Assembly (NCBI GenBank): GCA_029776065.1
Contig: JARVJP010000007.1
Location: 1 to 56,915, forward strand
DNA length: 56,915 bases
Direction: 5' to 3'
Source: Nitrososphaeria archaeon
GTDB lineage: Archaea; Thermoproteota; Nitrososphaeria; JACIWG01
This document shows positions 1-56,915 of the stretch, piece by piece (position 1 is the stretch's first letter; each line of letters opens with the position of its first letter). The position numbers and the translations under genes are program-made. Under the pieces are notes generated by a model. That model did no database searches. It was not told where the DNA came from and worked only from the letters and a program-made list of their open reading frames with translations.

Positions 1-1321
1 AGACAAGAAGGTGCACCCCAACACCATCATCAACGGCTACAGGGAAGCAGAGAGAAAGGCACAGGAAGCCCTCAAAACAATGTCCATCAAAATAAACCCA
101 AAAGACAAAAACTGGCTACTTATGGTGGCAAAGGCAAGCATGCTTCCAAAACTTATAACATCTGAAGCAAACCACCTTGCTAAATTGGTTGTTGAAGCGG
201 CTCTTTCCATTTCGGAAGAACAAAATGGTGTATTCAAATTTGACGTAGACAATGTCGTAATAAACAAAAGGATAGGTGGAAAGATAAGGGATACCCGTCT
301 GATAAAGGGTATGGTCATAGATCAGGAGGTTGTACATTCAGGAATGCCCAAAAAAGTTGTAAATGCTAAGATCGCACTTTTAAACTGTCAACTAGAAACT
401 GAGCATACTTATTATGATGCCGTGATTAAGATAAATGGTCCTAAGCAGTTTCAAATGTTCCGTGAGGAAGAAGAAAGTACTCTAAGTGAAAAAGTGAATA
501 AGATTGTCAAGACTGGTGCAAATGTCGTCTTTTGTCAAAAGGCTATAGATGATATAGCTCAATATTATTTGGCTAACGCGGGGATACTTGCTGTTCATAG
601 AATAAATGAAAAAACCATGGCGCATCTCCCGAAAGCAACTGGTGGTACGATTGTAGCAAATGTTGATGATTTAACCTCTAAGGACCTCGGCTTTGCACGA
701 CTTGTTGAAGAAAGAAAGGTTGACGATAAAGATGTTTCTCTTTTTAAAAACTGGGTTTTTATCGAAGGATGTGTGAACTCAAAATCCGTTACATTATTTA
801 TGAGGGGAGGAACTAAAAAAGCTTTAGAAGACGCTGAAAGAGCTGTGCGAGATGCGTTATTTGTAGTCAAAGACTTAATGGAAAATCCGTTTATTTTGTA
901 TGGTGCAAGCGTTCCAGAAATAGAACTTGCATTAAAGCTGAATGATTATGCTAATAAAATTAGTGGGAAAAAGCAACTTGCAATCAAAAAGTTTGCAGAA
1001 GCATTAGAAACCATACCTTTTACTCTAGCGGAAAGTGCGGAAATGGATGCGATAAAGACAGTTATAGAACTTAAAGCAAAGCATAGAAAAGGAAAGAAAA
1101 GCCTCGGAATTAACGTTTTAACAGGAAAGATTGAAGATACACGAAATTTTAAAATATATGATCCATTTTCTGTTAAAAAACAAATTCTGTCAACTGCAAC
1201 TGAAGCCGCAGTAATGATCCTAAGAGTAGATCGCATTATTCTAATAATAAAGAAACCAGAAATAAAAGCTATTACCGCAGGAGAAATTCCAGAGTCAGAA
1301 TACGATAAACCAAAAAGATAG
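1..1321 (+). CDS. thermosome (group II chaperonin) subunit, 5'-truncated, divergent paralogue
   Basis: This is an ATP-driven cytosolic folding chaperonin subunit. The reading frame is already open at base 2 (Asp-Lys-Lys before VHPNTIINGY), so about 110 N-terminal residues, including the GDGTT ATP motif, lie outside the window. Visible family segments are the apical-domain stretch [17 protein letters not shown], the intermediate-domain DAERAVRDAL and the C-terminal STATEAAVMILRVDRI. The nucleotide loop usually read as GGGAPEIE is here YGASVPEIE, and the tail lacks the usual Gly/Met-rich end. The protein is clearly different from the subunit at the other end of the window. The first 45 codons use almost no T-ending codons, unlike the rest. 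Family call is sure; ATPase competence is uncertain. Confidence 0.93.
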   Translation, partial: DKKVHPNTIINGYREAERKAQEALKTMSIKINPKDKNWLLMVAKASMLPKLITSEANHLAKLVVEAALSISEEQNGVFKFDVDNVVINKRIGGKIRDTRLIKGMVIDQEVVHSGMPKKVVNAKIALLNCQLETEHTYYDAVIKINGPKQFQMFREEEESTLSEKVNKIVKTGANVVFCQKAIDDIAQYYLANAGILAVHRINEKTMAHLPKATGGTIVANVDDLTSKDLGFARLVEERKVDDKDVSLFKNWVFIEGCVNSKSVTLFMRGGTKKALEDAERAVRDALFVVKDLMENPFILYGASVPEIELALKLNDYANKISGKKQLAIKKFAEALETIPFTLAESAEMDAIKTVIELKAKHRKGKKSLGINVLTGKIEDTRNFKIYDPFSVKKQILSTATEAAVMILRVDRIILIIKKPEIKAITAGEIPESEYDKPKR

Positions 1322-1429
1322 AAATCCAATGCATTGTTAGGTGATCAACAAATTAGTAGTTTTGTGAAATTCCATTTTATGATAGTTTATAATATTTTAA
1401 ACGAGCGAACTTAGAATCTTATATGTGGT

Positions 1430-2257
1430 TTATCCTCTGACTGTGCCGAAAGTTAAGCCCCTTACCAAGTACCTTTGGATGATGGTTCCTGCTATCATCA
1501 TAGGAAGACTCATAATAAGAGCTGAAGCTGCACCAGCTGCTGATATGCCTTGGATATTTGATGTTAAAGCAATAGGAAGTGTTATCACGTTTCTTTCTGT
1601 AAGTGTTATTGCAAGTAGGAAATCGTTCCATATGAATATCATAGTTAGGATGCTGACAACTGCTAGGCCTGGGACAACAAAAGGTAATGAGATAAACCAG
1701 AAAGCACGTAACCTAGAAAGCCCATCTACCATGGCACTCTCCTCTATTTCCTTAGGTATCTCTGAAAAAAACCCTAGCATAAGCCAGGTGAAGAATGGGA
1801 GCCCCCATGCGATGTAAGCAATTATAAGACCTAACATGGTGTCATATAAATGTGTGTATCGATAGAGCAACCATAGTGGGATCAGAAACGCGAACGTTGG
1901 AAGCAACCTTTGTGATAGGACGAGAAGGGTTAACTTATCACGGAATCGGAAATCTAACTTTGTAAGGCCATAAGCTCCTAAAGAACCAAGAACGGCTATA
2001 ACAGTAGTTGAGGATAAGGTTATAATCAAAGACGTCGTTAAATATGGGCCGATATATATGCCACTACCTGGGGTAAATATTAATTCGTACCAACTAAATG
2101 TGGGTTCAAAGATTGAAGTTAAAGGAGAATTCTTTGTAATCCATGGGTTTATAGAATTCCATACCATCCAGTAAATTGGGAAGAAAAAATAAATTGCGCC
2201 AACTGTTGTTATAACATAAGCCAAAGATATAACTACCTTCTCTTTTATTTTTTTCAT
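1430..2257 (-). CDS. sugar ABC transporter permease, MalG type
   Basis: This is an inner-membrane permease subunit of a carbohydrate ABC importer (275 residues, about six membrane helices). The cytoplasmic EAA loop that docks on the ATPase reads EIPKEIEESAMVDGLSRLRA followed by a FISLPFVVPGL segment, the normal MalG arrangement. It follows its MalF-type partner by only 4 bases, so the two are co-transcribed. No binding protein or ATPase is on this strand nearby. The only candidates in the window are those on the opposite strand at 7988-12318, which have their own permease pair. The substrate is presumably a sugar or polyol, judged from neighbouring dehydrogenase and kinase genes. Confidence 0.93.
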   Translation of the reverse strand: MKKIKEKVVISLAYVITTVGAIYFFFPIYWMVWNSINPWITKNSPLTSIFEPTFSWYELIFTPGSGIYIGPYLTTSLIITLSSTTVIAVLGSLGAYGLTKLDFRFRDKLTLLVLSQRLLPTFAFLIPLWLLYRYTHLYDTMLGLIIAYIAWGLPFFTWLMLGFFSEIPKEIEESAMVDGLSRLRAFWFISLPFVVPGLAVVSILTMIFIWNDFLLAITLTERNVITLPIALTSNIQGISAAGAASALIMSLPMMIAGTIIQRYLVRGLTFGTVRG

Positions 2258-2261
2258 TAGA

Positions 2262-3149
2262 TTACCCCTCTATAATAAATTTGAAAAAGTAAAGAATAAA
2301 TGGGATGCTTAGTAGTAGTATAATCCAGGATAGAGCGGAAGCTACACCAAAATTGAAAAGTCTTATCCAATAAATGTACAAAGTCCAAGAGATAAACTGG
2401 GAAGAGTATCCAGGGCCACCCCCAGTTAAGACATGCACATAATCAAATGTTTGAAAAAGAGTTAAACCTCTAACAATCACGACTATCAAAAATATGCGTT
2501 TTAGTAAAGGAAAGGTTATGTGCCTTAAAATTTGGAATGATGACGCGCCATCTAGCTCTGATGCGTCGTAAATAGGTCTTGGAATGGAATTAAGACCTGC
2601 ATAAAAGACTAATATGGCAAAGGGAGTATTCTGCCATAAGTCGAGCAGGACGAAAACGAAAATTATTATGTTCGGATCGGAAAGCCAATTAACTCCTTGG
2701 AATCCAAGGGCTTCCATTAAGCGATTCACTACACCAAAGTCGTTGTTTAACATTGACTTAAAAAGTGCTGCAGCAAGAGCAGGGGCGATTGTTAGTGGTA
2801 ATAAGAAAACTGTTTTGTAAAATGTTGCACCTCTGGGAATACGCGAAAGAGCTAATGCCAAAAGCAACCCTAATCCTAGTTCAAGGAGTAATGAGATAGA
2901 AACAAATTCTAAAGTTATTGCAAACGAATTCCATGTCTTTGTATCTGTGAATATTTTGATATAGTTACTTAGTCCTATGAAATTAGGAGTTAAATAGGAT
3001 TGGGTTCCAAGGTTCAGTTCACATAGGCTGATCCATAAAGAATAAACTAAAGGAATTATTATCAAGGTGAGTAAGATCGACATCATAGGTGTAATAAAAA
3101 TTATAATATCCTCGCTCCTAGCTCTCACAACATTCAGCAATAACGTCAT
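2262..3149 (-). CDS. sugar ABC transporter permease, MalF type
   Basis: This is the first permease subunit of the leftward pair (295 residues). It has a hydrophobic N-terminal helix around residues 15-40 and an EAA loop SIPRPIYDASELDGASSFQI followed by ITFPLLKRIF. The LTGGGPGYSSQ segment typical of MalF/UgpA proteins is present near the C terminus. The ATG at 3149 is preceded by a TATA-like box about 35 bases upstream, so the pair may have its own promoter as well as read-through from the dehydrogenase gene. Like its partner it lacks a dedicated ATPase or binding protein on the same strand. Confidence 0.93.
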   Translation of the reverse strand: MTLLLNVVRARSEDIIIFITPMMSILLTLIIIPLVYSLWISLCELNLGTQSYLTPNFIGLSNYIKIFTDTKTWNSFAITLEFVSISLLLELGLGLLLALALSRIPRGATFYKTVFLLPLTIAPALAAALFKSMLNNDFGVVNRLMEALGFQGVNWLSDPNIIIFVFVLLDLWQNTPFAILVFYAGLNSIPRPIYDASELDGASSFQILRHITFPLLKRIFLIVVIVRGLTLFQTFDYVHVLTGGGPGYSSQFISWTLYIYWIRLFNFGVASALSWIILLLSIPFILYFFKFIIEG

Positions 3150-3180
3150 ATAATTAAATTTTTTTATATTATTTTATTAC

Positions 3181-3190
3181 TTTATAAACC
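3181..3190 (-). promoter_or_regulatory. candidate TATA box for the leftward permease pair
   Basis: Read on the minus strand the sequence is GGTTTATAAAG, a good archaeal TATA element, about 35 bases before the ATG at 3149 in an A/T-rich gap after the dehydrogenase stop. It implies that the permeases can be expressed separately from the dehydrogenase. Confidence 0.45.
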
Positions 3191-3223
3191 TCTAAATCAC
3201 TTTATTAAAGGCCTTATTATTTT

Positions 3224-4261
3224 TCAACTCATTTTAATCTGCACTTTAATAACACGATCGGTTCCCTTCTCAACCATCTCCATGCCCTTTGAGATCTCAT
3301 CCAAGGTTAAGACATGCGTCAATAGCTTTAATAATGGAAGTTTCCGTGTAGAAGATAATCTCATTGCGCTTTGAAAAATATTCGCATACTTGTTGTGACC
3401 TGTGATAACCAGTTCCCTTAAAGCTACATCTATCATTGGGATTTTTGCGTATTCTCCAAAAGATAAACCTAACTCATGAATTCTTCCACCATCTCGAACC
3501 AACTTAAAAGCTAAGTTTATGGTCTCTTCCGTACCAACCGTATCAAATACAATATAGGAACCAAGTCCTTTTGTCCCCTCTTTAACTATTTCCATAAGTT
3601 TCTCATTAGTGGTACTTATTGCCGCGTTAGCGCCAAGTTTTTCTGCGAGCTCAAGCTTATGCATAGACCTTGAAATAACAAATACATCGCCTGCGCCGCT
3701 CTCCTTTGCAGCGATTAACGTCGAAAGGCCAATAGTACCTCCGCCTATTATTGAGACACTTTCCCCTGGCGGGATTCCACCAGCCATCTTTATTGCTGTT
3801 AAACCAACAGCGAAGGGCTCTATCAATGCTCCTTCTTCATTAGTCATTTCATCAGGCATTTTGTAAACAAAGTCAGCAGGCCAACTGATATATTCTTGGT
3901 AAGCCCCATCTGTTGGCGGTGCGCCCATAAATTTCTCGTTTACACATAATTCATATCTTCCTATTCTGCAATAATGGCATTTTCCACAAGGAACACCAGG
4001 TTCGATAACTACTCTATCACCGACTTCAAATCCCTCCACTGAGTCCCCTTTCTCAACAATTTCACCACAACATTCGTGGCCTAATACAATAGGCTCTTTT
4101 ATTATAAAGAACCCTATTCTCCCCTGAGCATAGAAGTGTACATCAGAACGGCATATGCCCACATTTTTTATCTTTAGAAGGACGTCTTCTTTTCCGGGTT
4201 TAGGAATGGGTCTTTCCTCTATTCTAATATCACGAGGTTTATAAAGAACTGCTGCCTTCAT
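3224..4261 (-). CDS. zinc-dependent sorbitol/xylitol-type dehydrogenase, probably NADP-preferring
   Basis: A medium-chain dehydrogenase of the sorbitol dehydrogenase group, predicted to interconvert a polyol and a ketose. Numbering from the ATG at 4261: catalytic zinc ligands Cys37, His62-Glu63 and Glu148; structural zinc Cys92, 95, 98 and 106; Rossmann motif GGGTIG near 173-178. The segment SDVHFYAQGRIGFF is very typical of polyol dehydrogenases. After the second beta strand it has Ser-Arg-Ser (197-199) instead of an acidic residue, which in this family goes with NADP. A TTG three codons earlier (4270) also fits, but the ATG sits about 35 bases after a TATA-like element (4293-4300). Exact substrate unknown. 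Confidence 0.9.
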   Translation of the reverse strand: MKAAVLYKPRDIRIEERPIPKPGKEDVLLKIKNVGICRSDVHFYAQGRIGFFIIKEPIVLGHECCGEIVEKGDSVEGFEVGDRVVIEPGVPCGKCHYCRIGRYELCVNEKFMGAPPTDGAYQEYISWPADFVYKMPDEMTNEEGALIEPFAVGLTAIKMAGGIPPGESVSIIGGGTIGLSTLIAAKESGAGDVFVISRSMHKLELAEKLGANAAISTTNEKLMEIVKEGTKGLGSYIVFDTVGTEETINLAFKLVRDGGRIHELGLSFGEYAKIPMIDVALRELVITGHNKYANIFQSAMRLSSTRKLPLLKLLTHVLTLDEISKGMEMVEKGTDRVIKVQIKMS

Positions 4262-4360
4262 ATATCCCAATTAGAATTTTCTTTAGACCTGTATTTAAGA
4301 ATTATCAGGGCACTCTTTAAAGAGGACCTTTTCTGACTAAGTTGATTTCCAATTAAAAGA

Positions 4361-5902
4361 TTATGATGGAATCTCTCTGAAAAGATGTTTTAAACTTTGA
4401 TAAAGCATTTTATAAACCTTGTTATAACTTTTGTCATAGAATGTCACATTTTCTTTGATAGGGTTATATTCAGCCCTTATAGTAATCATTTTATCTGCCG
4501 CTTCTAAAACATCTTTGTAGAAGACGGAAGTTGCTGCTAAGATAGCTGCCCCTAAAGCTGTGTTTTCTTCTGTTTGAGTTACTCTAACTTTTTTGTTGCA
4601 TATATCAGCAATGATCTGACACCAAAGAGGACTTTTCGCTCCCCCTCCATAAACTCTTATTTCATCAACATGTGTCTTTGAAGCATTTTCTAGGTTTTCT
4701 AAGTTAAGACGTACCTCATAAGCCACTCCTTCAATTATTGCTCGAATAAGGTGCTCCCGCCTATGAGAACCTGTGAACCCAAAAATTACCCCTCTTGCGC
4801 TAGTGTCGTAATAAGGTGAGAAAGCCCCAAGCCAGTATGGAACAACAAAGAGGCCAAGAGCGCCTGGTGGTGCTTTTTTTGCTTCGATCATTAATATATC
4901 ATATGGGCTTATTTTGAGTCTTTCTGCTACTTCTGTTTCCGATTGCCCAAAGTTTTCTTTAAACCATTTAAGAGTATATGCTCCCCCTCCTATACCATTC
5001 TCTGCGATATATTTTCGAGGAACGCATGCTACCCTAAGCCAATATCTTAATTGTGGGTCAATAATTGGGCTATCTAAAAAGGTCTCCAGAATAACCGACG
5101 TTCCAAGGTTCAGACTTGCAACACCTACTTTTGTCACGCCTGTACCTAAACCTCCACATTGCTGATCTCCTCCACCAGCAATAACAGGAATTCCTTCTGG
5201 TAGCGTGGTTTCCTCAGAAAATTTCTTAGTTACAGTCCCTAACACTCCTCCTGGGGGAATTGTTGTTGGAAGCTTTGATATAGGAATCTGGCAAATTTCA
5301 AGAAGTTTTGATGACCATTCAAATTTATTGATATCTAAGAGTTGAGTCGTACAAGCACTAGCCCATGAAGTCCTAAATTCGCCTGTTAATAAAAATGTTA
5401 AGAAATCTGATACAAGAAGAAACTTGTGGGCGCTATCAAAAACTTCTCTCTCATGTTCCTTTATCCATAAAATTTTAGGAAGAGACCAACCAGGGGAAGG
5501 AGGTACTCCTGTAATTTTTGTGATTTCTTCTGGATCAAGTTGTCTCTTTAGCCACTCTACTTGTTCCTCTGCTCTGGTATCGAACCATAAGAGTGCCCTT
5601 CTGAGTGGTGTGCCATTTTCATCGACTGGTAAAATCGTCTCCCTTTGGTGTGTTATACCTAAAGCTTTTATACTACTTGGTGATAGACCACAATCCCTTA
5701 TTAAACATTTTATTGTTGTTTTAAGTGCTTTTGCCCAGTCATTTGCATCTTGTTCAGCCCAACCAATGTTCGGATAAAAAGTTTCGTAAGGTGTTCTAGA
5801 CTGTGCTATCTCATTACCCCATTTATCAAAAATTACTGCTCTAAGATCGGATGTTCCAGCATCCAAACCAATAACATATTCTTTTTCGCTCACTTTGCTC
5901 AC
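4361..5902 (-). CDS. FGGY-family carbohydrate kinase (xylulokinase-like)
   Basis: ATP-dependent sugar or polyol kinase, 513 residues, normal length for the FGGY family. The N-terminal phosphate motif GLDAGTS (12-18), the catalytic aspartate in GGGDQQCGG (Asp246), GGGAKSPLW and the ENTALGAAILAA adenine region are all present. Two in-frame GTG starts exist. The first (5902) directly follows the upstream stop; the second (5893) sits 5 bases after AGGTGA, a good Shine-Dalgarno sequence that overlaps the first GTG, so 5893 may be the true start. It forms a tight pair with the dehydrogenase at 5903-6946, fitting oxidation then phosphorylation of one substrate. I cannot say which ketose or which hydroxyl. 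Confidence 0.92.
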   Translation of the reverse strand: MSKVSEKEYVIGLDAGTSDLRAVIFDKWGNEIAQSRTPYETFYPNIGWAEQDANDWAKALKTTIKCLIRDCGLSPSSIKALGITHQRETILPVDENGTPLRRALLWFDTRAEEQVEWLKRQLDPEEITKITGVPPSPGWSLPKILWIKEHEREVFDSAHKFLLVSDFLTFLLTGEFRTSWASACTTQLLDINKFEWSSKLLEICQIPISKLPTTIPPGGVLGTVTKKFSEETTLPEGIPVIAGGGDQQCGGLGTGVTKVGVASLNLGTSVILETFLDSPIIDPQLRYWLRVACVPRKYIAENGIGGGAYTLKWFKENFGQSETEVAERLKISPYDILMIEAKKAPPGALGLFVVPYWLGAFSPYYDTSARGVIFGFTGSHRREHLIRAIIEGVAYEVRLNLENLENASKTHVDEIRVYGGGAKSPLWCQIIADICNKKVRVTQTEENTALGAAILAATSVFYKDVLEAADKMITIRAEYNPIKENVTFYDKSYNKVYKMLYQSLKHLFREIPS

Positions 5903-6946
5903 CTAAGGTTTTATTATCACTTTTAGAGCATTCTCTTTTTTGGTTGTTGCTGTTTCAAAAGCCTCCTTTATCTTTTCAAGAGGGAAGATGTGTGTAACTA
6001 TAGGTTTAACATCGATTTTTTTTGAACTTATAAGATCTACAGCCTTAGAAAACGTAAAAGGAGTGTGCCCAAAAGTTCCTGTAATTTTTATCTCATAATA
6101 ATGAATCTTGTTTGGGTTTACTGTGATATTTGTTTCTGGATATGTGCCTGCAAAGATGTTTACATACCCCCCTTTGCCTATAAATTGTAACGCTTGTTCA
6201 GTAGCTTGCGCTTCTGCGTTACCTCCAACTGTTACCAGAACAGCATCTGCTCCCCTATTATTTGTCCAATTCAACACTATGTCTTTTAAATCTTCTACTT
6301 TTGGATTAACTATAAGATCTGCTCCATACCTTTCAGCCATTTTTCTTCTAGGTTCTAAAAGTTCACTTACAATGACTTTTGCGCCAATTAATTTTAGATA
6401 AGCCAGTTGCATTAAACCAATAGGCCCTGCTCCCATAACTACAACTATGTCACCATTATTCGTTTTACAATCATGAACAGATTTTATTGCAGCGGAAAAT
6501 GGTTCTGCTAAGCAAGTTTCTTCAAAAGGGGCATTACCAATATGATGTGCATTAACTGAGGGAACAGCGATATATTCTGAAAAACTTCCATCCACTTTCT
6601 CAATTTTTTCGCCGCCACCACCTATACCTTTCGCGTTTAGGCAGTAATTGAAATCTCCTTTGCGGCAGTAATAGCATGTGTAACAATATATAGCAGAGTC
6701 TAACACCACTCTATCGCCTACTTGAACGTTATCAACAGATTCACCTTTCTTTTCAACTACTCCTGAAACTTCATGTCCTAGTATAAGAGGTTCTTTTAAT
6801 CTGCTTAAGCCCATATACTTTCTCATATCTGTAGGGCATATTGAGGACGCATGTATTTTTACAAGTATCTCATTCGACTTTATAGACGGTATTGGTACTT
6901 CTTTTACCCTAATATCATATGGCCCACAAAGGACGGCTGCTCTCAT
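5903..6946 (-). CDS. zinc-dependent polyol/threonine-type dehydrogenase, NAD-type
   Basis: Medium-chain zinc dehydrogenase (347 residues), first gene of the leftward catabolic unit. Catalytic zinc residues Cys37, His58-Glu59 and Glu148; structural zinc Cys88, 91, 94 and 102; nucleotide motif GAGPIG (172-177). A glutamate (Glu195) stands at the end of the second Rossmann strand, which favours NAD over NADP, in contrast to the dehydrogenase at 3224-4261. The stop codon is immediately followed by the start region of the FGGY kinase. The intergenic space of about 115 bases upstream is shared with the divergent aldolase, so the two sides may be co-regulated. Probable role: polyol to ketose, or secondary sugar alcohol oxidation. 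Confidence 0.9.
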   Translation of the reverse strand: MRAAVLCGPYDIRVKEVPIPSIKSNEILVKIHASSICPTDMRKYMGLSRLKEPLILGHEVSGVVEKKGESVDNVQVGDRVVLDSAIYCYTCYYCRKGDFNYCLNAKGIGGGGEKIEKVDGSFSEYIAVPSVNAHHIGNAPFEETCLAEPFSAAIKSVHDCKTNNGDIVVVMGAGPIGLMQLAYLKLIGAKVIVSELLEPRRKMAERYGADLIVNPKVEDLKDIVLNWTNNRGADAVLVTVGGNAEAQATEQALQFIGKGGYVNIFAGTYPETNITVNPNKIHYYEIKITGTFGHTPFTFSKAVDLISSKKIDVKPIVTHIFPLEKIKEAFETATTKKENALKVIIKP

Positions 6947-7060
6947 ATCAATTTGTAACTCATCAAAGTTCTATTTAATCTTTTAGTTAAATTGGTCGCA
7001 AATATTAATTTAAGGTGTATCAAATTAAATGGCAATATTTATTAATAGAGTGAGTTATCG

Positions 7061-7828
7061 TTGCTTACGAATAATATGTCTTCAACAGGTAAAATATTGA
7101 GAATGGGTAATTTAATAAAAGCAGATGGGAAAACATTCATCGTTCCATTTGATCATGGAATGTGGGGTGTCACTCTAGGGATGGAGAATATCACGGAATC
7201 CGTCGCAAAGGTGATGAAGGGCGGTGCTGACGGCGTACTACTCAACATTGGTGCAGCTAGAAAGGTAGCAGATACGATAAAGGGTAAAATGGGCTTAGTT
7301 CTCTCAATCCCTTATGACCCTAAGTACGTGGAGCTGGCAGCGAAAATTGGTGCTTCAGCAGTCAAGACAACCTACTTTGGGCCTGTGCCTTTAAATGAGC
7401 AGAAGTATAATGGGGTAAGCGCTATTGGGCAGGCTTGCGAGGAATGGGGTGTGCCATTCATGGCAGAGGTTGTTCCAACCGATGAAAAGGGTAAAGTGCT
7501 CTACGATGTTAACCTTGTCAAGATGGCTGCCAGGATAGGATGTGAGCTAGGAGGCGATATAGTGAAGACAGCGTACGCAGGCACTACATCGGAATACAAG
7601 GAAATAGTCAGAGCATGTCACGCACCGATTGTCGTGATGGGTGGTGCTAAGATGGATAGCCCATTAGATGTGCTGAACATGGTTAGATCAAGCATGGATG
7701 CTGGTGCTATCGGAGGGACTATTGGCAGGAATGTTTGGCAGTACAAAGACCCTCAAAAGATGACAAAGGCTATTGTCAGCATAATACACGAAAATGCATC
7801 GGTTGAAGAAGCTTCGAAGCTCCTCTAA
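7061..7828 (+). CDS. DhnA/LsrF-type class I aldolase (COG1830 family)
   Basis: A TIM-barrel Schiff-base aldolase of the group containing archaeal fructose-bisphosphate aldolase, LsrF and ADH synthase. It shows VPFDHGMWG near the N terminus, the Schiff-base lysine in GGDIVKTAYAG and the phosphate-binding IGRNVWQ near the C terminus. The loop that carries the WSYPRG proton-donor tyrosine in fructose-bisphosphate aldolase reads AEVVPTDEKG here, so the substrate is probably not fructose bisphosphate. It is divergent from the dehydrogenase-kinase pair, consistent with cleaving the phosphorylated ketose. The TTG at 7061 is the longest start; ATG at 7076 is equally likely, with a TATA-like TATTTATTA around 7035-7043. 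Confidence 0.85.
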   Translation: MLTNNMSSTGKILRMGNLIKADGKTFIVPFDHGMWGVTLGMENITESVAKVMKGGADGVLLNIGAARKVADTIKGKMGLVLSIPYDPKYVELAAKIGASAVKTTYFGPVPLNEQKYNGVSAIGQACEEWGVPFMAEVVPTDEKGKVLYDVNLVKMAARIGCELGGDIVKTAYAGTTSEYKEIVRACHAPIVVMGGAKMDSPLDVLNMVRSSMDAGAIGGTIGRNVWQYKDPQKMTKAIVSIIHENASVEEASKLL

Positions 7829-7844
7829 TAAAGGTGGTACTATC

Positions 7845-7858
7845 TATCTTTTTATTTA
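7845..7858 (+). terminator. candidate T-run terminator after the aldolase
   Basis: A T-rich stretch (TATCTTTTTATTTATG) follows the aldolase stop and precedes the binding-protein promoter. Archaeal termination often uses such U-tracts without a hairpin. No stem is visible. Confidence 0.35.
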
Positions 7859-7942
7859 TGATATTTACTATTAGAACTCCAATAATAAAACTAATATTTT
7901 TTTAATTTATTTGTTTAGTAAACTTATTTTCTATAAGTAATG

Positions 7943-7950
7943 TTTATATA
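7943..7950 (+). promoter_or_regulatory. TATA box for the binding-protein/transport operon
   Basis: TTTATATA lies 38-45 bases before the TTG start of the solute-binding protein, in a 159-base A/T-rich gap. This is the expected place for an archaeal TATA box with a short leader and would drive at least the binding protein. Confidence 0.55.
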
Positions 7951-7987
7951 CAATTAGTCTTCTTATATCGAAACTAAGGGATATATT

Positions 7988-9580
7988 TTGAGTGAATCAA
8001 AACCGATGGAAAGTCCTCCTCGTAGAGACTTTCTAAAATATGTTGCTACTGGTGTCGGATGTCTAGCGATTGGTGCTGTAGGTGGATACTTAGTTGGCTC
8101 TGGTAACGTTACAACAGTGACGGAGACAAAGACGCAAGTTTCAACTGTAACACAAACAGTGACAGGCACAACTACGACAACTACTACTCCCGGAGGTTAT
8201 CCAACAACAGAGGAAGGCTTAGCGAAATTGATCAAAGAAGCTGCTGACAGATACTTTGGTCTATTAAAGGACGAAGCAAAGAAAGCGAGTATTGATTGGA
8301 GACAGTTTGAAGGCCAAGTAAAATCTTTGAACTGCTCTATGAGACAGGGTCCTGACAATGACATATATGCTAGGATGGCCCAAGTGTTTGAAGAAATATC
8401 AGGAATACACATCAACCTAGAGTTCACGCCTGAAGTACAGCAAAGAGAGAAGGTATCCGTTGACATCTTATCTAAAACAGGTGTTTACCATCTGCCTATG
8501 ATCGACAACATGCACTTAGTCAAATATGTTAAAAGCGGGGGAATGGAAGGACTTAACAAATACATAGAAGACCCTAAGCTTACAGACAAGAATTTCTACA
8601 AACCGGATGACTTCTACGAGATGGTGAGGAAGGCAGCGGGTGCTCCTCCGTTTGGTGCGCCAGGAGATATGTACGCGGTACCAAGCATATTCCACCATAC
8701 AATGCAGTATTATAGGAAAGATGTCTTCGATGCCAATGGGCTTACTGTCAACGACATAGATACCTTTGATGCCTTGATGCAGACAGCTGCTAAACTGAAT
8801 AAGCCAAGTCAAGGATTCTACGGATACTCATCAAGAGGAATGAGAGGAGAAGGAATGAACATCTTCACATGGCAGACTTTTCACCGTGGATTCGGTGGGA
8901 GATGGTTTGACGAAAACTGGAAGCCAGTATTTAACGAACAAGAAACAATAGATGCAATTCAATTCTACGTGGATCTAATGACCAAATATGGTCCACCTGG
9001 TGTAGAAAACTACGACTTCTCTGCTACCTTAAGCTCTGCTGGTGAGGGAAGAGTCGCTATTGGGCTTGATTGTGATTGTTGGGGTACCCTTCTCTGGAAC
9101 CCAGCTAATGCAAAACCACCTGCCCTTGGAAACATTTTCTCATACAGGGTGCCTAAGGGTAAGGGTGGAAGACATGCTGGCTTCTTCTTCTGGTCCTTTG
9201 GTGTGCCTTCAGGAATCAAGTCAGAGGTAGAGAAGAAGGCAACATGGCTATGGTGCTCCTTTGCACATTCGCCTTATGGTATCGCAGCGATTCAAGCAGC
9301 ATCGTTCCTCATTCTGCCATCAAGAAAGTCTGTATGGGATATGCCAGGATTCATCGACTTGATGCCTCCAAACGACTACATCAAATACAAAGTGATCTCG
9401 CAAACTGAGGACTCTTACTACGACGACAGACCCATGATTCCTGAGTGGCCTGAAGTTGGAGATATTGCAGGAATCGCTCTGTCATCTGCATTAGCTAAGG
9501 AGAGGACTGCCAAAGAGGCAGCGGACTGGGCTCAAGGAGAGATATATAAAATCATGGAGAAGGCAGGTTACTATTCGTAA
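7988..9580 (+). CDS. Tat-exported carbohydrate-binding protein of an ABC importer
   Basis: Extracellular solute-binding protein, family 1, 530 residues. The N terminus has a twin-arginine signal (PPRRDFLKYVATG, Arg12-Arg13) and a hydrophobic stretch. A Thr-rich stalk (roughly residues 38-65) follows, usual in membrane-tethered archaeal binding proteins that are glycosylated. The mature domain contains ligand-pocket aromatic residues and the DMYAVPSIFHHTMQYYRKDV segment of this family. The start is TTG at 7988, with an ATG at 8006 that would still keep the RR motif. It precedes the two ATPases and permeases at 10153-14047 and probably also serves the orphan permease pair at 1430-3149. Export would use the Tat system; a TatA gene is at 55487-55783. 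Confidence 0.93.
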   Translation: MSESKPMESPPRRDFLKYVATGVGCLAIGAVGGYLVGSGNVTTVTETKTQVSTVTQTVTGTTTTTTTPGGYPTTEEGLAKLIKEAADRYFGLLKDEAKKASIDWRQFEGQVKSLNCSMRQGPDNDIYARMAQVFEEISGIHINLEFTPEVQQREKVSVDILSKTGVYHLPMIDNMHLVKYVKSGGMEGLNKYIEDPKLTDKNFYKPDDFYEMVRKAAGAPPFGAPGDMYAVPSIFHHTMQYYRKDVFDANGLTVNDIDTFDALMQTAAKLNKPSQGFYGYSSRGMRGEGMNIFTWQTFHRGFGGRWFDENWKPVFNEQETIDAIQFYVDLMTKYGPPGVENYDFSATLSSAGEGRVAIGLDCDCWGTLLWNPANAKPPALGNIFSYRVPKGKGGRHAGFFFWSFGVPSGIKSEVEKKATWLWCSFAHSPYGIAAIQAASFLILPSRKSVWDMPGFIDLMPPNDYIKYKVISQTEDSYYDDRPMIPEWPEVGDIAGIALSSALAKERTAKEAADWAQGEIYKIMEKAGYYS

Positions 9581-9586
9581 CCCCCT

Positions 9587-9606
9587 CATTTTTTATTTTT
9601 AAATTT
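9587..9606 (+). terminator. T-run terminator between binding protein and convergent small ORF
   Basis: Right after the binding-protein stop the plus strand has T6-A-T5. It lies in the short convergent gap with the small ORF on the other strand and fits an archaeal U-tract terminator. Confidence 0.4.
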
Positions 9607-10012
9607 TATAAATACTCGATTTCTTTTTAAGTTCGTCAAACTGTTTTTCTGCTTTGCTTTTAGCGTAATCGAAGTACTTTGTGCGTATATCAACTAATAC
9701 ACATTTGTAGATATGGTTTTTCAATAGTTTCAAGTTCTTAACCGCCTCCTCGATCTCTTTATCGCCCGGTTTTTTAATTTGTTCTATGTATTCTTTTGGG
9801 ATCTTAGAGGAATATATATCAAATGTTATTTTATATGTTTCTCCTTCATTTACCTTTGGAGGGGTCATGCTTTCCGGTATGTCTATTATCATGGGTGTTT
9901 TATTCTTTGGATCGATGACGTACAATTCCCTTCTTTTATCATTTTTCCCTATGACTGCGACAAGTTTGCTCACCTGTTTAACATACTTCCAATTAAAGAC
10001 TATTGGTTGCAT
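9599..10012 (-). CDS. hypothetical protein, 137 residues
   Basis: I do not recognise this protein. It is charged, Lys-rich, has no signal peptide or membrane helix, and ends in a probable helical segment (residues about 85-135, many Lys and Glu). A TATA-like TTTATAAAT on the minus strand at about 10047-10055, some 38 bases before the ATG, supports it as a real gene. It interrupts the transport operon between the binding protein and the ATPases on the opposite strand, so it is either an insertion or a locally encoded accessory factor. Confidence 0.6.
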   Translation of the reverse strand: MQPIVFNWKYVKQVSKLVAVIGKNDKRRELYVIDPKNKTPMIIDIPESMTPPKVNEGETYKITFDIYSSKIPKEYIEQIKKPGDKEIEEAVKNLKLLKNHIYKCVLVDIRTKYFDYAKSKAEKQFDELKKKSSIYKI

Positions 10013-10152
10013 CGTTATCCTTTCCTAAATGAACGCAACCTGTTATTTATAAATTTCGTATTCCCCTAGTTGAAACTTGGTTTTAGTTGACTAAGGTTGG
10101 TAGAAAGGTTTATTAATGGACTTACTTTTTTCCCCCGTAAGTGATTATCTGA

Positions 10153-11235
10153 TTGGTTGAAGTCAGAGTCGAAAATTTATGTAAACGATTCGGTAGCCGA
10201 TACATCTTCAATAACTTCTCGATGAGGATAGAAAATGAATCGTTCACCACTATCCTCGGGCCTCCAGGCGCAGGGAAAACGACTCTTCTAAGACTTTTGG
10301 CGGGTGTTGAAATACCAGATGGGGGGAAGATCTATTTCGATGGAAGGGATGTAACAGACATTCCTGCTAAGGATAGGAACGTGGCGATGGTCTTCCAATC
10401 CTTCGCACTACATCCAACCAGGAAGGTCTTTGATAACATTGCCAGTCCTTTAAAGATCAAGAATGTTCCTAAAGAAGAAACTAGGAGGAGAGTTAAGGAG
10501 GTTGCTGACATGCTGGGCATCGGAGACTTATTGGACAGGTACCCGCGTGAGCTTAGTGGGGGGCAGCAGCAAAGGGTTGCTATTGCTAGAGCGATGGTTA
10601 AGAAAGCGAACCTAATCTTCTTCGACGAACCTCTTACAAATCTGGACTATAAGATTCGAGAAAGTATGAGAAGCGAGTTGAAGAAGATCTTTACTGCACA
10701 AGGTGGGACAATAGTATATGCGACTCCAGATCCTACAGATGCCTTATCCATGGCTAAATATGTGGCTGTGATAAATCAAGGGAAGCTCGAACAATATGGG
10801 CCTGTTGACGATGTGTACAACTACCCGGCGAATACGTTTGTTGGTTACTACTTTAGTTTTCCACCTATGAACCTGCTTGATGGAAAGGTGGTCAGAGAAA
10901 AAGGTGCTCTAGTTCTTAATTCGCATGACCTCAAGGTCGATCTAAGCGACTGCAAAGAAGGGATTAAAGAAGGAGATGAATTAATACTCGGGTTAAGGCC
11001 ATCTCAGCTCTTTAAAGTGGACGGTGACGACGTTGTGAAATTCGAAGGAGAAGTTATAATAACAGAGGTTATCGGATCTGAGACGATCATACATGTTCAA
11101 TATAATGGAGCAAGATTGGCGGTGCATGTTCCCATGATTTACCGATTGCTACCAGGCGACAAGCTTACAATAGGGTTTAGGCCTTGCGATGCTTTTATAT
11201 TCAGGAAGGCTGATGGCTCCTTAATAAGAAGGTGA
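10153..11235 (+). CDS. sugar ABC transporter ATPase 1, His-loop replaced
   Basis: MalK/UgpC-type ATPase with a C-terminal TOBE-like regulatory domain (residues about 240-360). Walker A GPPGAGKTT (36-44), Q-loop Gln82, a perfect signature LSGGQ (134-138) and Walker B LIFFDE (154-159) are intact. The switch histidine position reads YATPDP, so His is replaced by Pro192. This subunit therefore supplies a good signature but a poor catalytic switch. The start is TTG at 10153; the GTG 12 bases upstream runs into a stop. Its partner follows after 6 bases. The two are predicted to form a heterodimer feeding the permeases at 12357-14047. Confidence 0.94.
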   Translation: MVEVRVENLCKRFGSRYIFNNFSMRIENESFTTILGPPGAGKTTLLRLLAGVEIPDGGKIYFDGRDVTDIPAKDRNVAMVFQSFALHPTRKVFDNIASPLKIKNVPKEETRRRVKEVADMLGIGDLLDRYPRELSGGQQQRVAIARAMVKKANLIFFDEPLTNLDYKIRESMRSELKKIFTAQGGTIVYATPDPTDALSMAKYVAVINQGKLEQYGPVDDVYNYPANTFVGYYFSFPPMNLLDGKVVREKGALVLNSHDLKVDLSDCKEGIKEGDELILGLRPSQLFKVDGDDVVKFEGEVIITEVIGSETIIHVQYNGARLAVHVPMIYRLLPGDKLTIGFRPCDAFIFRKADGSLIRR

Positions 11236-11241
11236 GATAAC

Positions 11242-12318
11242 ATGGTAGAAATATTCTTAGATAATGTTACTCATATTTACGGGAAAGAAGTTAAAGCTTT
11301 GGATAGTACAACATTACGTGTAGAGAACGGCTCACTGATCGCATTACTAGGGCCTTCGGGCTGCGGTAAAACCACTACGATGAGAATTATCGCAGGATTG
11401 CTTCGCCCTACTAGTGGACGAGTGTATTTCGATAACGTAGACGTGACAGAGCGTTCTTCACAGGAGAGGAACGTGGCTATGGTCTTCCAATTCATAGTCA
11501 TTTACGATAAAACAGTCTTCGAAAACATCGAATTCCCTCTCCTTGTACGAAAGGTTCCTAAGGAGGAACGAATAAAAAGGGTTAAGCACGCCGCAGAACT
11601 AATGGGAATATCTAACGTATTGAACCAACAAGCCAGAAAACTTGACCCAGGAACGAGGCAGAAAGTTGCTCTTGCAAGAGCTTTTGTTAGACAGCCAACA
11701 GTCTTCCTCTTAGACGAGCCACTTACTAACGTAGACCCTCAGACAAGACTTGAATTGAGAAAGATCATAAAGGAGCTTCAAAAGGACTTACATCAAACAA
11801 TGATTTATGTAACACATGACCAAGCTGAAGCTCTCACTCTGTCTGAGAAGATCGCTGTCATGAAGGATGGTAAGATGATACAATATGATACACCTGAAGC
11901 ACTTTATGACAAACCAAAGAACACGTTTGTGGCCTGGTTCATAGGGAACCCTGGGATGCAATTTTTCGATGTCTCGCTTAAGCAATCCGATGGAGCTTTC
12001 TTGTTGGATGCCGGTGAGTTCTCTGTGGACGTTTCTAATGTGTCTGGTCAACTTGTTAAGTACGGGAACGAGTTAAAATTAGGGATTCGACCTGAAAACA
12101 TTCAAGTGTCTTCGCAAAAGAAAGTCGGATGGTTTAACACTAAGTGCACTATGGTTGAACGTGTTGGCAATATGCACTTGTTAACCCTAGGTAAAGGGAG
12201 ACTCGAAATCAAGGCAAAAATAAAGGAGACCGATGTAAGGGAGGGCGATACGGCGTGGGTTCAGTTTCCATCAGAAAAGGTGCGGGTTTACTCGAAGGCA
12301 GGGGAGTTAATTATATAA
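11242..12318 (+). CDS. sugar ABC transporter ATPase 2, degenerate signature motif
   Basis: Second MalK/UgpC-type ATPase with C-terminal TOBE-like domain. Walker A GPSGCGKTT (37-45), Q-loop Gln83, Walker B VFLLDE (154-159) and the switch histidine in YVTHDQ (His192) are intact. The ABC signature that should read LSGGQ is LDPGTRQ (134-140), lacking the Ser-Gly-Gly. Combined with ATPase 1, the site using its own Walker A/B/His plus the LSGGQ of ATPase 1 would be fully canonical, and the opposite site degenerate. This is strong internal evidence for an obligate heterodimer rather than two interchangeable copies. Confidence 0.94.
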   Translation: MVEIFLDNVTHIYGKEVKALDSTTLRVENGSLIALLGPSGCGKTTTMRIIAGLLRPTSGRVYFDNVDVTERSSQERNVAMVFQFIVIYDKTVFENIEFPLLVRKVPKEERIKRVKHAAELMGISNVLNQQARKLDPGTRQKVALARAFVRQPTVFLLDEPLTNVDPQTRLELRKIIKELQKDLHQTMIYVTHDQAEALTLSEKIAVMKDGKMIQYDTPEALYDKPKNTFVAWFIGNPGMQFFDVSLKQSDGAFLLDAGEFSVDVSNVSGQLVKYGNELKLGIRPENIQVSSQKKVGWFNTKCTMVERVGNMHLLTLGKGRLEIKAKIKETDVREGDTAWVQFPSEKVRVYSKAGELII

Positions 12319-12356
12319 GGGTGAAGTGAGTAACAAATGGTATTGGTGACTTTTTG

Positions 12357-13229
12357 ATGAAAAAGATATCTTTTAGAAGTAAAACACTGTTCCTCGCATT
12401 AATTCCTATGATTTACCTTTACGGCCTTGTTATATACCCATTTGCGAGCGTAATCTACTACAGTTTTTTCAGCTACGATATTGGGGGAACGCCTGTGTTC
12501 AATGGTGTTGGCAATTACATCCAACTGTTTACAGATCCCCAATTCTACAGGACCCTTGGGCTTACACTTTCATACTCTATCTTAGCAGTAGGAGCAGAGT
12601 TTCTTTTTGGTATTGGACTTGCATACCTTTTAGTGCACATTTCGAGAGGCCGTAGTGTAGCTACTAGCATCTTAATACTACCTCTTGTTATGACACCTGC
12701 TGTCGCTGGCATCATATGGAGAATTATGTTCGACGCAGGATTTGGGCACGTAAACTTCTACTTGAGTCTAATTGGAATACCTGGTCAAAAATGGTTGATT
12801 AGACCCACAGAAGCCTTCATATCTACTGTCATAGTTGATGTATGGCAGTGGACACCATTCGTAACACTTGTAACGTTCGCTGGTCTAACTACCTTACCAG
12901 TCGAGCTTGTAGAATCGGCTTACATAGATGGTGCCTCTGAATTCAGAACCTTTAAAGACATACTATTACCCAGGATAAGAGCACTCCTCTACATTATACT
13001 CTTTCTAAGAGTTATTGATACGTTGAAGATCTTTGATACTGTCTACACTATGACAGGTGGTGGGCCAGGAACCGCTACTACCTACATGTCTATATTCAAT
13101 TACCTTAACCTTATGACCTTCTACCATATAGGCTATGGATGTACGATCGCGGCATTCTTCATAGTGCTGATGAACGTGGTGGTTACCGTCTTGTCGAAGA
13201 AGGCTGGAGCAGCGTTGTTCGCGGCGTGA
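12357..13229 (+). CDS. sugar ABC transporter permease, MalF type (second pair)
   Basis: Six-helix permease of about 290 residues. The EAA loop reads LPVELVESAYIDGASEFRTF followed by ILLPRIRALLY, and the TMTGGGPGTAT motif common in MalF/UgpA proteins is near the C terminus. GGTGA at 12346-12350 sits 6 bases before ATG 12357, so I prefer that ATG over the adjacent TTG at 12354. It belongs to the operon ATPase 1, ATPase 2, MalF, MalG, kinase. Confidence 0.93.
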   Translation: MKKISFRSKTLFLALIPMIYLYGLVIYPFASVIYYSFFSYDIGGTPVFNGVGNYIQLFTDPQFYRTLGLTLSYSILAVGAEFLFGIGLAYLLVHISRGRSVATSILILPLVMTPAVAGIIWRIMFDAGFGHVNFYLSLIGIPGQKWLIRPTEAFISTVIVDVWQWTPFVTLVTFAGLTTLPVELVESAYIDGASEFRTFKDILLPRIRALLYIILFLRVIDTLKIFDTVYTMTGGGPGTATTYMSIFNYLNLMTFYHIGYGCTIAAFFIVLMNVVVTVLSKKAGAALFAA

Positions 13230-14047
13230 TAGAAATGAAACTCAAAACATTAATCTTCTATATATTGCTTGCTATATCTTTGCTCTTTTTCATTTACCCA
13301 GTGTACTTCGCGTTCAATTTGGCTTTCATGCCGAGAGCTGCCATCTTCCAGTTGCCTCCAAACTACATATTCCAACCGACTCTTGACAACTTTGTAAAAG
13401 TAATCAACTCATGGGAATTCTCAAAGTATCTGATGAATAGCACGATTGTTTCCATCCTCTCTGTAACTTTGTCTCTGATAGTAGGTCTCCCAGCGACCTA
13501 CGCTCTTGTACGTTACGACATTCCGAAGAAAGGGACTATCCTATCAATGATCCTAGGTATAAGATTCTTACCCATAACTTCTGTAGCTATCCCGTTTTAC
13601 ATCATGTTCGTTAGCCTCGGCTTATACGATACTATGTTTGGGTTGCTCTTGACATATATACTCTTAAACCTACCATTCATCGTTTGGTTGATGCGTGGTT
13701 ACATAATGGATGTGCCAACAGAACTAGAAGAATCCTACGAAGTTGACGGCTTATCGAAGACACAGGTCTTCCTAAGAATAACCCTCCCACTTGTTTATAA
13801 GGGGCTTCTCGCTACAGTCCTCTTCTGCTTTATCTTCACTTGGAATGAATTTGGAATCGCCCTTCTATTAACTGGGACGAACGCGAGGACTCTACCTGTT
13901 CAATCTCTGCAGTTTGTTGCCTCACTTGGGTTGGATTGGGGTGCGTTATGCGCGGCAGCAGTACTCATCGCTTCACCTATGATCGTCTTCGGTCTTCTAA
14001 TCAGGCGTTATCTGATCAGAGGGCTTAGTCTAGGCGCTGTTCGATGA
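13226..14047 (+). CDS. sugar ABC transporter permease, MalG type (second pair)
   Basis: Permease of about 273 residues with EAA loop DVPTELEESYEVDGLSKTQV followed by ITLPLVYKG and a terminal RRYLIRGLSLGAVR tail that matches the ending of the other MalG-type protein. The reading frame is open from 13139, but the credible start is the GTG at 13226, which overlaps the upstream TGA in a GTGA junction (or ATG 13235). The longer start would overlap the previous gene by about 90 bases. Its stop overlaps the kinase start (ATGA), so expression is translationally coupled. Confidence 0.93.
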   Translation: MIEMKLKTLIFYILLAISLLFFIYPVYFAFNLAFMPRAAIFQLPPNYIFQPTLDNFVKVINSWEFSKYLMNSTIVSILSVTLSLIVGLPATYALVRYDIPKKGTILSMILGIRFLPITSVAIPFYIMFVSLGLYDTMFGLLLTYILLNLPFIVWLMRGYIMDVPTELEESYEVDGLSKTQVFLRITLPLVYKGLLATVLFCFIFTWNEFGIALLLTGTNARTLPVQSLQFVASLGLDWGALCAAAVLIASPMIVFGLLIRRYLIRGLSLGAVR

Positions 14048-15540
14048 GTTTCATCGGAGTAGATATAGGTAGCCAAAGCACCAAAACCTGTGTTGTAAAC
14101 ACGGAGGGAGAAGTCACAGCTTCCTCCTCCTTTTCTTATGAGATCTGCTATCCTAACCCTGGATGGGCGGAGGAAGACGCAAATCTCTGGTGGAAAGGAG
14201 TAAAGGAAACATTGAAGGAAGTTCTAAAGAAGGTTCCTGCTAAAGATATACAAGCGATCGCTTTCAGCGGGCAGTCTCCAACAATACTACCACTTGATAA
14301 AAATGGAGATCCTTTAATGCCTGCTATTATTTGGTGTGACTCTAGATCGATAGAGGAATGTAATATTGTAGATCGGAGGGTTGGAGGGAAAAAGGTTTTT
14401 GAAGTGAGTGGGAACAGAATAGATCCTTACTTTGGGGGGAACAAGTTCTTCTGGTTAAAGAGGAACCGCCCTGAAGTCTACTCGAAAACATGGAAGGTCT
14501 GCCAATCACACGGGTACCCTATCTTTAAGCTTACAGGCGAGATGGTTACCGATTATTCTGTAGCTGGGTTATGCTCCCCAATATATGACTACTCAAAGAA
14601 AAGGTGGTCGGATGAACTATGCAGTGAGCTAGGCCTCGACATTAGCATGTTGCCTGATATTATGCCTTCATCAGCAGTAGTAGGTGAAGTGACGCACGAT
14701 GCAGCGGAAGAAGTTGGTTTGAAGAAAGGGACACCTGTTGTGGTCGGTGGGGGTGATTTTGCCACATCGATTCTATCGGTTGGAACCGTGGGAGAGGGAG
14801 ATGCCTCAATAATGCTCGGTACAGCATGTAACTTTATCATACCTATGTCATCGCCAAAGTTTGATGAGAGAATACTTGGTACGAGCCATGTCGTCAAAGA
14901 TACCTATGTTGTCATCGGCTCATCGTATGGAGGAGGCATCTTAAGGTGGATGAAGGATCAGATCCTAGACGCTGAAGCCAGCTCCCTACAGGATAGTGGC
15001 ATATCTTTATACGAGTTCATGGATAGCAAAGCGTCAAATCTGCCTGCAGGGTCAGAAAGTCTAATATTGTTCCCTTATTTTGTCGGTGGGCTTACACCGA
15101 TCTGGAATCCTCATGCTAGAGGTGTCTACTTTGGGCTGACCCCAAAGCATAACAAGGCTCATCTTTATAGGGCTGTTCTTGAAGCGGTGGGATACTCTTT
15201 CCGGTACACCGCGAATATTGTAGGTGAGAAGGGGATACATCCTAAGATGATCTATGGTGTTGATGGAGGTGCTAGAAGTAGGCTCTGGCGTCAAGTGTTA
15301 TCTGATATTCTAGATATTCCTATTGCCTATGTCAAGGATAATATAGGTGCTCCTGTTGGCGATGCAGCACTTGCGGGGGTGGGTATTGGGCAGTTCAAAG
15401 ACGAGGCAGTAGTTAAGGACTGGGTTAAAGTCAGTGAAGTGAACTACCCTGATAAAGAAGCTCATGAAAGGTATGGAAAGTATTATCACATATACAGAGA
15501 ACTGTATGAGCGGATAAAAGACCTGTTTGCTCTGTTATGA
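14044..15540 (+). CDS. FGGY-family carbohydrate kinase (xylulokinase-like)
   Basis: ATP-dependent sugar kinase, 498 residues, last gene of the transport operon and overlapping the permease by 4 bases. Visible features: GVDIGSQSTKT at the N terminus, FSGQS, catalytic aspartate in GGGDFAT (Asp238), DGGARSRLW and the C-terminal APVGDAALAG adenine-binding region. The physical coupling to the permeases suggests that it phosphorylates the imported substrate or its first oxidation product. It is clearly distinct from the other two FGGY kinases in the window. The best general guess is a pentulose or tetrulose kinase. Confidence 0.92.
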   Translation: MSFIGVDIGSQSTKTCVVNTEGEVTASSSFSYEICYPNPGWAEEDANLWWKGVKETLKEVLKKVPAKDIQAIAFSGQSPTILPLDKNGDPLMPAIIWCDSRSIEECNIVDRRVGGKKVFEVSGNRIDPYFGGNKFFWLKRNRPEVYSKTWKVCQSHGYPIFKLTGEMVTDYSVAGLCSPIYDYSKKRWSDELCSELGLDISMLPDIMPSSAVVGEVTHDAAEEVGLKKGTPVVVGGGDFATSILSVGTVGEGDASIMLGTACNFIIPMSSPKFDERILGTSHVVKDTYVVIGSSYGGGILRWMKDQILDAEASSLQDSGISLYEFMDSKASNLPAGSESLILFPYFVGGLTPIWNPHARGVYFGLTPKHNKAHLYRAVLEAVGYSFRYTANIVGEKGIHPKMIYGVDGGARSRLWRQVLSDILDIPIAYVKDNIGAPVGDAALAGVGIGQFKDEAVVKDWVKVSEVNYPDKEAHERYGKYYHIYRELYERIKDLFALL

Positions 15541-15541
15541 G

Positions 15542-16045
15542 CTACCCATTAATACCAAAGATGTCGAACTTGGTGAAGTAATAGGTGTTGGTTCCGAACG
15601 TATGGTAATATAGTTTAATGACGCGGTTATAACTCCCTTGGAAGGCTACACCTTCATCATTACGCCCCTCTACCTTAATGGCGACATTCAGCATGTTAAA
15701 TTCTTCTACAGCTTTTTTTAATTGAGTGTTGGCAGTTGTCCCATTAATTAATATGTAAGTTAAGTTGTTCTTACGTAACAAGTCTATTGACTCATAGTTT
15801 AAGACGGTATCATTTATCGAAAAAGACAGGTGATTGATTTTTATGTTGTCTCCAAAGAAGTTGTCTGCTCTAACAGTAGCCCTGTATTTGATCACACCAT
15901 CTTTATCAATAGTTGTATGGAGCTCATAAAGGTCTAAAGAAAGATTCTCTGTATTTCCCCCATTTGCGTATAAAATTAGGTAAGATGTGATTGTAGTGAT
16001 CGCTATCAAAGCAATGGCGACTGAGGGTGTTTTCCTTTTTAGCAT
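15542..16045 (-). CDS. hypothetical membrane-anchored protein, 167 residues
   Basis: Family not recognised. Residues about 8-27 form one hydrophobic helix (VAIALIAITTITSYLILYA), after which the chain is polar with several Asn-X-Ser/Thr sites (for example NLS, NDT, NLT, NGT). This suggests a signal-anchored, possibly glycosylated extracellular domain rich in beta strands. A TATA-like element (CTTATAAG then TATAAAAAG on the minus strand, about 16056-16076) precedes the ATG at 16045. It ends 2 bases after the convergent kinase gene. Confidence 0.65.
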   Translation of the reverse strand: MLKRKTPSVAIALIAITTITSYLILYANGGNTENLSLDLYELHTTIDKDGVIKYRATVRADNFFGDNIKINHLSFSINDTVLNYESIDLLRKNNLTYILINGTTANTQLKKAVEEFNMLNVAIKVEGRNDEGVAFQGSYNRVIKLYYHTFGTNTYYFTKFDIFGING

Positions 16046-16095
16046 TAGGGTACCCCATCCTTTTTATACTTATAAGTTTTGAATAGTAGATAAAC

Positions 16096-16104
16096 CTTTT
16101 AAAC
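16096..16104 (+). promoter_or_regulatory. TATA-like box for the tetritol-type dehydrogenase
   Basis: CCTTTTAAACC is centred about 27 bases before ATG 16127, the spacing expected if transcription starts at or next to the start codon (leaderless message). Confidence 0.45.
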
Positions 16105-16126
16105 CGTTGAACCCACCTCTATTTGA

Positions 16127-17191
16127 ATGGCTTCTGAGTTTATGTATGCTGTAGTAGTCCATGATAAAAATGACTTCAGGTATGAAAAGGTGCCGAAACC
16201 GAAGCCAGGTCCTGGGGAAGTCCTAGTTAAGATAAATCGTGTAGGGATCTGTGCCGCTGATCCGAAGGTCTTCCATGGTCTCGGTTACTTTAGCCCTATT
16301 GTGTACGAGCATGCACCCATAATAGCAGGCCACGAATTCATAGGTGAGGTCTTTGAGTTAGGTCGTGGTGTGGAACAGGAACTAGGGTTGGAGATAGGTG
16401 ATAGGGTGATAATGGAGAATATCGTGCCTTGCGGTAAATGCTACTATTGCAGGTCTGGTCTCTATAACCTCTGCAGCGTTCACATAATTCCTGGATTTAA
16501 AATGAATGGTGGTTGGGCTCAATACATGATCTACCCCAAAGGCTCGATCATCCATAAGGTTCCAAGAGGCCTGTCTATTGACGCTGCGGTCTATATTGAA
16601 CCATTCGCATGCGCTGTATATGCTGTTGAAAGGGCAGGAGTTAAGTTAGATGACACAGTTGTGCTTGTAGGCTGTGGGCCAATAGGGTTAGGAATGCTTA
16701 CCGCTGCTAAGTTGAAGTCACCTAAGAAGTTGATCGCCGCAGACACCCACGATTATAGGCTCGATGTCGCTAGGTCAATAGGCGCTGATATTACTGTGAA
16801 CGTCAAGAAAGAAAACCTAGTAGACCAAGTACTTCGAGAAACAGATGGCTTAGGGGCTGATATAGTTTTAGAAGCAGTTGGTTCCCCTACTGCTACTAAA
16901 CAGGCTGTGGACATGTTGAAAAAGAGGGGACGGTTACTGGTCTTCGGTGTTTACCCTCAAGAAACTTCTTTGGATTGGAGTGTTATTAGCGATATAAAGG
17001 AACTTGAAATCATTGGGGCACATCTAGGTGCCTACTCCTACCCAACAGCAATCCGCCTTCTCTCAAAAGGATATGTGAAGGTTGACAAAATTGTAACGCA
17101 TAACTTCCCATTAAGTGAGTGGAGGACCGCGATAGAAACCGTGGAAAAGAGACTGGATGGAGCAATCAAAGTTACGATGACTCCACCATAA
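16127..17191 (+). CDS. zinc-dependent dehydrogenase of the erythritol/L-threitol dehydrogenase type
   Basis: Medium-chain zinc dehydrogenase (354 residues). Catalytic Cys42, His69-Glu70 and Glu158; structural zinc Cys102, 105, 108 and 116; nucleotide motif GCGPIG; Asp206 after the second strand, pointing to NAD. From memory it resembles bacterial erythritol/L-threitol dehydrogenases in the segments GICAADPKVFHG, IVPCGKCYYCRSG, LDWSVISDIKELEIIGAHLG and HNFPLSEW, more than general alcohol dehydrogenases. Predicted role: oxidation of a four- or five-carbon polyol to a ketose. It starts a rightward group with the reductase and aminotransferase genes. Substrate assignment is inference. Confidence 0.85.
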   Translation: MASEFMYAVVVHDKNDFRYEKVPKPKPGPGEVLVKINRVGICAADPKVFHGLGYFSPIVYEHAPIIAGHEFIGEVFELGRGVEQELGLEIGDRVIMENIVPCGKCYYCRSGLYNLCSVHIIPGFKMNGGWAQYMIYPKGSIIHKVPRGLSIDAAVYIEPFACAVYAVERAGVKLDDTVVLVGCGPIGLGMLTAAKLKSPKKLIAADTHDYRLDVARSIGADITVNVKKENLVDQVLRETDGLGADIVLEAVGSPTATKQAVDMLKKRGRLLVFGVYPQETSLDWSVISDIKELEIIGAHLGAYSYPTAIRLLSKGYVKVDKIVTHNFPLSEWRTAIETVEKRLDGAIKVTMTPP

Positions 17192-17239
17192 AAGAAGACT
17201 AGTTAAAGCTTAAAATAAGTGTAAGAGCACTATTTGGGT

Positions 17240-18259
17240 ATGTCTTTGCGTGTAGCGGTATACGGCCTCGGGCCGATTGGGCAACTTATTGCTCGAGAAG
17301 TTTTAAAGAAAAAGGACCTAAATCTTGTAGCTGCTTTTGATGTTGACCAAAAAAAGATTGGGAAAGATTTAGCTGAACTACTGATGCTTAATGATAAGAC
17401 GGGTGTGCATGTTTCATCCCCCTCTGAACTTGGGATGATGCTTAAGAGTAATGGGGTTAAAGTTGTGCTACATTCTACCTTAACATACCTAGATCATGTT
17501 TACCCACAAATCGTAAAATGCATTAAAGCAGGTGCAAACGTTATATCGACTTCTGAAACCCTCTCAAACCCCTATTACAGATACCCCGAGCTTGCTGAAT
17601 TAATTCATGAGATGGCAAAGAAGTACTGCGTCACCGTGATTGGAACCGGAGTTAATCCTGGATTCATATTCGATACTTTACCCGCTTTATTGACGGCTGT
17701 CTGCACAGAAGTTCACTCTATCCATGTCACGAGGTCGTTGGACGCTGCAAAAAGGCGTGAATCTTTCCAAAGAAAATATGGTCTCGGCTTAGGACTAGAC
17801 AAATTCAAAGCTAAGATGGAAATAGGGGAGCTCACCGCCCATGTGGGTTACGGTGAATCGATCAGTCTTCTAGCAGACACTTTACATGTTAAGCTTGATA
17901 AGATTGTGGAGGGACAAGAGCCACTAATAGCGGGGAGTAGTACCAAGACTCAATACGTAACCATTAGCATTGGTACAGTTTCAGGAATCCACGGGTATGG
18001 AATAGGCTTTCTCGATGGCAAAGAATTCATAAAAATCGATTTGTTCGCTGAAGTTGATAGGGAGGAGTTTGAAGAGGTTGTTGTCGATGGAAACCCGCCT
18101 TTAAAGTGGAGGAGTACTGGTACAGCAGGCGATATCGCGACAGCTGCAATGGCGATAAATCTGATTCCTAAACTCTCTAAAGTCGGACCTGGGTTGCTAA
18201 GAATGTGCGATATCCCACTTCCTTCTACATTTCTAAATTTGGGTGTTAATCAGGTTTAG
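17240..18259 (+). CDS. DapB-fold dehydrogenase resembling 2,4-diaminopentanoate dehydrogenase
   Basis: NAD(P)-binding protein of about 339 residues with an N-terminal Rossmann motif YGLGPIGQLIA and the segment GTGVNPGFIFDTLP that marks the dihydrodipicolinate-reductase-like / 2,4-diaminopentanoate dehydrogenase group. Such enzymes oxidise or reduce an amine/imine carbon. ATG 17240 is preferred over the TTG two codons upstream. The stop codon runs straight into the aminotransferase start region, so the two act together, probably on an amino compound. The linkage with a polyol dehydrogenase suggests an amino-sugar or amino-polyol step, but this is not proven. Confidence 0.75.
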   Translation: MSLRVAVYGLGPIGQLIAREVLKKKDLNLVAAFDVDQKKIGKDLAELLMLNDKTGVHVSSPSELGMMLKSNGVKVVLHSTLTYLDHVYPQIVKCIKAGANVISTSETLSNPYYRYPELAELIHEMAKKYCVTVIGTGVNPGFIFDTLPALLTAVCTEVHSIHVTRSLDAAKRRESFQRKYGLGLGLDKFKAKMEIGELTAHVGYGESISLLADTLHVKLDKIVEGQEPLIAGSSTKTQYVTISIGTVSGIHGYGIGFLDGKEFIKIDLFAEVDREEFEEVVVDGNPPLKWRSTGTAGDIATAAMAINLIPKLSKVGPGLLRMCDIPLPSTFLNLGVNQV

Positions 18260-19576
18260 GTGAATTTGTTGAACTATGTTGATCGAACACTGAGGTCGCA
18301 TAAACTGTTTGAGAAGGCTAAGGAGTATATTCCAGGGGGCTCAGCTTATGCGATACGTTACTTCGAGCCTTATCCATTTTATGTGTCAAAGACAAAAGGT
18401 AGTAAGATTTGGGACGTGGATGGAAATGAATATGTTGACTTTTGGCTCTGCCATTTTGGTGCGATCTTTGGACACTGCTACAAACCAGTGATGGCTGCTG
18501 TAAAGGAGCAGCTTGACTTTGGAGCTCATCTTGGGTGGTGTAACGAATGGGAGGTCAAGTGGGCAGAAGTTGTCTGTAAATGGTTTAATGCTGAAAGAGT
18601 GAAGCCTGCAAATAGTGGTACTGAATCGAACATGTACGCAATAGGATTAGCTAAAGCGTTCACAGGGAAACACAAGGTGGGGAAGATGGAAGGCGGGTGG
18701 CATGGTGGATTTAATAATTTAAATAGAGCGGTAAACTACCCATATGATAAACCAGCTGCCCTCAACTTACCTATTTCAGATGACCTGATTCCACTTCCAT
18801 TTAATGATCTAGATGGTGTGATTAAGCGGATAGGGAATGAGGAATTAGCGTGCGTCATAGTTGAGCCTGTTCTAGGCTCAGCAGGCTTTATTCCCGCTGA
18901 AAAAGAATTCCTTAAGGGTCTAAGAGAGTATTGTGATAGAAAAAACACCCTCTTGATCTTTGATGAGGTAATAACCGGCTTCAAGCATCCAAATGGCTTA
19001 CAAGGCTATTATGGAGTTAAACCAGACCTTACAACAATGGGTAAAACGGTGGGCGGGCAATACTTTGCTGGTGCAGGAGGAATATGTGGCCGAGCCGATA
19101 TTATGACCCTGTTGGATCAGACAAAAAGACGAAACTTCTGGGAACGGTCAGCTCATGGTGGAACCTTTGTAGGAAACGCGTTAACGATGCGTGCAGGATA
19201 TGTCACAATAAGTGAGCTCTTTAAGAGGAAGGATGAAGTATACGAACATGTCAACTCACTAAGCTCATTTGCAGTAAGAGAACTAAACCGTGCGATCGAA
19301 GAAAGCAAATTTGAAGCTTATATTACAGGTGCTCTATCATTGTTTGGCCTTCACTTTACAAAGGAGAAACCTGTAAACGGTGAAACCGCAGAGAGAACAA
19401 AGGATAGGGAACTAAGTAGAGCCCTCTTCACCTTCCTACTTGATAAAGGGGTTGCTTACTTAACACCTAACACACCCCATTTCACCGTGTCCTTTGCACA
19501 CACACAGAGCGATGTTGAGAGGCTAGTCTTTGGGATCGAAGAGTTTCTCGCTAACGCTAAGGGAATTAACCAATAG
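18260..19576 (+). CDS. class III pyridoxal-phosphate aminotransferase (GSA-aminomutase-like)
   Basis: Aspartate aminotransferase superfamily, class III, about 435 residues. Visible elements: NSGTES, GGWHGGFN, the cofactor aspartate in IFDEVITGF, the Schiff-base lysine in TTMGKTVGGQYF and HGGTFVGNALTM. It resembles glutamate-1-semialdehyde aminomutase, but its setting beside an imine-type dehydrogenase and sugar genes argues against a haem role. GTG 18260 follows the upstream stop directly. AGGTGA (18258-18263) overlaps that GTG and is well placed for TTG 18269, so translation may begin there. The same arrangement occurs at 5893-5905. Confidence 0.85.
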   Translation: MNLLNYVDRTLRSHKLFEKAKEYIPGGSAYAIRYFEPYPFYVSKTKGSKIWDVDGNEYVDFWLCHFGAIFGHCYKPVMAAVKEQLDFGAHLGWCNEWEVKWAEVVCKWFNAERVKPANSGTESNMYAIGLAKAFTGKHKVGKMEGGWHGGFNNLNRAVNYPYDKPAALNLPISDDLIPLPFNDLDGVIKRIGNEELACVIVEPVLGSAGFIPAEKEFLKGLREYCDRKNTLLIFDEVITGFKHPNGLQGYYGVKPDLTTMGKTVGGQYFAGAGGICGRADIMTLLDQTKRRNFWERSAHGGTFVGNALTMRAGYVTISELFKRKDEVYEHVNSLSSFAVRELNRAIEESKFEAYITGALSLFGLHFTKEKPVNGETAERTKDRELSRALFTFLLDKGVAYLTPNTPHFTVSFAHTQSDVERLVFGIEEFLANAKGINQ

Positions 19577-19603
19577 GAGTATGCCATTCATGCTCAAATT
19601 GTC

Positions 19604-21052
19604 TTAGAGTTTATCGGCAAGCGCTTCAACAACTCTATTATACTTCTGAACCAGTTGATCATAGGCTGCCTTGTTTTCGAGGTTTGGTTTAAATTCAGAT
19701 CTTATCTTTACCGTGCGACCTACTAGATCGTCTATGCTCTGTTTACCGATCGCCCAAGCAGCGATCAAGGCCGAACCAAGCGCGGAATCCGGTTCCTCAA
19801 CTACTTTAACCTCCTTTCCAAGAGCGTCCGCGACTATCTGCATGAAAAGAGGGTTCTTCGACGCGCCTCCGCTCGCTCTTAGGTCATAAAACGTGGTCCC
19901 TGTAACCTCTTCAACCACGGAGAGCATAAGCCTTAATGTCATACTGCTTCCTTCAAGGAGGCTTCTAAATATGTGCCCAGGGCTTATGTTCTTTTCGCTC
20001 AAGCCTATGAAGAAGCCTTTAACCTGGGGGTACGTCCTCGGAACTCTCACACCATACCACTCACTACAAGCCATTACCCCATCTGATCCTGGTGGTACAG
20101 CCTTCGCGGCATCAGTTAATTCGTCAAGGCTCATCTTCATCATCTTACTCATAGAATCAAACGAAGCAGTACCTGCGTTTGTAAACCCTCCCGCCAGATA
20201 CGCATTGCCCACATATGTCTTATAATAAAATCGACCATGTTCATCAGGTGACAGCTTGTTGACCACCGCATGGACAGTCAAGGAAGTTCCTATAGTGAAG
20301 TTTGCTTGACCTGGCTTAAGCGCGCCAGAAGTGATGTCTCCTGCGCTGGCGTCGGTGACGCCGTTAACTATTGGTGTACCTTGAGGCAATCCTAACTTTG
20401 CAGCTTCTTGGTTTGTATAGCCAACTATTCCCCCTATTGGTTTTATTTCAGGCATTATTTCTAAAGGTAAATCCACATCTTCGTACACCTTCTTCAGGTA
20501 ACCTAGTCCTTCTAACAGAGCATGTGATTTTCCAGCAGAATTTGACGAAGTCGCGATTGAGTCTGAGAGCTTAAAGACCGCGTAGTCGTTTTCGTGTAGA
20601 AGGTGCCCGACTTTATTAAAGTGTTCAAAGTTCTTTTTAAGCCAAAGTAACTTCGGTATCACAAGTTGTGGGACTATTGGCAAGAATTTTTCAAAGTCCC
20701 TAGCAGTATCACTCCTCTCTCTAAGCTCTTTTGCCTCGGTCTTCCCTCTACTGTCATTATACATGATTAAATTATAAAATTCTTTGTTGTCCTTATCGAT
20801 TAATGTGAATGTACCACTTGTTGAATCGACGCATACAGCTGTGATGTGACCTAATGATTTTAAATGGGTAAGTGCTTCCTTTATTCGCTCCCAAAGCACT
20901 ACTGCACTTCTTTCTGCAAAATCTTCTTTTGGTTGGATTATAAGGTCGTAAACAGGTACACTTGTTTTTTCAACAACTTCACCGTTTTCTGATATAATAG
21001 TTGCTTTAATGTTCTTAGTTCCAATATCTAAACCTAGATAAAGTTCTCCCAT
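19604..21052 (-). CDS. FGGY-family kinase, D-ribulokinase (SePSK/AtXK-1)-like
   Basis: Sugar kinase of about 482 residues. It has GLDIGTKNIKA at the N terminus, the motifs VDSTSGTF and MYNDSR that I associate with the SePSK/AtXK-1 D-ribulokinase branch, the catalytic aspartate in NGVTDASAGD, SGGASKNPLF and DSALGSALIAA. Predicted product is ribulose 5-phosphate or a related ketose phosphate. It is back to back with the RuBisCO gene across about 150 bases with a TATA box in each direction. The reading frame opens with GTG at 21061, but ATG 21052 is the better start, about 36 bases after a minus-strand CTTATATAG (21084-21092). Confidence 0.85.
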   Translation of the reverse strand: MGELYLGLDIGTKNIKATIISENGEVVEKTSVPVYDLIIQPKEDFAERSAVVLWERIKEALTHLKSLGHITAVCVDSTSGTFTLIDKDNKEFYNLIMYNDSRGKTEAKELRERSDTARDFEKFLPIVPQLVIPKLLWLKKNFEHFNKVGHLLHENDYAVFKLSDSIATSSNSAGKSHALLEGLGYLKKVYEDVDLPLEIMPEIKPIGGIVGYTNQEAAKLGLPQGTPIVNGVTDASAGDITSGALKPGQANFTIGTSLTVHAVVNKLSPDEHGRFYYKTYVGNAYLAGGFTNAGTASFDSMSKMMKMSLDELTDAAKAVPPGSDGVMACSEWYGVRVPRTYPQVKGFFIGLSEKNISPGHIFRSLLEGSSMTLRLMLSVVEEVTGTTFYDLRASGGASKNPLFMQIVADALGKEVKVVEEPDSALGSALIAAWAIGKQSIDDLVGRTVKIRSEFKPNLENKAAYDQLVQKYNRVVEALADKL

Positions 21053-21061
21053 TAGAAACAC

Positions 21062-21207
21062 TGAAAAATGTTAAAGAGCATCTCTATATAAGTTTTAAAT
21101 CCATCGCAGTAACCGATCTGATGACAAGGATTTAATTTACTATATTTGATATATTCAAAAAAGCATGTTTATATAATAGAAGCATTAACTTTTTGGGGCG
21201 AATTTTC
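21062..21207. promoter_or_regulatory. divergent promoter region between ribulokinase-like gene and RuBisCO
   Basis: Two TATA elements face away from each other: CTTATATAG on the minus strand at 21084-21092 for the kinase, and TTTATATAA on the plus strand at 21168-21176 for RuBisCO. The sequence between them (about 21093-21167) is A/T-rich and could hold a shared operator. It contains TATATTTGATATATT, a loosely symmetric stretch at 21141-21155. The layout implies co-regulation of kinase and RuBisCO. Confidence 0.55.
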
Positions 21208-22503
21208 ATGTCTGAGCGAAGCTTTAATGTCTTCACAGCAAGGGCTGAACAGATCGATCCAGAAGCTAACATAATCGCAACGTACTACGTTGAAGGAAAA
21301 GATATATCCATCGTGGAGGCTGGTGTAAAGATCGCTGCTGAAGAGTCGATCGGCACATGGACCGAAGTGTCAACGGCAACAGAATGGATCGTAAAGAATT
21401 TACCAGCAAAGGTCTTCGAACATAAAGTTCAAGATAAAAACACGGGTATAATCAAGATAGCTTACCCTAACACCCTCTTCGACTTCGAAACCGGAGGGAT
21501 CCCCCACATTCTAAGCATCGTCGCTGGGAACCTCTTTGGGTCTAGCTCTCTTCAGAATGTAAGGCTGCTCGACTTAGAGTTTCCGTCAGAGTTTGTTTCA
21601 CTCTTTAAGGGGCCAAAGTTTGGAATTGAAGGGGTAAGGAAGCTCATTGGTACACTTGACGATCGAAGACCACATCTGGGAACTATAATAAAACCAAAAG
21701 TAGGATTGAACCCTAAAGAAACAGCGAATGTCGCCTACGAGGCTGCGATGGGGGGTGTTGACTTCATAAAAGACGATGAAACGTTAACCAATCAAAAGTT
21801 TTGTCCTCTCGCAGATAGGGTCACCCATGTTATGACCGCTCTTGATAGGGTCAAGTCGGAGACGGGTAGAACGGTTTTATATTCCCCTGATGTCACTACA
21901 GAGACCTATAAACTAAGAGATCTGGCTCAAGTTGCCTTAGACCATGGTGCAAATGCTCTTATGGTGGATGTCATCCCATGTGGATTCTCTGCTGTAAGGC
22001 TCCTAGCTGAGGACCCTTCAATAAAGGTTCCAATACACGTTCATCGATGTATGCATGCTGCTATGACGAGAAACCCCAAACACGGTATCTCCATGATGGT
22101 GATATCAAAGCTTGTGAGGCTCGCAGGTGGTGACCAGTTTCATACTGGTACTGCTGCTGGAAAGATGGGTGGCAAAGAGAAGAAGATTGAGGAACTGATA
22201 TCGATAAACGACTTTCTTAAAGGAAGGTTCTATAGGTTGAAGGCTACATTCCCTGTTGCATCAGGGGGTGTTCACCCAACACTTGTACCAATAAACGTCC
22301 TTACACTTGGAAAAGATCTTGTTATTCAAGCAGGTGGAGGCATTCACGGTCACCCAGAGGGGACAAGGGTAGGTGCCACTGCTATGCGTCAAGCGATAGA
22401 CGCGGCTGTAAATGGTGTGCCATTAGAAGAGTATGCTAAGACTCACAGAGAATTAGCTGTTGCAATAAAACATTGGGGTATGAAGTTCGTATCAGATGAC
22501 TAG
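21208..22503 (+). CDS. rbcL: ribulose-1,5-bisphosphate carboxylase/oxygenase, archaeal form III
   Basis: RuBisCO large subunit, 431 residues from ATG 21208 (a TTG five codons earlier is less likely, given TATA at 21168-21176). All catalytic residues I can place are present: Glu45, Thr50-Trp51, Asn108, IKPK (Lys162 and Lys164), carbamylated Lys188 with Asp190-Glu191 in GGVDFIKDDE, His279-Arg280 in HVHRCMH, His312 in FHTGT, Lys319, Ser352-Gly-Gly in VASGGVHP and QAGGGIHGHP. This is form III rather than a RuBisCO-like form IV protein. No AMP phosphorylase or ribose-1,5-bisphosphate isomerase is in the window; the neighbour is a ribulokinase-like gene. Predicted reaction: RuBP plus CO2 to two 3-phosphoglycerate. 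Confidence 0.96.
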   Translation: MSERSFNVFTARAEQIDPEANIIATYYVEGKDISIVEAGVKIAAEESIGTWTEVSTATEWIVKNLPAKVFEHKVQDKNTGIIKIAYPNTLFDFETGGIPHILSIVAGNLFGSSSLQNVRLLDLEFPSEFVSLFKGPKFGIEGVRKLIGTLDDRRPHLGTIIKPKVGLNPKETANVAYEAAMGGVDFIKDDETLTNQKFCPLADRVTHVMTALDRVKSETGRTVLYSPDVTTETYKLRDLAQVALDHGANALMVDVIPCGFSAVRLLAEDPSIKVPIHVHRCMHAAMTRNPKHGISMMVISKLVRLAGGDQFHTGTAAGKMGGKEKKIEELISINDFLKGRFYRLKATFPVASGGVHPTLVPINVLTLGKDLVIQAGGGIHGHPEGTRVGATAMRQAIDAAVNGVPLEEYAKTHRELAVAIKHWGMKFVSDD

Positions 22504-22582
22504 GTAGAGGATAAAACCTCTCATGCTTGGGTTAAAAGAACTATTCCCTTTATTTATTCTCAAGAAAGTCGTGTTAGAAGTT

Positions 22583-24292
22583 TTACTTTGATATCTTTCG
22601 AAGGCATTCATCTGTAACCTTTATTGCCTCTAAGAGTGTGTCTGATACGCGATTTCCTTCTCTTCTTAATGTGACCTTAAGGAATTGGTAGTTGTCTTTT
22701 CCTAAAGTATCCTTCTTTAAAACGTAATTGAGCATGGGCAAGTAAGGCTGATCTACTGCTGGATCTTGCTCATATCTTCCCGCAGCTGTGAACAAGGTGG
22801 GGTTCAGTATCCTAGAAAGCCTAATTAGCGTATCATTCACTTCTTTCACCTTCTCCTCTTCAACGCTGTTTAACGAGTTCTCCAATTTGAGTAGTTCAGA
22901 CTTCAGCTCACCTGCTTTACGTATTAAATCGTCATAGTCAACTAGGTATTCGCTGTCCTTGTCTTTTAAGTTTAAGAGTTCTTCTAAATACCTCTCAGCG
23001 TTCGCTGAAAGTTTAAACGGCAAAACTTTGCTGTTTATTAAGGTTAGCGCGATAGCTAAGTTCACCTCAGTGTCCCTAACAAGGTATTCAGTGTCGACAT
23101 ATTCTTCAGTATCATAAGGTGTATGCCACCACCAGCCGCCTCCAGAACCGCCTACATTTGCTCGAGTCTCTACAGGTGCCATACTATAGCAGTCGATTGA
23201 TGGTACACCGATACCCCAAAAGGACTGGTCTCCCCATCTACCGGGTTTTAGTCTTTCAACTTGAATTCCAGTCAATGTTCTTGCTACTTCTTCCGAGAAG
23301 TCCATTGCCTCAGGCATAGCCTCTAAAAGATATACGGTCGCTCCTTTACTGCCAGGCGAATCTATGTTTATGTAAGATATACAGTTACTGTTTAGATTAT
23401 CCCATTCTTTGTCGACGAAGTAGGTTGATCCAGAGTATCTTCCTTGAGAGTGCCCAACCCACCACGCTATCTTCACACTTCTCCTCAGTTTTTCCTTGTT
23501 CTCGTTAAGAACTCTAGCGATTTCCAAGCAACTCGCATTACCAGTAGCGTTGTCTGTTGCCCCCACATACCATGAATCTAGATGGCCACCGATGAGTACA
23601 AATCTTTCAGGTTCCTCTTTTCCCTCTATAGTTGCCACAGGTATCCTAAGCTTAGCCCATGTTGTATTCGTCTGTGTGTAAAGTCTGACGATTACCTTTC
23701 CTTTTGAAGTCCCCAACTTTAGTATCTCCCCATCTTCATGTGGCACAGACGCAACATATATCCTAGGAATTCTGAAAGATGTCTTTATCGAGGGAGTTCC
23801 CCAAACCGTCGTTATGATCATTTCGTGGGGAACGTTTTCGTTGCTGATGAAGATCTGGCCAATAACTCCATAGTTCTGTGCAAGCCAAACTTTGTCAGGT
23901 GACGCGTTTCCATCTGTTAAAACTATTTTTCCCCTTACATTCTTTATGTTATAGTCCTCTTCTGAACCTTTCCCGACGTAGAGGAGTTCAGTTACTACAC
24001 CCTCCTCAGGGGTTGTCAGAGAGAATGGGTGCGTTATCGACTTAAACGATTTTAAAGTAGGGTATATTAAGTCAACCCTTGCTTGTTTAGGTTGGCTGAT
24101 TAAGGAGTCAAATTCGTAGACGTCTGTTTTCACCCCACATTTTTTGAGTGTGGAAACGATGTATTCAACTGCTTTCTCTTCATCCTCTGTTCCAGAGACC
24201 CTTGTGAATTTACATAAGTTCTGGACATGCTTGGCCATTTCATCCTTTGAAACCTGTTTTAAAAGATTTTGGATAAGGGGATCAAAAGCCAT
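22583..24292 (-). CDS. M28-family aminopeptidase-like protein, cytoplasmic
   Basis: Zinc peptidase of the M28 family (569 residues), no signal peptide. There is an inserted PA-like domain near residues 110-210. Metal-binding features are the His-Leu-Asp in GGHLDSW, the Asp in ATDNATGNA and the His in WWWHTPYDT. The usual EE pair of classical M28 enzymes is replaced by WVGHSQGRYSGS, a pattern I recall from other prokaryotic M28 relatives. The C-terminal 130 residues form a helical extension. Its start overlaps the racemase-family stop by 11 bases; it is the last gene of the peptide-uptake operon and probably cleaves imported peptides. Confidence 0.85.
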   Translation of the reverse strand: MAFDPLIQNLLKQVSKDEMAKHVQNLCKFTRVSGTEDEEKAVEYIVSTLKKCGVKTDVYEFDSLISQPKQARVDLIYPTLKSFKSITHPFSLTTPEEGVVTELLYVGKGSEEDYNIKNVRGKIVLTDGNASPDKVWLAQNYGVIGQIFISNENVPHEMIITTVWGTPSIKTSFRIPRIYVASVPHEDGEILKLGTSKGKVIVRLYTQTNTTWAKLRIPVATIEGKEEPERFVLIGGHLDSWYVGATDNATGNASCLEIARVLNENKEKLRRSVKIAWWVGHSQGRYSGSTYFVDKEWDNLNSNCISYINIDSPGSKGATVYLLEAMPEAMDFSEEVARTLTGIQVERLKPGRWGDQSFWGIGVPSIDCYSMAPVETRANVGGSGGGWWWHTPYDTEEYVDTEYLVRDTEVNLAIALTLINSKVLPFKLSANAERYLEELLNLKDKDSEYLVDYDDLIRKAGELKSELLKLENSLNSVEEEKVKEVNDTLIRLSRILNPTLFTAAGRYEQDPAVDQPYLPMLNYVLKKDTLGKDNYQFLKVTLRREGNRVSDTLLEAIKVTDECLRKISK

Positions 24293-25028
24293 TTTTTAGC
24301 TCCTCCTTAAAGACGCTTTTCGCTAACTTCCCGTAATCTGCGAGAGGATACGATGTTCTACTTTGCATGAGCTTAAGCTGTGCTAAAACTTCAGCTACCT
24401 TTATCGATACCTTGGCAGGGTTCAAGACAGGCGCCTTCACCGAATCCTTGACTAGCTCGTCAGCGAGGATAAAAGCCAAACTCATGCATCCTAGGACTAT
24501 AACATCAGCTCCTTCTTCTATAGCGTCATTACAGGCTTCAGTAACCTTCTTCTTTATTAATTCCACATCCTTCCCTAGTTCAAGTACTGGGACATTTACG
24601 GCTTGCACGGATGCTAACTTGTTATGAAATCCGTACTTTACTGTTAAAGCTCGCATTGTTGGAACGTCTCTATCCAATGGGACGACCATTCCAAACCTGT
24701 CCCCGATGAGGAATGAAAACGCTATCGTTGATTCAGCAGGGCCTATAACTGGAATCTTTGCAAGTTCCTTTGCCGCCCTTAACCCTGGGTCTCCTGCGCA
24801 CCCTAAAACTATCGCGTCATAACCTTTTTGAAGGCGTATAATTGTTCTAAGAACACTTCCTGCTGCGATATCTTCTTCAACAGATGATTCAATGGATATT
24901 GGTCCTTCGTCAACTGCTTTAACCTCAACTGATACGCCATTTGATGCCCAAGTATTAGCGATCTTCTCTCTTCTACTTTGTTCTCTCTTTTCCATTATGC
25001 CTGGTACAAGATATAGTATCTTTGTCAT
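24282..25028 (-). CDS. Asp/Glu/hydantoin racemase family protein
   Basis: 248 residues, two-cysteine racemase fold. The paired catalytic cysteines lie in VLGCAGDPGL (around residue 77) and VLGCMSLAF (around 180), as in hydantoin/allantoin racemases and Asp/Glu racemases. It overlaps the upstream ATPase gene by 4 bases (ATGA) and the M28 peptidase by 11, so it is translationally coupled. Placement between a peptide importer and a peptidase suggests handling of D-amino acids or cyclic amides released from peptides. Substrate is not determined by sequence. Confidence 0.82.
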   Translation of the reverse strand: MTKILYLVPGIMEKREQSRREKIANTWASNGVSVEVKAVDEGPISIESSVEEDIAAGSVLRTIIRLQKGYDAIVLGCAGDPGLRAAKELAKIPVIGPAESTIAFSFLIGDRFGMVVPLDRDVPTMRALTVKYGFHNKLASVQAVNVPVLELGKDVELIKKKVTEACNDAIEEGADVIVLGCMSLAFILADELVKDSVKAPVLNPAKVSIKVAEVLAQLKLMQSRTSYPLADYGKLAKSVFKEELKNGF

Positions 25029-25993
25029 CTTCTATCTCCTTTGATGGTATAATAGCAAGCTACAAAATGTTTTTCCCTCACTTCTACCATCTCTGGCTCC
25101 TCTTTCTTACATAGTTCCATTCCATATGGACACTTCTGTAAGAAGACACATCCTCCCCTCCAGTCTTCAAGAGCCTTCATTTGATGCTGTATTAATTCGA
25201 TTTTCTTTTTAGGATCTGGTAGTGGTAACGCTAGTAAAAGCATCTTAGTATAAGGGTGTAAAGGTTGGCCAAGTATGTCCTCACTAGGCCCCATCTCAAC
25301 GAACTTCCCTGAATACATGACAATTATGTAATCACTTATGAACCTAACTACTCCTAAATCATGGGAAATAAAGATATAAGATAGGTTGAACTGTTTCTGA
25401 AGCTCATTTAATAGGTTTAGTATCGTCGCTTGTACAGAGACATCTAGCGCTGAAGTAGGCTCATCCAATATTATTAGCTCAGGGTTGAGCGCGATTGCTC
25501 TCGCTATTGCTACTCTCTGATTCTGTCCCCCACTTAATTCATGTGGGTAACGACTTAGATGTGTCTCATTAAGCCCAACAACTTTAAGTAACCTAACCAA
25601 TTCAGTTTCAAGCTCCGTTTTATTGATTTTCTTATGTGTTATGATCGGCTCTGAAATTATATTCCTTATGGTCATTCGTGGGTTAAGTGAGGTGAAAGGA
25701 TTTTGGAAGACTATTTGAACTGATCTATGATAGTCGTCAAGTTCTTCCGACTTCATTTTTGATAAATCTTTTCCTTTGAAAAGAATTGCACCTGAAGTAG
25801 GATTTATCAGCCTTAAAAGGCATTTAGCGAGGGTGGTCTTTCCACAACCGGTTTCCCCTACTAAACCTAATGTTGTGCCTTTTTCTATACTGAAACTCAC
25901 ATTATCTACTGCCTTTATGAGTTCTTTTTTTCCAAAGAAACCTTTTCTTTTATAATAATGCTTTGATACATTCTTTGCTTCTATAAGAGGCAT
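25025..25993 (-). CDS. oligopeptide ABC transporter ATPase, DppF/OppF type
   Basis: ATP-binding subunit (322 residues) with Walker A GETGCGKTT, signature LSGGQNQRVAIARA, Walker B LIILDEP and switch His in FISHDLG. The C-terminal region has the HPYT motif and Cys-rich segment (CVFLQKCPYGMELC) typical of OppF/OppD proteins. It overlaps the DppD-type gene by one base and the racemase-family gene by four. Partner of the ATPase at 25993-26964. Confidence 0.94.
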   Translation of the reverse strand: MPLIEAKNVSKHYYKRKGFFGKKELIKAVDNVSFSIEKGTTLGLVGETGCGKTTLAKCLLRLINPTSGAILFKGKDLSKMKSEELDDYHRSVQIVFQNPFTSLNPRMTIRNIISEPIITHKKINKTELETELVRLLKVVGLNETHLSRYPHELSGGQNQRVAIARAIALNPELIILDEPTSALDVSVQATILNLLNELQKQFNLSYIFISHDLGVVRFISDYIIVMYSGKFVEMGPSEDILGQPLHPYTKMLLLALPLPDPKKKIELIQHQMKALEDWRGGCVFLQKCPYGMELCKKEEPEMVEVREKHFVACYYTIKGDRR

Positions 25994-26964
25994 TACTCGT
26001 CACCACTTAATGGATTGAAGCAAGCTACATAATGCTTATCGGTGATAGGCAGAATTTCTGGCACATCCTTTGAGCAGGATTCATTCGAGCGAGGGCATCT
26101 GGGATAGAACCTGCACCCTGATGGTGGGCTTAATGGGCTAGGAAGGTCTCCTGGAATGGTCGGTAAGGTTTGATTTTTTAGTTTATTATAAGGTAATGAT
26201 TGTAGAAGTCCTTTCGTGTATGGGTGTTTAGTATTGTAGAATAAGTCGTAGGTAGGTCCTATCTCCACAACTTGCCCGAAGTACATTATCCCAACCCTAT
26301 CACATAGGGTTGCGACTAGACCTAGATTATGCGTTATGAGAAGTACTGATGTGCTATACGTGTCTCTAACTTGCTTCAGGAGTTGTATAATCTGTGCTTG
26401 TGTTAGTACGTCAAGGGCGGTAGTTGGTTCATCGGCTATCAGAAGTGTAGGTTTACCTGTAAGTGAAATTGAAATCGCAACCCTCTGTTGCATGCCGCCA
26501 CTAAGCTCATTAGGATAACTATTGAAGACCCTTTCTGTGTCTTTGAACCCGACCTTCGATAGGAGTTCAAGAGCATATCTCTTTGGTTCCTTAATATTAG
26601 GGTCATTAGACGTAATAGCATCGCATAATTGTTCTCCTACCTTAAACATGGGGTTAAGTGATGAAGATGGGTCCTGTAGGATCATAGCCATGCTTTTCCC
26701 TCTAACCTCAACCATGTCACTCTCTTTAAGTTCTAAGATGTTTCTACCATTAAAGATGATACGCCCTTGCACATAGCTATTTCTAGGAAGAAGCTTGATT
26801 ATCGAAAGTGCTGTGACCGTCTTTCCACAACCAGTCTCACCGACTAAGGCAAAAACCTCTTTATGGTTTATTTTAAATGTCACTTTACTTAGGACGTGCG
26901 CTAGGCCTTCAAACGTCGAAAAGCTAACATCAAGCTTTTCTACTGAAAGTATAGGCTCAACCAT
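25993..26964 (-). CDS. oligopeptide ABC transporter ATPase, DppD/OppD type
   Basis: ATP-binding subunit (323 residues) with Walker A GETGCGKT, signature LSGGMQQRVAI, Walker B LIADEPTTALD and switch His in LITHNLG. The oligopeptide C-terminal domain contains HPYTKGLL and four cysteines (CRFYPRC, ESC, ACF). Forms the usual heterodimer with the DppF-type subunit. It starts 3 bases after the permease stop. Confidence 0.94.
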   Translation of the reverse strand: MVEPILSVEKLDVSFSTFEGLAHVLSKVTFKINHKEVFALVGETGCGKTVTALSIIKLLPRNSYVQGRIIFNGRNILELKESDMVEVRGKSMAMILQDPSSSLNPMFKVGEQLCDAITSNDPNIKEPKRYALELLSKVGFKDTERVFNSYPNELSGGMQQRVAISISLTGKPTLLIADEPTTALDVLTQAQIIQLLKQVRDTYSTSVLLITHNLGLVATLCDRVGIMYFGQVVEIGPTYDLFYNTKHPYTKGLLQSLPYNKLKNQTLPTIPGDLPSPLSPPSGCRFYPRCPRSNESCSKDVPEILPITDKHYVACFNPLSGDE

Positions 26965-26967
26965 TCG

Positions 26968-27849
26968 TCACATCTGCCCTCCTGCTTTTCTACTCTTAGG
27001 GTCTAGAACGTCTCTTAAACTATCACCAAAGAGGTTGAATGCGAGCGCTACGAGAAAGATTGCGAGACCAGGAAAAACGGGGAACCACCAGTAGTTAAGG
27101 AGATAAATTCTCCCCGTGCTAACCATCAACCCCCACTCAGGTGAAGGCGCTTGCGCACCTAAACCTATGAAACTAAGCCCGGCCTCAGCGAGTATAGCGG
27201 AAGACATGTCCATCGTCCCTTGTACAATAATCGGTGTTAAAGCGTTAGGTAGAAGGTGTCTAAAGACGATCGTTAAACCTTTCACTCCGATAACCTGCGA
27301 CGCTAATATATATGGTTGTTCCTTTATCGTGACCGCTTGAGCCCTCGCCAATCTAGCATACCAAGGCCACCATGTTATCGAAAGACTAATCATGGCGTTA
27401 AAAAGGCCAGGGCCCAAGGTTGCTACAAGAGCTATTGCGAAGAGTAGTGAAGGAAAGGAGAGAAACACGTCCGTAATCCTCATGAGTACATCATCAACCT
27501 TTCCACCGAAGTAACCTGCAATGAGTCCTAATGGAACACCTATTATTATTGCTACACAAACGACAAATATGCCTACAAAAAGTGATATCCTTGCTCCAAA
27601 TATTACCCTGCTTAGAACATCCCTACCCAAGTAATCCGTTCCGAAGGGGTTCTCAAATGAAGGTGGAAGAAACCTTTTCTCCGGAACAGGTAACCCTTCT
27701 CCTTGGCTAGGGTAAGGGACTATAAAGGGTGCAAAGATTGAGACGATTATAAAGAATGTGATGATTAGTAAAGAAAGCATAGCAAGCTTATCTCTCTTTA
27801 TAAGCTTTAACGTGATTTTAGTCTCCTTTGATAAAGTTAATTTATTCAT
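26968..27849 (-). CDS. oligopeptide ABC transporter permease, DppC type
   Basis: Permease of 293 residues with an N-terminal cytoplasmic stretch, about six helices and the DppC hallmark NPFGTDYLGRDVLSR after the first helix. The EAA-like loop EQPYILASQVIGVKGLTIVF is near the middle. It overlaps the DppB gene by four bases (ATGA). Confidence 0.94.
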   Translation of the reverse strand: MNKLTLSKETKITLKLIKRDKLAMLSLLIITFFIIVSIFAPFIVPYPSQGEGLPVPEKRFLPPSFENPFGTDYLGRDVLSRVIFGARISLFVGIFVVCVAIIIGVPLGLIAGYFGGKVDDVLMRITDVFLSFPSLLFAIALVATLGPGLFNAMISLSITWWPWYARLARAQAVTIKEQPYILASQVIGVKGLTIVFRHLLPNALTPIIVQGTMDMSSAILAEAGLSFIGLGAQAPSPEWGLMVSTGRIYLLNYWWFPVFPGLAIFLVALAFNLFGDSLRDVLDPKSRKAGGQM

Positions 27850-28871
27850 TGAAGTCTCACCCGCGGATCAAGGTACGCTTGTAGAATGTCCAAGAATAGG
27901 TTTATGAAGACATAAAATATCGTGCCGAAGATTGTTACTCCCAAAATTGCTGGATAGTCATTTTCTAGAATCGCGTTTACTGTGTATGTGCCAAGCCCAG
28001 GCCAACTAAATATTACTTCTACAAGAAAAGCGCCTGTGATGCTGTAAGCGAAGGATAAGCCTAACGCCATCAAAGCAGGCGTCAGTGCGTTCTTTAACGC
28101 ATACTTATAGTATATTAGATTATCTTTAAACCCATTGGCTTTTGCGAATCTGATATAGTTCTCGTTCAGAACTTCTACCATCATCGATCTAACCATCCTC
28201 GTAACAAGCCCTATAGGATATGTGGCTAGAACAAAGGCAGGAAGTATTATGTGCCTAACACTATCGACGAGAGCAACAATATTACCAGTTATAAGGGCGT
28301 CAATGGTATAGAAGCCAGTTATCGTGTGTATTGGGTTAAAGAGCTGTATGTCTGAACTGAGCCTACTATCTAACGGAAAGATGCCTAGTATACCAAAAAA
28401 TACAAGCTGTGTAATAAGTGCAAACCAAAACGATGGTATTGAGACCCCTCCAACTGATACAATTCTTATCAGATGGTCTGCGAGCATATCCTTTTTGAGC
28501 GCAGAGTAGCTGCCGAATGCGACTCCGACGATTAGGGCAACAATGTTCGCGAGAACGACGATTTCTAAGGTGGCAGGAAGATAAGTTAAAATGTCGTGGA
28601 GGACAGGCGTGTGCGCTCTTAACGATTTACCTAAATCTCCGTTAACTAGGTTTTGGAAGTACCTTAAATATTGTATGTAAATTGGTTGGTTTAATCCAAG
28701 TTCCTTTATCGCTTTCTCTCTCTGTTCTGCCGTAGCCTTTGGGCCTACATAGAGTTCTGCTGGATCGGAGGGAACAACATGGGAAAGAATAAATGTGATT
28801 GTGATAACGAAGTATATTACAACAAGTGCTAATATTATCCTTTTAATAAGATACGTTTTAAATGACGCCAT
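27846..28871 (-). CDS. oligopeptide ABC transporter permease, DppB type
   Basis: Permease of 341 residues. The N-terminal helix is followed by HVVPSDPAELYVGPKATAEQ and LGLNQPIYIQYLRY, both standard for DppB. The DppB EAA region VLNENYIRFAKANGFKDNLI and the EVIFSWPGLG segment near the end are clear. It lies 40 bases after the peptide-binding protein gene and starts the overlapping BCDF gene chain. Confidence 0.94.
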   Translation of the reverse strand: MASFKTYLIKRIILALVVIYFVITITFILSHVVPSDPAELYVGPKATAEQREKAIKELGLNQPIYIQYLRYFQNLVNGDLGKSLRAHTPVLHDILTYLPATLEIVVLANIVALIVGVAFGSYSALKKDMLADHLIRIVSVGGVSIPSFWFALITQLVFFGILGIFPLDSRLSSDIQLFNPIHTITGFYTIDALITGNIVALVDSVRHIILPAFVLATYPIGLVTRMVRSMMVEVLNENYIRFAKANGFKDNLIYYKYALKNALTPALMALGLSFAYSITGAFLVEVIFSWPGLGTYTVNAILENDYPAILGVTIFGTIFYVFINLFLDILQAYLDPRVRLQ

Positions 28872-28911
28872 ATCGCTTTACCACGCAAAAAAAGAGGGAT
28901 GAGCATAGCTT

Positions 28912-30522
28912 TTATGCCTCAACCCATACATCGTAAAAGAAGACTACTTCCGTGTATGCAGAGTTTGGATTAAAGTTGTGCACCTTTTTGTTAGCGATCA
29001 TGATTGTGTCCATGTCTAGTATGAAGAGTGAGGTAGCATCTTCGACTACTTGTTCTTGTGCTTGACGGTACAGTTGAAGTGCCTTATTCAAGTCGGTTCC
29101 TTCCAATTGGCTTGCGGTATCGATCAAGTCGTCGTATGTTGAATTATAGTAATATGCGAAGTTAAATATTACCTTCTTCTCTGTATGGAATAAGCTGTAT
29201 AAGAAGTCGTATGGCGTTATATAAGTAGGCCACCAGTAGAATAGAAGTATATGTTGTGCCTGAGTCGGGTCACCTCTAGCTAACGCGTATTTCGCTTTAG
29301 TGGTCATTTCCTTGATTTCAAGTGTAATTCCAAGTTTCTCGAGCTCTGCTTTGTAAAGCTCTGCCACCTGCTTCTCAAGTTCATCACCAGACGTGTACGT
29401 TAAAGTGAGTGTGAAACCTCCATTCGGATACCCTGCTTGGGAAAGTAATTGTTTCGCTTTTTCTAAGTTGTATGTGTACTGCGTTAGGTCTTCAAAGTGC
29501 CCAAGCATTCCGACAGGTATAGGGCCTCTTGATTGAGTTGCGTACTCCTGCATCACATTTTTGACTACCGCATCATAGGGGAATGCATATGAAATCGCTT
29601 GGCGGATAAGAACATTGTCTGTGTACGCTTGTTTAGTGTTTATCATTCCAAGTAGGTTCCTATAGCTTGGCACTGAAATGATCCTAACGTTCTCATTGGT
29701 CTTTAGTTCTTCCAAATAGTCTACGGGAAGGTCTAAGGTGATATCTGCCTCACCTGCTTTTATCGCCTGTAATCTGGCAGTTGGGTCTCTAACGCTTTTG
29801 ACCAACACCTTCTCCACATGGTTTCCACTCCACCCCTTCCAGTACTTATCGAACTTTGCTAAAACAACCTGAAAGCCTGCTTCATATTTTTCTATCATGT
29901 ATGGTCCAGTACCAGAATCCTTTCCTTGGTTGAACCATTCTGTCGCTTGTGTATCATTTGAAGGCGTGCTAGGACCAGTTATCCATGCGCCGTATTGTGA
30001 AGAAGCAATCTGAGCTAATGGTGCGGGGTAATCGAGGACAAACTTTACAGTATAATCGTCCACTGCTTGAATTTCTTTTACTGCATCCCAGATATAGGCT
30101 GCCCCCAACCCCATCCTTATTGTCCTTTCAATCGCTGATTTCACGGATGAAGCTTTGAGCTCTGAACCATCATGAAATAAGACACCCTTCCTCAAATTAA
30201 ACGTCCACTCAAGCCCATCTGGTGAATGGCTCCAGCTCGTAGCAAGCCAAGGTGTTAATGGGTTATTGGTGTTCGATGCGTTATAGAATACTAAGGCCTC
30301 ATACATATTAGCTAGTATTACTTGCTCGTCTTCAAAGGCGATGCTAGGATCTAGATCAGGAAAGTCTGAAACATAAGCATATACTAGTGAAGACTTTAGA
30401 TTCGGTATACTGTATTGTGTGTAGTAAAGGTAGGCTCCAAGCCCTGCGATGATAACGATGACTGCTATGCCTATTATTGCAATCTTCGAAATTGCTTTTC
30501 TAAATGCGTTGCTATTTAGCAT
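28912..30522 (-). CDS. peptide-binding protein of the ABC importer (SBP family 5)
   Basis: Extracellular peptide-binding protein (536 residues), first gene of the leftward operon. A single N-terminal hydrophobic helix (about 13-34, IAIIGIAVIVIIAGLGAYLYY) acts as signal anchor; there is no C-terminal anchor. Typical family 5 features are LTPWLATSWSHSPDGLEWTF, NLRKGVLFHDG and SGTGPYMIEKYEAG. The promoter is likely in 30523-30560 (minus-strand GGTTTATTTACG). Confidence 0.93.
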   Translation of the reverse strand: MLNSNAFRKAISKIAIIGIAVIVIIAGLGAYLYYTQYSIPNLKSSLVYAYVSDFPDLDPSIAFEDEQVILANMYEALVFYNASNTNNPLTPWLATSWSHSPDGLEWTFNLRKGVLFHDGSELKASSVKSAIERTIRMGLGAAYIWDAVKEIQAVDDYTVKFVLDYPAPLAQIASSQYGAWITGPSTPSNDTQATEWFNQGKDSGTGPYMIEKYEAGFQVVLAKFDKYWKGWSGNHVEKVLVKSVRDPTARLQAIKAGEADITLDLPVDYLEELKTNENVRIISVPSYRNLLGMINTKQAYTDNVLIRQAISYAFPYDAVVKNVMQEYATQSRGPIPVGMLGHFEDLTQYTYNLEKAKQLLSQAGYPNGGFTLTLTYTSGDELEKQVAELYKAELEKLGITLEIKEMTTKAKYALARGDPTQAQHILLFYWWPTYITPYDFLYSLFHTEKKVIFNFAYYYNSTYDDLIDTASQLEGTDLNKALQLYRQAQEQVVEDATSLFILDMDTIMIANKKVHNFNPNSAYTEVVFFYDVWVEA

Positions 30523-30664
30523 TTTTCTTAAGGAACTGCGTTAATTTATTCGTAAATAAACCTTTTGTTTGATAATGTTCCTGAACATAGAATAGACACG
30601 TGATTTATACAATCATAATAAACAATTTAATTCCCTTATTACAGACCATTGATATGAAAAAGGT
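30523..30664. promoter_or_regulatory. divergent promoter region, peptide operon and membrane transporter
   Basis: The 142-base A/T-rich gap separates the peptide operon (leftward) from the transporter gene (rightward). A minus-strand TATA-like GGTTTATTTACG lies at 30551-30562, about 35 bases before ATG 30522. A weaker CCCTTATTA sits at 30633-30641, about 28 bases before ATG 30665. Confidence 0.4.
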
Positions 30665-31978
30665 ATGAAAGGTTTTGGTAAATTGCTAATGGTCCTTGAG
30701 GCGTTCTTTGGAGGGTTTTATGTAGCTGTAACAAGGAACCTTTTCGTTCCTATGTTGGTTTATAGTGGGTACTCTCTTCAGATTTTATCCCTTGTTACGT
30801 TGGCTGCTGCATCAGTAAGCATCCTTGCCTCATACCTTATATATAGAAAACCAGAAATTGTCGGCTTTAAAGTTAAGTATAAATTATTGTTTTTCCACAC
30901 CCTTGAACGCTTCTTCTGGCTCTCACTACCACTCATGCTTGGTAACCCAAACCTTATGATCGTTGCATATACCATAGCTCAGACCATCACCATCCCTGTT
31001 GGTGTGTTAGTTACTGTCGCAATATTCAGTCAATATGATGAAGCTGACTTCATTGATTTGGTTGTTAAAAGGACAGCAGCTAGCTCTTCTGCGTCTATTT
31101 TAGGCATGGTCTTCTCGACATATCTTACCGCCGAATTCTTAGCACCAGAAAGTTATTTTATCGCATATTTGTCTTCTACTCTTATTGGATTAGTATCTAC
31201 AGCAGTGCTTATACCTTATAAGATCCCATTAAACACCGATGTCCAAACTGAAGTAAACATCTCTGAAGAGGTTGAAGTTAAGAAGATAAACACGTTCATC
31301 TTATTTGCGTGTATGATGGTGGGGAGTAACATTCTAGGACTTGCTTGGAGTCCGTTTCTCAAAAGCCTTAATGCACCAGTCTACATAGCTGTTGGTCTCT
31401 CCCTCGCGGGCAGTGTGGGAGGAACTGTAGGACCGTACCTCTGGAAAGGTTATAGGCAATATTTGATCGCTATAGCTGCCAACGTTATAGTAACCTCATC
31501 TGTGATGTTTATCACATTGCCTCAACTACATTTAATACTATCATTTATGGCATCGATGACTTTCATAGGTGTAAACCTGATCGCTACATCGATCTACGCG
31601 AGGTATGTTAAAGTTTTGGGTATGGTTAAAGCGTCAATGTTCTTAACCAGTGCAAACGCGTTCGGGCTTTTTATAGCATCTTTCATAACGAGCTTCGTTA
31701 CAAACGAGCCTACGACTGCCATAATCTTCTCTACTATATTTAGACTGTTAGCATTATCAATCGCTCTACTCGCCATACCTGAAACCGCGGTCGTTTCCAC
31801 TCCAACAGCGTACGAATTTGGTAGGGTAGTTTATTCGTCTAGTGTTCTAGGTTACACGTTTGCTGTCGAAACCTCTAAAAGTACAATAAAGTTCACAGTC
31901 GAAGTCTTGGCTCTAACCTTCCTTCTAATGGTCTTATACTTTATATATAGAATTGCAGGGCTTATAGTTGGGGTGTGA
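30665..31978 (+). CDS. MFS-like multi-pass membrane transporter
   Basis: Integral membrane protein of 437 residues with about 12 hydrophobic helices and a charged central loop (residues about 195-215, VQTEVNISEEVEVKKI) that divides two halves, as in the major facilitator superfamily. I cannot place it in a substrate group. It ends one base before the start of the small membrane protein at 31980, so the two genes are probably expressed and used together. Confidence 0.7.
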   Translation: MKGFGKLLMVLEAFFGGFYVAVTRNLFVPMLVYSGYSLQILSLVTLAAASVSILASYLIYRKPEIVGFKVKYKLLFFHTLERFFWLSLPLMLGNPNLMIVAYTIAQTITIPVGVLVTVAIFSQYDEADFIDLVVKRTAASSSASILGMVFSTYLTAEFLAPESYFIAYLSSTLIGLVSTAVLIPYKIPLNTDVQTEVNISEEVEVKKINTFILFACMMVGSNILGLAWSPFLKSLNAPVYIAVGLSLAGSVGGTVGPYLWKGYRQYLIAIAANVIVTSSVMFITLPQLHLILSFMASMTFIGVNLIATSIYARYVKVLGMVKASMFLTSANAFGLFIASFITSFVTNEPTTAIIFSTIFRLLALSIALLAIPETAVVSTPTAYEFGRVVYSSSVLGYTFAVETSKSTIKFTVEVLALTFLLMVLYFIYRIAGLIVGV

Positions 31979-31979
31979 A

Positions 31980-32603
31980 ATGGCGTTTTTGAACGAGATC
32001 TTAGCCGAGCTTAATGATATACTACATGAGGTTATAAGCCTGTTCCCTAAGCTTGCCCTTGTAATACTAATCTTTGCAATATCCCTTATTTTGATAAAAT
32101 ATGTTGATAAGCTTATCCGATGGCTTGTTAAGATATCAAAGCTTGAAGAATTTGTCAAAGGGATATTGCCCGGAGGATTAAGAATCCCAATATCATACGT
32201 CTTTTCTATTCTTGCAAACTCCGGTGTACTCATCACTGCAACTGCTTTAGCTATAAGAATATTTGTTCCAGAATATACACAATTATATAGAGAGGCTTTA
32301 GACTACCTCGCAAGAATCGCAAGCGTCATCGTCATATCATTAATATTCATTTTTGGTTTGGATGCCTTGATTAGAAGTGTTAAGTTGGAAAAGAAATTGG
32401 ATAGTTTCCTCTTGATGATAACATTTCTCTTGATTCTTGCTGTTTTAATAGATCTGACGGCATTAAGTACAGAAACCAAGTCTGCTTTAGATTTCGGAAT
32501 AGCGATAGGAATGGGTTTAGCGATAGGAGCGTTCGCAGTATGGTTGTTTTTTAGTGAGCACCTCACCATGACTAGGTCTTCTGAGGCGATCAACAAAAAT
32601 TAG
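31980..32603 (+). CDS. small membrane protein with mechanosensitive-channel-like TM helices
   Basis: About 207 residues from ATG 31980; an upstream TTG at 31968 would overlap the transporter. It has an amphipathic start followed by about five hydrophobic segments. The first helix plus ILIKYVDKLIRWLVK resembles the conserved TM-helix domain found near MscS-type channels. The MscS beta domain itself is absent, so channel function is uncertain. It is coupled to the upstream transporter by a 1-base gap. Confidence 0.6.
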   Translation: MAFLNEILAELNDILHEVISLFPKLALVILIFAISLILIKYVDKLIRWLVKISKLEEFVKGILPGGLRIPISYVFSILANSGVLITATALAIRIFVPEYTQLYREALDYLARIASVIVISLIFIFGLDALIRSVKLEKKLDSFLLMITFLLILAVLIDLTALSTETKSALDFGIAIGMGLAIGAFAVWLFFSEHLTMTRSSEAINKN

Positions 32604-32914
32604 CTCGCTGAGAATTGACGATGCCAATAACTGAACACTTCCACACTTAGAAAGAGTGATGGTACCTGCTTCAACACTTTCTCTTATAGTATTTTTATAG
32701 GGTTAAGGTCTCTTATTTTGTTCAAGGTTCTCGAGCCACCATGACGACAACGCACCATATAATAACAGCACATATTCTACAATACTATTAGTGTGCAATA
32801 AATTTTATGAAAAATTTAAAATTGAATTGAAAAGAAATTTGTTCGGAGAAAGTTTAACTCCGCTGTCAAGAATCTTCATACTCCAGATCAGGGTTTTCAC
32901 ATTTACAAATAAGT
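32604..32914. other. 311-base intergenic region without a recognisable gene
   Basis: I see no coding frame or RNA gene. The only structure I note is a small inverted repeat CGGAG...CTCCG at 32844-32862 with a 9-base loop. The segment separates convergent transcripts, so it probably holds terminators. Confidence 0.5.
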
Positions 32915-33838
32915 TTACCAGATCATTATACCAAAGTAGCTCGTTATGAACTTTATTGCCACATAGAGAAAATAGGCTCCGAAGATCAACTTTAGAGTGT
33001 TAGGCTTGAATCTTTTGATTATTGCTGCACCAAATTGAGCACCTACTACTGTGCCTGCGCCAAGCAATAACCCCGCACCTAAAGCTACGAAACCCTGAAC
33101 AATCTTTATCCCACCACCGACTACAGCCAAAGGAATCATGGAAGCTAGAGAGGTCCCCATCGTAACATAAACCGGCGCATCGAACAAGTATATTAAGCCG
33201 GGTACGAGCGCGTAACCTCCACCCAAGCCCACAACCCCAGTTAAGATGCCGATAGCGAATCCGAAGAAACCCATCATCGGCTTTGAACCATAAATGACTT
33301 TTCCCTCTTGCTGCACTTTCTTTCCCTGGCTCCTTTCAAGACCTTCTAATATCATCCTTATCGCAGGTAAGAGAAATGCCAGTCCAAGAATAAGGTCCAA
33401 TAACGTAACTTGGTTTACTAGAAAGGTAAAGAGCCAAGAACCTAATATTACACCTAACGTTCCAAAACCTCCAACCCATAAAGTCACATTCTTATCGAGG
33501 TTCTTTCTAACTAGGTGACCGTATGCTCCAGAAAGCGTGGTAAATATGACGGCGAATAATGTTGTACCTACGGCTAATGGCGCAGGATACCCCATCCAAA
33601 AATGGAGTATGGGTAGCATAATACTACATCCTCCTGTTCCAATAAGGCCTCCTAATAGCCCTGCCGCAAACCCAACAGCAGTTAACAAGAGTCCACTTCC
33701 TATATTTATTTCAGGAGCACCCTTTGGAACGTAATATCCAAAAATATAAGACCAAACTGACAATATTATCACAAATGCTAGGAGTACTATTGTAGGTAGA
33801 TTTTTTCTCCAAAAACTTGTGCTCAAACCTTTTCCCAC
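32915..33838 (-). CDS. TauE/SafE-family sulfite/anion exporter
   Basis: Membrane permease of 307 residues with two homologous halves. Each carries the family Gly-rich motif: GLLGGLIGTGGCSIMLPIL in the first and LTGVVGLGGGYALVPGL in the second. Proteins of this family move sulfite, sulfonates or related anions. The GTG at 33838 is the start used here. An overlapping open frame on the same strand reaches upstream to 33974 and could reflect an N-terminal extension with a frameshift. No sulfur genes are adjacent. Confidence 0.88.
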   Translation of the reverse strand: MGKGLSTSFWRKNLPTIVLLAFVIILSVWSYIFGYYVPKGAPEINIGSGLLLTAVGFAAGLLGGLIGTGGCSIMLPILHFWMGYPAPLAVGTTLFAVIFTTLSGAYGHLVRKNLDKNVTLWVGGFGTLGVILGSWLFTFLVNQVTLLDLILGLAFLLPAIRMILEGLERSQGKKVQQEGKVIYGSKPMMGFFGFAIGILTGVVGLGGGYALVPGLIYLFDAPVYVTMGTSLASMIPLAVVGGGIKIVQGFVALGAGLLLGAGTVVGAQFGAAIIKRFKPNTLKLIFGAYFLYVAIKFITSYFGIMIW

Positions 33839-34150
33839 TCTCCTCGATCTCTAGTTTTCTCATTGATTTGATAACAGAGACATGGGTTGAATTTTCGAGG
33901 AAATCTCTCCCAAATATTGTTGCGCCATTCAACGCTGAGGATGCTTTTATAGGTGTTTGTGTCCACGTTTTCACATCCTATTTTGTGATATATCATATAA
34001 TTATCTTATAATAAAGCATATATAAATTTTAAGATTTATCCCATAAAATGTGGCGAACACCCGAAGCCCCAACTTGTTGAATAGCTTGCTAAAGCATAGC
34101 CACAAATAAGCATAATAAGATGAGAAATTTTTATAAAAGACGCGATAAAT
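33839..34150. other. 312-base region between divergent genes
   Basis: It holds promoters in both directions. The minus strand has A/T-rich GATTATAAGATAATT near 33999-34013. The plus strand has TTTATAAA at 34130-34137 just before the LDH2-type gene. An open minus-strand frame (GTG 33974 downward) crosses the TauE start in another frame; I do not call it a gene. Confidence 0.45.
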
Positions 34151-35203
34151 ATGGTAAACGTCAAAGGTAAAGTGCTATCTGATGACTTGTTTAACTTCTG
34201 CGTAGATGTCTTAACAAAGCTAGGCGTGTACAAAAGAGATTCAGAAGTGGTTTCAGAGCATTTGGTGCTGGCAAACTTGAGAGGTGTTGATTCACACGGT
34301 GCCTTTGTCAGGATCCCCCATTATGTTTCTGCACTTAGGCAAGGCGTAATAAATCCGAAACCAAAGATTAAAAAGGTTAAGGAATATGCAAACGCAGGTT
34401 TGATCGATGGTGACGGAGGATTCGGTCCGGTTGTTGCGATGATGGCGACCGAGCTGGCTATAAATAAAGCAAAAAAGAGTAGTGTCTGCATTATAGGGTC
34501 CACTAATATGAGTCATGTTGGTATGTTAGCACGTTACACCTTGAAGGCTACGGAATCGAGGATGGTGGGCATGGCTGCAACAAGCTCTCCCGTAATGGTT
34601 GTTCCATGGGGTGGAAGAAAGCCGGTTTTAGGTACTAACCCGTTCTCAATTGGTTTTCCTGTAAACGATGGAAATTCGATAATCGTTGATATGGCGACAA
34701 GTTCTGTTTCAGGTGGGAAGATAGCTGTCCTTGCGTCGAAGGGTGAGAAGATGCCTGAGGGATGGGCATTGGATAAGTATGGCAATCCTATCACAGATCC
34801 AAAGGTCTTCCTAGATGGCGGGATCCTTTTGCCATTTGGCGGATACAAGGGGTTTGGTCTATGTCTAAGTGTTGAAATCTTCTCTAGCATCCTAACTGGT
34901 GCACCCTATAGTGTTTACATAAAAAGTGGGTGGGCTACTCAAGGAGGTTTCATAGTTGAAGTCATTGATGTTAGCTCCTTCAGACCATATGAAGAGTACC
35001 AGAAGGACATGGTTGATCTAATTAAAATAATAAAGACAACTCCTCCTGCTGAGGGATTTAAGGAAGTTTTGCTCCCCGGGGAATTGGAAAAAAGGGAATA
35101 TGACAAAAGAATAATAGAAGGTATTCCCGTTTATGAAGACTCGTGGGAAAAGGTCAAAGGGGTTGCTGACGAATTGGGGGTTTCTATGCCAATTCTTCGA
35201 TAA
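34151..35203 (+). CDS. malate/L-lactate/ureidoglycolate dehydrogenase (LDH2 family)
   Basis: NAD(P)-dependent 2-hydroxyacid dehydrogenase of the LDH2/MDH2 fold (350 residues). Characteristic segments are LRGVDSHGAFVRIPHY, STNMSHVGMLARYT (catalytic His), GGRKPVLGTNPFSIGFP and LPFGGYKGFGLCL. It probably oxidises a hydroxy acid to a 2-oxo acid that the following HpcH/HpaI-type aldolase could use. The nearby TATA (34130-34137) is only about 18 bases ahead of ATG 34151, so the GTG at 34172 may be the real start. Confidence 0.88.
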   Translation: MVNVKGKVLSDDLFNFCVDVLTKLGVYKRDSEVVSEHLVLANLRGVDSHGAFVRIPHYVSALRQGVINPKPKIKKVKEYANAGLIDGDGGFGPVVAMMATELAINKAKKSSVCIIGSTNMSHVGMLARYTLKATESRMVGMAATSSPVMVVPWGGRKPVLGTNPFSIGFPVNDGNSIIVDMATSSVSGGKIAVLASKGEKMPEGWALDKYGNPITDPKVFLDGGILLPFGGYKGFGLCLSVEIFSSILTGAPYSVYIKSGWATQGGFIVEVIDVSSFRPYEEYQKDMVDLIKIIKTTPPAEGFKEVLLPGELEKREYDKRIIEGIPVYEDSWEKVKGVADELGVSMPILR

Positions 35204-35245
35204 TTAATCTTTAAGTTAACTTTAATATGCTTTTAAGAGAAGGTA

Positions 35246-36061
35246 ATGGCGATAGATATGAAAGTCAACCGATTTAGGGAATCAATAAAGGAAGGTAAAC
35301 CTACTTTGGGGACACGTATTGTATGTTCGTGGCCTGGCATTGTTGAACTCGTTGGTCAAACAGGTTTATTTGACTATTTTGAGTTTGTCGGTGAATACGG
35401 GCCTTGGACTTTGTATGACCTCGAGAATTTGGCTCGTGCAGGTGAACTTTACAACATGTCTTCGATGATGAAGGTCGATGGTGTGCCTAGAAGTTATATC
35501 GCAGCTAAGGCACTGCAATCAGGGATACAGAATTTTTTATTTTCTGATATAAGAACTGTTGAAGACGCTGAAGAAGCTGTTAACTCAGTTAAGCTAGAAC
35601 CTCAAGGTCTTATGGGTGTTGGAAATTTCAGAATTGGTGGATACGTCTTTGACGGATTTTCAGTAGCTGATTACAGAAAAGCAAGCGAAGACGCGGTTGT
35701 AGCTTTGATGGTTGAGAAGAAAGTTACAGTTGATAACATAGAAGAAATTTTATCTGTCAAAGGCATCGACATGGTTCAGTTTGGGCCGTGGGATTACGGC
35801 CTTAGTTTAGGTCTCTCTGGTAGACCAGGTTCTGCGTGGGGACTTAATGATCCAAAAGTAAAGGAAGCAGAACTTAAAACTATCAAGACTGCTCTAAAGC
35901 TAGGGATAAGACCGAGGGTTGAAATAAACGATGTGAACGCTGTTGAGAAGTATGTGGAGCTTGGGGTGAAGGATTTCAACTTAGGCACAGACATAAGGAT
36001 TCTGTATAACTTCTGGAAAGAAAAAGGTAGCAGTTTAAAGAGCATGCTATCAAAGATTTAG
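35246..36061 (+). CDS. HpcH/HpaI aldolase-family protein, EYxP subfamily
   Basis: Metal-dependent pyruvate-type aldolase/lyase barrel (271 residues). Metal ligands are the Glu in VALMVEKK and the Asp in FGPWDYG. The catalytic histidine of classical HpaI (DGEHxP) is replaced by Tyr in FVGEYGPWTLYDLENLARA, and the active-site Arg position is Lys in MMKVDGVPR. This wording matches a subfamily I recall from bacteria, so it is probably functional with a different substrate. It lies 42 bases after the LDH2-type gene. The predicted reaction involves a 2-oxo acid. Confidence 0.85.
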   Translation: MAIDMKVNRFRESIKEGKPTLGTRIVCSWPGIVELVGQTGLFDYFEFVGEYGPWTLYDLENLARAGELYNMSSMMKVDGVPRSYIAAKALQSGIQNFLFSDIRTVEDAEEAVNSVKLEPQGLMGVGNFRIGGYVFDGFSVADYRKASEDAVVALMVEKKVTVDNIEEILSVKGIDMVQFGPWDYGLSLGLSGRPGSAWGLNDPKVKEAELKTIKTALKLGIRPRVEINDVNAVEKYVELGVKDFNLGTDIRILYNFWKEKGSSLKSMLSKI

Positions 36062-36144
36062 GAAGTTCGGCGAGCAGTTTCAAACATAAAATGGTGAACA
36101 AAGACGCCAAAGGTTTAAACCCCATCGATATATGTGTCTATTGA

Positions 36145-36807
36145 GTGGGACGTTTGGAAGATGTTGAAAAAAATTTGAGAGAAAGACTTACAAAAGTAGC
36201 ACAATGTCTATGGGATGATGGTTTAGTTAGTGGGACTGCTGGCAACATTAGTGCGAGAATACCAGGAACTAACAAGTGCATAATTAAACCATCTGGCTTT
36301 ACTATGTGTGAACTTAAACCTGAGGACTTTATTATCGTTGACATTTATACGCTATCTGTCTTAGAAGGTAAACATAAACCGTCTATAGAAACACCCTTTC
36401 ACACAACCATGTATCGAATAAGATCCGATGTTGGAGGTGTTGTTCATACGCACTCGCATTATGCGACAGTCTTTAGTATAGCTGGTGTAGAACTTATTCC
36501 AATGGGGATGGTTCTATACTTTGCACCCAAGTTAGCAAAGGGTGTAGGGATTGCAAAATATGGTGATCCAGGTACAGAGCAACTCGCGTCAAATATCGGT
36601 GTTGCATTAGAAACTAAATATGCTGCTTTGATGCCTCATCACGGTGCGATAGCTGTTGGAAAAGACGTAGAGGAAGCCTACGTTAATGCGAAGATGGTAG
36701 AGGAATTAGCTAAACTCCAATATGAAGTGATGCAGATAGGGAAACCCCAGCCCTTACCTGAAGAAACCTTAAAGAGTTTCATAGATTCAAAGCATGGTAA
36801 AGTGTAG
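36145..36807 (+). CDS. class II aldolase/adducin family protein (fuculose-phosphate aldolase-like)
   Basis: Zinc-dependent aldolase of 220 residues. It shows GTAGNISARIPG (phosphate and backbone loop), the Glu in SIETPFHTTMY, the zinc histidines in HTHSHYATVFS and the third zinc His in MPHHGAIAVG, which together indicate an active enzyme. Likely cleaves a short sugar phosphate to DHAP plus an aldehyde, or acts on a related compound. Start GTG 36145. It adds to the aldolase set at 35246 and 7061. Confidence 0.88.
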   Translation: MGRLEDVEKNLRERLTKVAQCLWDDGLVSGTAGNISARIPGTNKCIIKPSGFTMCELKPEDFIIVDIYTLSVLEGKHKPSIETPFHTTMYRIRSDVGGVVHTHSHYATVFSIAGVELIPMGMVLYFAPKLAKGVGIAKYGDPGTEQLASNIGVALETKYAALMPHHGAIAVGKDVEEAYVNAKMVEELAKLQYEVMQIGKPQPLPEETLKSFIDSKHGKV

Positions 36808-36860
36808 TGTATAAGATAATTAACCCAAGTGCTTACACCTTTCACTTAGACTTTAAGATA

Positions 36861-36869
36861 ATATTTATC
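36861..36869 (+). promoter_or_regulatory. TATA box of the small EF-Tu-like gene
   Basis: ATATTTATC lies about 28 bases before ATG 36894, matching the spacing of a leaderless archaeal message. Confidence 0.5.
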
Positions 36870-36893
36870 AATATGTTTGTTGCAGTCTGACAT

Positions 36894-37154
36894 ATGTCTG
36901 AAATAAAGAAATCACTAGTTGGAAAAGTGACGCATTTTTACCCGAAGATCGGTGTCGCAGTTGTTGCTTTGACGTCACAGTTGAAAGTCGGTGACAGAAT
37001 CGTTATTGAAGGAAAGGTAAGCAGCTTTGAGCAGGTAGTTGAATCGATGCAAATAGAACATGTGAACATACAGAAAGCTGAATCAGGGCAATCAATAGGC
37101 ATGAAGGTTGTAAAAAACGTCAAAGAGGGAGACCTAGTCTACAAAATAGAGTAG
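36894..37154 (+). CDS. translation-factor-like small beta-barrel protein
   Basis: An 86-residue protein that is a stand-alone EF-Tu domain-2-like barrel, with VGKVTHFYPKIGVAVVAL and LKVGDRIVIEG near the N terminus and KVVKNVKEGDLVYKIE at the end. Similar single-domain proteins are common in archaea and resemble the C-terminal domain of some U32 peptidases. Its function is not known; RNA or peptide binding is a guess. It is transcribed alone. Confidence 0.75.
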   Translation: MSEIKKSLVGKVTHFYPKIGVAVVALTSQLKVGDRIVIEGKVSSFEQVVESMQIEHVNIQKAESGQSIGMKVVKNVKEGDLVYKIE

Positions 37155-37280
37155 AAAAAATCGTTTAAGAAAAAGGGTAATGCCCTTCTAGCTCTGACTT
37201 TATGGATCGCCAAAAATAGATACGTTTTTAAACTAAAGCATTTCCGTTCTAAATGAAAATTAGCTTGCAATGGTGAAAAT

Positions 37281-37904
37281 TTGGACTTAGCTCTCCTCCT
37301 TAAGATTATAAGCGTAAGCGCCTCTGGTGCACTCGCCCCAGGACCCTTAACTGCATCAGCTACTGCTTACGGTGCGCGTAATGGTTGGAAAGCGGGTTTT
37401 AGAATTGCCGTGGGACATACCTTTGTCGAGTTTCCATTGGTGTTTGTTATTGCTTATGGCCTGGTTTCTTTCTTCCAAGTGCCTGTTGTTAGAACTCTAA
37501 TAGGGCTAATAGGAGGTAGTTTCCTTCTTTTTTTCGGATGGCTGACCTTCAAGGACGCACTCTTTATTAAGAATCTAAGTTTCGAAAGCAAGCATCCAAA
37601 ATGGAAGTCCGCGTTTGCAGTAGGTTTCTTCTTGACGCTCTTTAATCCCTATTTTCTAGCCTGGTGGATAGGAATCGGTTCATCCCTTTTGATGGAAGCT
37701 TTGACTACCGTTAGTGTTTTAGCTATTATACTATTTTATTTTGCTCACGTTTGGATGGATTATACGTGGTTAACGTTTATTGCTGCAGTCGGTTCGTTTT
37801 CCAAGTTAAACGTTAAAGTCTACAAGCTTATCCTACTTTTACTTTCGGTCATGATATTCTATTTTGGAATAGAAATGTTTTATAGAACGATAATTAATCT
37901 CTAA
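37281..37904 (+). CDS. LysE/RhtB-type amino-acid exporter
   Basis: Small six-helix exporter of 207 residues. The start MDLALLLKIISVSASGALAPGPLTAS has the LxPGP element characteristic of the LysE family. The start is TTG at 37281, supported by GGTGA at 37272-37276, four bases upstream. The substrate is probably an amino acid or small metabolite. Confidence 0.8.
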   Translation: MDLALLLKIISVSASGALAPGPLTASATAYGARNGWKAGFRIAVGHTFVEFPLVFVIAYGLVSFFQVPVVRTLIGLIGGSFLLFFGWLTFKDALFIKNLSFESKHPKWKSAFAVGFFLTLFNPYFLAWWIGIGSSLLMEALTTVSVLAIILFYFAHVWMDYTWLTFIAAVGSFSKLNVKVYKLILLLLSVMIFYFGIEMFYRTIINL

Positions 37905-37925
37905 TTTTTTTTGGCAATGGATTCA

Positions 37926-38708
37926 TTATCTGTTTTGCATGTTAGTAGTTTGTGAATAGAATTTGTGTGCTACATCCCTTTCTACAACCTCAAAGTTGGG
38001 CAAGTTCCCCACAACTACTGGTCTCAGCTCCTGTTCCCAAACCGTATTTAAACTCTTTACCTTTTCTACAAACTTTTCAATATCAAACCTTTTTCTATAA
38101 TATATCAGTTTTTTATCTATTAGAGGTATATCAATTTTCACATTCATTTTAATTAAAAACCAGAGATCATACAAGTCCCTTGCCTTCCCACGCCAGATGA
38201 TCGCTCTAACCTTCTCTGCCAAAATCTCTTCTAAATCCATTAGTATAACAAAAAATGGAAGTATATCCGAGTATATTGGTCTCAACTCTTTGGCATCTAC
38301 TTTTCTTAAAACTTTTTCCCTCTTACTTATTTCAACTCTAACATAGCATCTCTCAATCTCCTTTGTAAAGAAAGGGCCTTCTGCACCTATCCTAAAAGAG
38401 AATGACCTCTGGTCATTATCTAGTATTTTAAAATTGGCTTTTATACCTAAAACTTCAAAATCTTTTTTCACTTCTTCTAATAAATTTTCTAGTTCAAGGC
38501 TACCTTCGAGAGTGAAGTCGAGATCTTCACTGAACCTGTTTAGGCCATAAAAAAATGCTAATGCGGTTCCACCTTTAAAAACAAGTTCCCTTGAAATATT
38601 TGAGTACAAGCTTCTTAAAAGCATTGTTTGCAAATAATTCTTTTCTTGTTGAAAAGGTTTTAATCCTGTTAACTTTGAGATTCTTAATAACGTTTCTTTA
38701 TCTATCAT
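37926..38708 (-). CDS. AbiEii-type nucleotidyltransferase toxin
   Basis: Nucleotidyltransferase of the AbiEii/AbiGii group (260 residues). The catalytic region FKGGTALAFFYGLNRFSEDLDF and the later EEILAEKVRAI...RGKARDLYDLW segment are typical. These toxins transfer nucleotides to cellular RNA (often tRNA) and give phage abortive infection. It overlaps the antitoxin gene by four bases (ATGA). The lower GC than neighbours and the decayed gene beyond suggest recent acquisition. Confidence 0.88.
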   Translation of the reverse strand: MIDKETLLRISKLTGLKPFQQEKNYLQTMLLRSLYSNISRELVFKGGTALAFFYGLNRFSEDLDFTLEGSLELENLLEEVKKDFEVLGIKANFKILDNDQRSFSFRIGAEGPFFTKEIERCYVRVEISKREKVLRKVDAKELRPIYSDILPFFVILMDLEEILAEKVRAIIWRGKARDLYDLWFLIKMNVKIDIPLIDKKLIYYRKRFDIEKFVEKVKSLNTVWEQELRPVVVGNLPNFEVVERDVAHKFYSQTTNMQNR

Positions 38709-39403
38709 TCTAAAACCTCGTTAACGTATAGTCTCCATTTCTTATTAAATTCCCCTAAAGACTTTATTGCTGGATTAAGTTTGTATGGTGTCCTGTTTTG
38801 AGCCACCAAGTTCGTTCTTACTCCAAGAACTTCAAGCATGTATCCAAGTCTCCTATTTATAGCCTCCACTTTAAGTTCAGAAGCAAACATTAGTAGCTTA
38901 TCTATATCCGCCTCTTTTAAAGCATTGTATACGTCGCTCAATGGGCAATATCTTGGTAGGTAAAGGGAATCCAATATCACTTTCTCTAATTTAGCTAGAA
39001 AGATGTAGCTGCTTCCTTTTTCAACTTTATTAAAACCAAACATGAACTTTGGATTAAGCTTTACAAATTTTATCTTTAAACCAAAGCTTTCTACACTATT
39101 TTTTCTTTTTGAAGTTGCAACTAAAATTTCGTTAATTGTTTGTGTAGTTTTTCCATGTAAAAAGAGTCCTGTAAGGAATGAGATATATGATGGGTAAAGT
39201 AGTTGAGTTGATACAAGGAATGGGTCATTGTAGATTGTAAATTTTCCACGTTCTATTTTATATATTAGTCCTCTATTTACCATTCTGTTGATATATACGT
39301 ACGCTACACATTTACTTAGGTCAGTAACTTTCAAAAGATCATTTATAGTGAAAATTGCCAATTTACTTTCCTTTAACTTTCCTAAAACCTTCTCTAGTTT
39401 CAC
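38705..39403 (-). CDS. AbiEi-type antitoxin/transcriptional regulator
   Basis: 232 residues. An N-terminal winged-helix (about 1-60, FTINDLLKVTDLSKCVAYVYINRMVNRGLIYKIERGKF) precedes an antitoxin domain, the arrangement of AbiEi. Such proteins neutralise AbiEii and repress their own promoter. Start GTG 39403 is preceded by a strong A/T box (39419-39432), so the message may be leaderless. Confidence 0.8.
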   Translation of the reverse strand: MKLEKVLGKLKESKLAIFTINDLLKVTDLSKCVAYVYINRMVNRGLIYKIERGKFTIYNDPFLVSTQLLYPSYISFLTGLFLHGKTTQTINEILVATSKRKNSVESFGLKIKFVKLNPKFMFGFNKVEKGSSYIFLAKLEKVILDSLYLPRYCPLSDVYNALKEADIDKLLMFASELKVEAINRRLGYMLEVLGVRTNLVAQNRTPYKLNPAIKSLGEFNKKWRLYVNEVLE

Positions 39404-39418
39404 AAAAAGCGTATTTGT

Positions 39419-39432
39419 TCTTATATATTTAA
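39419..39432 (-). promoter_or_regulatory. TATA box of the AbiE operon
   Basis: On the minus strand the sequence is TTTAAATATATAAG, about 20-30 bases before the GTG start at 39403. AbiEi autoregulation would be expected to act around here. Confidence 0.45.
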
Positions 39433-39649
39433 ATATTTTATTCTTAACAATTTTGTTAAGGATAACGCTAAAAAATATGTTTTATTGGGGTTGACAATAT
39501 TATTCATAAATAAAAATTAGGTATTGAAATATTATTTCAGAAAACCTTAACGACCTAAAAATAGCTATCTAAATAATTTTATCATATTAACACGATAAAA
39601 TTTAAATATTATTTTGTTGGTTAAGACTTTCAATGATATCGTTGGACTG

Positions 39650-40112
39650 GGAAGATTTTGGAAAATACATCCTATATTTTATATAGTTAAACTATTTACA
39701 AGGGGATTCGGAAGGAAGCAGTTCCCTTACTGGGACTGTAAGCATAGAAGCGTATATTCCTTAAAAATCTTAGAAAGTTGATGGAGAATATTGTGTTTAT
39801 AGAGTTACTCAAAAATGGGCTAGAACCTTGGAGAGATGTCTTATATTTTAAAGATAACATACAAAATGGAGTTGATCTTATAATAAAGTATGGCTCATGA
39901 ATAGAGAATCTCATTCAAGTAACACATGTTTCAGGCATAGATGAATTAGAAAAAGGGAAATCAGTTCTTTAATTAAAGCAAGTAATATACTAGGATGTAA
40001 TCGCTTACATATAATTCCATGGGGTTATGAAGACAATATAGAAATAGATGGTAAGAAGATAAACTTCATACATATATGGAAATGGTTATTATTAAGACAA
40101 TTCATCAGGTGA
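39650..40112 (+). pseudogene. decayed DUF4143-type AAA ATPase, C-terminal remnant
   Basis: In the frame at 39781 the sequence reads MENIVFIELLKNGLEPWRDV, then VLYFKDNIQNGVDLIIKYGS and a stop (TGA 39898). The same frame continues IENLIQVTHVSGIDELEKGK to 39960. After a frameshift it reads SLIKASNILGCNRLHIIPWG, then an IDGKKINFIHIWKWLL tail to 40112. This is the C-terminal half of the archaeal/bacterial ATPase family with a DUF4143 domain (NIVFLELLRR... WKWLL). A weaker upstream stretch (RSVYSLKILES, about 39653-39779) is in a further frame. At least one stop and two frameshifts make it a pseudogene; the ATPase domain is gone. Confidence 0.8.
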
Positions 40113-40268
40113 CAAACTATATGTTAAAGGGGTATCTAATTTAAAATTGAATCCAAGTATGGCATGACGTGCTCATTCTCCTATTTTTTAATAAGTGGTA
40201 GTAAAAATATAATCGTGAATAGAAATGATTAAATCAGCAATACTAATCATACTGGAAGGAGTAAGAGA

Positions 40269-41612
40269 TTGCAAGAACTTGAATACTTATTCAATCCTCG
40301 TTCAATAGCAGTTATTGGCGCATCGTCTAAACCTGGTAAGATAGGGCATGAATGCTTAAAGAGTTTGCTAAGAAGTGGATACAAAGGGTATGTGTATCCT
40401 ATTAATCCAAATATAGATAAGGTCCTTGGGCTAGTTGCTTATCCAGATATTGGTGCTATCCCTAACGAGGTTGACCTTGTAATATATGTTCTACCGGCCG
40501 AGGATTCGGTTAGAATCTTCCAAAATTTTAAAACCAAGAACGTAAAGGCTGTTATAATAATATCTAGTGGTTTTAGAGAGTTTTCTAGCGATGGTGTTCA
40601 AATAGAGGAGAAGATTATAGAAGTCGCTAGGCAATCAGGATTCAAGATTATTGGGCCTAACTGTGTAGGAGTATACGATAGCAAGTCTAAGGTGGACAGC
40701 CTTTTTCAGTCGCATGAAAGGTTACCCAGACCAAAGGAAGGCAATATTGCAGTGATTTCGCAAAGCGGTACTTTTGCTGTTAGCTTCATGGATTGGGCGT
40801 CTGAGGATGGGGTGGGTGTCAGTAAGGTCGTCAGCATAGGAAACAGAGCTGATGTTGATGAAGCGGATTTGATAAATTACCTGCGCCATGATCTAAGTAC
40901 ACGTGTAATATCCTTGTATATTGAAAGTTTCACTGATGGAAGGAAACTTATAAACGCTATTAAAGGCTGCGGGAAGCCTGTTGTCTTGTATTTAGCAAGT
41001 AAGACATGTAAGGGTGCTTCTGTTGCTAAGTCGCATACTGGAAGAATGGCTTCTGATTATAGAATAGCAGAAAGTGTTCTATCGTCGGTAGGCGCTATAC
41101 TTACTCAGAGCTTTCAACAGTTTTACGATGTAACAAAAGCGATTTCACTGTTAGGTAAAGTCACTGGTGACCGTGTAATGATGATTGCAAACGGTGTTGG
41201 TCCTTCTGTAACAGCAGCAGACCTACTAGAAGAGAATGGTTTAAAACTAGCTGAGCTTAGTGAAGAAACATTCGAGTCTCTAAGAAGGGTGCTTCCAAAG
41301 TACGTTGTAATAAACAACCCACTCGATCTAACAGGAAGCGCTACTACTAACGATTTTATCACATCCATTAAGATAATTAATAGTTCACAAGATTCAGATT
41401 TGATTGTTTTGTTTGTTGTCTTCCAGGACACACCTCTAGGTGATGACTTTGCTGAACGCCTAGTAACGACTGAAAGGGAAAAGCCTATATTTGTCTTCGC
41501 AGCAGGAGGTAAATATACTCGCGATAAATGCCGCTTACTCAATAGTAGTGGAATACCTTGTTTCCAAAGTGTCGAGAATTTAATTTGCTCCATCAACGCG
41601 CTTCTTCGATAA
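40269..41612 (+). CDS. ADP-forming acyl-CoA synthetase, alpha chain
   Basis: CoA-binding and ligase alpha subunit of an NDP-forming acetyl/acyl-CoA synthetase (447 residues). The CoA-binding Rossmann domain starts FNPRSIAVIGASSKPGKIG; the phosphohistidine lies in AKSHTGRMASDYRI. The start TTG 40269 has a strong Shine-Dalgarno (GGAAGGAG) about 7 bases upstream. In archaea these enzymes make ATP from acyl-CoA. The beta chain with the ATP-grasp domain is not adjacent, so it must be encoded elsewhere. Confidence 0.92.
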   Translation: MQELEYLFNPRSIAVIGASSKPGKIGHECLKSLLRSGYKGYVYPINPNIDKVLGLVAYPDIGAIPNEVDLVIYVLPAEDSVRIFQNFKTKNVKAVIIISSGFREFSSDGVQIEEKIIEVARQSGFKIIGPNCVGVYDSKSKVDSLFQSHERLPRPKEGNIAVISQSGTFAVSFMDWASEDGVGVSKVVSIGNRADVDEADLINYLRHDLSTRVISLYIESFTDGRKLINAIKGCGKPVVLYLASKTCKGASVAKSHTGRMASDYRIAESVLSSVGAILTQSFQQFYDVTKAISLLGKVTGDRVMMIANGVGPSVTAADLLEENGLKLAELSEETFESLRRVLPKYVVINNPLDLTGSATTNDFITSIKIINSSQDSDLIVLFVVFQDTPLGDDFAERLVTTEREKPIFVFAAGGKYTRDKCRLLNSSGIPCFQSVENLICSINALLR

Positions 41613-41662
41613 GTATGTTTGTTGGTCAATCTTTATTAAAACCTCTAATCTGAGCCTTAGGC

Positions 41663-42520
41663 ATGTTTGGGGAAATAGTCGGGTTGATTCCTGCAATCCT
41701 TTGGGCTATTTCTCCCCTATTCTATAAAAGAGGGCTTCGAAACCTAAACCCTGTATTCGGGAATACCATAAGAGCATTACCTGCTACGCTTCTAACATTC
41801 ACCATGTCTTTTTTACTCTTAGGATTTGATGAAGTTCTGCATTTTTCTCCACAAGCTTTGTTTGCTAGCGTCTTAAGTGGTTCAATTGGACTGGGCTTAG
41901 GCGACCTCTTTTATCTAATTAGCATAAAGCAGATCGGAGCAGCTAGAGCTGTTACCATAACAAGCAGCTACCCTCTAATCACATTATTTATGTCCTATCT
42001 TCTACTCGGTGAAAAAGTGGATTGGTATATTGGTATAGGCACGCTTCTCGTAGTGTTAGGTATTGCTTTGATTTCATTTAATGAGGCTGATTCTAAAATT
42101 GGGTTCAGAGGTATTGTCGTAGCGCTCTTGGCAGCATTTTTCTGGAGTGTTAGTATACTTCTTGCTGGCATACTACCTTCAGAAGGGCACCCTATAGCTG
42201 TAAACTCTTGGAGGCTTATCGGCCTAACAGTTTTCAGTCTTGTGCCATTTTTCTTCGCGTATAGAAGTAATGGGGTGCCTACTTTAGATAAAGGTTCTTT
42301 AGGCTACCTCACTTTTGGAGGATTGGTCGGTCTAAGCTTAGGTTGGATAGCATTTATCTATAGCATAGGGTTAATCGGCCTTTCTAAAGCAACAACTCTT
42401 TCCTCTGTTTCACCTGTTTTTACAGCAGTCGGGGAGTTTATAATGGAAAGGAGATTTAAAGGGAGAATAATGCTAGGGTCGACTCTTACAACATTAGGAA
42501 TAATTTTAGTCACACTTTAA
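41663..42520 (+). CDS. EamA/DMT-family transporter
   Basis: Drug/metabolite transporter with ten helices in two repeats (285 residues). The second repeat segment GLSKATTLSSVSPVFTAVGE and the first GAARAVTITSSYPLITLFMS are the paired EamA signatures. ATG 41663 lies about 26 bases after a TATTAAAA box near 41634-41641, so it is probably leaderless. Confidence 0.85.
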   Translation: MFGEIVGLIPAILWAISPLFYKRGLRNLNPVFGNTIRALPATLLTFTMSFLLLGFDEVLHFSPQALFASVLSGSIGLGLGDLFYLISIKQIGAARAVTITSSYPLITLFMSYLLLGEKVDWYIGIGTLLVVLGIALISFNEADSKIGFRGIVVALLAAFFWSVSILLAGILPSEGHPIAVNSWRLIGLTVFSLVPFFFAYRSNGVPTLDKGSLGYLTFGGLVGLSLGWIAFIYSIGLIGLSKATTLSSVSPVFTAVGEFIMERRFKGRIMLGSTLTTLGIILVTL

Positions 42521-42596
42521 TCTATTTTAAGAAAGTGTTTAGATGTCTTCTATAAGTAACAGTTAACGATATCGATATTAACCAAATCTTAATAAT

Positions 42597-44111
42597 GTGA
42601 TGATGGGGAACATGGTTACATTTTTCACTAACAAAGTAATTTTGGAGATACTTGAAAAATATAAACCGATCTGGTCTCTTGACCATTCTCTCGCAGTCCT
42701 AGGGTGGGATAGTGAGACATATATGCCTGAAGAGGGGGTTGAGGAAAGGAGTATCTCGGTAAGTCAACTCACCCTCTTAAAACAGAAGCTCTTGACAGAT
42801 CCGAGTTTTATATCTTTGGTAGATAAAGCCTCTGACGAGAGAGATCTAAATGACTATGAAAAGGGGGTTATCAGAGTCCTAATGCGCTCGATCAAAGTTT
42901 ATAGGCAGTTACCACCTAAGCTCGTCGAAGAGCTCACCAAAACCTCTGAAGAGGCGAAGGTTGTTTGGCGGAGATCTAGGCTTGAAAATAACTTTCAAAC
43001 CTTTCAACCGTATCTAGAGAAGATTGTATCGCTCTTAAGAGAGGCTGCGGATTACCTTGGTTATAAGGCGCACCCGTACGATGCGCTTTTAGACCTATAT
43101 GAGGAAGACCTAACCAGTAGAGATGTCGATAAGGTCTTCGATATAATCACCCCCGTTACAAAGAATGTTTTAAGCAAAATATTAGACGAAAAGCTTTTCT
43201 CACAAAGTCACCCTCTTGAAAAAGTAAGTTATGATGTCGAAGCTATGAAGAAGGTTAACAAAATTGTAATTGAAAAATTTGGATATGATCCAAAGCGTTT
43301 TCGAATGGACATTTCCACACATCCCTTTACAATTGGTTTAGGCATAAGAGATGTAAGAATAACTACTCGCTATGAAGGGAAGGACTTTAAAACCTCACTT
43401 TTCTCAACGATCCATGAATATGGGCATGCGCTATATGAACTACAAAACAATGAAGCTTTCATTTCGACGCCTTTAGCAAGCGGTATCTCCTTAGGAATAC
43501 ACGAGTCGCAATCAAGGTTTTGGGAGAACGTTATTGGCAGAAGCAAGTCGTTCTGCAAAGTAGTCTATCCTATGTTAAAAGACAATTTGAGTCTTGTGCC
43601 CCAATACTCATGGGAGGACATCTACTACTATTTTAATACTGTTAAACCTAGTCTTATTAGAGTTGATTCAGACGAAGTCACATACAACTTCCACATACTT
43701 CTCAGATATAGGCTTGAGAAGGGTTTAATCTCAGGTGAAATAAATGTATCCGATCTACCCGACCTATGGTGTAGTGCTATGAATGAATACCTTGGCATGA
43801 GGCCAAAGACCCATTCTGAGGGTGTGTTACAGGATATCCACTGGAGTCAAGCTAGTTTTGGATACTTTCCAACATATACTTTAGGCAACATAATTTCCGC
43901 TCAAATAAGACATTATGTGATAAAGGAATTACCGGACTTTAATGAACATATATTAAATATGAATTTTACCCCAGTAAAGGTATGGCTTAGAGAAAAAGTT
44001 CATCGATGGGGGTCAACATATAATCCAAAAATGTTACTCGAGAAGATGTTCGGCGAAGAACTTAATCCTGAACACTTTACTACCTATCTAAGAGAAAAGT
44101 ACTTAAAATAA
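42597..44111 (+). CDS. M32-family metallocarboxypeptidase (Taq/Pfu type)
   Basis: Zinc carboxypeptidase of about 500 residues, cytoplasmic. The zinc motif HEYGH (TIHEYGHALYE) and downstream ligand segment GISLGIHESQSRFWEN are intact, as are the GYFPTYTLGN and MRPKTHSEGVLQDIHWS signatures. Several starts are possible: GTG 42597, ATG 42600, 42603 and 42612. It removes C-terminal residues and complements the peptide importer operon in peptide use. Confidence 0.93.
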   Translation: MMMGNMVTFFTNKVILEILEKYKPIWSLDHSLAVLGWDSETYMPEEGVEERSISVSQLTLLKQKLLTDPSFISLVDKASDERDLNDYEKGVIRVLMRSIKVYRQLPPKLVEELTKTSEEAKVVWRRSRLENNFQTFQPYLEKIVSLLREAADYLGYKAHPYDALLDLYEEDLTSRDVDKVFDIITPVTKNVLSKILDEKLFSQSHPLEKVSYDVEAMKKVNKIVIEKFGYDPKRFRMDISTHPFTIGLGIRDVRITTRYEGKDFKTSLFSTIHEYGHALYELQNNEAFISTPLASGISLGIHESQSRFWENVIGRSKSFCKVVYPMLKDNLSLVPQYSWEDIYYYFNTVKPSLIRVDSDEVTYNFHILLRYRLEKGLISGEINVSDLPDLWCSAMNEYLGMRPKTHSEGVLQDIHWSQASFGYFPTYTLGNIISAQIRHYVIKELPDFNEHILNMNFTPVKVWLREKVHRWGSTYNPKMLLEKMFGEELNPEHFTTYLREKYLK

Positions 44112-44212
44112 CTTAAATTTAGAACAGTTACCCATGGTTTACATTCTTTAATTACCCTGTCAAACTTGCAAACGCTTACCTAATTTCTAAAATTATGGTC
44201 GTCATCGTACAA

Positions 44213-44923
44213 TCAAAATAAGAAAAACCGATCTAATCCTCTTTTTCTGTCAAGATCAATAATTGTGATTTCACCAGTCAATGGTAAAGATACGTTATAG
44301 ACGCATACTCTTTTGACTTCCGCATACCTCTTACCTTTGTGGGCGTGCGCAGTTACTACTAAATCAAACATCTCGACTAAAGTTTCAAGTTTCTTTGAAC
44401 CTATACTACTTAAAAATTTAGTGTTCTCGCCTTCAATTATGCCATAGGTTGGGGGATAGTGGATTAAAAGAACTTTATAATCTGATTCGCCTGATTCAGC
44501 TATTTGTTTAAGTTTCAACGTCCTCTCACGGTAAACATCTGCTATTCCAGGCCAGTTCTTTCTCTGCCAGTAGGTTGGTTGGTCAAGAACCCCTCTCGAT
44601 CCAACGAGGTAAATCCTCTTGTTGTTTAAGCTCAATTCAACGTATTCATCGTCTAAGAAGTGCACGTTTGGGAGGCTTTCTTTAATAAGGGATATGTTAT
44701 CTTGGTATTCATTATTTCCAAAACAGGCGTAGATCGGTACCTTTATTTTATCGAGTAGTATTTTAACATCTTTAAGCTGGTCCAATCTTTTTCCTTCTAT
44801 TATATCCCCTGCTATTAAGAACAAAGAGACTTCGTCTTCAAACTTTAAAAATTTATCTAAACTTCTTCTAAAGATGTCTAAGAATAAGGGAGCATGTATG
44901 TCGCCTATAGCCGCTACCTTCAT
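44213..44923 (-). CDS. calcineurin-like metallophosphoesterase
   Basis: Phosphoesterase of 236 residues from ATG 44923 (a TTG one codon earlier is also possible). Metal motifs are GDIHAP, AGDIIEG, FGNNEY (the usual GNHE has Asn instead of His), LLIHYPP and TAHAHKG. The missing His in GNHE is known in related subfamilies and may change specificity. Substrate unknown; probably a cytosolic phosphodiester or nucleotide. Confidence 0.85.
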   Translation of the reverse strand: MKVAAIGDIHAPLFLDIFRRSLDKFLKFEDEVSLFLIAGDIIEGKRLDQLKDVKILLDKIKVPIYACFGNNEYQDNISLIKESLPNVHFLDDEYVELSLNNKRIYLVGSRGVLDQPTYWQRKNWPGIADVYRERTLKLKQIAESGESDYKVLLIHYPPTYGIIEGENTKFLSSIGSKKLETLVEMFDLVVTAHAHKGKRYAEVKRVCVYNVSLPLTGEITIIDLDRKRGLDRFFLF

Positions 44924-45064
44924 CAAATAATATCTTTAAAACATGTGTTATAATCTTTGCTGACAACGTCTGTAGGTGTTGCCTACGGTATAGTTAACAC
45001 TTTACGTATTTTATTATATGATTTTGATTTATATTGTTTTGAAAAGATAAAAATATTGTAAATT

Positions 45065-46126
45065 ATGTTGAAATACGAAAAATTTATTTACCACTATAAG
45101 TTGAGGCATAAAGCAACAATGAATTTCACTTTAAAGCAAGCACAAAAGCTCACAAACGTTAACTCAGGGAAAAAAGTGGCGATAATTGGTAGTGGACCGG
45201 CCGGGCTCACTGCTGCAAATGAACTTGTTTGCTTAGGCCACGAAGTTCACGTATACGAACAGATGCCCGAAGCAGGTGGTCTGCTTATCTTTGGAATTCC
45301 TGAAGAAAGAATAAAGAAAGAACAGGTACGAGAATGTGTCAATAAGCTCAAGGAAATGGGTGCAGTCTTCTACCCGAATATTAAGATTGGGTATGACATT
45401 AAATTAAGTGAACTTTTAAAGCGGTATGACGCTGTTCTTATTGCAACAGGTGCTTGGAAGAATAGAAGACTAGGTATCCGAGGGGAAGATCTTGAGGGAG
45501 TTCACCATGCTTTAGATTATATTATATACCATAATTCGGTCAAACTTGGTTATAGCGGTATGCATGATCTTCCACCCCTACATGGTTGTGTCGCAGTTAT
45601 TGGTGGTGGGCTCACTGCCGTAGACGCATGTCAAACTGTTCTAGAATTAGGCGTTAAAAGGGTCTTCTTAATTTATAGGAGGACAAAAACTCAGGCTCCA
45701 GCTGGTCGATATCAGATCGAAAAGCTTGAAGCTAAAGGGGTTGAATTCGTTGAGCTGGCTCAACCTGTTGAGTTCATTGGGAACGAAAATAATCGGGTTA
45801 AAGCAATAAAACTGATTAAGACGCGTCTTCAAAACGTGTCTAATAGGAGACCGGAACCAGTTCCTATCAAAGGATCTGAGTACGTAATCGATGTTGATCA
45901 CGTTCTTCTTGCTATCGGCTTATGCTCGACTCTCCCTGTTGGTGAAGAAAACTTAGAGATCACAAAGAACCATGAATGTGGTGAAGACTCGTGTAGAACT
46001 AACATAGATAAAGTGTTCGTTGCAGGAGATGTCAGGCATGGTGCTTCATTCATCGGTCCCGCAATAGCGAGCGGTATGAAAGCTGCAAAAGAGATCCACG
46101 AATACTTATCTAAAACAAAATGCTAA
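45065..46126 (+). CDS. GltD-like FAD/NADPH oxidoreductase without N-terminal iron-sulfur domain
   Basis: Flavoprotein of 353 residues related to glutamate synthase small subunit and dihydropyrimidine dehydrogenase flavin domains. The FAD motif is AIIGSGPAGLTAA and the NAD(P) motif AVIGGGLTAVD. YRRTKTQAPA suggests NADPH, and the C-terminal FVAGDVRHGASFIGPAIASG is the second FAD motif. The cysteine-rich N terminus of GltD is missing, so it needs a partner for electron output; no GltB-like gene is in the window. A TATT-rich box near 45029-45037 fits a near-leaderless start at 45065. Confidence 0.88.
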   Translation: MLKYEKFIYHYKLRHKATMNFTLKQAQKLTNVNSGKKVAIIGSGPAGLTAANELVCLGHEVHVYEQMPEAGGLLIFGIPEERIKKEQVRECVNKLKEMGAVFYPNIKIGYDIKLSELLKRYDAVLIATGAWKNRRLGIRGEDLEGVHHALDYIIYHNSVKLGYSGMHDLPPLHGCVAVIGGGLTAVDACQTVLELGVKRVFLIYRRTKTQAPAGRYQIEKLEAKGVEFVELAQPVEFIGNENNRVKAIKLIKTRLQNVSNRRPEPVPIKGSEYVIDVDHVLLAIGLCSTLPVGEENLEITKNHECGEDSCRTNIDKVFVAGDVRHGASFIGPAIASGMKAAKEIHEYLSKTKC

Positions 46127-46178
46127 CATGTTTCTTTGGCAATAAAAGGATATAACCATCTTAATTTAAGAAGGACAC

Positions 46179-46985
46179 ATGGACTTATCCTTTAGATTGC
46201 ATCAATATAGCGCCCATCCAAATAAGCTTGAAAATCTAAATAAGATCGTCTCCTTAATTGAAGATTCAGACTCATATGTCAACATCTTCCCCGAATATTG
46301 CATGGGTGTGCCTGAAGATGGTTTAACTAGAAGTTACATTATTAAAAATGCTGAATCTGTTAAAGGAAACTTTGTTAATAAAATTTTAGAATGTACCGAA
46401 AGAAGGTCTTCCATAGCAATATTCACCATGTATTTAAGGGAAAGAGGGCGCGTCTATAACGCGGCTATCTTAGCTGATAAAGGTAGAGTTAAATCAATAT
46501 ATAAAAAGATACATCTTTTTGATGCATACGGTTACCGAGAATCGAGCATCTTCTCTGAAGGCAACCAAGTGAATGTAATCTCTTTAGATGGTATTAAACT
46601 TGGGCTTGCTATTTGCTTTGACCTTAGGTTCCCAGAGCTCTTCAGATATATGGCTTATAAAGGTGTTGACGTCTTTATCGTCCCATCTGGTTGGTACAAG
46701 GGTAAGTTCAAATTAAAACAGTGGAAGACGCTTACAATTTGTAGAGCGCATGAGAACGTCTCTTTTCTCATCGCTGTAAATCAAAGTAATCCACTTTTTA
46801 TTGGTCATAGCCTAGCGGCTTCACCATTCGGTACAGTATTGGGAGAGTGCGGCTCTGATGAACAAAGTTTAACAATAAAACTAGATTTTTCACTGGTTAA
46901 AAGCGCCAGGGAAATAATTCCGATTATCAAGCTTTCAAAACCATTTCTTTATAACAAGATGTACTCAGAGATTATTTCATTCTGA
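46179..46985 (+). CDS. carbon-nitrogen hydrolase (nitrilase family)
   Basis: 268 residues, alpha-beta-beta-alpha fold. The catalytic triad is visible: Glu in IFPEYCMG, Lys in YKKIHLFDAY and Cys in LAICFDLRFPELFR. Likely an omega-amidase or related amidohydrolase that releases ammonia. It follows the GltD-like gene by 52 bases on the same strand, so a nitrogen-handling pair is possible. Confidence 0.88.
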   Translation: MDLSFRLHQYSAHPNKLENLNKIVSLIEDSDSYVNIFPEYCMGVPEDGLTRSYIIKNAESVKGNFVNKILECTERRSSIAIFTMYLRERGRVYNAAILADKGRVKSIYKKIHLFDAYGYRESSIFSEGNQVNVISLDGIKLGLAICFDLRFPELFRYMAYKGVDVFIVPSGWYKGKFKLKQWKTLTICRAHENVSFLIAVNQSNPLFIGHSLAASPFGTVLGECGSDEQSLTIKLDFSLVKSAREIIPIIKLSKPFLYNKMYSEIISF

Positions 46986-47046
46986 AGATATATGGTGTTA
47001 ATTTCGAAATGGCACATTATGTTTGGTAGCTTAGAAATATTCTGTG

Positions 47047-47834
47047 TCAAGTTAAATATGCGATAAAAATATCTGTTAACCTATCAGAGCGTTCACAGCG
47101 TATTGCAGGCATCTTTTCCACTCGAACATTTGAAGAAAAAGATTTCACTTCCCCTTCGATTGATGACGAGTTGAATCCTAGGTGTACGTCACTCATCCAT
47201 CTTGGGACTTTTAAAATAACGTTTGCAAAGGTCGATGATCACCACCTTTCCATTCACTTTAAGAGCATTTTTGATGCTTCTAAAAGCCTTACTCACATCA
47301 TGGTAATGATATAATATTAATGTAGAAAATATGGCGTCAAACCTGCTGGGATCTCAATATATTTACTCACATATTTTACACTTCCAGCGATGTTCTACGT
47401 GATCCCTATGGATGGCATAATCTTACTGTTTTTTCCCTCTAAAATCGATAACATAGCTGGCGTAATATCCATAACATAAAAAGAAGTCATAGAGATTGGA
47501 CGACGAACCTTGTTTGCTACGTAAATTATAAAGAAACCTGAACCAGCACCTACGTCTAGAATTTCCGCATCTCTCATTAACTTGGACAGAGTAAGTAGGT
47601 ACTCGACAATAGATTCAGTTATAACTGTCACACCGTTTACACCAAAGCAACTTAACAACTTAATACGATTCGTTCTCTATTCTCCGCTTTCATTTCAGTA
47701 AAACTTTCTACCCCTTTAATGACAGCATCTATATTTTGGGCTCCAAGATCTTCTAAATACTTCTTGAGGCTGATCCTAAAAGTAGTCGTTAAGAATGAAT
47801 AAACTTTTGAATCTTTTAGTTGGGATACTCCCTT
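47047..47834 (-). pseudogene. broken class I SAM-dependent methyltransferase
   Basis: Reading leftward, the frames join into a single methyltransferase. The N-terminal stretch (ending ENRERIVLSC) lies at 47834-47655. Next is GVNGVTVITES with the SAM motif ILDVGAGSGFF at about 47640-47530. Then comes DAIFSTLILYHYHDVSKAF with VVIIDL near 47340-47210, and DVHLGF downstream to a stop at 47047. Lesions seen: an exact 8-base duplication (47648-47663), an in-frame TAG (47393-47395), a 1-base loss near 47339-47341 and a frameshift near 47190-47205. No start codon is evident. The motifs remain clear, so the decay is recent. Confidence 0.85.
47648..47663 (+). repeat. exact 8-base tandem duplication causing a frameshift
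   Basis: CAACTTAA occurs twice in a row. Removing one copy restores the reading frame of the methyltransferase (minus strand: V-L-S-C-F-G-V-N-G), so this looks like the inactivating slip. Confidence 0.85.
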
Positions 47835-47868
47835 CTAGTGGTTCTTCTTAAAAATGTTACAAAGAAAG

Positions 47869-47890
47869 TTTTATATAGGTATTAGGTGAT
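47869..47890 (+). promoter_or_regulatory. TATA box and Shine-Dalgarno of the secreted repeat protein
   Basis: TTTATATAGG (47869-47878) is followed by AGGTGAT (47884-47890), which is fully complementary to the archaeal 16S tail, and ATG 47900. The TATA spacing to the ATG is about 27 bases, so if the message were leaderless the Shine-Dalgarno would lie upstream of the transcript. Confidence 0.5.
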
Positions 47891-47899
47891 AATTGAGAT

Positions 47900-49609
47900 A
47901 TGAAAAAGTCAAAACGTTGGAGCGCTTTCCCAATAATTTCTTTGATTCTATTAAGCGCCGTTTTGTTAACCGTCACACCAGTTAACGCGGCTAGCGTTTC
48001 TATAGTACGTGGTCCAGAAAAGATCTCTACTGGAGGGGACGAGGAAACCCCTCAAATTGCGGTGGACTCAAATGGGAACGTACATGTAATTTGGGCAAGT
48101 TATGGAGCTAGTTACCTGTATTATAAGATGATGGACTCCAATGGAAATGTGCTCATAGATGAAACGAACCTCAACCCTTGTCTTGAATACTCTTCTTATC
48201 ACGTTAGAAGACCGTCTATGGTTATAGATTCCAATAACAATGTTCACATAGTTTTCCATGGGTTCGACCTTTATACTGAATTTGGAGAAGAAGGGTATGG
48301 TTCTAGGCAAGCACTTGCTGAAAGTGAAGTCGTATACATTAAAATTAATCCTTACTTGGATAATAGGGATGGAACCCCAGCGGACGTCTTCACTATAACT
48401 GTTATCCCAGAAACCATTATTAGCACGGTTGACAGTACAAGGTCTAGGGCGCCTAACATTGCCATCGATCCCTATGATAGACTCCATGTGACGTGGTTCG
48501 ATGGGAATAGTAAATCTTCCTTACAAATACATTATCTAGTCATGGATACTGATGGTACACCATTGTTCGAAGAAGCCACTCTTACTACAGGTTTACATAT
48601 TGATGTTGATTGGGGTGAGCCTGAAATCGCGGCGGATTCGAATGGAAATGCACACATAATCTACTGCACCGATACTTGGGACTCAGACCGTGAAATCTAC
48701 TACACGATGATTAATGGTAGTACAGGAAACACCCTGATAGATGAGACAAGGATAACGTCGGACGATGGTCACTCCTCTGTTAGAGCATTCTTAGCTGTTG
48801 ACCATATGAATATGGTTCATGTAGCATGGCATGACCGAAGATTCTACGATGCTGAAACAGGAGAGCATGAAATCTTCTACTCTAAGCTTAACCCAAGTCT
48901 GGACGATCAAAGTGGTGATGCAGCAGACCCAGATGTAATTTCTGTGGTCTCAGAACAACTTGTTTCCTCAAATGATGGTTACAAATCTTATCTATGTCAC
49001 ATCGCTGTAGATTCAGGGAATAAAGCGCATATAGTTTGGGTTGATCTGAGAGAGGGTGCTGAAGCGTGGGGTGAAGGTGAAGTTTACTATGCTGTACCAG
49101 GAGCTGTCCCAGAGACAAGGCTTACGCACTTCGATGGAACTGTTTATCCTGCTTATTGGTGGTATAGTTCCGGACGTTATCCAGATATTGCAGTTGTATC
49201 AAATAGGGTTTACATAACCTTCAACGGTTACATTCAAGGCGAAGAAGAAACAAGCGACATCTACTTAATGATACTTTCAACTATACCTCGCCTACCAACC
49301 AAGGTTAGTGTTACAGCCCGTGGCTCTAACGAGGAAAACCAGTGGGTCACAGTCAAAGGGACAATGTCAGGGGAAAAAGCTGGTGGTGGAGTAGGATTAA
49401 CGCTTCCAACAAGCAAAATATCTATTTCACTTAAACAAGTAATATACTTTAATGGGGCCATCGCTAAACTATCGGGTGTGGTCACTAGGCCCTCCAACCT
49501 AATGGGGCAGACGGCGTACGTGACACTATCAGTGGACGGCAACATAGAAGTGACAATAGGGGATGCCACATATAACTTCTACGGCACAGTAAGGTTTAGA
49601 GGCGCGTAA
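47900..49609 (+). CDS. secreted beta-propeller-like repeat protein
   Basis: Exported protein of 569 residues with an N-terminal signal peptide (hydrophobic stretch FPIISLILLSAVLLTVTPVNA, cleavage after about residue 31). It then has about six degenerate repeats built on VDSNGNVHVIW, IDSNNNVHIVF, IDPYDRLHVTW, ADSNGNAHIIY, VDHMNMVHVAW and VDSGNKAHIVW, spaced roughly 50-85 residues. They resemble sialidase/BNR-like propeller blades. A C-terminal domain (about 470-569) is Gly/Ser/Thr-rich and beta-strand-like. No catalytic sialidase motif is visible, so a cell-surface binding role is likely. Confidence 0.85.
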   Translation: MKKSKRWSAFPIISLILLSAVLLTVTPVNAASVSIVRGPEKISTGGDEETPQIAVDSNGNVHVIWASYGASYLYYKMMDSNGNVLIDETNLNPCLEYSSYHVRRPSMVIDSNNNVHIVFHGFDLYTEFGEEGYGSRQALAESEVVYIKINPYLDNRDGTPADVFTITVIPETIISTVDSTRSRAPNIAIDPYDRLHVTWFDGNSKSSLQIHYLVMDTDGTPLFEEATLTTGLHIDVDWGEPEIAADSNGNAHIIYCTDTWDSDREIYYTMINGSTGNTLIDETRITSDDGHSSVRAFLAVDHMNMVHVAWHDRRFYDAETGEHEIFYSKLNPSLDDQSGDAADPDVISVVSEQLVSSNDGYKSYLCHIAVDSGNKAHIVWVDLREGAEAWGEGEVYYAVPGAVPETRLTHFDGTVYPAYWWYSSGRYPDIAVVSNRVYITFNGYIQGEEETSDIYLMILSTIPRLPTKVSVTARGSNEENQWVTVKGTMSGEKAGGGVGLTLPTSKISISLKQVIYFNGAIAKLSGVVTRPSNLMGQTAYVTLSVDGNIEVTIGDATYNFYGTVRFRGA

Positions 49610-49615
49610 AAGTTA

Positions 49616-49637
49616 TCCCTTTTTATTTTATATTTTT
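49616..49637 (+). terminator. candidate T-run terminator after the secreted protein
   Basis: CCCTTTTTATTTTATATTTTT follows the stop codon within a few bases; archaeal U-tract termination is plausible. Confidence 0.4.
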
Positions 49638-49823
49638 AATTACTCCTAATAAGTTAGATTAGGTATCCATAAAGTTACGTAATTTCCTAAAATCGATAAA
49701 GAAAAGTTGGTGGGCTTGTTGTTTAGGTTCATAACTAATAAAACTTTCCCTAGAAATTTTCTAGAATGTTTGATATTAAATAGCCATTTTTACCATATTT
49801 ACTGGTTAGAGTTGACTAGGCTA

Positions 49824-49928
49824 ATGTATGTGTCCATAATCGAACTAAAACCATATTGCCAGTGTGGAAAGGTTCCGCGTGAATTTTTTGAGCTTAGGTC
49901 TACAAAGGCTTTGTTAAGGTGTAATTAG
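49824..49928 (+). CDS. very small Cys-containing ORF (34 residues)
   Basis: A short open frame ATG 49824 to stop 49928 encodes a product with CQCGKVPREFFELRSTKALL and a final cysteine. The sequence resembles half of a zinc ribbon. A TATA-like ACCATATTTACT is about 26 bases upstream and would make it leaderless. It ends 22 bases before the zinc-finger gene at 49951. A longer frame from 49707 exists but has no support. This may be a real mini-protein or chance. Confidence 0.3.
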   Translation: MYVSIIELKPYCQCGKVPREFFELRSTKALLRCN

Positions 49929-49950
49929 CATATTGGTTTTAGGTCCTAAG

Positions 49951-50301
49951 ATGAAAAAGTTATTTATTTGCCCAATATGCAGAGCTAAATATGAAAGTCT
50001 TGCCGGCTTAAAAAGCCATTTTAATAAAAATCATTATTTGATTAAGTGCCCCGTCTGTGGAGAAAACCTTTCTTCAGCAAGTAAGAGTAGTGCACATCAT
50101 TTCTCTAGAAAAAAAGAGAAACTACATTTGGCATTTCTTTATCTCCTAATTAGAAGTGGTGGAAAGAAGGCCTTATGGAAAGAAGCCTGCGAAGCTGCTA
50201 CAATATATTTTTCTACTTCACCAAGTATGTGGTCCTCTTTAACCAGTATGAATAATGGTAAAAGTAATTCAAGGTTAATCGATAAAAGGACCCTACTTTA
50301 A
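49951..50301 (+). CDS. small C2H2 zinc-finger protein
   Basis: 116 residues from ATG 49951. The first finger is CPICRAKYESLAGLKSHFNK followed by NH (C-x2-C-x12-H-x4-H), a classical C2H2 spacing. A second Cys pair CPVCGENL with downstream HH may form another site. Lys/Arg-rich C-terminal segments suggest nucleic-acid binding. It is probably a transcriptional or RNA-binding regulator; no target is evident. Confidence 0.7.
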   Translation: MKKLFICPICRAKYESLAGLKSHFNKNHYLIKCPVCGENLSSASKSSAHHFSRKKEKLHLAFLYLLIRSGGKKALWKEACEAATIYFSTSPSMWSSLTSMNNGKSNSRLIDKRTLL

Positions 50302-50465
50302 TTTGTTATCATTAATTAAGAAAATGCTTTGCGATTTTGGAAACATTTTTTAAACTCCCTTCTACGCGAATTATACAAAATATTATTAAGAATCCGTTGC
50401 AAATGTCTGTTTTGGTTGAGATACAATAAATATTTATACTTTGGCAATGGAGAGAACGGAAAGGA

Positions 50466-52142
50466 ATGGTTATGTTAAGAGTAGCAATGGTGCAGATGAA
50501 CCCTACAGTTGGGGATCTAAAAAACAATGTAAAAAAGGTGGGGCGATTTATTGAACAAGCTAAATCGAGCAAAGCTCATATGGTAGTTTTTCCTGAATTA
50601 TGTGTGACAGGGTATCCACCACAAGATTTGCTATATGAGAGCGCTTTTGTAAAAGAGAACAAACGAATTTTGTTCGAAGCGATGGGAAATGTTTCTGATG
50701 TTGTTGTAGTTGTCGGCTTCGTGGACCATGAGGAAGGGTTGTTAAGAAACTCTGCAGCTGTTTTTAAAGATGGTGCTCATTTGAAGACGATCCATAAAAC
50801 TCTTCTACCTACTTACGATGTCTTTGATGAGGCTAGATACTTTGAACCGCAGCGCAGAGATAAAATCCAACCTGTAGAAGTAAATTTGGATGGTAGGCGC
50901 GTTAAACTTGGGGTGGAGATCTGCGAAGACCTATGGGACGAAAAATATAGAGTAAAGGTTACAGATATTCTATGCAGAAACGGAGCTGACTTAATCGTCA
51001 ACATTTCTGCCTCCCCATTTTACGTAGGAAAAAGATTTGAAAGGATCGAGTTACTTAAGAAGAAGTCGGCAAAGAATCACACCCCTATCCTTTACACTAA
51101 CATGGTTGGAGGACAGGATGAGCTTGTGTTCGATGGGCAGAGTATAGCTGTTGATTGTGCAGGTAAAGTCGTTGCCTTCGGCCCACAGTTCGAGGAAGCG
51201 CTCGTCTATGTTGACATTGATTTGAGAACCAAGACTGCAGCAGAAGTAGAATTACCCAACTATGATAAAGAAGAGGAGATGTTCAATGCACTAGTTCTAG
51301 GTGTTAGAGATTACTTCCATAAGACAGGTTTCGAAAAGGCTATAGTTGGGATGAGTGGGGGAATTGATTCCTCTTTGACGGCGTGTATCGCGACAGCTGC
51401 CCTTGGAAAGGATAACGTGATTGGTGTCTCCATGCCTTCAAAGTATTCTTCTGAGCATAGTAAGACCGACGCCCAACTCTTAGCACGTAATCTTGGAATA
51501 TTTTTTGTTCAATTCCCTATTCAAGATGTTGTTGAAAGTTATCGGAGTACCCTTAGTGCTCCTTTGAAGACGATAAGAGAACACTTCGGTGTAAGCGAGG
51601 AAGACGATGATCCTGTTGCCGACGAGAATATACAGCCTAGGGTTAGGGGAAACTCGCTAATGGACATCTCAAATCGTCTTTCGCGTTTAAGGATATTGGT
51701 GCTTAATACAGGTAACAAAACTGAACTCGCGCTTGGGTATTGTACGCTTTATGGAGACATGACAGGGGGCTTAGGTGTTCTCGGTGATGTTAGCAAGCTA
51801 GAAGTCTATAAACTCGCTGAATACATTAACAGGAAGGCGAAGCGAGAAATAATTCCTGTAAATGTTTTTAGGAAAAAACCTTCTCCTGAGCTTAAGGAAG
51901 GCCAATTTGACCCATTCAACTTTGACGTTGTCTGTCCTCTTGTTGACGAGATAATTGAAAATCGAAGAGGTAAGCAAGAGCTTATGGAAATGGGTTATCC
52001 AAAGGAAATCGTTGATGATGTATATAGGAGGATAAGAAACTCTGAATATAAAAGATGGCAAGCTCCACCCTGCATAAAGATTACGAGAAAAGCCTTTGGA
52101 ATTGGTTGGAAGATGCCTATTGTCAATAAATACGATGGATAG
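50466..52142 (+). CDS. nadE: glutamine-dependent NAD+ synthetase
   Basis: Two-domain enzyme of 558 residues. The N-terminal nitrilase-like glutaminase has the triad Glu (FPELCVTGYP), Lys (IHKTLLPTYDVFDEARYF) and Cys (VEICEDLWD). The C-terminal synthetase domain has the ATP P-loop GMSGGIDSSLTA and NKTELALGYCTLYGDMTGG. It makes NAD from nicotinic acid adenine dinucleotide, ATP and glutamine. The ATG at 50472 is 6 bases after AAGGA, so it may be the true start; a TATA box lies at 50430-50438. The long bacterial-type fusion form is present, not the short ammonia-only form. Confidence 0.95.
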   Translation: MVMLRVAMVQMNPTVGDLKNNVKKVGRFIEQAKSSKAHMVVFPELCVTGYPPQDLLYESAFVKENKRILFEAMGNVSDVVVVVGFVDHEEGLLRNSAAVFKDGAHLKTIHKTLLPTYDVFDEARYFEPQRRDKIQPVEVNLDGRRVKLGVEICEDLWDEKYRVKVTDILCRNGADLIVNISASPFYVGKRFERIELLKKKSAKNHTPILYTNMVGGQDELVFDGQSIAVDCAGKVVAFGPQFEEALVYVDIDLRTKTAAEVELPNYDKEEEMFNALVLGVRDYFHKTGFEKAIVGMSGGIDSSLTACIATAALGKDNVIGVSMPSKYSSEHSKTDAQLLARNLGIFFVQFPIQDVVESYRSTLSAPLKTIREHFGVSEEDDDPVADENIQPRVRGNSLMDISNRLSRLRILVLNTGNKTELALGYCTLYGDMTGGLGVLGDVSKLEVYKLAEYINRKAKREIIPVNVFRKKPSPELKEGQFDPFNFDVVCPLVDEIIENRRGKQELMEMGYPKEIVDDVYRRIRNSEYKRWQAPPCIKITRKAFGIGWKMPIVNKYDG

Positions 52143-52196
52143 CTAATCTTAAACAAAAGATTTAACTATTCTCGTGTTTTGACTCTTATAAATTAA

Positions 52197-53420
52197 GTGG
52201 ATTCGTTGGATTCGATAACAGGCGTGATAGGATTAGTCATAAGCTTTGGTCTTGTGATGGCTCTTGTTATTAAACGCATAAATTACGGCTTAGCTCTAAC
52301 TTTGGGCGCAATCCTATTAGGCCTGTTCTTTGGTTCTGACATCAGTAACCTCTTATTAACCGCTTATCGAACCCTAACAGATCCTGTCACAATAGAATTG
52401 GCTCTCGCAGTTATGTTGATCCCAATTTTAGCACAAAGCCTTATCGACACAAAACTGGTTGATGGTTTAATTGAAGGATTGAAGACTAGGCTCCCACCAA
52501 AAGCTATTCTAGCAATGATTCCTGCGGTATTCGGCCTGTTCCCTATGTATGGTGGCGCATTAGTATCCGCACCGTTGATCGATGGTGAAGCGAACAAGTT
52601 TGATGTGAACCCTACCAGAAAGACGATGATCAATCTTTGGTTCAGGCATATGTGGTTCTTCGTATCACCCTTAGTGAGCATATTAATCATCTTGTCTAAA
52701 ATGACTAATGTTAGCATTTATGATATCATACTGGTCAATATCCCTGTTTTTCTCACGCACACTTCAGTTGGGTACTACTTTTTACTACAACCTATAAAAA
52801 CCAAGGTTCTAGTCTCAAGAGGAACAAATAGTACACTATTATCGCTTTCAAAGGGAGTCATTCCTATTGCTTTAGCAATTTTACTAAACGTTTTTGGTCT
52901 TCCTTTGCCTTTATCTCTGACGTGTGGTATAGTTTCAGCTTTTTTGCTGGGGCGAATATGTTTAAGTGAAGCATTTAGGACGGTTAAAAAAGGCTTCATG
53001 ATGAATTTAGTGCTCGCGGTCCTAGGTGCTATGTATTTCCGCTATATTGTAAGTTCAGCCGCTGTAGATGACTTCATAATATCCAATGCTGAAGCCTACG
53101 GCGTCCCTTTCATTGCCTTTTTCACGTTCATTCCACTGATCTTCGGCTTTATTACAGCAGATCCCCAAACCTCTGCTATCATGAGTGCGTCACTTGTTGT
53201 AAACGGACAAAACATTTTAACGCCTGTGCTGGTCAGTCTCCTATATTTGAGTAGTTTTCTATCTTACTTTCTTTCACCTTTACATTTATGCCTGATTTTA
53301 ACTGTAGGGTACTTTAGATCGAAGTTAAAGCAAGTATATAAAATGCTTATACCTATGACTTTGATCGACTATCTCATATGCTTGTTTGTAAGCTTCGTTT
53401 TATTAGGTTCAATTATATGA
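52197..53420 (+). CDS. DUF401-family integral membrane protein
   Basis: Multi-pass membrane protein (407 residues, about 11 helices). The segment FGLFPMYGGALVSAPLIDGE and the later FGFITADPQTSAIMSASLVV are features I associate with DUF401 transport-like proteins. Its function is not known; ion or organic-anion transport is possible. GTG 52197 is the start of the open frame, but a TATA-like CTTATAAAT at 52184-52192 would fit a start further in (GTG 52224). Confidence 0.75.
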   Translation: MDSLDSITGVIGLVISFGLVMALVIKRINYGLALTLGAILLGLFFGSDISNLLLTAYRTLTDPVTIELALAVMLIPILAQSLIDTKLVDGLIEGLKTRLPPKAILAMIPAVFGLFPMYGGALVSAPLIDGEANKFDVNPTRKTMINLWFRHMWFFVSPLVSILIILSKMTNVSIYDIILVNIPVFLTHTSVGYYFLLQPIKTKVLVSRGTNSTLLSLSKGVIPIALAILLNVFGLPLPLSLTCGIVSAFLLGRICLSEAFRTVKKGFMMNLVLAVLGAMYFRYIVSSAAVDDFIISNAEAYGVPFIAFFTFIPLIFGFITADPQTSAIMSASLVVNGQNILTPVLVSLLYLSSFLSYFLSPLHLCLILTVGYFRSKLKQVYKMLIPMTLIDYLICLFVSFVLLGSII

Positions 53421-53460
53421 CATTATGTGATATTTGTATGAAATTAAATGCCAAGAAAGG

Positions 53461-53468
53461 CTTATAAA
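53461..53468 (+). promoter_or_regulatory. TATA box of the VapBC operon
   Basis: CTTATAAA is centred about 27 bases before ATG 53492. This fixes that ATG as the likely antitoxin start with a leaderless message and rules out the ATG at 53468, which overlaps the box. Confidence 0.6.
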
Positions 53469-53491
53469 TGTACTTTAGTCCACTAGTACTT

Positions 53492-53722
53492 ATGGTCGAA
53501 ACAATAAAGGCTGAAATAAAGCCAGCCCTTGCAAGAAGATTCAGAAAGATAGCTATGGAAAAACATAAATATAAAAAGGGTGCGGTAAAGGCAGCTCTAG
53601 AAGAACTTATTAGACGATATGTTTTGTGCGGGAAGGTTGAATGGAAGACTTTACGAGGAATCATGCAATCAAAAGCTCTCTCAGTTGAATTACAGCATAA
53701 AGTTTGGAGTTCGGTGGACTGA
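53492..53722 (+). CDS. VapB-type antitoxin
   Basis: 76 residues from ATG 53492: a short strand (VETIKAEIKP) followed by helices (ALARRFRKIAMEKHKYKKGA and VKAALEELIRRYV), a ribbon-helix-helix-like antitoxin layout. The tail would bind the toxin. The stop overlaps the toxin start (TGATG), giving translational coupling. Confidence 0.75.
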   Translation: MVETIKAEIKPALARRFRKIAMEKHKYKKGAVKAALEELIRRYVLCGKVEWKTLRGIMQSKALSVELQHKVWSSVD

Positions 53723-54135
53723 TGTTCCTGATAGATACCAATATATTTCTAGAGCTTTTCCTTAATCAGAAAAAAGCTGATGAATGCGAACAGTTATTGA
53801 ACAAAATAGCAAAGGGAGATTTGGAGGCGGTAGTAACAGGTTTCACAATACATGCTATTGAAACTATTCTAAATGACTCCAAACTGGTCTTAACTTTTTT
53901 AAGAAGCATCGAGAATTCACTAGGATTAAGTGCCTATGATACAACGATAGACGAAGAGATGTATGTTGCTATGTTGATAAATAAGGAGAACCTTGATTTC
54001 GATGACGGTTTGCAATACTATGCCGCTAAGAAATTAGGAGTAGAAGCAATAGTAAGCTTTGACAAGCACTTAGATGGCTTGGATATTCCAAGAAAAGAAC
54101 CTAAGGAAGTTTTAGGGTGCAAAGAAACTCTTTAA
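53722..54135 (+). CDS. VapC-type PIN-domain toxin ribonuclease
   Basis: PIN-domain nuclease of about 137 residues from ATG 53722. The acidic metal-binding residues are present: Asp in MFLIDTNIF, Glu in IHAIE, Asp pair in LDFDDGLQYYAA and Asp in SFDKHLDGL. The frame is open from 53704, but the overlapping ATG fits. Such toxins cleave tRNA or rRNA when freed from VapB. Together with the AbiE pair it is the second toxin-antitoxin system in the window. Confidence 0.88.
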   Translation: MFLIDTNIFLELFLNQKKADECEQLLNKIAKGDLEAVVTGFTIHAIETILNDSKLVLTFLRSIENSLGLSAYDTTIDEEMYVAMLINKENLDFDDGLQYYAAKKLGVEAIVSFDKHLDGLDIPRKEPKEVLGCKETL

Positions 54136-54284
54136 CTTGCCTTAAACATTCAACCCCTGTTCTAGGACGAATTTCGCCCGAACCATTTCTGAATCTGTTT
54201 ACCATCACTATGTTAAACTTGGCTGAAAATAGTCGTAGATATTAAACTTCTCCCAATTAACAGGAAGCTCAAGCCTTTTCAAGG

Positions 54285-55415
54285 CTATTTATTCCTAAGC
54301 GAAATACCAGTAATAAGGAAAAATGGTAAGGTGAATGCTAAAGGCATTAAGAAGACATATTGGAGAGAGAACGAAGCCAATGCACCCCCTAACATAGGAC
54401 CTAGAAAGAATCCTGTTCCAAGTATCGACTCAAAAAGGCCTGCGTAATATCCTCTGTTTTTCCCAGCCATCCCCATTATCTTGTTAAGGGCTATAGAATA
54501 AATTATCCCTAAGCAAGAACCAAAGGAGAATATTTCCAGATAGATTAAGAAAATAGGCAAGTTCAATAATATTAACACGGGGAGAAATCCTATTAGAAGT
54601 GTTAAAGCTAAAATGCTAACGTTTCCTTCTAACCGGTTCCTTAAACCATTTGGTATAAAAAATGCAATTAATCTTCCAAAGTTCATTAAGGTAAGCACTG
54701 CGCCTACTTCAACCATAGATATGTTTTTTGAGTACAAATAGATTGGAAAGAAAGTGGTGACAGTAAGAGTTGCTATGCCATAAAGAAATGGGTAATAGAA
54801 CACTAAATGATTAACTCTCCCTTTTTCAGGATCTTCAAACTTTTTTGGGTTGCTTTGCTGTCCAGCGAACTTGCAGAAAAGAAACGAAGTCAAAGCCAGA
54901 GGCGTTGTAATCAAGAAGATGTCCTTTGTTAAAAACTGTTGTGATATAATGCCTCCAATGAAAGGCGCGATGGTAGCTCCAATCCCCCACATGATATTAA
55001 ACGTTCTCAAGCGATTAGAGCTGGCTCCTATAAGGGCTTCTAAAGAAGGCCAGATTAAAGCCCAACCCAAGCCTTCAAATGCTCGTATTGGGATGAAGAC
55101 AATTGGTTGGGTAATTAAGTAGTAAGATGCACATGAGAATGTGATCATGCCAAATCCAACTAAAAGTAACTTATTCTGCCCAACTTTGTCTGATAGACGT
55201 CCTGCGAAAAATGGCATGAAGATATATGTGACACTATTTGCTCCTGCTATAAAACCAACCATTAACTCGTTTGCACCTATGCTAAAAGCGTAGAGTGGAA
55301 GGTAAACCGAAGTTAGAACCAAAATGATCTCAGCAATAAATGCAAGTGTTTGTGGGACACTTGATGAGCTTTTGATTTTCAATTGTTCAATGATATGATA
55401 TTGCTCTGATTTCAT
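54285..55415 (-). CDS. MFS transporter
   Basis: Twelve-helix transporter of 376 residues. The loop between helices 2 and 3 reads AGRLSDKVGQNKLLLVG, the MFS A-motif, and the fifth helix carries the ATIAPFIGGIISQQF-like segment of drug/sugar efflux MFS proteins. Its substrate is unknown; a single-gene unit. Confidence 0.85.
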   Translation of the reverse strand: MKSEQYHIIEQLKIKSSSSVPQTLAFIAEIILVLTSVYLPLYAFSIGANELMVGFIAGANSVTYIFMPFFAGRLSDKVGQNKLLLVGFGMITFSCASYYLITQPIVFIPIRAFEGLGWALIWPSLEALIGASSNRLRTFNIMWGIGATIAPFIGGIISQQFLTKDIFLITTPLALTSFLFCKFAGQQSNPKKFEDPEKGRVNHLVFYYPFLYGIATLTVTTFFPIYLYSKNISMVEVGAVLTLMNFGRLIAFFIPNGLRNRLEGNVSILALTLLIGFLPVLILLNLPIFLIYLEIFSFGSCLGIIYSIALNKIMGMAGKNRGYYAGLFESILGTGFFLGPMLGGALASFSLQYVFLMPLAFTLPFFLITGISLRNK

Positions 55416-55486
55416 TAAAGCACGTACCCTTTAGCCACCTTCAAAAGAGATAAATATGTTTTTGCAAGTATTCAGAAAAGTGTGCC

Positions 55487-55783
55487 CTAAGTTGACTTCT
55501 TTATCTCCTCTCTGAGCTGTTCATCCGTCTTACCAGTAGGGTCTATTCCGAAGACTCGAGCCGCCTCCTCAAGCCTTAACCTTTCAGGTGTCTTTTCTAA
55601 CTCCTTTGTTGCTTGTGCTATCTCTCTTTCTATCTCCATTTTGCCTTTCTGAAACTCTCCCGTGGCTCTACCAATTGATTTCGCTATTTCAGGAATTTTG
55701 CCTGCTCCAAACAGCATCACCACTAGAACGATTATCACCCATAACCACTCCGTGCCTCCTATTTGAAATACTAAGTTTTTCAA
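55487..55783 (-). CDS. tatA: TatA-type twin-arginine translocase subunit
   Basis: 98 residues. N-terminal membrane helix TEWLWVIIVLVVMLFGAGKI ending in the Phe-Gly of the TatA family, amphipathic helix PEIAKSIGRATGEFQKGKME, then a charged tail with FGIDPTGKTDEQLREEI seen in archaeal TatA proteins. The start is TTG 55783, about 33 bases after a minus-strand TTTAAATA box. It would serve the twin-arginine binding protein at 7988. TatC is not in the window. Confidence 0.9.
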   Translation of the reverse strand: MKNLVFQIGGTEWLWVIIVLVVMLFGAGKIPEIAKSIGRATGEFQKGKMEIEREIAQATKELEKTPERLRLEEAARVFGIDPTGKTDEQLREEIKKST

Positions 55784-55990
55784 GGTAGGGTCAATAAATT
55801 TGCAATCCTGTTTTTATTTAAATTTTTCTATATTCTTAGTCTTTAAAAGGGTCCGACATTCTCATTTAAAGAATAATGTGCGTTGTATGATTATTATTGC
55901 ATACAAACCCACGATTGTTTACCCTTCTAAATTTACTCCACTATATTGTCTATTTATACTGTTTCATTAGAAAAAGAACTATATCAAAAA

Positions 55991-56031
55991 ATTTATAAAA
56001 TAGTGGAAAATGGGTATTTAGTGCAGGTGAT
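55991..56031 (+). promoter_or_regulatory. TATA box and Shine-Dalgarno of the second thermosome gene
   Basis: TTTATAAAA (55992-56000) followed by AGGTGAT (56025-56031) and GTG at 56037. Both the TATA position and the perfect Shine-Dalgarno support a strongly expressed leadered message. Confidence 0.6.
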
Positions 56032-56036
56032 CTGTT

Positions 56037-56915
56037 GTGTCGGCAACAGCAATCCCAGCTGTTACCACTGCTGGGCAACCTGTTTTGATTTTAAAAGAGG
56101 GCTCAACACAAACTCGAGGTAGGGAAGCGCAGAGAAACAATATCACTGCTGCAAAGTTAGTCGCTGAAATCGTCAGAACCTCACTCGGTCCGCGTGGTAT
56201 GGATAAGATGCTTGTGGATAGCCTTGGTGATGTGACGATAACCAACGATGGCGCCACTATCTTGAAGGAGATCGATGTGCAGCATCCTGCTGCCAAGGCC
56301 ATGGTGGAGATTTCCAAAGCTACGGATAACGAGGTCGGTGATGGCACTACGTCAGCAGTCGTGTTAGCAGGTGCTTTACTTGAAAAAGCTGAAGAACTTA
56401 TCGATAAAGACGTGCACCCTACGGTCATCGTTGACGGATACAAGAAGGCAACGGAGAAAGCTAAAGAAATACTTAATGCAATATCAATAAAGGTTGATCC
56501 AAAGGATAGAGAATGGTTGATCAAAGTCGCTAACACAAGTATGGCAACAAAGCTTGTCGCGCAAGAATCCGGCGCTCTCTCTCAAATCATAGTTGATGCT
56601 GTGCTTTCTGTAGTCGAAGAAGTCAACGGCAAACTAAAGGTTGACATCGATAACGTAAAGGTTGAGAAGAAGGCAGGAGGCTCACTACACGATACCAAAC
56701 TGATAAAGGGCATCGTGTTGGATAAGGAGGTTGTGCACAGCGGCATGCCCAAGCGCATCCAAGACGCCAAGATCGCCCTACTCAACTGCCCACTCGAAAT
56801 CGAGAAAACAGAATTTGATGCGAAGATCAACATCAACAACCCTGAGCAGATCAAGATGTTCCTCGACGAGGAGAACAGGATGCTGAAGGCGATGGTGGAC
56901 AAGATCAAGGAGACG
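56037..56915 (+). CDS. thermosome (group II chaperonin) subunit, 3'-truncated
   Basis: N-terminal 293 residues of a thermosome subunit, cut by the window end. Features: [20 protein letters not shown], the conserved [10 protein letters not shown] and DGATILKEI, the ATP motif [15 protein letters not shown] and the apical [17 protein letters not shown]. This appears to be a standard, active subunit with the GDGTT aspartate. Its start GTG 56037 is supported by the Shine-Dalgarno. The last 45 codons use T in the third position only 3 times versus 13 in the first 45. It is a paralogue of the gene at 1-1321, with differing residues throughout. Confidence 0.95.

Follow-up and report, generated by a model that had tools for sequence, protein, structure and literature searches.

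An archaeal clade of FGGY-family kinases found with form III-like RuBisCO, for which D-ribulose is a candidate substrate

The window, by which we mean the whole stretch of 56,915 nucleotides that was analysed, contains two divergently oriented genes: an FGGY-family kinase on the minus strand (19604..21052; 482 aa from ATG) and a form III-like RuBisCO large subunit with intact catalytic residues on the plus strand (21208..22503; 431 aa from ATG). The kinase open reading frame (ORF; 19604-21061, minus strand) starts at the GTG at 21061 or, more likely, at the ATG at 21052, and that of RuBisCO (21193-22503, plus strand) at the TTG at 21193 or, more likely, at the ATG at 21208. The 155 bp between the two ATG codons (21053..21207; 28% GC) contain a TATA box for each gene, CTTATATA for the kinase (21085..21092, minus strand) and TTTATATA for RuBisCO (21168..21175, plus strand), both at -40 to -33 from the respective ATG, in agreement with the preliminary description of a gap of approximately 150 bases with a TATA box on either side. 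When 5000 dinucleotide shuffles of this spacer were scored for TTATATA in the right range, it occurred by chance in 1.3% of them on the RuBisCO side, in 1.0% on the kinase side, and in 0.02% (about 2e-4) on both sides at once, and the symmetry of the paired boxes is real. Given these positions, both genes would be expected to have short leaders. Several other genes of the window are likewise preceded by TATA-like boxes, indicating that these are ordinary archaeal promoters. The spacer also contains a 30-base imperfect direct repeat (73%; 21062-21091 and 21147-21176, 85 bases apart), both copies of which end in TATATAA; it is possibly a candidate regulator site, or a product of chance in AT-rich DNA.

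The surrounding genes form an island of ABC importers, dehydrogenases, aldolases, an aminotransferase and three FGGY kinases, of which the second (XylB-like; 14044..15540, plus strand) and the third (4361..5902, minus strand) fall outside the clade described below. The aminotransferase (18260..19576, plus strand) is a class III enzyme resembling glutamate-1-semialdehyde aminomutase, and a class II aldolase is encoded at 36145-36807, 15 kb from the kinase. At the two contig ends there are ORFs (2-1321 and 56037-56915) that have a common match, a 545-aa protein encoded in a different genome (48% and 68%, respectively), so that these ends hold two paralogues.

The kinase contains the residues D9, T12 and D234 that are expected of FGGY carbohydrate kinases, matched 12 FGGY models of NCBIfam, and retrieved FGGY structures with Foldseek. 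Its score was below the cut-off of every curated FGGY model, the highest being for XylB (TIGR01312; 235.9 bits, cut-off 380.25); the scores for ribulokinase (TIGR01234; 84.3 bits, cut-off 583.25) and FGGY pentulose kinase (TIGR01315; 79.1 bits, cut-off 408.7) were far lower. The top Foldseek matches were XylB-like structures, from a structural model of moderate quality (pLDDT 74.6) with which Foldseek did not tell the FGGY subfamilies apart. Among 398 genomes sampled of the phylum, seven (G399, G036, G233, G216, G060, G292 and G067) encode relatives that are 42-62% identical to the window kinase, and beyond these identity falls to 32% and lower. We refer to the clade formed by the window genome and these seven relatives (8/398 genomes) as K; its members in G399, G233 and G067 also scored below the XylB cut-off. 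A scan of genome contigs gave nearest matches that were merely 21-27% identical, and plasmid-borne matches reached about 28% at most. K is a new and uncharacterised archaeal clade of the known FGGY family.

We placed K in maximum-likelihood trees together with AraB, XylB, LyxK, FucK, RhaB, GlpK and LsrK of E. coli, DarK of E. coli B, SePSK, AtXK-1 and plasmid-borne homologues. K was the sister of the SePSK/AtXK-1 branch, which also contained rhizobial and Streptomyces proteins, and lay outside it. Support for this grouping was 98/95 with one long glycerol-kinase-like row on the SePSK side and 96/90 after the long rows were taken out, and it dropped to 90/83 without both motif blocks, so that the sister relation is likely but not certain. 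The preliminary description had assigned the kinase to the SePSK/AtXK-1 branch itself; this is indeed the nearest branch, and most residues of the SePSK pocket are kept, but the relationship is that of a deep sister with about 21% identity to SePSK. Membership of the SePSK branch was rejected on this tree position, and membership of the XylB, AraB or DarK families on the trees and, where models exist, on the curated cut-offs.

Both motifs reported earlier, VDSTSGTF (20807..20830, minus strand; residues 75-82 from ATG) and MYNDSR (20747..20764, minus strand; residues 97-102 from ATG), are present in the kinase. VDSTSGTF, which includes S79, the counterpart of SePSK Ser72, is the form taken in the window by the DATSGT motif, and this DxTSGT element occurs both in the SePSK group and in K, but not in xylulokinases. 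MYNDSR, in contrast, is a motif of the K clade, and SePSK has LYNQ in the same place. In an alignment of K members, SePSK residues D8, T11, S72, K163, T220 and D221 were kept, and S222 was replaced by Ala. XylB, DarK, FucK, RhaB and GlpK have no lysine counterpart of K163 in this alignment, in which AraB has a histidine beside a lysine at that column; AraB Lys208 has been described as the structural counterpart of SePSK Lys163 (PMC4880283). The ATP hydrolysis of SePSK is raised more by D-ribulose than by four other substrates, and AtXK-1 shows little response to D-ribulose (PMC4880283). The SePSK assay is in itself a weak one. Taken together, the tree position, the pocket residues and the response of SePSK to D-ribulose make a pentulose the best guess, and the kinase is most plausibly a D-ribulose-type pentulokinase with D-ribulose as the leading candidate substrate.

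The RuBisCO gene was the sole PF00016 match in the genome, which is 95.5% complete. All of its catalytic residues (K175, K201, D203, E204, H294, R295, H327, K334 and S379) are intact, by which a RuBisCO-like protein was ruled out. It scored 445.8 bits with the form III model TIGR03326, under the equivalog cut-off of 497.45, as did its relatives in G399 and G216, indicating that it belongs to a divergent clade, the members of which are 57-63% identical to it. In family f8, 15 loci have a member of this clade on one strand between the genes for ribose 1,5-bisphosphate (R15P) isomerase and AMP phosphorylase, and two further RuBisCO loci have the isomerase gene only; these operon RuBisCOs are 57-61% identical to that of the window. 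Because of this position, the clade is, judged by its context, one of AMP-pathway enzymes. The R15P isomerase-RuBisCO-AMP phosphorylase operons of the f8 genomes (L089-L108) are compact, and for the mid-identity RuBisCOs of other families the AMP phosphorylase gene is mostly adjoining on the opposite strand.

In the window genome, matches to AMP phosphorylase and to R15P isomerase were both above the curated cut-offs, so that with RuBisCO all three enzymes of the AMP (pentose bisphosphate) pathway are encoded. A second R15P isomerase/eIF2B-like gene, under the family cut-off, is located at G000:C3:96320-97210. Among the eight K genomes, R15P isomerase was over the cut-off in all eight and AMP phosphorylase in six; the latter was not found in G399 (68% complete) and was not over the cut-off in G233. 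The phosphoribulokinase (PRK) family (PF00485) had no match in the 95.5% complete window genome, on which a PRK-type supply of ribulose bisphosphate (RuBP) was rejected. Six of the other K genomes were likewise without a match, and the one marginal fragment in the remaining genome, G292, is not a convincing PRK. Without this family, there is no known reaction by which the product of a ribulokinase could be turned directly into RuBP in this genome. The proposal of a direct metabolic link without involvement of AMP is therefore not supported as stated, and is contradicted as the default reading by the lack of a PRK match, the presence of AMP phosphorylase and R15P isomerase, and the occurrence of RuBisCO relatives in AMP-pathway operons. 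In a tblastn search with E. coli queries of 400 kb of C3 and the window, about a quarter of the genome, a ribose-5-phosphate isomerase homologue was present, and no homologues of transketolase, transaldolase, the epimerase or phosphoribosyl pyrophosphate (PRPP) synthase were found. Transaldolase and ribulose-phosphate epimerase are missing from most Thermoproteota (PMC12628685), which makes the pentose bisphosphate pathway a natural outlet for pentose carbon.

The explanation that we favour, tentatively and with a probability of about 0.48, is that the K kinase is a pentulokinase, the pentose phosphate product of which reaches RuBisCO through PRPP and AMP. The kinase, an ATP-dependent member of clade K within an island of sugar uptake and catabolism, would most likely convert D-ribulose or a close pentulose to the pentulose 5-phosphate. 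Ribulose 5-phosphate would then pass through ribose 5-phosphate and PRPP, a step that we assume, to AMP, from which AMP phosphorylase would form R15P, R15P isomerase would form RuBP, and RuBisCO would yield two 3-phosphoglycerates. The kinase product would accordingly lie several steps before the RuBisCO substrate and would not be converted to it directly. Where archaea have no functional non-oxidative pentose phosphate pathway, this route would let carbon from pentoses be drained off, and this could account for the company that pentulokinase and RuBisCO genes keep. The clade, the pocket residues, the promoter layout, the RuBisCO active site, the two AMP-pathway genes, the ribose-5-phosphate isomerase homologue, the lack of a PRK-family match and the recurrent linkage described below are read from sequence, and the kinase substrate, its product, the flux and any co-regulation are what we infer. 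We counted against this explanation the Ala at the position of SePSK Ser222, the support of 90/83 without the motif columns, the small number of K genomes, and the lack of a K match in G044, which has a RuBisCO of the K-linked subclade.

The main rival to the pentulokinase explanation is that the kinase is a bystander, belonging to the neighbouring catabolic island and lying next to RuBisCO by chance or through joint transfer. We consider this unlikely, although several aspects of the locus are consistent with it. The window has three FGGY kinases as well as several transporters and dehydrogenases, and K lies beside an aminotransferase gene that is 43-45% identical in three genomes (the window, G399 at L068:6886-8241 and G067 at L077:3693-5099), and in G067 without RuBisCO nearby; no other neighbourhood compared had an aminotransferase at this similarity. 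Nor is the arrangement of the two genes conserved. In G399 they adjoin tail to tail, their ORFs being 2 bp apart, and in G036 K is three genes from RuBisCO, with two ORFs between; a conserved shared promoter was ruled out by these differences in orientation and spacing. In G060 the contig breaks off at the kinase, the surroundings of which are similar to those in G036, and in G216 and G292 the two genes are on separate contigs. Linkage within three genes in two of five genomes, excluding the discovery genome, would however arise by chance with a probability of only about 1e-4. The association of the kinase with RuBisCO thus recurs in G399, in G036 and within one RuBisCO subclade, but the shared promoter gap does not.

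Distribution across genomes also argues against a bystander. The RuBisCO clade of 57-63% identity, counted by hand from the homologue listing over 398 genomes, occurs in 6/8 K genomes versus about 35/398 genomes overall, a co-occurrence with a probability of 7.5e-6 by genome and 1.6e-4 by genus, the genomes being non-independent. The two other K genomes differ in this respect: G233 has K with an ordinary form III RuBisCO, and in G067 the best RuBisCO match (L078:2895-4127) is without R295, H298 and K334 and is probably a RuBisCO-like protein. RuBisCO fragments are found on further contigs of G067. In a quick tree, one RuBisCO subclade (SH-aLRT 97) has K in five of its six members, from families f12, f31, f47 and f57, the exception being G044. 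The gathering of K genomes of four families in this subclade suggests that the K and RuBisCO genes have, to some extent at least, been passed on jointly. The window RuBisCO lies outside this subclade, though the window kinase is closest to that of G399, and the two gene histories are therefore not fully congruent.

Several unrelated FGGY subfamilies adjoin RuBisCO, which favours the bystander explanation. An FGGY kinase is the immediate neighbour in 6/115 RuBisCO-family loci, whereas the local density of FGGY genes would predict 1.2 (P 0.0013), and these six involve several subfamilies; among bona fide RuBisCOs only, the number is four (P 0.03). The enrichment thus exists, but it is modest and mixed in kind. 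The remaining two of the six loci, L081:8333-11215 (G317) and L082:4168-7083 (G356), encode RuBisCO-like proteins without R295 and H298, each on one strand with an FGGY kinase gene 36-42 bp away, in apparent operons; L082 has a class II aldolase close by as well, and these proteins are possibly form IV enzymes that take part in breaking down sugars. In G165, a rhamnulokinase-like FGGY gene (L183:6958-8457) and a form III RuBisCO gene are on the same strand, 145 bp apart. In the literature, we found no open-access paper joining FGGY or related kinases with RuBisCO in archaea.

Less probable still is a route that bypasses RuBisCO, in which the kinase would form a ketose 1-phosphate that an aldolase then splits into dihydroxyacetone phosphate (DHAP) and glycolaldehyde or a homologue. 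Haloarchaea cleave ribulose 1-phosphate in this way (PMC9700705), the kinase genes of rhizobial SePSK-like proteins directly follow a class II aldolase gene, and such an aldolase is encoded in the window and near K in G067. That of the window is however 15 kb away, and in the five remaining K neighbourhoods no such gene was seen next to the kinase. The known 1-kinases, FucK and RhaB, are located elsewhere in the tree.

We regard as very improbable a supply to RuBisCO that avoids AMP, in which the kinase would replace AMP phosphorylase or PRK by phosphorylating either ribose 1-phosphate to R15P or a ribulose phosphate to RuBP. AMP phosphorylase was within 6 kb in 0/10 FGGY-linked RuBisCO-family loci versus 43/115 overall, a contrast that is confounded by family, and in G233, where K occurs together with R15P isomerase and RuBisCO, no AMP phosphorylase was over the cut-off. 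The window genome, however, has its own AMP phosphorylase, and the kinase pocket resembles that of a kinase of free pentuloses. Known ribose 1-phosphate kinases are of the PfkB type, not FGGY, and we know of no FGGY enzyme that accepts a phosphorylated pentose. It does count for this route that ribose 1-phosphate kinases are difficult to spot by sequence (PMC9700705).

These results touch on the question of which sources other than nucleotide salvage supply the form III RuBisCO of archaea. K is a concrete target for assays, as its occurrence follows that of one RuBisCO lineage in several families of archaea and its nearest characterised branch responds to D-ribulose. Pentulokinase activity of the kinase would be an argument that RuBisCO serves some archaea in the breakdown of pentoses; if it acted on a pentose phosphate instead, the RuBisCO substrate could be reached by a new route, and an AMP-free feed would amount to an FGGY-based archaeal supply to RuBisCO independent of both AMP and PRK.

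Compared with known FGGY systems, K is closest to SePSK (Synpcc7942_2462) and AtXK-1 (At2g21370), its sister in the trees, with which it has DxTSGT in common. K differs from SePSK in being longer and in having an FGGY signature region (FFIGLS) that SePSK lacks, in addition to MYND in place of LYNQ and Ala in place of S222. DarK of E. coli B and AraB resemble K in the FGGY fold, in a DxT motif at the same place, and in acting on pentuloses, as predicted for K, but they form a separate, strongly supported clade with about 20% identity, and the kinase is far under the TIGR01234 and TIGR01315 cut-offs. XylB (TIGR01312) is the best-scoring curated family (236 bits) and provides the top Foldseek matches, but K is not in the XylB clade and is missing its substrate-loop motif GQMHG. 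The carboxylating pentose bisphosphate (AMP) pathway of Thermococcus uses the same three enzymes as are encoded in the window genome, where, unlike in Thermococcus, the RuBisCO gene adjoins an FGGY kinase and not the genes for AMP phosphorylase and R15P isomerase.
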